Of a DNA stretch of 27,722 nucleotides, positions 1-27,722 are shown piece by piece. A program made the translations under genes and the position numbers. The stretch covers positions 1 to 27,722 of IMG/VR virus record IMGVR_UViG_3300035698_016645. The stretch is one strand, 5' to 3'. How positions within the stretch are numbered: the stretch's first letter is position 1; each line of letters starts with the position of its first letter. Source of the DNA: a virus. The notes beneath the pieces were generated by a model. It ran no database searches. It was not told where the DNA came from and saw only the letters and a list, made by a program, of their open reading frames with translations.

Positions 1-164
1 TCCCAGTTATGGTCTCCAAAGTTAGATGATTGAATATATGCTCCTTTAAGAATCCATTCAGATACGATATCTCCAGTTGGCCCTAGAACATTTAATATAA
101 GATTAGGGTAACCTTTTTGGAATTTATAAGAATAACGATTTAAAAATTTACTAATAGGATCCAT
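1..164 (-). CDS. Partial CDS, unknown phage protein (N-terminal part only)
   Basis: An open frame starts with ATG at 164 and runs without a stop to the window edge, giving about 54 residues that begin MDPISKFLNRYSYKF and continue with a QKGYPNL segment. The start shares one base with the stop of the upstream gene (TAATG), the same coupling used elsewhere in this window, which supports both the start and the reality of the gene. No catalytic motif is visible in the part present and I do not recognise the function. The rest of the protein lies outside the window. Confidence 0.7.
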   Translation of the reverse strand, partial: MDPISKFLNRYSYKFQKGYPNLILNVLGPTGDIVSEWILKGAYIQSSNFGDHNW

Positions 165-718
165 TAAATTTCCTCTTCAGAATCAGTATCGGCAGTCGCG
201 TCATCACCCCCTTCGTCTGGTAGGTCTGTGTCATCCTCAAATTCATCTGCAAAATCAAATTCTCCTCCACCAGAATCTCCTCCTAAATCACCCCCTCCAG
301 ATGATCCTCCCCCACTAGATTCTCCACTGTCTTCAGATTCTTCTCCATACTTATTCATTTCACCATATCTTAATAATCTTGATATAGCAATAGTAGCAGC
401 TTCCTCTTCGGTAAGATTTAACAAATAATATTTTTTAGACGACACTTCTGCTATCCAACTTCTTTCGCTAAATATTAAATAGAAGTCATGTCCGTTTTTT
501 AAATTTATTCTAAATGTTGTTGGTTTTGGAGCCACCCAATCTATAGATGAAAGGAAATTATCAAATTCAGGAGATAATAGATCTACAATTACTTTTTTTA
601 ATTCTGGAAATTTAGTTAATTCATCATATTCCATAGCATCATCCTCGGCTTTAATGATTCGAGGCAGAATTGGTGGTACTAAACTTAGAATTTTTTTACG
701 TAATTCAGATTTATTCAT
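164..718 (-). CDS. Unknown 184-aa protein with Gly/Ser linker and very acidic C-terminal tail
   Basis: Residues 1 to about 125 look folded, with a basic N-terminal helix (MNKSELRKKILSLVPP) and a mixed alpha/beta core. About 60 residues of low complexity follow: Gly-Ser runs, then a tail dominated by Asp and Glu with a few Phe. Such a tail is typical of flexible, protein- or DNA-competing ends, but there is no clear SSB-type terminal motif. The start overlaps the stop of the 78-aa gene upstream by one base, and the stop overlaps the start of the next gene by one base, so it sits in a tightly coupled cluster of small genes. Function not recognised. On the opposite strand the Gly/Ser stretch yields a Pro/Ser-rich shadow frame, which I disregard. 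Confidence 0.8.
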   Translation of the reverse strand: MNKSELRKKILSLVPPILPRIIKAEDDAMEYDELTKFPELKKVIVDLLSPEFDNFLSSIDWVAPKPTTFRINLKNGHDFYLIFSERSWIAEVSSKKYYLLNLTEEEAATIAISRLLRYGEMNKYGEESEDSGESSGGGSSGGGDLGGDSGGGEFDFADEFEDDTDLPDEGGDDATADTDSEEEI

Positions 719-954
719 TACTTCTTTTTCTGGGGTGTTTTCAATACACTTTTTATAATTTCCTTAAGATCTACATCCATTTTATCTAGTTGATCTTGGG
801 TTTGTTTTTTAGCAATATTGGTGGCTCGACCATACATTACTTTTTCAGCATCTTTCCCATAAAGTTTTACCAAATCACGTCGTTGAGATAACATGGATTT
901 AATTACGTCTTCCCTTTTAGTTAACTCACTTTTAGTTAACTTAAGTTCATTCAT
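718..954 (-). CDS. Small basic unknown phage protein (78 aa)
   Basis: A 78-residue, Lys-rich, mostly helical protein with an internal KLYGKDAEKVMYGRATNIAKK segment. The start lies inside the end of the upstream 218-aa gene (4-nt ATGA overlap) and the stop overlaps the start of the 184-aa gene (TAATG), so it is probably translated by coupling. It resembles small proteins I associate with tailed-phage genomes from environmental samples, but I cannot attach a function. The basic charge would allow nucleic-acid or acidic-partner binding; note that both neighbours are very acidic. Confidence 0.8.
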   Translation of the reverse strand: MNELKLTKSELTKREDVIKSMLSQRRDLVKLYGKDAEKVMYGRATNIAKKQTQDQLDKMDVDLKEIIKSVLKTPQKKK

Positions 955-1607
955 AATTTTTGCTTTGAATTTTTAGTAAGTGGGGATGAATATTCAAATA
1001 AATTTGTTTTTTTCATATACCCTTTAAGATCAAATTCACGAGACTCGTTTAATGGAGCTTCTTTAACTCCACCCATTTGAGCATCTATTAGATTTTGAAC
1101 TTCTTCTGGTAAAAATTCCCAAGGAGAACCAACATACTTTTCGGCATAACCATTTTCAGCATTATTATCAATCGAATCTAATAATTCCATATGCTCTTCA
1201 TCACTTAAAACATCCCATTCCTGTTCAACTGAAGATAATTTTTCTTCTAAGTTGTCATTCCATAGATCTGATGAATCTTCGTCTTTCATCATATCTGTAT
1301 CTTCTTCAAGATTGATATCATTACCAGGTACTGACGGAGTTGGCTTAGAATCTTCACTTCCTACAATATATTCTCGGGTAAAGAAAGTATAAGTATTACC
1401 TATTTGGTCTACTAACTTTCCATCACCTAATTCTTTTGCTGCTTTTAATGCTGTTTGAAGTGCAGTTTGAATTGTAGTTTCAGGATCTGGAGTAGGAGCA
1501 GCTTCGGGTGCTTCAGTGTCCATTTCTTCTTCTGTGTCTAAATCTGGTTCTTCAGCTTCATTGATGTAATTTAGGCCTTGTAATAATGTTTTTTTTAAAT
1601 TTTTCAT
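951..1607 (-). CDS. Acidic unknown protein (218 aa) with capsid-targeting-like N-terminus
   Basis: The protein opens with a short amphipathic basic helix (MKNLKKTLLQGLNYINEAE), then becomes strongly acidic with a Pro/Ala/Glu-rich stretch (about residues 20-45), a middle segment likely to be folded, and a C-terminal tail containing EFDLKGYMKKTNLFE. The N-terminus ends in I-N-E followed by Ala, matching the (L/I)xE cut rule of the T4 gp21 prohead protease and resembling T4 capsid-targeting sequences. That comparison is from memory of T4 and is an inference here. The FDLKxY motif near the C-terminus recurs at the N-terminus of the adjacent 116-aa protein. Function not recognised; a scaffold-like or packaged head protein would fit the composition. 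Confidence 0.8.
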   Translation of the reverse strand: MKNLKKTLLQGLNYINEAEEPDLDTEEEMDTEAPEAAPTPDPETTIQTALQTALKAAKELGDGKLVDQIGNTYTFFTREYIVGSEDSKPTPSVPGNDINLEEDTDMMKDEDSSDLWNDNLEEKLSSVEQEWDVLSDEEHMELLDSIDNNAENGYAEKYVGSPWEFLPEEVQNLIDAQMGGVKEAPLNESREFDLKGYMKKTNLFEYSSPLTKNSKQKL

Positions 1608-1608
1608 T

Positions 1609-1959
1609 TTATGATACGTCTATTTCTGAGTGGTAAATATTTATTCCTTTTGATTTTAATTCTTTACTTAATTTACTCCACATTGGTGAATCATCACCCT
1701 GTGGATTGTTTGGTGAAATCTGAGATTCTAATTCTAATACTTGTTTTAAATAGCTATTAGCTTCATCTAGTCTAGGTCCCCAAAAATAACCACCTCCAGA
1801 TGTGCTATCGTTATCATAAAATTTAATGGAATAAAGTCTATCTCTTCCTTCGATATATGTTACTTCAATATTTTTAAGTTTTTGATTTGGAAATTCGGGT
1901 TGTTCGAATATTCTACCTTCAAAAATGTATGATTTTAAATCAAATGGCATATATTGCAT
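1609..1959 (-). CDS. Unknown 116-aa protein
   Basis: A 116-residue protein starting MQYMPFDLKSYIFEGRIFE, followed by a beta-rich part (IEVTYIEGRDRLYSIKFYDND) and a Gly-rich turn before a helical C-terminus. A second in-frame ATG lies three codons in; I keep the first because an ATATTTATA motif ends 5 nt upstream of it. The early I-F-E-G could be a processing site. It lies 1 nt upstream of the 218-aa gene and shares the FDLKxY motif with it. I do not recognise a family. Confidence 0.75.
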   Translation of the reverse strand: MQYMPFDLKSYIFEGRIFEQPEFPNQKLKNIEVTYIEGRDRLYSIKFYDNDSTSGGGYFWGPRLDEANSYLKQVLELESQISPNNPQGDDSPMWSKLSKELKSKGINIYHSEIDVS

Positions 1960-1964
1960 TTTTT

Positions 1965-1973
1965 TATAAATAT
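1965..1973 (-). promoter_or_regulatory. Putative late promoter motif ATATTTATA
   Basis: Minus strand reads ATATTTATA, ending 5 nt before the ATG at 1959. It is the same motif seen in front of seven other blocks. It fits a late-promoter role for a phage with a gp55-like sigma; the transcript would be leaderless or nearly so. Confidence 0.45.
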
Positions 1974-1991
1974 GAATAAATAACTAAGGAA

Positions 1992-2555
1992 TTACTTTTT
2001 TAGGTTTTCTAAATACTCAACAGTTTTGTCAATGCTCGATAAAACTTTTTCTTTATTGAATCCACCTCTAAATTTGTATTGATCTCCGTTTTCAGCAAAA
2101 TAAATATCGGTTGACTCAGATAATACATCATGTGCCCAATCCTTAAAGTCCTTGATAAAGAAATCAATATCGGCGTTGTTTAGACGTTTTTCATATTCAT
2201 TCCATAGACCTGATCTTCTTAATTCTGCTTCAAAATCAATAACACAATCATAACATTTTTTATGTACTTTATAGTAATCTTTGTCGAAACGTTTTTTCAT
2301 TATTCTTTCACAATTAGGACAAAATAATGGGATTTGGTAATTAGACTTTGCTAATTTTAATTTCGAAATACTTTGTTTTACATTGTTTTTAATGGTCCAC
2401 TTTTTACCTTCTTCCATCCACACATCCCCTTCTTTGTAAGTATTTTTATAATCTTTCTTAAAACCGATTATGGTTTTAGTAGAATCACCAGATTTACCTT
2501 TAACAATATTCCTTACTCTTTGGATATCTTCTTCCTTAAATTCTTTTTTTAACAT
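1992..2555 (-). CDS. Zinc-finger phage protein, function unknown (187 aa)
   Basis: The N-terminal half is basic with a KEGDVWMEEGKKWTIKN segment. A zinc-binding site follows: CPNC at about residues 79-82 paired with C/H residues around HKKCYDC (about 98-104). A helical region (ELRRSGLWNEYEKRL) and an acidic C-terminal half complete it. The arrangement recalls a widespread, uncharacterised tailed-phage protein with the same EGDVW...WTIK...CPNC order; this is recognition from memory, not a search. It begins one base after the end of the 611-aa gene, so it is cotranscribed with the kinase/nucleotidyltransferase pair. A nucleic-acid-binding role is plausible but unproven. Confidence 0.8.
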   Translation of the reverse strand: MLKKEFKEEDIQRVRNIVKGKSGDSTKTIIGFKKDYKNTYKEGDVWMEEGKKWTIKNNVKQSISKLKLAKSNYQIPLFCPNCERIMKKRFDKDYYKVHKKCYDCVIDFEAELRRSGLWNEYEKRLNNADIDFFIKDFKDWAHDVLSESTDIYFAENGDQYKFRGGFNKEKVLSSIDKTVEYLENLKK

Positions 2556-2556
2556 A

Positions 2557-4392
2557 TTATAAACCTAAAATTTGAAGTTGATTAATTGTATTTTTTGTGT
2601 TTTTGTGTAAGATACCAATTCCTCCTGCGTTTTCAAAACTTTTTATATTTTTTTCTTTATCATCAATTAAAATCGAATTACCTGGCATAGCAAATTCACC
2701 TTTATCAAATGAAAAATTTACTCTAACACCTGATGTGTGGTTTTTGGCCCACTGTTCTTTACCTAATCTTGAGTCTTGAGATCTAGAAGGTGTTGTTAAT
2801 ATTTGGGGTTTATATTTTTTAACATAATTATACAATTCATCTCCATCTTTCATCCAAGGAATATTTACCCACCATTCTGAACCATGTTCCCCTATAAGAT
2901 CCCAAAATTTAGATTTACCATAAGTACTTTCATATTCTGTGGGTGGGATTCCTCCTGAAATGGTTTGGAAATGGGTATCAAAATCTGCTAATACGCCATC
3001 AAGATCAAGGAATATATCGTATTTGGGTTTTTTATTATCTGTTGAGATTGATTCTCTTACACTTTTGGCAAATTCATGGGCAAATTCATTTAAACCAAAT
3101 GGATCCTTTTTACGAGATTCATCTAATTCACCTTTTTGTAATATATCAGAAAAATATTTACCTGCATCCAATTCATCACCTTCCAGTTGAGATAAGATTT
3201 CCTGATGTTTTCCTGGATTTTCTTTTAGGTCTTTGTACACGTTATAAAATGTAGCCCAATATTTAATCTCGGGAGTTATTTCTATTTCTTCTAAATTTAA
3301 ACTCTTAAGTTTAGTATAATATTCAGGGTCTTCAGCTAAATGTTGTAAAGCTATTTTTTTAGATTCTTCTCGATCATCTGTGTGTTCCATTTCAACCTCA
3401 ATACCTATTTTTAGTTCTTGTGGGTCTACTTTATCTTCTTCAGCAGGTGTTTGGATTTCATTCATTGATTTTTCGCTAATGCTATCAGTCCAATTCCTAA
3501 AAATAATATTTCCTTTTTCGTAAGCTTCCCTCTCTATTTTCTCTAGGTTTTCATCTTCTGTAGTATTGGTAGTAGATATATTTTCCAATCTACCTTCTAA
3601 ATTTTGAAGGTGATGGATTAACTCATGAGAATATGATCTAACTATGTCTTTTGGATGTCTATCCTTAATGTATAAAACAATTAATTTATTTTGAGGATCG
3701 TAATATGCGGTTTTACCAAAAAAGTTTTTAGATTCAGTTTCATCTTCTACACATTTTAATTCTGGTAGAGGGGTTACATTCATATCCTGAGATGTGATGT
3801 AATCATTAAATAATGAAATGTAATGTTTATGATCTTGGGTTGGATTTTTTATAATAAGGCTTTCTTTAATAATTGGTGTAAGCATATCCCATATTTTTTC
3901 TTTATATTCAGGTTTTAATTTAGTAGGTAAATATGTAAAGAATAGGTCTTTGTTATCTTCTCTTACAGATTTACGACTATTGGTACCACTAACCGATTTA
4001 TCTTCTCCTTTTACTATATTTACTTTTATATTAGAGTATTTATCAATACTTTTAGTTCGAGCCATTATGTCTTTATCATCTTGGTCTACTCCTTCTCTAG
4101 CTCCGATAGCAAATATTAATTCATCATCAGTAAATTCTTTTGCTAATTTATAAACATCCCCAATTGGGGAGGATGAAATTTTTAAATGTACAGGGATACC
4201 AACTAATGATTTGTACATTTGCCATATTTCTTTTGAGATTTCTGGGGTTATACCATCACGTTCTTTAGTTCCTATAAGAATAACGAATTCATCTATATCT
4301 GGGTTTTGCTGTATAGTTTTCTCCACTACACTAAAGTGACCTTTGTGTGGTGGTTTAAAACCTCCTGCATATACCGCATATTTTTTACTCAT
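2557..4392 (-). CDS. Four-part fusion: nucleotidyltransferase, HExxH metallopeptidase-like, DUF5661-like, HAD phosphatase
   Basis: Residues 1-150 form a HIGH-superfamily nucleotidyltransferase: GGFKPPHKGHF (10-20) carries the H-x-G-H signature and VSGTNSRKSVRE (134-145) matches the second, SGTxxR-type motif of NMN/FMN/CDP-alcohol transferases. Residues about 225-300 contain SHELIHH with HELIH at 256-260 and a downstream acidic helix around E287-E289, as in minimal zinc metallopeptidases. Residues 324-375 (KIGIEVEMEHTDD ... HLAEDPEYYTKL) resemble DUF5661. Residues 458-611 form a HAD phosphatase of the 5'(3')-deoxynucleotidase type: DLDGVLADFD (463-472) supplies the two catalytic Asp, TTPS (533-536) motif II, and LIDDKEKNI (575-583) motif IV. 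The start overlaps the kinase gene upstream by 8 nt. Substrates unknown; NAD, cofactor or nucleic-acid-end metabolism are options. Confidence 0.88.
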   Translation of the reverse strand: MSKKYAVYAGGFKPPHKGHFSVVEKTIQQNPDIDEFVILIGTKERDGITPEISKEIWQMYKSLVGIPVHLKISSSPIGDVYKLAKEFTDDELIFAIGAREGVDQDDKDIMARTKSIDKYSNIKVNIVKGEDKSVSGTNSRKSVREDNKDLFFTYLPTKLKPEYKEKIWDMLTPIIKESLIIKNPTQDHKHYISLFNDYITSQDMNVTPLPELKCVEDETESKNFFGKTAYYDPQNKLIVLYIKDRHPKDIVRSYSHELIHHLQNLEGRLENISTTNTTEDENLEKIEREAYEKGNIIFRNWTDSISEKSMNEIQTPAEEDKVDPQELKIGIEVEMEHTDDREESKKIALQHLAEDPEYYTKLKSLNLEEIEITPEIKYWATFYNVYKDLKENPGKHQEILSQLEGDELDAGKYFSDILQKGELDESRKKDPFGLNEFAHEFAKSVRESISTDNKKPKYDIFLDLDGVLADFDTHFQTISGGIPPTEYESTYGKSKFWDLIGEHGSEWWVNIPWMKDGDELYNYVKKYKPQILTTPSRSQDSRLGKEQWAKNHTSGVRVNFSFDKGEFAMPGNSILIDDKEKNIKSFENAGGIGILHKNTKNTINQLQILGL

Positions 4393-5149
4393 TTAAAAAT
4401 TTATTTATTTTTGATTTAGCCTGGTCCAATGTATCTCCTTTTAGAACATTTTGACTTAATAATTTTATTTCTTGGTTTAGTTCTTCTTTTTCTTTTTCTT
4501 TCTTTTCTAGTTCCTCTGGGGTTTTTGGTTTACCAACAGCCTTAGAATCTTCAAAATATGGATCTATTAATTCTTGAGAGAAATCTGTTGTAACATCATC
4601 AGGATTATTATTGATAAGGCTAAAGTTTGGGTTAAAGGCTTGACTAAAGATATCTATATTTTTTACTACGTCTCTCCAAGTTCTTAATATAATACTAGGC
4701 ATTAAACTTCGGGTACGTTCAGAGTTTCGTTTTAAAGAAGTTAATGGGGAAACATATAACATTAACATAAATGTTTTATATCCTAGATCTTCTAATTGGC
4801 TTTTTTTCTTTAAAATAACATTAGATGAACCTCCGGTACCATCTATTACTACATCTTTTAAGCTATTAGTTAATTCCTCATATTTTTGATTTGTAAGTTT
4901 TCGGGCTTGCCCCATTAACTTAGCGGCTTGTGATAACTCTTCAGGAGAGAAATCTTTTTGGTTTAAACCTAAACCCGTATCTTTGAGCATTTTTTCATAT
5001 TCATCATCTATATTAATTACAATCAATGATGGAGGAATTACTTTTTGAGAAATGAATGATTTCCCTGATCCTGCCGGGCCTGCTAAAAATATAGCAGAAG
5101 GAGAATTAGAAGATTCTATCTCATTAAGTAATTCTAATAATTTGATCAT
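4385..5149 (-). CDS. P-loop kinase (zeta-toxin / polynucleotide-kinase-like)
   Basis: A Walker A motif GPAGSGKS lies at residues 24-31, immediately after a short tag MIKLLELLNEIESS. INIDDEYEKML (about 45-55) and VVIDGTGGS (about 103-111) sit where zeta-toxin and polynucleotide-kinase-like proteins place the substrate-binding and Walker B-like acidic residues, and an Arg-rich lid (SLKRNSERTRS) follows near residues 139-149. The C-terminal 60 residues are charged and helical. Expected role: ATP-dependent phosphorylation of a small molecule, sugar nucleotide or nucleic-acid end. The gene overlaps the 611-aa fusion by 8 nt, so kinase, nucleotidyltransferase and phosphatase would be made together. 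The LLNE at residues 7-10 matches a T4-type prohead cleavage rule. Confidence 0.85.
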   Translation of the reverse strand: MIKLLELLNEIESSNSPSAIFLAGPAGSGKSFISQKVIPPSLIVINIDDEYEKMLKDTGLGLNQKDFSPEELSQAAKLMGQARKLTNQKYEELTNSLKDVVIDGTGGSSNVILKKKSQLEDLGYKTFMLMLYVSPLTSLKRNSERTRSLMPSIILRTWRDVVKNIDIFSQAFNPNFSLINNNPDDVTTDFSQELIDPYFEDSKAVGKPKTPEELEKKEKEKEELNQEIKLLSQNVLKGDTLDQAKSKINKFLNE

Positions 5150-5159
5150 TTGGTTTTCT

Positions 5160-5168
5160 TATAAATAT
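5160..5168 (-). promoter_or_regulatory. Putative late promoter motif ATATTTATA
   Basis: Minus-strand ATATTTATA ending 10 nt before the kinase ATG at 5149, in the short gap after the nuclease gene. It suggests that the kinase/fusion/zinc-finger block can be expressed late, separately from the primase and nuclease genes upstream. Confidence 0.42.
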
Positions 5169-5941
5169 TATGAGTCTTTTTTAACGTAGGTTTTAAAATT
5201 TACAAAATCTGGTTCTATACCTTTATTTTCAATATCAAATATGGTTTTTACGGATTTGAAAATGTTTATATTTTCTTCAAAACTTCTTGGTGATTCAACT
5301 ATTTCCCATCCTTTACCTTGCATAAAACCTTTACGATTTCTTCGTTTGTTCGATTTTAACCATAATATACCAAATCTTTTTGGTTCCTCCCCAAATATTT
5401 CAGAATAACATTTACCATATATTGCAACTTGTAAATCATAGGTTACACTTAAATAATTAGATGTTTTGAAATCTATTATCCACAATTCACCATCTATTCT
5501 ACAAATCAAATCTACAGTTCCTGATACTCCTAATTCGTCTGAATATAATATACATTCAGTAGCAATGATTTCAGGTTTAACTAAATCATACCATTCAACA
5601 AATTTTAGGAACATTTGCCAAACATTAGAATCATATTTAGGAGACATATGTTCCGTTAAGTAGTATATTTCCTCTCCTTTTAAGTATTTTTCTATAAGGG
5701 TATGTACTTCGGTACCTTCATCTGATGCTTTTCTTACTATATAATTAGCAGAATATCCAACTTTTTTTAACCAGTCCTCGAAATGTTTACCTTTTGGATA
5801 ACATTGTAATACATGGGTTATAGAAGGATAATATTTTTCTTTAATTTTATAAAATCTAGAATCCGATAAAGTTATTTGCTTTGCTTCGGTATCTATTTCT
5901 AATAAACGATCATTTATTTTCTTAATAAGTTTATTATTCAT
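5168..5941 (-). CDS. PD-(D/E)XK nuclease (Cas4/RecB-like)
   Basis: The catalytic core is visible: GTVDLICRIDGELWIIDFKTS at residues 141-161 gives the PD-(D/E)XK Asp (D144), then D157-x-K159, with the RecB-type downstream Gln (Q171) in DLQVAIYGKCY. H80 in TEVHTLIEKYL lies where RecB-family nucleases carry their first metal ligand. I see no Cys cluster, so it is not an iron-sulphur Cas4. Length 257 aa fits phage single-strand-type exonucleases. The start overlaps the primase stop by 4 nt (ATGA), placing it in the replication/recombination operon, where it would process DNA ends. Exact polarity cannot be told. Confidence 0.88.
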   Translation of the reverse strand: MNNKLIKKINDRLLEIDTEAKQITLSDSRFYKIKEKYYPSITHVLQCYPKGKHFEDWLKKVGYSANYIVRKASDEGTEVHTLIEKYLKGEEIYYLTEHMSPKYDSNVWQMFLKFVEWYDLVKPEIIATECILYSDELGVSGTVDLICRIDGELWIIDFKTSNYLSVTYDLQVAIYGKCYSEIFGEEPKRFGILWLKSNKRRNRKGFMQGKGWEIVESPRSFEENINIFKSVKTIFDIENKGIEPDFVNFKTYVKKDS

Positions 5942-6870
5942 ATTAGCAATTTTAGTTCAAGTAAATCCCTGAAGGTTATCTTTTGGGTGTTAAAAACTAA
6001 TTCTTGGAATTTATCGAAACCTAATTTACCTGGATCTTTTTCTGGTAAATTTACCCAATAAACCTTTTTATTAGCATTCATAAAATATTCAATGTACTCT
6101 ACTGATTTTTTCAGAGCATCATTGTCTAAAACTATATAAATTTTCTCAATTGAGGATGATACTAATTTTTCCATTAAAGCCTTAGACATCGATTTACCTA
6201 ATAAAGGTATGGCGTTTCGTTTTATTGCTATGGCATCAAATGGTCCTTCACATATTATAACTGGAAGGTTCCAATTAATTTGATTTTCAAAAAATATAAT
6301 ATTTTTATCTAATTCTGGGTTTTGGTAATATTTAGAATTGATATTTTTAGTAACAAAGAAATTTAGACTACCACTTTTATTATATGATGGAATAATAATG
6401 CAATCTTTATATGGGCCTTCACTACAGAATCCTATATTATACTTGCATATATCGTTGTTACTCAATTTCCTCGATTTTATGTATGAGGTCGCGCGGCGTG
6501 CCAGAATATGCGATTTAGGGACGTTTAGTAAACTAGTAAACGCATCTGGTAATTGTGGGATACAACTCTTAGTTTTATATTGTGGGTTTTCTCTTAAGTA
6601 GTTTTTTTCTGTGTATTTCCCAACTTCTGATAATATGCTTGATTCTACTCCTATCTCCTTAAATAATGAATATATTTTTTTACCTCTCTTATTACATGTC
6701 CAACAATGCCATCTTTGATAATGTTCTATATTATCTTCATTTAAATTAATTTCTAATTTACGTTTTGGGTGGGAGCAAAAAGGACAATGGTACGAGTAAT
6801 TTTCCCTAGCAGTAGGTTTGCCGGGTTCTAATACCTTGTTTATTAAATTTAATAAGTTATGATTTACCAT
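5938..6870 (-). CDS. DNA primase (CHC2-type zinc finger plus Toprim)
   Basis: The N-terminus carries a zinc ribbon: YHCPFC (C29, C32) and RWHCWTC (C56, C59), as in bacterial and phage DnaG-type primases. The Toprim domain is at about residues 203-290, with the glutamate in ICEGPFDAIA (E208, D212) and the metal-binding D-x-D in VLDNDALKK (D249, D251). At 310 aa it is close to the short phage primases such as T4 gp61, and it lacks a helicase domain, so the replicative helicase must be encoded elsewhere. It starts 14 nt inside the end of the GIY-YIG-type gene and overlaps the nuclease gene by 4 nt. Role: RNA primer synthesis at the phage replication fork. Confidence 0.92.
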   Translation of the reverse strand: MVNHNLLNLINKVLEPGKPTARENYSYHCPFCSHPKRKLEINLNEDNIEHYQRWHCWTCNKRGKKIYSLFKEIGVESSILSEVGKYTEKNYLRENPQYKTKSCIPQLPDAFTSLLNVPKSHILARRATSYIKSRKLSNNDICKYNIGFCSEGPYKDCIIIPSYNKSGSLNFFVTKNINSKYYQNPELDKNIIFFENQINWNLPVIICEGPFDAIAIKRNAIPLLGKSMSKALMEKLVSSSIEKIYIVLDNDALKKSVEYIEYFMNANKKVYWVNLPEKDPGKLGFDKFQELVFNTQKITFRDLLELKLLI

Positions 6871-7309
6871 TAAAGTCTACACTGAAGTACCGGCCTAATA
6901 TATTATCGTTAAAATATTCATCAGGTTTAAATAATACTTCTTCTTGAAAAAGCATTTTTGTCTCCAGGTAAGTTAATAACTTTTTATTGAATGACAAAGC
7001 TAAAATTTCTTTTTTAAAATTTTCTTTGGGTTCTTTGCTAACTAATTCTTTCAAGGTTTTATTAGAACCATAATATGATTTCCAATCTGATTCTTTTATT
7101 ATTAATTTTTTAGATGGTCTACGACCTTTACCTTCGATTGAAGCTAATTCTTTTTTACCAATAGGTACTTTTTTATTATGGTATAATACTTTTTTTCCAA
7201 TATATTTTTTACCACTGGGCATGTGGGTTACTTGATATACAAACCCAAATGGGGTAACTTCTCCAAAATCCTCTATTGAATTTATAATTTTATTATTGTA
7301 TTCCCACAT
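6857..7309 (-). CDS. GIY-YIG-type nuclease-like protein
   Basis: The segment GFVYQVTHMPSGKKYIGKK (residues 22-40) corresponds to the GIY...YIG signature in a degenerate form (FVY ... YIG). A later WKSYYGSNKTLKEL segment is common in phage GIY-YIG proteins, YLETKMLF supplies the expected catalytic Glu, and YFNDNILGRYF the Asn-containing end. The protein has 150 aa and no obvious DNA-binding C-terminal repeat, so it may be a free-standing homing endonuclease or a domesticated repair or degradation nuclease. It overlaps the primase start by 14 nt, tighter than most recently inserted homing genes, which argues for a settled function. The Lys-rich composition fits DNA binding. Confidence 0.8.
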   Translation of the reverse strand: MWEYNNKIINSIEDFGEVTPFGFVYQVTHMPSGKKYIGKKVLYHNKKVPIGKKELASIEGKGRRPSKKLIIKESDWKSYYGSNKTLKELVSKEPKENFKKEILALSFNKKLLTYLETKMLFQEEVLFKPDEYFNDNILGRYFSVDFNGKS

Positions 7310-7315
7310 AATAAC

Positions 7316-7831
7316 TTAAATGTAATTTTCTATATTACTAAATTTCCCACTGTCTTCATCCATAATTTTGATTGGAGTATTATACTTTTCATAATATTTT
7401 ATTATGGTTTCAATATCATCGTCGTAAGGGGAAAATTCATATACTGTTATGGATTTAACATATTTATGTAAATTTGGAAGAGATTGAGTTTTAATTAATT
7501 CTTCACTTTCATCTGTATCTTCTTCGGGGTCTTGAAAAAATTCAATATCTCTAGTGGGAACTATTTTGTATTTATTACTTAATTTATCTCCATCTAAACT
7601 AATTCTTACATTTACCGAGTGACCATCCGCTAAACCTAAACCTTGACTATTAGCTACATCTCCAAAATTTTTATTTCTTGTGGTTGATATACCTAACCTT
7701 TCGAATTCAGTACTAACTCTTAAACTATCACTTTTAAGGATGTAATTTAAATTTTTTAAATTTGTGAAGTGGTATAAAGTACCTCTTTGCTTTCCCTCGA
7801 CTATTTCATTTAATAAGGTTTTCAATTTCAT
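7316..7831 (-). CDS. ADP-ribosyltransferase-like / DarT-like unknown, possible virion-packaged effector
   Basis: After a tag MKLKTLLNEIVEG, residues 17-40 read GTLYHFTNLKNLNYILKSDSLR, the LYHxT...NL..IL..L pattern shared by DarT/DUF4433 proteins and other ART-fold transferases. ISTTRNKNFG follows at residues 48-57, resembling the (I/S)S-TR strand of these families. DGDKLSNKYKIVPTRDIEFF lies mid-protein and a very acidic PEEDTDESEE loop after it could hold the catalytic Glu. ART chemistry is an inference; a non-catalytic relative is possible. LLNE at residues 6-9 matches the T4 gp21 cleavage rule and the tag of the kinase. It overlaps the stop of the 446-aa tail gene by 4 nt, so it is expressed with structural genes. 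Compare T4 Alt, a virion-carried ART. Confidence 0.7.
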   Translation of the reverse strand: MKLKTLLNEIVEGKQRGTLYHFTNLKNLNYILKSDSLRVSTEFERLGISTTRNKNFGDVANSQGLGLADGHSVNVRISLDGDKLSNKYKIVPTRDIEFFQDPEEDTDESEELIKTQSLPNLHKYVKSITVYEFSPYDDDIETIIKYYEKYNTPIKIMDEDSGKFSNIENYI

Positions 7832-9168
7832 ATATCATAATTAATTATAAAAGTAGTATCCATATCTTTTGATAATGGAGTTGGGTTTGATAATTTACCT
7901 ACAGCTAAGAGGTTTTGATTATTATCATATAAACCTATTGTTGTTACATAGGGTTCAAAATTACTACCCGTAACAAAATCATAGTAAAAATCACTAGAAG
8001 ATATAGCACTTGGATTTAATGTATAACCTAATTCATTATCTCTAACAACACATTTATACTGTTGTTCATAATATGTTAATGAAGATGAGAATTTGATATT
8101 ATCTAGATTGACATATGATGATGATTGATCAAATTCATATGATGCTGAGGATATGGGATCATATGTTAAAATAGCATTACCATGTGAATAAAATATTTGA
8201 CCTACTGTGGTAGGGGAATTTGGTGGTAAAAATGATGCCGATATTACCGAGTTTGTTTGAAAAACGCCATCAACATTAGTGCATACAACATATAGGTTGT
8301 AGGTTTCATTCGGAATAAGATTACCTGATATATTAATTTCAAAAGGTGAATTTGCTAAAATAGATTGGGAGGTAAATCCCACTTCCCCTTCGGATCCAGA
8401 TATTATAAATATAAAATCTGAATTAGCACCAATAGATTCAGTTCCTAGAATATTAAAATTGGTTAATGTCTGGGTAAGGTTATCAATTATAAAACCATTG
8501 TTAAATGTTATTCCTGAATTTGATGATGTTATGGGGATTGTAGTGGGGTATTTTATATAATCCAAGAATGAGAATGTGGCAGAAGAGGTATCAGTTAGGT
8601 TGATAAACTTTTCTGGGGAAATAATATTATAAACTAAATTTCCTTCACCATCATCAGTAATAGTGTAATTGGTGCCTGATTGGGTAAAAGATAATTCAAA
8701 AGTAGAAGGGACAATATTTTCACCATATAATTTAGAAGGGATAGATATCATTGAAATATGGTTTCCCGAGCTAGTAGGAAAATTTCTAGATTGGGATAGT
8801 GAAGTTTGTAAGTAATTCTCATATCTAGGATTTTCTATACTACCCAAATATACATCAAATTTAGAGGTAACTCCAGGAATCAATATAGGTTCTTGGATAT
8901 TATCTCCGGTTGATTTTGTAAGAAAATTACTATAATAAAGATGCTTAGCACTATTATATATTCCTACAGTATTTTGTATAGAAGTATACCCTGTGGGGGT
9001 AGCAGAAGATGAAATAAATATACTACCTGTTGGTGGTTTTACACCACTATAAAATTCTATTTGGCAATTGGAACCTGTTATTTCATTTCCAGAAAAAGAA
9101 AATAGTTTATTAGCCTTAAAAGGAGTTAAAGTTACATCTTTGGTGGTAAATTGTTTAAATGCACTCAT
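7828..9168 (-). CDS. Tail/fibre structural protein (446 aa) with shared C-terminal domain
   Basis: A long beta-rich, Ser/Thr/Asn/Gly-rich protein without Cys-rich or enzymatic motifs, typical of phage fibres and baseplate decorations. The last about 40 residues (VTTIGLYDNNQNLLAVGKLS and a following Pro/Lys segment) match the C-terminus of the 343-aa protein encoded just upstream (ITTVGLYNDRNELLAVAKLS), so the two share a module, perhaps for attachment or trimerisation. The gap to the upstream gene is 3 nt and the ART-like gene overlaps its end. Exact position in the virion is not determinable. Confidence 0.8.
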   Translation of the reverse strand: MSAFKQFTTKDVTLTPFKANKLFSFSGNEITGSNCQIEFYSGVKPPTGSIFISSSATPTGYTSIQNTVGIYNSAKHLYYSNFLTKSTGDNIQEPILIPGVTSKFDVYLGSIENPRYENYLQTSLSQSRNFPTSSGNHISMISIPSKLYGENIVPSTFELSFTQSGTNYTITDDGEGNLVYNIISPEKFINLTDTSSATFSFLDYIKYPTTIPITSSNSGITFNNGFIIDNLTQTLTNFNILGTESIGANSDFIFIISGSEGEVGFTSQSILANSPFEINISGNLIPNETYNLYVVCTNVDGVFQTNSVISASFLPPNSPTTVGQIFYSHGNAILTYDPISSASYEFDQSSSYVNLDNIKFSSSLTYYEQQYKCVVRDNELGYTLNPSAISSSDFYYDFVTGSNFEPYVTTIGLYDNNQNLLAVGKLSNPTPLSKDMDTTFIINYDI

Positions 9169-9171
9169 TCA

Positions 9172-10203
9172 TTAAAAGTCCAGCTTAGCTCTAATAAGGA
9201 TTTCTTTAGTGAAATTTTTAGGTAGTGGTCTTGATAATTTGGCAACTGCTAATAATTCATTTCTATCATTGTAAAGACCCACAGTGGTAATATATACTTG
9301 GGGGCTTTCTATAAATGAACTATAAACTAATTCCCCTGTAGAACCTGAAATAAATGATGGGTTAGTTGAATAATTATACTCCTGGTTTCGTGGTCTTATA
9401 AAAAAATAGTTTGATGAAATGGTTTCTTCACTATTGATAGTAAAACCATTACTTGAATTGCCCGATATTTTTAGAGATGTGAATAATTTTTGTGGATTGG
9501 TACTATTAGTATCAAATGCCAATCCTGTACCTAAACTTACACCTCCTGCACTGGCTCCACCATCTAAAGCTTCTCCATTTAAGAGCATTAAACCTACATC
9601 AGGTAAAAACCATCCATATGACCCAGAATTAACTGTCCACCCATTGGAATTATCTCCAGTATAAACTGTACCGGATGAACCTGATACTAAATCATATCTT
9701 CTACCAGCATCAGTATAAACTTGACTTGAATTTAATTGGGAATCATCAGTTATTTTAATTTGACCCGCAGATCCTGAGATATGCATAGTTAAACTTCCAG
9801 GTAATAATTTTTCTTTAAATCTAGCTCTTTCAACATTTATTACATAAAAGTAAGATGATGATTGATTACCAAATACAAATGATGAGTTTTCATCTCCTAA
9901 AACTTGTGATCTAAATTGACCATATACAGTTTTTGATGGGGAAGAACCTGTTACTAAATCATTATAAAAAGCACTACCACTACCTTTTGAATGGGCAAAT
10001 GATATATCGAACTGAATCGATGAATTATTTAATGATGACTCAGTTTGATAAACTGATAAGTAATATAAGCCGGTATTACTGGCTTCTTGAAGTGATGAAG
10101 TAAAGTAGTTGGTTAAGGTTGGCTGGTTATTAGACCATACTGTTCCGGCAACCGAATCGTTACTAATTACTAAATCTTGAGCATCGAATTTTTTATATCC
10201 CAT
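9172..10203 (-). CDS. Tail/fibre structural protein (343 aa), C-terminal module shared with neighbour
   Basis: Begins MGYKKFDAQDLVISNDSVAG and is dominated by beta-forming Ser/Thr/Tyr/Asn segments with several SGS turns, as in the other late proteins here. A Gly/Ala-rich stretch (LDGGASAGGVSLGTGLAFD) is in the middle. The C-terminal ITTVGLYNDRNELLAVAKLSRPLP module is homologous to that of the 446-aa protein downstream. No enzyme motif was seen. It lies between the 239-aa conserved tail protein and the 446-aa protein in one late block. The sequence before its start is A-rich with no ribosome-binding purine box. Confidence 0.8.
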   Translation of the reverse strand: MGYKKFDAQDLVISNDSVAGTVWSNNQPTLTNYFTSSLQEASNTGLYYLSVYQTESSLNNSSIQFDISFAHSKGSGSAFYNDLVTGSSPSKTVYGQFRSQVLGDENSSFVFGNQSSSYFYVINVERARFKEKLLPGSLTMHISGSAGQIKITDDSQLNSSQVYTDAGRRYDLVSGSSGTVYTGDNSNGWTVNSGSYGWFLPDVGLMLLNGEALDGGASAGGVSLGTGLAFDTNSTNPQKLFTSLKISGNSSNGFTINSEETISSNYFFIRPRNQEYNYSTNPSFISGSTGELVYSSFIESPQVYITTVGLYNDRNELLAVAKLSRPLPKNFTKEILIRAKLDF

Positions 10204-10218
10204 TTTTCTTATTTTTTT

Positions 10219-10938
10219 TTAGCTTTCTGAGGTAGATGATTTGTTAATTGTTATTGGAATTTGTATTCTAGCACCACTATCTCTACCTATAATTGTTAAT
10301 GTAGATTGGAGAAAAGTTCTAGAACCAAATAATGTATTTACCCCAGTAGCTTTTAATGTTAATGATGTTCCTATGGCATTAACTGAAACATTAGTACCAT
10401 TGGTAACTGTAAAACCTTGTGGTGAATTTAATGTTCTCCTGTTAGATGAGGCACCATCATTAGACTCATTTGCACTTTCAGATGGTAATGAAATTCCTAC
10501 ACCTGTTATATTTGAAAATAATCTGGCATCAGAAATTATAAATGTATAACCCGATGATTCATAAACTTGGTTGTTACCTAAATAATTTAGAGTTTGTGGG
10601 GTTATTGTTTTTTCTGCAGTTTGTTTTAAAATTAGATTTGACTGGCCTATATCTAAAATAGGTAATTTAGCAGTACCTCTTGGTAATGTAGTTAATTTAT
10701 ACTTCATTATTTGAGTTTCGTCCGGAAACGCCTCTAATAATGGCATATTTTCTATTGCCTCACCAAAATAGTTAGAACCTGAAGGGTGTGTTGGATTATA
10801 TAATGTATAATCTATTTCATCATCAGATAATGCGAATTGAGTTATTTTAAAACTACCATCACCTTTAGCTAGTGATTCTCTACCTTTTTTAGTTAAAATG
10901 GCATCTATTGTGATGACCTGATTGTTTAAGAATCCCAT
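10219..10938 (-). CDS. Conserved phage tail-associated protein (239 aa), exact role unknown
   Basis: The N-terminal segment TIDAILTKKGRESLAKGDGSFKITQFALSDDEIDYTLYNPTHP is distinctive. I recognise this pattern (ILTKKGR..LA..DGSF.ITQFAL.DDEIDY) from structural genes of uncultured tailed phages, though no function is attached to it. The C-terminal half is a beta domain with Gly/Ser/Thr-rich strands (FTVTNGTNVSVNAIGTSLTL) and ends in an Ig-like strand pattern. It opens a transcription block, because an ATATTTATA motif precedes it and a 38-nt gap separates it from the 818-aa gene. A fibre-attachment or baseplate-periphery role is an inference. Confidence 0.82.
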   Translation of the reverse strand: MGFLNNQVITIDAILTKKGRESLAKGDGSFKITQFALSDDEIDYTLYNPTHPSGSNYFGEAIENMPLLEAFPDETQIMKYKLTTLPRGTAKLPILDIGQSNLILKQTAEKTITPQTLNYLGNNQVYESSGYTFIISDARLFSNITGVGISLPSESANESNDGASSNRRTLNSPQGFTVTNGTNVSVNAIGTSLTLKATGVNTLFGSRTFLQSTLTIIGRDSGARIQIPITINKSSTSES

Positions 10939-10951
10939 TTGTTATTTTATT

Positions 10952-10960
10952 TATAAATAT
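10952..10960 (-). promoter_or_regulatory. Putative late promoter motif ATATTTATA
   Basis: Minus-strand ATATTTATA ending 13 nt before the ATG at 10938; the following bases continue AATAAAAT, so a TATAAATA sequence in the T4 late orientation also overlaps it. Confidence 0.45.
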
Positions 10961-10976
10961 ATGTACTTTTTAATTT

Positions 10977-13433
10977 TTAAAAACTATTCTGATTTTTAAG
11001 GTTATTTATAATATTTAATATATTAGCCTTTTGGACTTGTGATAAATCATCAGGGATTAAAAACCCATCTGAAGTAGGTGCGGCACTACCTATAGAACCT
11101 GTTGGTGGTGATTTGCTAATTAATATTTGACTTTCGTCTAATACTCTTCTCCTAACTGTAAATGATGTAATTGATCCTGATGGTATAGATTTTGATAAAG
11201 TGGAAGGGTCAGGAGTAACATATATTGTATCAAATATATTATGAAAATTAAAATCTCCAACAGAAGGGAATAAAACCCCATCTTCTAAATACACATAAGG
11301 GTTACTGGGTGAACTTTGAGCTGCAATCCTAGAAGGTACTGAGAGAATGGTGAAATCTTGAGTGATAGTTTCAAAAGTAGTAGCTGTTTGGAAACCATAT
11401 CTAACTCTGATTTCATCTCCTCTTTGTAATAAAAATGGTTCTTCAGGTTTTCCGTTGTTAGTATATTGACTAGCTAAAATATTATTAGTATAATTAGTAA
11501 AAATATAATTTGTAGAATCTGTAGGACTAATGGTAGGATTAATACTTGCCGAAGCATTTGTTCCTACTGAAGCTGTGTAATACAAAGCATTGGCTAAAAC
11601 TTGATTATAAGTATGAAACACTGCTAAAAAAGGACCACGTAAACCCATAGATCCTGTTAAATTATCATTCCCTTCGAAATTTTTAGTAAAATTAACAGTT
11701 TGGTAAGAACTAACACTTCCGGTTAATCTTAAATACCCACTTCCCGTTATCATTAGACTTTCATCTATATTATATGTTCCTGAAAAAATTTCATTTCTAC
11801 TGAATCTATCAAAAGTCCAATCTACACTTGTAGAAACAGGACTTACTTCATTACTAAATAAGTTTATATATTCAATTCCAGATTCAATTATTTCAAATGT
11901 TTTATTTTTAAAAGAATTATAACTTTGATTATCATCCCCTTCTTGCTCGTATGCAACCTTTAATTTTCTTCCAACATCAAAAATATTAGTTACGTTTAAT
12001 AAATTCTCGTTATTACCTTGAATTTTAATGGTGTTTGGGGTATATGTTGCTACGTTTGAAATATCTACATTGGGTACTTCTATTATTTGGTTTATCTTAT
12101 AACTAAAAGTATCCCAAATATTAAATGATGCTATTGATGAAGAAAAATATGCAAAATATCTTGGATAATTATCTACCACTGCGGTTTTACCATACGATAT
12201 ATCCCCATTATAACTCCCATTATCTCCATTTAAAAATGAATTTAAAATTGGAGGATTTGAATTTGCTTCTAGAACTGAATCAAGAGATTTAACAGATCCT
12301 GGTGGGGTATATTTGTTATAATTGGCACTAGATAATCTACTTCCCTCGTATCTAGGTTTTATAATTCTGGTGGTCGTATAATTACTATCAGGTAAGGTTG
12401 CTTTAGTAGCACTACCTGATATAATGGATTGGTAATTTATAGGGGATATAGCGTTAGTCGAGTAATCAACGTCTAATAAGAATGAATTGTTTCTAGTATT
12501 AACGGCATTATTTTGGAGCACATCAAAACCACTATATGCGAATTTTTCACCCCCAAAGTCAGGCTCAAATATTAGAGGGCTTATGTCGGGGTATGTTGAT
12601 GATGTTACTTCTGAGTCTCTCCATGTTTCTATACCTCCCACACTCCCAGTGGCATATGTAATATAAAATAAGGCTTCCTCAATATCTATTGAACGGGTTG
12701 TAGTATCGGGAAGTCTAAAAAATAGATTCCATTGTGTATTAGCAGGTAAAAGATCAGCTCTAATTGAACCCGTGATGTGGATAGAGGTTTTGGTAGGGGT
12801 TAGGGAGACATTTTTAAAGCTATCTATTTCAAAATTTCCGTTAGAGCTAATAGCAGGGTATGATTGTGATAAAGGGATTGCAAATAAACCTTGTGTGGCT
12901 CCTGGTATTACACCATCCGAGGCGGTACTATATAATACTCCTATATTTAAATTACAATTATCACTAGAAGAAAGAGATGCACTAAATCCCCATTGTATTG
13001 AAACATTAGGCATTTTGTTAATTAAGTATGTATCATTAACTTCCCCATTACCTATAGGCATTAAACTTAAACTTAGGTTTTTATTATATCCATTTATGAA
13101 ATCATTGGCTGCGGGGTCAAATTTTATACTAACTAAAGAAGACCCACTATTAGAACCCTCGATAGTATAAGATGAAGTTGTTAATGAATCTATACCATAT
13201 TTGTAATCCGATATAGCCGAATAGGTTTCTATGTTTGGTGTAGCTTCAGGGTTTGATAATACTCTTAATTGGATATAATCACCTTTATCTACAATATCAG
13301 ATATCTCAAAAAAAGAAGATGAGGCATTTGGGTGGGTAAATTTAATGCTACCGGCATTAGCTATGGTTGTAGTACTTAATATAGACCCACTTTTATCTAC
13401 TTTTGGTATCTTTATAGTATTTATTATACTCAT
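10977..13433 (-). CDS. Large tail/baseplate structural protein (818 aa)
   Basis: An 818-residue beta-rich protein with many SGS/TGS turns and no enzymatic motif. Conserved-looking pieces are TRIIKPRYEGSRLSSANYNKY (middle) and RYFAYFSSSIASFNIWDTFSYKINQI. The C-terminus is different in character: a basic strand (SFTVRRRVLDESQILISKS), a flexible Pro/Gly linker, and a final helix (LSQVQKANILNIINNL) that could mediate multimerisation. It lies between the 1285-aa protein and the 239-aa protein, the place where T4-like phages carry outer baseplate wedge and fibre genes. It is a candidate for a peripheral baseplate or fibre subunit; no T4 counterpart can be assigned from sequence alone. Confidence 0.82.
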   Translation of the reverse strand: MSIINTIKIPKVDKSGSILSTTTIANAGSIKFTHPNASSSFFEISDIVDKGDYIQLRVLSNPEATPNIETYSAISDYKYGIDSLTTSSYTIEGSNSGSSLVSIKFDPAANDFINGYNKNLSLSLMPIGNGEVNDTYLINKMPNVSIQWGFSASLSSSDNCNLNIGVLYSTASDGVIPGATQGLFAIPLSQSYPAISSNGNFEIDSFKNVSLTPTKTSIHITGSIRADLLPANTQWNLFFRLPDTTTRSIDIEEALFYITYATGSVGGIETWRDSEVTSSTYPDISPLIFEPDFGGEKFAYSGFDVLQNNAVNTRNNSFLLDVDYSTNAISPINYQSIISGSATKATLPDSNYTTTRIIKPRYEGSRLSSANYNKYTPPGSVKSLDSVLEANSNPPILNSFLNGDNGSYNGDISYGKTAVVDNYPRYFAYFSSSIASFNIWDTFSYKINQIIEVPNVDISNVATYTPNTIKIQGNNENLLNVTNIFDVGRKLKVAYEQEGDDNQSYNSFKNKTFEIIESGIEYINLFSNEVSPVSTSVDWTFDRFSRNEIFSGTYNIDESLMITGSGYLRLTGSVSSYQTVNFTKNFEGNDNLTGSMGLRGPFLAVFHTYNQVLANALYYTASVGTNASASINPTISPTDSTNYIFTNYTNNILASQYTNNGKPEEPFLLQRGDEIRVRYGFQTATTFETITQDFTILSVPSRIAAQSSPSNPYVYLEDGVLFPSVGDFNFHNIFDTIYVTPDPSTLSKSIPSGSITSFTVRRRVLDESQILISKSPPTGSIGSAAPTSDGFLIPDDLSQVQKANILNIINNLKNQNSF

Positions 13434-13438
13434 TTAAT

Positions 13439-13447
13439 TATAAATAT
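13439..13447 (-). promoter_or_regulatory. Putative late promoter motif ATATTTATA
   Basis: Minus-strand ATATTTATA ending 5 nt before the ATG at 13433, in the 28-nt gap after the 1285-aa gene. A second AT-rich near-match lies a few bases further upstream. Confidence 0.45.
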
Positions 13448-13461
13448 TATTAAATATAAAT

Positions 13462-16400
13462 TTATGATATTGGGGTAATTAAATCAAGTGTTGAACCACC
13501 ACCACCACTTTGAGTAGTTTCGGATGTGTAACCACCAGCATATAAATCTATTCCTGACCCTGATGTTGGTTCAAGTATCCATCTTGAATATTCATTGTGA
13601 CTTGAGGTATAAAAGAAAATATCGTAATAATAAAACTGTCCTCCAACCTCAAGGAATGGGTTGTCCGTTAATGATTGAGTAGTTGCTTTAAAATGACTAC
13701 CACTATATTCCCCATCATAAAATTCTCGTTGCTTGTCTTCAATTATTGTTTGGGAACCTAATATTGTATCAAATGATCTGTTATATGATTGAGTTATACT
13801 ATAACTACCCCAAGGATTTGAGCCGCTATAATTATATGATTCAACCACTCCTCCAGTACTACCCGAGAAACTTCCAACATTTATACTTGAAGTTAATTCT
13901 AAAGCTTCGTAATTAATAGGATTATTAAATGATGTAGAAGAATCAGTAGCTATTTTTGTGGTTAAGTCTATTGATGGGTTAAATAATTTATATCTCTCTA
14001 GAAGGTGAGGTTTTACTACAATTCCTGTAGTAACGCTAGTTCTTGCAGGAACATAATTTTTAATAGCTCTAAATACAGATGTATCAAAATATTTTATTAA
14101 CCTTATATAATCGTAAATGTTCCCTTTAGAGTATTTTTTAAAATATTCTTCTGTGAATTTTTCTAATTCTTGATATTTGTTATATATTGATGAAGAAAAT
14201 ACAGAAGGATCTCCAAGAAATGAAGAAATGGCACCATACCCTAATGATTGAATAATATCATCATTGATTTCATTTTGAGGTGAAAATGCTACCTCTAAAC
14301 TGTTTACATCTTCATTAAAACTCTCAGAAATTTGGTAATTTTGTTGGATTGATACTTGGTTTGAAAGTACATCACCATATATATTACCATTTGAAAATTG
14401 GATTTTATTTGATATCCTATTTTTTAATCCTACCGCGGGTTGGTCTAAATAATAAACTTCATTGTTGGGTCTACTATAAGTAGGTGTACTTTCATCTTCA
14501 TAAAAATAATAAGTTATATAACCTCCACTAGTAGAACTTCCGGAAAATGATGCTGTTATTAAACTAGCTAAACTACTAGTAACTGATGGATGAAATGATT
14601 GTAAACTTTCAGTATGGGTTGTAAGTATAGATGAAGTAAATAATGTTTCTAACTCATTACCTAATGGAAGTCTAAAATTAACTAAATCAAAAGATGATTG
14701 AGATCCAGTAACATTGTTCCCCTGGATTGATTCGGGGTTCATAGTTAGATTGTTAATTACACTTTCAGATAAAGCGTATGAATAATATCTGAATTCTTGG
14801 AATGATCCGGAAAATAGTCCTCCAGAGGGGTTTAATAAAAGATTACCGTTTATATTAGCTCCCTCTAAACCCCCACCTATATATATTCCACTTATTGATG
14901 ATGTACCAAATGAATTCCAAGATGTATTTACTAAGGTGTCACTAGTAGTACCAAAATATGTTGTTAAACTTGAAGAACCTTGCCATCCAACTTGATCATT
15001 ATTTTTACTTTTAGCATATAATGTATAAGTAGTATCAGTTTCAACTAAAGATGTAGGAAGGTGTTGATTTCTTTGTATTACTACTGTCCACCATTCTTGG
15101 TTGTAAAATGGTAAAGAAATACTAGCACTTTCATATCCTGATCCTAAAGTACTGGCTATGTTAAAATTTAATGTTCCCCAATCTTCATATAAACTATTAG
15201 ATGAGCCTGAATATGAGCCTGATTGTGATGATGATGGGGTTAAAGTTATACCAAAATCAAAACTATTTGAAGTTTGGTAATTTGTTGTTTTAACTAATAA
15301 TGATTGAGTTACATCAAGTTTTCCAAAGGATTTAAATCTAAAAGATATAGCATCCGGTGAAATTAATTCATCACTATTTATAATATTTTTTTCAAGAGGT
15401 ATCCAAGGTACTACAATTGAAGAACTAGGTGAATTTTGATCTACTCCATATGGAGACCATGCATAACTATAACGGTTATACCAGTAATCATAATCATTTT
15501 CATTATCCTTATCTTTACCACCGAATTCCGAAATCCTTAATATACTTGAAGGTATACCCCAAATATTAATTAAAGATCTTAAACCCGAAATCGTACCTTT
15601 CTTTTTAAGGAGGTAAGTCATGTTATGGTAAAGTCTTTTAAATATTTCCTCAGAAACATCTTTTATAGCATATGGGAACGATGAGGTTGGGTTACTACCC
15701 CAATAATTAACAACATCACCATTATTAATTGCTATGTAATTATTTATAGTTTCACTACCTGTAGAAGGTATATAACTTCCGTTATCTTCACCTAATAAAT
15801 CAAGGTAAGTATTTATATTACCATAATTATTTCCAGGTACTACATACCCAAAACTTCTTAAGACATCTTCAGCTAATGATGGGGGTACACCTTTATCTAA
15901 CTGATTTGTAGTGTTTAACTGTTCTGTAATAGCTTTTGAGTATAACCAAATTTCATCAAAATGTTGACCCACCATATTACTAAAATCAATATAGCTTTGG
16001 TTATCGGAATTTGATTTGATGTATTCTGGAATAGTCCAATATAACCAATTTTGATTATCAGAATCATAAAACGAAGCTGATAATAAAATTCCTCCATAAT
16101 AAGCACTACTTTCATCTGTACTTCCTAACCAATTAAGAGCTAGTGATGATGTTGTTAAAGATTGAGTATATGGGGGGGATGAATTGGTTTTTGGATATGT
16201 AAATGATCCTGATGTATAATAAAGGTAATATTCATAGCCATCAAAATTTTTAATAGTATTAGAGATGTTAGCTTCTAATCTTGCTATACTTTGGGAAGTT
16301 TGGAATGAAGATGAAGTTGAACCCGTAATATTTTGAAGACTGGTAATATCACTCTCATACGATTCTATATTTTCTAATTTAGTTATAAAATTTTCAATCC

Positions 16401-17319
16401 TAGATTTAGCAGAAGAGAAATGAACAAATTCATCAAAAGTATTATATGAATAATTTGGAGTAATTTTAACTCCGCTTCGGTTTAATATATTTTGTAGGTT
16501 ATAACCTGAACCTGAGGAATTAGTACTTAATAAATCTGTTTTGGATTTAAAGTTTGTTGAATTATTTACTACATCCTTTAAATTAATATTAAAATTAGGT
16601 CCTCTTAATAATTTTCCAGTTCTAGATAAAAAATCACTTTCACCTATTAGGTTAATTTCATAAGCTAATGATTCCGCGCTTCGGGTAGTAATGTATACCT
16701 CTTCTTTAATATCAAATTGGGGGGGGAGGGGTAAATATAATTTGATTAATACAGTATTAGGATCAGTTTCTTCATCTAATAAAGCATTAATTCCTATCAA
16801 TGATTGATTGGAAGGGAAATTTATGTAAAATTCATCAAAATATTTTGAATTAAATAATTTGGATTTTAACTCGGTAAATGATGATTTTATATCTTCATTC
16901 TCTACAAAATTAGTTTTTAATCTAATTTCGGTTCTATCTCCTGATATTTCTTCTATAAACCATTTGTTATCTTGGGATGAAAATAATTCTAGGTTGATAA
17001 AGTTATATACTGTAAATAATTTACCGTTACTAAAACCTCTATTAATTACATCCTCAATAGGATCAAGGGTTACTTCATCTGTGGTTTTACCAGGTACGGA
17101 TTTTTGACCTAATATTTTATAATCTATAAAATTATATTCAGATAATACTACATTACCTAAAGAATCATATATAAAGTACTCAATATTATTATCGGTAGGA
17201 TCAAATGATCCCGAAAGAGTTTCACTTGGAATAATTTTTTCATCAATTGATTGAAATCCACCATTGGTTATTAAATTTGGATCAATTGGGGAAAGAGATG
17301 ATGATAAAATTTTACTCAT
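13462..17319 (-). CDS. Giant baseplate/tail protein with LamG-like domain (1285 aa)
   Basis: The longest gene here. Residues 1 to about 500 contain beta segments and a coiled region. About residues 560-640 read YLLKKKGTISGLRSLINIWG ... RISEFGGKD, a pattern reminiscent of tail protein I/baseplate proteins. About 670-880 resembles a concanavalin/LamG fold (SFDFGITL, WWTVVIQRNQ, GSFQEFRYYSYALSESVINN). About 1045-1120 holds a conserved-looking segment ending IKNYVPARTSVTTGIVVKPHLLERY. The C-terminus is Gly/Ser-rich. It follows gp6-like, DNRLRE-like and 118-aa genes and its start overlaps the 118-aa gene by 4 nt. By synteny it may take the gp7 or fibre-connector role, with LamG binding a surface glycan. 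A run of eight C in its coding strand near 16720 should be checked for sequencing error. Confidence 0.85.
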   Translation of the reverse strand: MSKILSSSLSPIDPNLITNGGFQSIDEKIIPSETLSGSFDPTDNNIEYFIYDSLGNVVLSEYNFIDYKILGQKSVPGKTTDEVTLDPIEDVINRGFSNGKLFTVYNFINLELFSSQDNKWFIEEISGDRTEIRLKTNFVENEDIKSSFTELKSKLFNSKYFDEFYINFPSNQSLIGINALLDEETDPNTVLIKLYLPLPPQFDIKEEVYITTRSAESLAYEINLIGESDFLSRTGKLLRGPNFNINLKDVVNNSTNFKSKTDLLSTNSSGSGYNLQNILNRSGVKITPNYSYNTFDEFVHFSSAKSRIENFITKLENIESYESDITSLQNITGSTSSSFQTSQSIARLEANISNTIKNFDGYEYYLYYTSGSFTYPKTNSSPPYTQSLTTSSLALNWLGSTDESSAYYGGILLSASFYDSDNQNWLYWTIPEYIKSNSDNQSYIDFSNMVGQHFDEIWLYSKAITEQLNTTNQLDKGVPPSLAEDVLRSFGYVVPGNNYGNINTYLDLLGEDNGSYIPSTGSETINNYIAINNGDVVNYWGSNPTSSFPYAIKDVSEEIFKRLYHNMTYLLKKKGTISGLRSLINIWGIPSSILRISEFGGKDKDNENDYDYWYNRYSYAWSPYGVDQNSPSSSIVVPWIPLEKNIINSDELISPDAISFRFKSFGKLDVTQSLLVKTTNYQTSNSFDFGITLTPSSSQSGSYSGSSNSLYEDWGTLNFNIASTLGSGYESASISLPFYNQEWWTVVIQRNQHLPTSLVETDTTYTLYAKSKNNDQVGWQGSSSLTTYFGTTSDTLVNTSWNSFGTSSISGIYIGGGLEGANINGNLLLNPSGGLFSGSFQEFRYYSYALSESVINNLTMNPESIQGNNVTGSQSSFDLVNFRLPLGNELETLFTSSILTTHTESLQSFHPSVTSSLASLITASFSGSSTSGGYITYYFYEDESTPTYSRPNNEVYYLDQPAVGLKNRISNKIQFSNGNIYGDVLSNQVSIQQNYQISESFNEDVNSLEVAFSPQNEINDDIIQSLGYGAISSFLGDPSVFSSSIYNKYQELEKFTEEYFKKYSKGNIYDYIRLIKYFDTSVFRAIKNYVPARTSVTTGIVVKPHLLERYKLFNPSIDLTTKIATDSSTSFNNPINYEALELTSSINVGSFSGSTGGVVESYNYSGSNPWGSYSITQSYNRSFDTILGSQTIIEDKQREFYDGEYSGSHFKATTQSLTDNPFLEVGGQFYYYDIFFYTSSHNEYSRWILEPTSGSGIDLYAGGYTSETTQSGGGGSTLDLITPIS

Positions 17320-17672
17320 GATGTTTGTGCCGTAGATTGTTGTGATGTAATGGTTTGGATTAAATTACTTTGTTCTCTACGTAATTCCAAATTTTCTTCA
17401 CGTAACTGAAATATTTCGTCTAATAGTGCTTGTATCTCACTGTTGTTGATTTCTGCTCCTACATAATCACTACTTTCACGAATTAGAAATTCATGGGAAT
17501 TTATAGTACCGGTTTTGGGAATTTGTAAAAATAATTCTTCATATAAACCAAAAAATTCATCTACAGTTGTATCAGGAACTTCTTCAACTGGGGCAGATGA
17601 AAGTTGAGTAAATTCAGCGTTAATGGTTTTACCAAATTTATACTTATTAAAAGCTTCCCTAACTAATTTCAT
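17316..17672 (-). CDS. Small protein with C-terminal coiled coil (118 aa), coupled to the 1285-aa gene
   Basis: The N-terminus MKLVREAFNKYKFGKTIN is basic, the middle is acidic, and the last 40 residues (EIQALLDEIFQLREENLELRREQSNLIQTI) form a clear heptad-type coiled coil. The stop overlaps the start of the giant tail gene by 4 nt (ATGA), so the two are made together. This supports a role as partner, trimerisation factor or assembly chaperone for that protein. An ATATTTATA motif precedes it by 7 nt. No family recognised. Confidence 0.78.
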   Translation of the reverse strand: MKLVREAFNKYKFGKTINAEFTQLSSAPVEEVPDTTVDEFFGLYEELFLQIPKTGTINSHEFLIRESSDYVGAEINNSEIQALLDEIFQLREENLELRREQSNLIQTITSQQSTAQTS

Positions 17673-17679
17673 ATTTTAT

Positions 17680-17688
17680 TATAAATAT
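17680..17688 (-). promoter_or_regulatory. Putative late promoter motif ATATTTATA
   Basis: Minus-strand ATATTTATA ending 7 nt before the ATG at 17672, overlapping the end of the upstream DNRLRE-like gene by one base. Confidence 0.45.
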
Positions 17689-18815
17689 TAACCATTAATA
17701 ACTTTAAAATTTAAACCCTCATCAAATATTCGGGTAGTACCTTTAAGAGTGGTTTTAATTAGAACTGTATAATATCTTTCAGGTTGTAAACCACTCATAT
17801 AAAGATCAAAATAACTACTTTCACTATCGGCACTAATTTTTGTGTAGGATGTATCAAAAGGAATTACAAATTCATTTGTATGGGCGTCTTTAACAGCATA
17901 ATAAGAATTTGATTCTGGGAGATAAAAATTGTTGGTATAATAAGAACTTGTTTGATATGTCTTTTGTGGGTATTTTTCTATAGCCGCTAATCTAAATCTT
18001 TCTATACTACCTGAATAATAGTTACCTTGGTTATTATAAATTGATATAAATGATGATGGTGTAGTAAGTACTGTGTTTATTGAGGATCCAGTATTAAATG
18101 TAAAATCATCCCACCTAAACTCTAATGTAGGAGGATATATAGTATTAGTATCGGCTCCAAAATATCTTAAAACAGTTTCAAATCCGGTATTAGAAATAAA
18201 TTCATCACTAGATTGTTGTTTAAGAATAAATCCTTCATTTGGCAAACCCCCACTGTACCACGTTAATATTGTATTACTTACATCTAAATTTAAATCAACT
18301 TCCTTATCAGTATAATTAAATGATTGAGTTTGTAATATATTTAAACCCAAAGATGAACCCGTATACCAAACACCCCCACCAGCATTGCTACTACCTGAAT
18401 ATGAACCTGTTGCATAATCTCCGAATGATGCCGTAGGCCAATTGATCGAACCTGATGTATCTTGCCAATCCCAACTTACACCATTTGTAACAATTGGACT
18501 ATCTCCGAATTTTCCTGTACCCATACCCCAAGATCCTGAGATAGGGTAGCATTCAATAACGTTAGTTAAATTTAACCCTGTAACATTAGCGGCAAATACT
18601 TTTAAATAGGTATTGAAAGTTGATCCCGATATTAAAGTGTTAATAACACTACTTATTTCATCGTTATCGAATTGGATTAAAGCTCTTGATGATTGAGGAT
18701 TTGTATTTTTAATATAGGTTGACATTTCAATAATAGGATCCAAACCTGTATTAATACTTGGAGATTCAGAATATATTGAAGCGTCTTTTTTAGGAAATAT
18801 TTTATATATAGCCAT
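17688..18815 (-). CDS. DNRLRE-like beta-sandwich tail/fibre protein (375 aa)
   Basis: The first about 220 residues follow the DNRLRE-type pattern: an opening AIYKIFPKKDASIYS, then N-x-G with a repeated small-residue strand, SRALIQFD, a mid-segment of aromatic/Gly loops (SWGMGTGKFGD, VSWDWQDTSG) and a strand ending TLEFRWDD. Such modules bind carbohydrates or build extracellular and viral fibres. The C-terminal 110 residues (RFRLAAIEKYPQKTYQ ... YTVLIKTTLKGTTRIFDEGLNFKV) form a separate beta domain. It sits directly after gp6-like in the baseplate block. Probable role: host-surface-facing tail component. Domain assignment is by eye; structural role is secure, binding specificity is not. Confidence 0.8.
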   Translation of the reverse strand: MAIYKIFPKKDASIYSESPSINTGLDPIIEMSTYIKNTNPQSSRALIQFDNDEISSVINTLISGSTFNTYLKVFAANVTGLNLTNVIECYPISGSWGMGTGKFGDSPIVTNGVSWDWQDTSGSINWPTASFGDYATGSYSGSSNAGGGVWYTGSSLGLNILQTQSFNYTDKEVDLNLDVSNTILTWYSGGLPNEGFILKQQSSDEFISNTGFETVLRYFGADTNTIYPPTLEFRWDDFTFNTGSSINTVLTTPSSFISIYNNQGNYYSGSIERFRLAAIEKYPQKTYQTSSYYTNNFYLPESNSYYAVKDAHTNEFVIPFDTSYTKISADSESSYFDLYMSGLQPERYYTVLIKTTLKGTTRIFDEGLNFKVING

Positions 18816-18827
18816 TGAGTAATTTTT

Positions 18828-18836
18828 TCTAAATAT
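18828..18836 (-). promoter_or_regulatory. Variant late promoter motif ATATTTAGA
   Basis: The minus strand reads ATATTTAGA, one base off the ATATTTATA consensus, ending 12 nt before the ATG at 18815 in the gap behind the gp6-like gene. Weaker candidate than the exact copies. Confidence 0.3.
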
Positions 18837-18844
18837 TTATTTCT

Positions 18845-20707
18845 TTATACCCCCACAGATCTACCTTTAATATCAGAATTGGGGAATTTTAATTCAAATA
18901 TCATAGGGTCGATAGATGGGTATACTACATTATTAATAGTAGCTCCTTCTATATCATAGGCATATTCACTATATCCTAAACTAGACCCTGCCTTATTTAT
19001 TATTTTGACTTTTTTTATGGTTTGAACACCTTCGATTTTATCTAGTAAAATTTGTAATTCTTTTAATAAAATAGGTTCATTTATTTGCCATTTATCTATA
19101 TTAAAATAATCGGAGATAGCATCTATACAATTTGATATAACTTCATTATTATTGGCATTAGGGTATGTAGTAACATCGAATTCAACCCCAATATTAATTA
19201 TGAATGCGTTTTTAATTTTAATCGAATCATTAACCATTCGATATTCTGAAAGATATGTTTTAAGATTTTGTTTTAGTAGATTTGATGGGGATTTAAGATT
19301 TTTATTAGCATCATAAGTTAAAACATATAAATCTAATATACTAGGTAATTCTCCTAATTGATATTCTTCTACTTTAACAGGTTCAACATACGCTTTAGAT
19401 ATTGAACCTAAATTGGAAGGCATCGATAAAGTTCTTATTAACCAATCGGAGGTTGTTACTGTTCTTAATTGAGTTTGATACGCTCCAAATGAATTTTGTC
19501 TTAATTCTTCTACAGTATCTCCATCTTTACCTCCATCCGCGGATAATTCATTGGAAGCTGCTAAGGAATTAAACACCGTATCTGCTAACGAAGAATTAGA
19601 TAAATTTGGATTTAGGAAAGTTATATTATTAGTGTCTAATTGGTTCAATTCACCGGCTTCGACATTAGATGTAACCCCACCACCTGTCCAATATCTTATA
19701 GTTAAAGTAGTATTTGATGGAGCCATTCCATAAGTATTAGTAAATACAAAATTAACTGGGGAAAATGCAGTTGTTAACTTAGTTTTTTCAAATGGTAATC
19801 CTAAACCTACATTATCAGGATTTGGGGTTATTTCAGCACCATCTAATCCTGTTGTACCTGCACCAAATTCTAATTGCATAGAACCACTATCCGTAAATCT
19901 TGTAACAAATCTCCTATTTACTTCTTTTAACATTAGAATGTTTGGGGTATCCTCACCATTTTCAAATGTTGGATTAGTTGTTGGGGAATTTCTAATAGAA
20001 TCAAATACATACCCTTGGGCCAATACAGGCACTTCATACCACATATTACCATCTGAATCTACTACATCTAATATTCCTATTATATTATTAGCATTAATTG
20101 TAGCAGTTGAAAATTTCTCAGCATTACCAAAATTTATAAAATTAGTATTAATAGTAGCTGATATTGATTTTCTGGTTTTTTTAAGTAAGTAAAAGTCAGG
20201 TTGGTTACTTGTTATAGAATATACACTTACCTCTGTAGGGTCGAATGATGAAGAAAATGAAAAATCAATTTCATCATTTATAGTAAATGAAATATTTTCG
20301 TTAAATTCAGAAGTTACAGTATTACCTGCAGGAACTTTTAAACAATAATCAAAATCTGGTACAGTAGTACTCCCTGAGAGAGTTGCAGGTACTAATTGAT
20401 AAAAATCAATATTAGCAGAAGCCGCTGTTGTTATTTTTGGGGTATAGCCTCTAGAATAAGCATGTTTATATAAATTCTTCTTCTGTCTAGAATTTTGAGG
20501 GAATGTTTCTTGAAATTGATTATCTATATAAAATGATAACACATCACCAACATACGATGCCATCTCTATGAATAACATTCCTATACTTTCATCTGTAAAA
20601 TCATTGTAAGTATTAGGAAAATATTGTTTGCTATATTCAATTAAAGATTCTTTTAAAGCATCAAAATCTTTATTTACATACTTTATATCACGTGTTAAAT
20701 TAGCCAT
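18845..20707 (-). CDS. 6: Baseplate wedge protein, gp6/J-like
   Basis: Residues about 40-90 (IGMLFIEMASYVGDVLSFYIDNQFQETF ... KHAYSRGYTP) are the hallmark N-terminus of T4 gp6-like and Baseplate_J proteins. NSFGAYQTQLRTVTTSDWL near residue 400 and the C-terminal NVGVEFDV/YFNIDKWQINEPI-type beta-alpha repeats also match the family. At 620 aa it is near the size of T4 gp6 (about 660). It forms the baseplate ring around the tail tube with gp25 and gp7. Its start shares a base with the stop of the gp25-like gene (TAATG), giving the gp25-gp6 order typical of contractile injection systems. Confidence 0.92.
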   Translation of the reverse strand: MANLTRDIKYVNKDFDALKESLIEYSKQYFPNTYNDFTDESIGMLFIEMASYVGDVLSFYIDNQFQETFPQNSRQKKNLYKHAYSRGYTPKITTAASANIDFYQLVPATLSGSTTVPDFDYCLKVPAGNTVTSEFNENISFTINDEIDFSFSSSFDPTEVSVYSITSNQPDFYLLKKTRKSISATINTNFINFGNAEKFSTATINANNIIGILDVVDSDGNMWYEVPVLAQGYVFDSIRNSPTTNPTFENGEDTPNILMLKEVNRRFVTRFTDSGSMQLEFGAGTTGLDGAEITPNPDNVGLGLPFEKTKLTTAFSPVNFVFTNTYGMAPSNTTLTIRYWTGGGVTSNVEAGELNQLDTNNITFLNPNLSNSSLADTVFNSLAASNELSADGGKDGDTVEELRQNSFGAYQTQLRTVTTSDWLIRTLSMPSNLGSISKAYVEPVKVEEYQLGELPSILDLYVLTYDANKNLKSPSNLLKQNLKTYLSEYRMVNDSIKIKNAFIINIGVEFDVTTYPNANNNEVISNCIDAISDYFNIDKWQINEPILLKELQILLDKIEGVQTIKKVKIINKAGSSLGYSEYAYDIEGATINNVVYPSIDPMIFELKFPNSDIKGRSVGV

Positions 20708-21114
20708 TATGTTAGTGCGATTGTTAAGTCATCAGTAACCCCAAAAGTTACTATATCATATTTTAATGTAAAATTAATTCTATTTTCATCTGATTGGTTA
20801 TCGAAATTGGTTTCTCTAACTACTATATCAGGGAATCTATCATTAATAGCACTTTTTATAGTGTCTTCTAAATCATCGAGAGTATCATCTACTATATTTT
20901 CAAATAATAATGATCTTAAATTCGCTCCAAAATTAGTATTAAATACTCTTTCCCCTCTATCTGTTAATAAATAATTAAGGAGATTAGTTTTAATTTGGTC
21001 TCGTGTATTATATGTAGGTTTAAATACAGCTTTCCCATTTAAAGGTAAGCTAAAACCTACAGCCTTTCGGGCTTCTAAATCAATTGGGTATTTATTTGCT
21101 ATTATTCGAGCCAT
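20707..21114 (-). CDS. 25: Baseplate wedge protein, gp25-like
   Basis: A 135-residue protein with the full gp25 pattern: basic start, LPLNGKAVFKPTYNTRDQIKTNLLNYLLTDRGERVFNTNFGANLRSLLFEN (residues about 23-73), followed by a helix and terminal beta strands. The RGER...FG...L core is the contact region with gp6 and sheath initiator in contractile tails. It couples to the 115-aa gene upstream and to gp6-like downstream, each by a TAATG junction. Although older annotations call this family lysozyme, gp25 proteins are structural. Confidence 0.94.
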   Translation of the reverse strand: MARIIANKYPIDLEARKAVGFSLPLNGKAVFKPTYNTRDQIKTNLLNYLLTDRGERVFNTNFGANLRSLLFENIVDDTLDDLEDTIKSAINDRFPDIVVRETNFDNQSDENRINFTLKYDIVTFGVTDDLTIALT

Positions 21115-21461
21115 TATCCAGTTAATAAACTTTTAATTGAATCCATGTTTACATCACCTGATGGTAAATCTCCTCCTATTTCAACACCTTGTGGGTTAAA
21201 TTGTTGTTGAGTATTATATGATGGGGATGATTCTAAAATCATTTTTTCATACATTTTTCTCTTTTCGTTGGGTGATTGTGGGATAACTGAGCCAGGTTGA
21301 GATTGTTGGGATTGGGTTGGTTGTGATGAGGGTCGATATGTCTCTTGGATATTAGTTTTGCCTTTATTAGCCATATTTTCTTTTAAGGCTTCTAATAAAA
21401 TTTCTCCTATTTCTTCTCTTACGGCTTCTCTTATTAACTTTTTAAACTCTGATGACTTCAT
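21114..21461 (-). CDS. Unknown 115-aa protein in the baseplate operon, tagged N-terminus
   Basis: Starts with a charged amphipathic helix, MKSSEFKKLIREAVREEIGE, running into ILLEALKE. The middle is Gln/Ser/Pro-rich and unstructured, and the end (NMDSIKSLLTG) is a short helix. It sits between the 281-aa and gp25-like genes, in the operon of baseplate genes, and is coupled to gp25-like by TAATG. The MKxSEFxxLIRExV start recurs, as far as I recall, on many unrelated phage proteins and may be a docking or targeting tag. Function not recognised; an assembly adaptor is plausible. Confidence 0.75.
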   Translation of the reverse strand: MKSSEFKKLIREAVREEIGEILLEALKENMANKGKTNIQETYRPSSQPTQSQQSQPGSVIPQSPNEKRKMYEKMILESSPSYNTQQQFNPQGVEIGGDLPSGDVNMDSIKSLLTG

Positions 21462-21477
21462 AATATATATGATTTAT

Positions 21478-21486
21478 TATAAATAT
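21478..21486 (-). promoter_or_regulatory. Putative late promoter motif ATATTTATA
   Basis: Minus-strand ATATTTATA ending 16 nt before the ATG at 21461, in the gap after the 281-aa gene. It would drive the 115-aa, gp25-like and gp6-like genes. Confidence 0.45.
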
Positions 21487-22332
21487 TTAAATTCCTAAAA
21501 GTAACTTATCAATTTCAAATTTAATTTCATTTATCAATACTTGAGTGGAAGATGAAAATGAATATTCGTTAGTAGGTCGATTATATATAGTTTGTTGGGT
21601 AACATTATTAAAACCCTTTACTCTTCTACCTGGGAAAGAAAATGTATTATCAGGATTATTTTCTATGGTTAATGTAAAACCCTTATATATTATAGGGTTT
21701 AGAGAATTTGGAGATAATCTATCTAATAAATCCTGTTCTACATTAATACTAGATTGAGGGTCTGAATTATTACTTGTTGATGATAATGAAAAATTTATGT
21801 CTCCTAAAATTGAGAAAAGTGATTCACCTGTTTCTTCGGATAATTCGGTTAAACATCTTTGAATTTGTTGGTCTAATATACTAATTGAATTTTGAATTAA
21901 TCCTACTGAATTATTTATTTGGGTAGAAACTGTGGGGATAATAGCGGTAGATCCTTTAAGTTCTTTAAGTTTATCACCCAAAAAATCTAAACTATCAGCA
22001 AATGTAGTAATAACACTAACCGGGATACCTACTCCAGGAGGTACCGAAGTGGGAATAGGTAATATTTTAATTATGGTAATAGTAGTGCCTAATATGTCTG
22101 CGGCTATATTTAAACTATTGGCTAAATTGTTTATTGTAGTTAAGGGAGCCGTGATAGATGATAATGCTCCTTGAATTTGATTTTTTTGTTCTATAATTCT
22201 AAGTAGTTCTGGTCTTGTAGGGCAACTATCTTCAAACTTATCACTCAGTTTTCTAATTGTAAGATTAAACCTTGAGGCATTTTTAGTTACCGTATTAAGG
22301 GAAATCATTATAATTTTGTTGAATACTGACAT
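21487..22332 (-). CDS. Baseplate/tail-associated protein (281 aa), unknown
   Basis: The N-terminal half contains long apolar helices (ALSSITAPLTTINNLANSLNIAADILGTTITIIKILPIPTS and IPVSVITTFADSLDFLGDKL), resembling the hydrophobic segments of tail hub or tape-measure-associated proteins. The C-terminal third is beta (YKGFTLTIENNPDNTFSFPGRRVKGFNN). I keep the ATG at 22332 because it forms a TAATG junction with the spike gene; a second Met eight codons later is possible. Placed between the OB-fold/spike gene and gp25-like, it is probably a central hub or hub-associated component. Confidence 0.75.
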   Translation of the reverse strand: MSVFNKIIMISLNTVTKNASRFNLTIRKLSDKFEDSCPTRPELLRIIEQKNQIQGALSSITAPLTTINNLANSLNIAADILGTTITIIKILPIPTSVPPGVGIPVSVITTFADSLDFLGDKLKELKGSTAIIPTVSTQINNSVGLIQNSISILDQQIQRCLTELSEETGESLFSILGDINFSLSSTSNNSDPQSSINVEQDLLDRLSPNSLNPIIYKGFTLTIENNPDNTFSFPGRRVKGFNNVTQQTIYNRPTNEYSFSSSTQVLINEIKFEIDKLLLGI

Positions 22333-23543
22333 TATCTAGCTAGGGATACGGTTTTTGATTTATAAGATTCAAGTCTTGATAACATTCTTTGAACTTCAGT
22401 CAAGGTTTGTGATGCGGGTGGTGCTATAGAAGGATTAGGGGCAAATGGAACTCCTGATCCTATTGGTGTTTGAAGTGAAATTAATAATCCTGCCAAAGAT
22501 GTAAATAAGGATTGGAGATCATTAAAAAAAGTATTACCTAATATAGCAGGTTGATTTGCATTTTTATTACCTAATAATATTTTTTTAGCATCAACTACCA
22601 TTTTGGTAGTATCTATATTAATACTGTCTCTTGAATTTAAATTAATTGATTTTTTTGAAGATAAGAATATAGAATCAGCTTTGGCATTGAAGAATAATCT
22701 ATCAGAATTTAATAATATTTGACTTTTCTTAAATTTATTAGCTTTTTCAGGAGGTGAATCATATGATTTATAACTATCACTAGAGGGGTTGAATTCTTCC
22801 AACACTTGATCTTGGGTGATATAAATACTAGAAGGATCAGTATTAATTTTTTCTAGTTGAGGAATGTATGCTTCTTTTTGGTCTGGGGTTTGACCATTAG
22901 TAATAATTGTAATTGGACTTCCATTTTTCCCATTTGAAGACCATTTATTAGGTAAAGCAGCATTTTTTACAGTTGATCCAAATCTTATACTTTGACCAAA
23001 TCTTCCTTCAAATAAAATATCACCTTCATATAATTGAGTAGGTTTTACATTTTCACTCTCAGTAAATGTTTCTCCTAACCTGGTATCAGTATTATTATTT
23101 CCTCTATTTATATTACCTGCTTGAGTTTGAGTATAATCTTTATTTGGGTTTTGTGCATTTATAGGGTCAGGTAAAGCATTGTGGTGATTTGAAGCCCATA
23201 AATTTATTGGTGTTATATAATAATAAACTATACTACCTAAATCAGATTGAACGTTTGGTGAGGGTAGAGGAATTATATAAATTAATTCTGTTTCTACGGG
23301 TAATGATTTTATCCATGGAAATAAAGGTTTCGCAAAATTAAGGGAATTGCTACCTTTGGATGGGGAGGGTTGGTTAACTTTATCAAATAATACCCCACCT
23401 ATACTACTCCATTCACCATACTCTTTGAATAAGGTAGGATTTGTTATATTATCGGTGATAGTAAATCTAACTCTAGCATGGAAACCCTGTGGTAAATTAG
23501 GGGAGTTTACAGATTTCTTATTTAAATCAGTTAAATTATTCAT
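22332..23543 (-). CDS. Tail spike/hub protein with OB-fold-like and beta-helix segments (gp5/VgrG-type)
   Basis: Residues about 25-125 carry the strands expected of an OB-fold hub domain (HARVRFTITDNI, GEWSSIGGVLFDKV, ETELIYIIPLPSP, GSIVYYYITPINLW). At about residue 173, GDILFEGRFGQSIRFGST matches a segment I associate with gp5-like baseplate proteins of tailed phages. Then a repetitive tract of short strands (DRLFFNAKADSIFLSSKKSINLNSRDSINIDT) is typical of the triple-stranded beta-helix of gp5, gpV and VgrG spikes. No lysozyme domain is present, unlike T4 gp5. The C-terminal about 70 residues are helical and Pro-rich. Role: membrane-piercing centre of the baseplate. Confidence 0.82.
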   Translation of the reverse strand: MNNLTDLNKKSVNSPNLPQGFHARVRFTITDNITNPTLFKEYGEWSSIGGVLFDKVNQPSPSKGSNSLNFAKPLFPWIKSLPVETELIYIIPLPSPNVQSDLGSIVYYYITPINLWASNHHNALPDPINAQNPNKDYTQTQAGNINRGNNNTDTRLGETFTESENVKPTQLYEGDILFEGRFGQSIRFGSTVKNAALPNKWSSNGKNGSPITIITNGQTPDQKEAYIPQLEKINTDPSSIYITQDQVLEEFNPSSDSYKSYDSPPEKANKFKKSQILLNSDRLFFNAKADSIFLSSKKSINLNSRDSINIDTTKMVVDAKKILLGNKNANQPAILGNTFFNDLQSLFTSLAGLLISLQTPIGSGVPFAPNPSIAPPASQTLTEVQRMLSRLESYKSKTVSLAR

Positions 23544-23545
23544 TA

Positions 23546-23923
23546 CTAATCTTCTTTATTAGCCTCTGGGAGTTGTTTATTACTATCTTCTAATTGGTTG
23601 GCTATTTCTAATAGTTCTTCTCTCTCCTTATCGGTTAATAATGAATCACTTGAAGAAGTATCATTTTGGGATTGGTATTGAATTACTCTCTGAATGATTT
23701 GGGCCATCTTGATGAGTTGATCATCATTTTTAACCCCAATATCTAAATATTCTTTTATTAAAGGGACTACTAAAGTAGCATCTCCTATATCATTAATAAG
23801 GTTTTTTAATTCTCCTATTAATACGTCTACTTTGGATTTAGTTTTATTTTGGTTGTTGTATATCTCCTCTAATATATCAGAAAATTTTTTATTTTTAAAT
23901 ATCTTAACATTTAAATGGTCCAT
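23546..23923 (-). CDS. Helical acidic unknown protein (125 aa)
   Basis: Mostly helical with a heptad-like region (SDILEEIYNNQNKTKSKVDVLIGELKNLINDIGD), a hydrophobic middle (ATLVVPLIKEYLDIGVKNDDQLIKMAQIIQRVI) and an acidic, Ser-rich C-terminus. An ATATTTATA motif precedes it by 10 nt, and it is the first gene of the block leading into the spike gene (2-nt gap), so it belongs with late functions. Such small helical proteins beside late sigma factors can be co-activators, but nothing in the sequence shows this directly. Confidence 0.75.
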   Translation of the reverse strand: MDHLNVKIFKNKKFSDILEEIYNNQNKTKSKVDVLIGELKNLINDIGDATLVVPLIKEYLDIGVKNDDQLIKMAQIIQRVIQYQSQNDTSSSDSLLTDKEREELLEIANQLEDSNKQLPEANKED

Positions 23924-23933
23924 GTTTTTTATT

Positions 23934-23942
23934 TATAAATAT
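23934..23942 (-). promoter_or_regulatory. Putative late promoter motif ATATTTATA
   Basis: Minus-strand ATATTTATA ending 10 nt before the ATG at 23923, just after the sigma-factor gene. It marks the boundary between the regulatory genes and the structural block. Confidence 0.48.
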
Positions 23943-23943
23943 A

Positions 23944-24729
23944 TTAAGATGGAAGGCGTCCTACTTCCAAATAAAACATATATTTTTCTTTAAATATAAG
24001 CCCTAATTTTTTGGAGATTTTTGTAATTTTAGTGGTTTTAACATCTACTTGTTCTCGTATGAAAATATATAGAGTTTTTTTGTTGAATTGGGTGGGGGAT
24101 ATTATTTCACGTTTTCTGAATAATTCTAATATAGCATCTGCTATTTGGGCTTCATTCTTTTTTGGGAATAAAATATAAATGTTTTCCGAGCAATAATCTA
24201 CATACCAATCAATAAAATTTGATAATCTTTGCCTTTCGGGTAATTGATCTTCATAGTCTAAATCATCGGATTCCTCAGTGAATAAGTCAATATAATTGTT
24301 ATTAATTGCATTATTATTAAGATCCGATTCTGAATTTTCAATATCTAATATAGAGGTATTGTTTATTTTTTTATTGTAATTTTTATCATTGTATAATATT
24401 AACCAACGTTTAACGGCTGTACCAAAATATGAGTAAGCTTTAGCTCCAATGGTTGGATCAAATAAATGAATCTTACTTAAAAGAAATATAATTAACTCAT
24501 GTTGTAAATCTTCTAAATTTTCAACATCAGTGTTATAAAACTTAAAAGTGTGGATTATATTTTGAGTTAATTTATAAAATGCATAGTGGATATAATCCTC
24601 ATAAATCTGATTTCTTTCAGCGTTATTAGTAGAATTATTATATCTCACAATGGCATCTTCGGTTTCTTTAGAAAAGTATATGCGGGCACTTTTTACATGC
24701 TTCTTATGTTTTTTGGTTAAAAATGGCAT
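23944..24729 (-). CDS. 55: Late-transcription sigma factor, gp55-like
   Basis: Residues about 41-125 look like sigma region 2: YEDYIHYAFYKLTQNIIHTF, then NLEDLQHELIIFLLSKIHLFDPTIGAKAYSYFGTAVKRWLILYNDKNYNKK. The FDP..GAKAYSYF..A.KRWLI signature recurs in phage-encoded late sigma factors of the T4 gp55 type. The protein has 261 aa, is basic at the N-terminus and acidic in the middle, and shows no region 4 helix-turn-helix, as expected for gp55-like factors that recognise only an extended -10. It directs host RNA polymerase to late promoters; ATATTTATA is the candidate target. It follows the membrane protein gene with no gap and has no such motif of its own, fitting expression before the late genes. 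Confidence 0.85.
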   Translation of the reverse strand: MPFLTKKHKKHVKSARIYFSKETEDAIVRYNNSTNNAERNQIYEDYIHYAFYKLTQNIIHTFKFYNTDVENLEDLQHELIIFLLSKIHLFDPTIGAKAYSYFGTAVKRWLILYNDKNYNKKINNTSILDIENSESDLNNNAINNNYIDLFTEESDDLDYEDQLPERQRLSNFIDWYVDYCSENIYILFPKKNEAQIADAILELFRKREIISPTQFNKKTLYIFIREQVDVKTTKITKISKKLGLIFKEKYMFYLEVGRLPS

Positions 24730-25026
24730 CTATAGTTTTTTTACATTAAATTCATTTAATATGTTTTGGATAGCCTGAACTGTTTTGAAGAAGAATCCAA
24801 TTTCATCATCTGAGGAAAATATTCCTTTTTGGTCTAACTTTTGTACTTTTTCATCTGAAATTTCTACTACCCTAGATAACTTGTCGGCCCAAATGACATA
24901 ATTACTCACTATAACTTCTGCGGTTTCCAACTTTTTAAGTAAATTAATAATTACCCAAATTGATACAACCGACCATATAAAACTTATACTTCCTAATAAT
25001 ATTAATAATATTACCCACCATTCCAT
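24730..25026 (-). CDS. Small membrane protein with one N-terminal helix (98 aa)
   Basis: Residues 3-28 (WWVILLILLGSISFIWSVVSIWVIIN) form one transmembrane helix, followed directly by a charged helical, coiled-coil-like cytoplasmic or periplasmic domain. No lipoprotein box or cleavage site. It lies between the HD gene (1-nt gap) and the sigma gene (adjacent). It has holin-like size and one membrane pass, but also resembles small phage membrane anchors; lysis function is not supported by context. Function unknown. Confidence 0.78.
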   Translation of the reverse strand: MEWWVILLILLGSISFIWSVVSIWVIINLLKKLETAEVIVSNYVIWADKLSRVVEISDEKVQKLDQKGIFSSDDEIGFFFKTVQAIQNILNEFNVKKL

Positions 25027-25027
25027 A

Positions 25028-25789
25028 TTATACGTCTTTTAGTGAATTTGAAAGTGATTCTGATTTAATTGAAGATAAAGCTTTATCTTGCTTATTCTTC
25101 TTATTAACAGGTTTATTATTATCTGGTTTTGGTTTTAGTTTTAATTTAGGTAACCATTCATTTTCGAATTCAATCCTGGCTGCTATCATATCGGCCTGAT
25201 GTAATATAAATGGTAAAGATGTTCTTGGTTTGGTTTCAGGACCATATGACATTAGATATTTTTTATTACCATCATCATATAAACCATCATGAGTTTGGAT
25301 AGCTAACATTTCATTAAAGCTATATTGAATACCATTACTTTGTAGAAGAAATAAACCTCTATCTGGAACTGAGGCAAATGGTAAATTAGTACTATGTTTA
25401 TAATCTTCTCCTAATTTATCTCTTCTCCACTGATCATCCTGGGTAATGTAAGCTGGTTCTTCTTCACTACCCATTTTACCAAGATCATGATTTAACGCTG
25501 AAAATATTAATTCTTCATTAGTAAATGTAGACATATCACATCCCATTTTCTCCCATAACTTAGATAAATGAATAGCACTTTCTACTACCCTGATAACATG
25601 ATCAACATAACCACCAGGAAAAGCATTATGATATTCCTTCTTATGAGAGGCCGGCATTAATGCTATCCTATTCTCATGTCTTTTATAGAATTCTAATAAT
25701 TTTTCCTTTCTAGGCTCTGAGATATAAATATCAATAATCTTCAGGAACCTTTCCCAATTTTCTTGTATTTGTTCTGCTTTTAAACTCAT
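25028..25789 (-). CDS. HD-domain phosphohydrolase
   Basis: Ordered metal-binding residues are visible: HNAFPGGYVDHV (H54, H64), the HD pair in ALNHDLGKMG (H101-D102), a later IQTHDGLYDD (H167) and LHQADMIAARIEFE (D200). The arrangement resembles YhaM/CMP-binding-factor-type HD nucleases and other HD phosphohydrolases. Likely hydrolyses a nucleotide or nucleic-acid 3' end; phage cases often degrade host nucleotides, signalling nucleotides or RNA, and substrate cannot be chosen here. The C-terminal 50 residues are Lys/Ser-rich and disordered. The start overlaps the 60-aa gene by 4 nt (ATGA) and it leads into the membrane protein and sigma genes, so it is probably expressed before late genes. 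Confidence 0.85.
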   Translation of the reverse strand: MSLKAEQIQENWERFLKIIDIYISEPRKEKLLEFYKRHENRIALMPASHKKEYHNAFPGGYVDHVIRVVESAIHLSKLWEKMGCDMSTFTNEELIFSALNHDLGKMGSEEEPAYITQDDQWRRDKLGEDYKHSTNLPFASVPDRGLFLLQSNGIQYSFNEMLAIQTHDGLYDDGNKKYLMSYGPETKPRTSLPFILHQADMIAARIEFENEWLPKLKLKPKPDNNKPVNKKNKQDKALSSIKSESLSNSLKDV

Positions 25790-25968
25790 TGTCTTTCTAT
25801 TAAATCTCCCAAATTATCAATTAACTCCTTTATATTACCAATCTCAGATCTAAGATGAATGTCTAATTGACTACCTATATTAGGAGTACCTCTCATTTGG
25901 GCTTCTAATGCTGTTACTCTTGAAAATAGCATACTAATCATTTGTAATGCCGAATCTTTGTTTTTCAT
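25786..25968 (-). CDS. Small helical protein (60 aa)
   Basis: Sixty residues, nearly all helical with heptad spacing (ALQMISMLFSRVTALEAQM and IGNIKELIDNLGDLIERQ) split by a Gly/Pro break, so probably an oligomerising helical hairpin. The ATGA overlap with the HD gene supports it as a real, coupled gene. It is the first gene after the GC-rich inverted repeat at 25998-26098. Function unknown; a regulatory partner of the HD protein is a guess. Confidence 0.65.
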   Translation of the reverse strand: MKNKDSALQMISMLFSRVTALEAQMRGTPNIGSQLDIHLRSEIGNIKELIDNLGDLIERQ

Positions 25969-25997
25969 AATGTTATTGGTTTATTTTTTTATCCCCG

Positions 25998-26098
25998 GAG
26001 GTCCCATGAGGTCCATTGTCGTCATTCCCCCCTGTCATTCTCTTTCTTTTATTCCTTATTACCCATATTCTCAGGTACCTTTGGACCTCATGGACCTC
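25998..26098. repeat. GC-rich imperfect inverted repeat, 17-bp arms
   Basis: Left arm GAGGTCCCATGAGGTCC (25998-26014) is the reverse complement of right arm GGACCTCATGGACCTC (26083-26098) apart from one bulged C, and one further A:T pair (26015/26082) extends it. Each arm is itself a near-tandem of GAGGTCC or GGACCTCAT. The 68-nt interior is pyrimidine-rich on the plus strand. It fills most of the 176-nt gap between the 141-aa and 60-aa genes and is far more GC-rich than its surroundings. It could be an RNA hairpin for processing or attenuation, or a protein-binding site. Confidence 0.75.
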
Positions 26099-26121
26099 AT
26101 ATACCCGAATAATAATTTATT

Positions 26122-26147
26122 AAATTCAGATTACCAAATTCAGATTA
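26122..26147. repeat. Direct repeat AAATTCAGATTA x2
   Basis: Two perfect 12-bp copies at 26122-26133 and 26136-26147 separated by CC. The second copy contains the stop codon of the 141-aa gene. Spacing of 14 bp (just over one helical turn) would fit tandem protein binding but may be a simple duplication. Confidence 0.6.
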
Positions 26148-26570
26148 AAGAGATTTTATTTTATCAAGAATTTTTTTAATAATCGCGCAATTTTCATAAA
26201 CTTCTTTATTTTCAAAATAATATAAACTTTCTTCTAAACCCAATATTAAAACTTTATCTTTTAATTCTTTTAAAGCATGTATGTGTACTTCCTTATCTAC
26301 ATCAATATATCTCAGGAAATTAAAGGTTCGTTCAAATAATATTTTTTCTTGTGTAACCCTAACATATTGGGGGTCAACCTTTACATTGTGGGGTATAGAT
26401 TTAATAAACTGTTCAATATACTTTTCTTCCACTTGTCTATTTTGATAAAACTTTTTAAATGCCGAAATCATAAAATAGGGGGATTTGGTGTATTCTTTAA
26501 ATTCCTTCCCAACAACTTCCTCATTCTCGAACATTTTAAATATTTTGTTTATATCCATGTGTTTGTACAT
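26145..26570 (-). CDS. Unknown basic 141-aa protein
   Basis: A Lys/Glu-rich, largely helical protein: FKMFENEEVVGKEFKEYTKSPYFMISAFKKFY, then QEKILFERTFNFLRYIDVDKEVHIHALKEL and a final helical segment. There is no Cys, no catalytic motif and no signal peptide. Two in-frame Met codons (26570 and 26558) could start it; neither has a ribosome-binding box. It stands alone, bounded by the nested dyad on the promoter side and the GC-rich inverted repeat on the other, which suggests dedicated control. Family not recognised. Confidence 0.75.
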   Translation of the reverse strand: MYKHMDINKIFKMFENEEVVGKEFKEYTKSPYFMISAFKKFYQNRQVEEKYIEQFIKSIPHNVKVDPQYVRVTQEKILFERTFNFLRYIDVDKEVHIHALKELKDKVLILGLEESLYYFENKEVYENCAIIKKILDKIKSL

Positions 26571-26584
26571 ACCATTATATGTCT

Positions 26585-26674
26585 TATAACGCGTCTATAG
26601 CGCTTATATTAACCGACCTCATATTTTTCACATGGGTACGCGATATGTAAGTATAAGCGTATATAAACGTTATA
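26585..26674. promoter_or_regulatory. Nested dyad upstream of the 141-aa gene
   Basis: Two pairs of inverted half-sites are arranged symmetrically. Outer pair: TATAACG (26585-26591) and CGTTATA (26668-26674). Inner pair: CGCTTATA (26601-26608) and TATAAGCG (26652-26659). Gaps between outer and inner half-sites are 9 and 8 nt. The centre holds a copy of GACCTCATAT (26615-26624), also present at 26093-26102. It lies just before the start of the 141-aa gene, so an operator/promoter or origin-like element is plausible. Confidence 0.5.
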
Positions 26675-26703
26675 TAAAATAATCAATTTTGTTTAATTTC
26701 AAT

Positions 26704-26712
26704 TATAAATAT
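26704..26712 (-). promoter_or_regulatory. ATATTTATA motif after the terminator
   Basis: Minus-strand ATATTTATA directly downstream of the terminator T-run, 134 nt before the 141-aa gene. It restarts transcription after the tRNA/RNase H-like unit if it acts as a late promoter. Confidence 0.38.
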
Positions 26713-26716
26713 AAAT

Positions 26717-26745
26717 AAAAAAAGCCCAACTGTGAAAGTCGGGCT
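26717..26745 (-). terminator. Intrinsic terminator of the tRNA/RNase H-like unit
   Basis: The minus strand reads AGCCCGACT, a 5-nt loop TTCAC, then AGTTGGGCT: a 9-bp stem with one G-U pair, followed by seven T (26723-26717). It lies 36 nt after the stop of the RNase H-like gene. There is no T-run on the plus-strand side, so it works in one direction. Confidence 0.88.
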
Positions 26746-26781
26746 GGTAGGGGGAGGGGGAGATAAAATAATACTACTATA

Positions 26782-27231
26782 CTATCTACAATAATGGTCT
26801 GCAGCTTTAGTTGCTATTTGACTAAATGGTTTAATATTAACTTTATAACCTAAACTATTTGCCCAACCTCTGCTAGCACTTACCAATTTATTGGATATAT
26901 GCATTTTATCTTTATTAAAATCCATATCAATTTGGATATCTACATTCATTCTAGATTTAACATATTCTGCTACCTCAATTGAAAATTCGGTTTCTTTCCA
27001 TAGACGAGACCAAATATCTTTGATTTTTGGGAGAGATTGTTTATGGTATATGTAATGAACACCTCTAGATCCCATTTTAAAAGCTATAACAGTACAGTAT
27101 ACTGAAAATCTTCTATGATTTTGGGAATCGGTTCCAATATGAATTTCTACATCTGGATGGTTCGATAACATATCTTTAATATGATTTGTTATCTTTAATA
27201 CTTTTGAACCATCTACTTTTTTGAAGATCAT
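26782..27231 (-). CDS. RNase H-like nuclease (YkuK-type)
   Basis: The motif IHIGTDSQNHRRFSVYCTVIAF (residues about 31-52) matches the first strand of the YkuK/RNase H-like family, with the Asp in GTDSQ as first metal ligand. LWKETEFSIEVAEYV supplies the Glu-bearing helix, DIQIDMDFN the second Asp and the final AADHYCR the last. At 149 aa it is a single-domain enzyme. Expected action: cleaving RNA in RNA-DNA hybrids or structured RNA. It lies 50 nt after tRNA-Cys and 36 nt before the terminator, so it is cotranscribed with the tRNA array, which raises the possibility of a link to RNA maturation or to primer removal. Exact substrate unknown. Confidence 0.82.
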   Translation of the reverse strand: MIFKKVDGSKVLKITNHIKDMLSNHPDVEIHIGTDSQNHRRFSVYCTVIAFKMGSRGVHYIYHKQSLPKIKDIWSRLWKETEFSIEVAEYVKSRMNVDIQIDMDFNKDKMHISNKLVSASRGWANSLGYKVNIKPFSQIATKAADHYCR

Positions 27232-27281
27232 TTCAATAACTCTATTTGTTTATAACTCTTTACATACTGTTTTTTATCTTG

Positions 27282-27355
27282 AGGGTCTGACCAGATTTGA
27301 ACTGGTGTAATCTGGTTTTGCAAACCAGTGCCTAAAGCCACTCGACCACAGACCC
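27282..27355 (-). tRNA. tRNA-Cys (anticodon GCA)
   Basis: Acceptor GGGTCTG/CAGACCC pairs fully. The anticodon arm is CTGGT-TTGCAAA-ACCAG with anticodon GCA, the T arm is ACCAG-TTCAAAT-CTGGT, and discriminator T73 is the Cys identity base. No CCA is encoded (TCAAG follows), so CCA must be added enzymatically. A frame on the same strand crossing it is not a gene. Confidence 0.95.
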
Positions 27356-27364
27356 AAAAATATT

Positions 27365-27448
27365 TTGAATAGAGAGGGAATTTAACCCTCTGTCTCTTCC
27401 TTACATTTGGGGGGGTAAGGAAAGTTCTAGGCACTGAACTACTATTCA
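27365..27448 (-). tRNA. tRNA-like gene with abnormal anticodon arm
   Basis: An 84-nt cloverleaf-like sequence. Acceptor TGAATAG/CTATTCA gives 7 bp. T8 A9 follow. D arm is GTTC-AGTGCCTA-GAAC. T arm GAGGG-TTAAATT-CCCTC extends to 6 bp with the flanking A:T. The anticodon arm is wrong for a normal tRNA: TTCCTTAC/GTAAGGAA makes 8 bp around a 10-nt loop CCCCCCAAAT, against the usual 5 bp and 7 nt. The T-loop lacks the conserved C56. It sits in the array, 9 nt from tRNA-Cys and 8 nt from the CAT tRNA. Either a decayed tRNA gene or a tRNA-shaped RNA with another use. The seven-C run could also hide a sequencing error, which would not by itself explain the long stem. Confidence 0.55.
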
Positions 27449-27528
<80 letters not shown>

Positions 27529-27621
27529 TTGTATTTTAAGTAGAGAATAATCTCTACTAAGGCATTGATAACTTGATGTACTCACATCTACTAACGTTAA
27601 AAAACGCGTTCGTACCTTTAG
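27529..27621. other. Spacer with three hairpins between the CAT tRNAs
   Basis: A 93-nt gap inside the tRNA array. Hairpins: AGTAGAGA-ATAA-TCTCTACT (27539-27558, 8 bp), GATGT-ACTC-ACATC (27575-27588, 5 bp) and AACG/CGTT (27593-27610, weak). I could not fold it as a tRNA. No gene seen. It may be precursor-processing structure or a separate small RNA. Confidence 0.45.
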
Positions 27622-27694
27622 TTGCGATGACAGGATTCGAACCTGTGACCTCCGGCTTATGAGGCCGGCAAGCTGTCCACTGCTCTACATCGCT
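27622..27694 (-). tRNA. tRNA-Met (CAT) with A1-A72 mismatch
   Basis: Standard 73-nt body: acceptor AGCGATG/CATCGCA with mismatch at 1-72, D stem GAGC/GCTT with A11:T24, anticodon arm CCGGC-CTCATAA-GCCGG, T arm ACAGG-TTCGAAT-CCTGT, discriminator A73. CTA rather than CCA follows. The mismatch and A11:T24 are initiator features, but the anticodon stem lacks the GGG/CCC run, so elongator Met, initiator and lysidine-type Ile remain open. Separated by 2 nt from the next tRNA. Confidence 0.93.
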
Positions 27695-27696
27695 AG

Positions 27697-27722
27697 TGCG
27701 GATAGTGAGACTTGAACTCACA
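27697..27722 (-). tRNA. Partial tRNA (3' end only)
   Basis: The T arm GTGAG-TTCAAGT-CTCAC and acceptor 3' strand TATCCGC with discriminator A are visible; the rest lies beyond the window, so the anticodon is unknown. No CCA follows in the DNA (CT, then the next tRNA). Confidence 0.85.

Follow-up and report, generated by a model that had tools for sequence, protein, structure and literature searches.

The window, by which we mean the whole stretch of DNA analysed, is a 27,722-base IMG/VR virus record, a 27.7-kb fragment. Positions 2557-4392 of its minus strand form a single uninterrupted 611-aa frame in the ORF translation, confirming what an earlier sequence-only reading had claimed, and the plus strand across these positions contains many stops. 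The start codon that opens the frame is the first one downstream of a stop and lies at the first of four modules: a nucleotidyltransferase (NT), a peptidase (PEP), a DUF5661 module and a HAD module. The presence of four modules in one chain, proposed by the same reading, was supported by Pfam, phrog and Foldseek matches and by the presence of catalytic motifs in NT, the zincin and HAD, and the motifs GGFKPPHKGH, VSGTNSR, HELIH (residues 256-260), KIGIEVEMEHT, DLDGVLADFD and LIDDKEKN were all found where it had placed them. The features of the locus are as follows (↓ marks a predicted cut).

2557..4392, minus strand: whole four-module protein, 611 aa (ORF translation)
3892..4380, minus strand: NT module, residues 5-167, HIGH-superfamily nucleotidyltransferase, NMNAT/NadD/PPAT-like (GGFKPPHKGH and SGTNSR, Foldseek)
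3862..3864, minus strand: E177, predicted cut site IIKE↓S in the NT/peptidase joint (motif)
3490..3813, minus strand: PEP module, residues 194-301, predicted zincin metallopeptidase (conserved zinc-site residues, structure model)
3613..3627, minus strand: HELIH, residues 256-260 (H256, E257 and H260 invariant in 64 sequences)
3532..3534, minus strand: E287, likely third zinc ligand, ExxA (invariant in 64 sequences)
3457..3459, minus strand: E312, weaker predicted cut site SMNE↓I before DUF5661 (motif)
3298..3432, minus strand: DUF5661 module, residues 321-365 (PF18905, 46.6 bits versus a cut-off of 27)
3118..3120, minus strand: E425, predicted cut site ELDE↓S (motif)
3052..3105, minus strand: leader-like stretch DPFGLNEFAHEFAKSVRE, residues 430-447, ending in the predicted site SVRE↓S at E447 (motif)
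2563..3027, minus strand: HAD module, residues 456-610, NT5C-like 5'(3')-deoxyribonucleotidase (phrog_2643, motifs)
4385..5149, minus strand: upstream zeta-toxin-like P-loop kinase with the leader-like start MIKLLELLNE, overlapping the 611-aa gene

The NT module has intact HxGH and SGTNSR motifs in its sequence, and its HxGH motif, SxTxxR-type motif and fold are those of a HIGH-superfamily nucleotidyltransferase. Its Pfam match was weak (13.6 bits versus a cut-off of 21), Foldseek matched it to NadD/PPAT (E 2.7e-5), and it missed the family cut-off for NMN adenylyltransferases (NadR/NadM/NadD), for which the best NCBIfam score was 24 bits versus 127. In locus L022 (2606-4516), a 637-aa protein fuses an NT module to an RNA-ligase-like N-terminal part (Pfam 26.1 versus 27 bits). 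The score of the DUF5661 module exceeded the PF18905 gathering score, and this domain went unmentioned in the papers searched, a limited library. The HAD module matched phrog_2643 (E 2.4e-24, residues 454-609) and scored 15.8 bits versus 24.8 for Pfam NT5C; all of its catalytic motifs (DxDGxxxD, S/T, K, DD) are present, as in a deoxyribonucleotidase.

For the PEP module, we aligned 64 related peptidase modules and found H256, E257, H260 and E287 to be invariant across them. Modelled alone, the module gave a pLDDT of 82 and a pTM of 0.79, with a layout of helix, three strands, HExxH helix and ligand helix; its top structural rows were nearly all HExxH zincins, although the scores were middling (Wss1 with Z 8.1; IrrE, ArdC and other zincins with Z 6-8). 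On the HExxH motif, the candidate third ligand and the zincin fold of the model, the PEP module is a predicted zincin metallopeptidase, and the sequence-only reading's worry that HELIH might lack a third ligand was answered by the conserved candidate E287. A chance occurrence of HExxH was ruled out by the invariant residues in the 64 modules and the zincin-type model. The PF18818 (MPTase-PolyVal) profile matched 3/64 of these modules, weakly (best E 0.051), and a PDB sequence search with the whole protein and with a peptidase profile gave no usable relative. Cellular occurrence of the module was confined to two metagenome-assembled bacterial genomes, one of them labelled Winogradskyella.

In the whole-chain model, local confidence was high (pLDDT 83), dipping around residues 311-313, 367-372 and 443-453, and global confidence was low (pTM 0.43). 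This pattern fits separate domains with flexible joints. In a Foldseek search with this model, the best rows covered the NT and HAD modules only.

We found 424 IMG/VR loci encoding the PEP module, 80 of which were read. The 91 complete PEP open reading frames comprised NT-PEP-PEP2 (35, PEP2 being a second peptidase), NT-PEP (29), PEP-HAD (14), PEP alone (7), NT-PEP-HAD (4), the window order (1) and the window order with an inserted PEP2 (1), and 21/91 had a further N-terminal part. Where HAD was unfused, a HAD gene lay downstream in 69/82 cases, at a median gap of 17 bases. The modules of the window protein are carried fused, separate or re-ordered by its relatives in many phage contigs. The exact order NT-PEP-DUF5661-HAD, which the earlier reading had suggested seeking in phage data, was found in the window alone; contig L002 has it with the one extra module, at 48% identity in the best segment. 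An assembly join of separate genes, the other doubt raised by that reading, was ruled out, since independent contigs carry the same modules fused. It had also proposed that three reactions are linked in one chain, and catalytic motifs are present in NT, the zincin and HAD; the link to a single pathway is weaker, as the modules separate, re-order and re-fuse freely, which speaks for a co-delivered cargo set and not for a channelled pathway.

The joints between the modules hold a short motif. Strict matches to [LIVM]xE[AGS] in the window protein occur at E177, E425 and E447, each followed by S, all in joints and none in domains; as candidate prohead-protease sites, at which cleavage would release folded parts, these read L/I-X-E at E177 and E425 and V-x-E at E447. 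At the position of E312, L002 has SLNE↓I and L014 has SLQE↓V; E177 lies within a predicted helix of the whole-chain model. Stretches resembling residues 430-447 are found ahead of HAD in L071 and, in L002 and L050, ahead of the second peptidase. Across 51 multi-module proteins, the motif density in joints was 9.6 per 1000 residues versus 4.0 after shuffling (0/200 shuffles reached the observed value), and in domains it was 1.9 per 1000, below the shuffled 3.3, a difference between joints and domains of about 5-fold. Controls with K, D, N, Q or R replacing E in the same frame were flat in these proteins. The motif is short and the relatives are non-independent, and under increasingly strict removal of similar proteins the joint/domain ratio ranged from 3.8 to 6.3, with six mutually dissimilar proteins giving an enrichment of 6.3-fold (p 8e-4). 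Joints were defined as everything outside five recognised modules and may include unrecognised domains, which should dilute the enrichment.

The same motif recurs in leaders. Among 41 distinct stand-alone HAD proteins, 36 have L/I/V/M-x-E↓A/G/S in the leader, versus 2.6 expected by shuffling (maximum 8); examples are MKKTPTLLDLYE↓AIKPKY and MKNSIVDLLE↓AYPIPE. The HADs of the cassette start 19-28 residues ahead of DxDGV, and those of isolated phages outside it start 5-8 residues before the catalytic DxDGV in 6/10 cases and 16, 24, 32 or 197 residues before it in the other four. Directly ahead of PEP2, a hydrophobic-x-E↓G site (VMAE↓G, LNE↓G, VLTE↓G, LMTE↓G or VLNE↓G) is present in 22/26 sequences, and the contexts further upstream are of about five kinds. 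Genome-wide in Flavobacterium phage immuto, an N-terminal [LI]xE[AGS] occurs in 12/30 genes of the head-side cassette versus 15/176 others (p 4e-5), and the control motifs showed no enrichment. A second leader type, NFDLKKFLxENKLT, starts more than 25 distinct proteins of differing lengths and is also found in internal copies. The stretch DPFGLNEFAHEF is similar to the NFDLKKFLxEN leader, a resemblance that does not by itself establish a common origin. The protein of L002 has an N-terminal leader, MNQLTKHLVDGILNE, and one ending in L/I-X-E is absent from the window protein, which begins at the NT module. If the window protein is packaged, its targeting must come from the internal leader-like stretch at 430-447 or from partners.

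Head genes of the T4 type accompany the relatives. Peptidase_S77, the T4-type prohead protease, was found in 12/15 related records and Gp23 in 12/12 records searched; none of the genes visible in the 27.7-kb window fragment is a prohead protease. The capsid-protein propeptides of related phages repeat the cut motif, as LFE↓G or LLE↓S and as GLLE↓G; close to where maturation is expected, a site located by analogy with T4 gp23, they read IVSE↓A or LVSE↓Q. This sharing calibrates the cut motif for this phage group, and T4 gp21 itself cleaves after L/I-X-E (PMC9026906). In the record of L098, the Gp23 match of the capsid gene (L155) spans two in-frame TAA stops despite the given 568-aa open frame.

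Gene order in the window runs from tail/baseplate-type genes in the middle, so read by comparison with immuto, to a primase, an exonuclease, the kinase, the 611-aa gene and then small genes; the minus strand carries all of them. In immuto the order is primase, exonuclease, one further gene, a long NT protein, HAD and a homologue of window 1992-2555, with terminase, portal, prohead protease and capsid genes some genes beyond that homologue. We place the modules in a late, head-side gene cassette of T4-type phages. The zeta-toxin-like kinase is conserved as a neighbour, with 49 distinct rows among related loci, and its homologues there mostly start with M-I-x-L-x-x-L-L-x-E, like a capsid targeting leader. 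In Morganella phage vB_Mm5, a zeta-domain protein with the start MTLKSFKEFITLDEA adjoins a HAD gene.

Other proteins of the neighbourhood were also observed. The 171-aa product of window 7316-7831 (minus strand; MKLKTLLNEIVEGKQRGTLYHFTNL...) has a leader-like start and a weak Tox-ART-HYD1 hint (E 0.012), making it a possible head-packaged ADP-ribosyltransferase like T4 Alt; its homologue in L098 likewise starts with a leader, MIKLLDILNES. A WVAPKP-type module, another piece of the mosaic, is its own gene in the window (164-718, minus strand) and the C-terminal part of ~600-840-aa proteins in immuto and others (for example L041 18003-20525); its first helix is similar whether alone or fused, and we left this out as proof because the helix may be part of the domain. 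In immuto (L041 16258-17216 and 21628-22629), annotations as ferredoxin, cob(I)alamin adenosyltransferase and tRNA agmatinyltransferase look doubtful, and some of the doubtfully annotated cassette proteins have leader-like starts instead.

From the sequence evidence, we consider it somewhat probable that the product of the 611-aa frame is a precursor of virion cargo in a T4-type phage, a multi-enzyme chain that would be packaged in the head, cut by the prohead protease and injected; the host is probably a member of the Bacteroidota. The main weakness of packaging as a reading of the window protein is its absent N-terminal leader. The same absence suits a rival explanation, in which the protein acts uncut in the infected cell as a multifunctional enzyme of NAD+ or nucleotide salvage, with DUF5661 and the zincin as accessory parts. 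NT and HAD retain intact active-site motifs, and phages do encode enzymes of NAD+ synthesis, such as NadR/NadM (PMC9503650). However, such an enzyme would leave the leaders and the joint motifs unexplained, its modules are freely separated and re-ordered among relatives, and in immuto the cassette is grouped with genes for the terminase, portal, prohead protease and capsid, so that we regard this explanation as unlikely.

Less probable still is an injected protein of the polyvalent type with its own HELIH zincin, instead of the prohead protease, as the cutting enzyme. The sequence-only reading had raised this self-processing, and its premise stands in that the zinc site of PEP is conserved, its modelled fold is that of a zincin, and polyvalent proteins contain zincin-like peptidases more often than any other domain, with a proposed role in processing the chain (PMC5512222). 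The idea fared less well against the arrangement of the genes: PEP is often in another gene than the parts it would release, 7 of the 91 complete PEP frames having PEP alone and 14 PEP with HAD only, and HAD is mostly a separate downstream gene with its own leader. The joint motif, moreover, is that of a T4-like prohead protease and of the capsid propeptides. That the joints are helical linkers or scaffold-binding tags, never cut, in a chain packaged whole seems very improbable, for although the motif is short and partly in predicted helices, the enrichment is for E followed by A/G/S, with none when K, D, N, Q or R takes the place of E, and the capsid propeptides of related phages share it.

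Under the favoured reading of a packaged and cut precursor, the chain would be drawn into the scaffold core while the head assembles, and the prohead protease would cleave after E177, after E425 and/or E447, and perhaps after E312. The released enzymes would remain in the head and enter the host with the DNA, where NT may make NAD+ or a related product, HAD may dephosphorylate deoxynucleotides and the zincin may cleave a host protein; these substrates are the least certain step. The earlier suggestion of a polyprotein is supported. A tentative extension, to which we give rather less credence, is a cargo polyprotein in which every joint is cut by the prohead protease and the order of modules recombines freely if a leader or cut motif accompanies each module.

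Each kind of module is already known, as are polyvalent injected chains and the leaders cut by prohead proteases in T4 and giant phages; the papers searched (a limited library) yielded no multi-enzyme chain with a cut motif at each joint. Phage NadR/NadM belong, like NT with its NadD/PPAT fold, to the HIGH superfamily, but NT lies far under the NCBIfam equivalog cut-offs and has other fusion partners. Among isolated phages, immuto (NC_055915) encodes homologous NT and PEP in gp088, with HAD adjoining in gp087 and in the same neighbourhood; gp088 differs in having a second peptidase and additional sequence at its N terminus, with HAD and DUF5661 in separate genes. By eye, gp088 seems to start with a Pol-beta-type NTase stretch, a point of likeness to polyvalent proteins. 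No virion proteome study of immuto was recognised among the titles and abstracts of the literature found.

In T4, N-terminal propeptides of 10-19 residues direct internal proteins to the head (PMC9026906), and IPI-IPIII and Alt have short N-terminal leaders that end in L/I-X-E and are cut by gp21 (PMC9026906, PMC9958956, PMC5694885). The relatives have leaders of this kind on proteins that are unlike one another, and T4-type head genes with Peptidase_S77 are present in them, as in the T4 system. However, the T4 internal proteins are single cargoes cut near their ends, whereas chains of the window type have motifs between modules and the window protein lacks an N-terminal leader. Polyvalent proteins, as described by Iyer et al. 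in 2017, combine several unlike enzymatic domains, often with a zincin-like peptidase, and are predicted to be packaged and injected (PMC5512222). Like the window protein, they place at least two biochemically unlike domains in one phage chain. DUF5661 is unmentioned in that work (PMC5512222), and processing was proposed there via embedded zincins, whereas window-type chains have prohead-protease motifs at their joints. If correct, our reading would unite the capsid-targeting leader and gp21 cutting of T4 with the polyvalent proteins, whose release mechanism is guesswork, and leader plus hydrophobic-x-E↓A/G/S would be a code with which to predict head cargo among unknown phage proteins. It would apply to a widespread environmental phage group (424 PEP loci), of which immuto is an isolate that permits a direct test.
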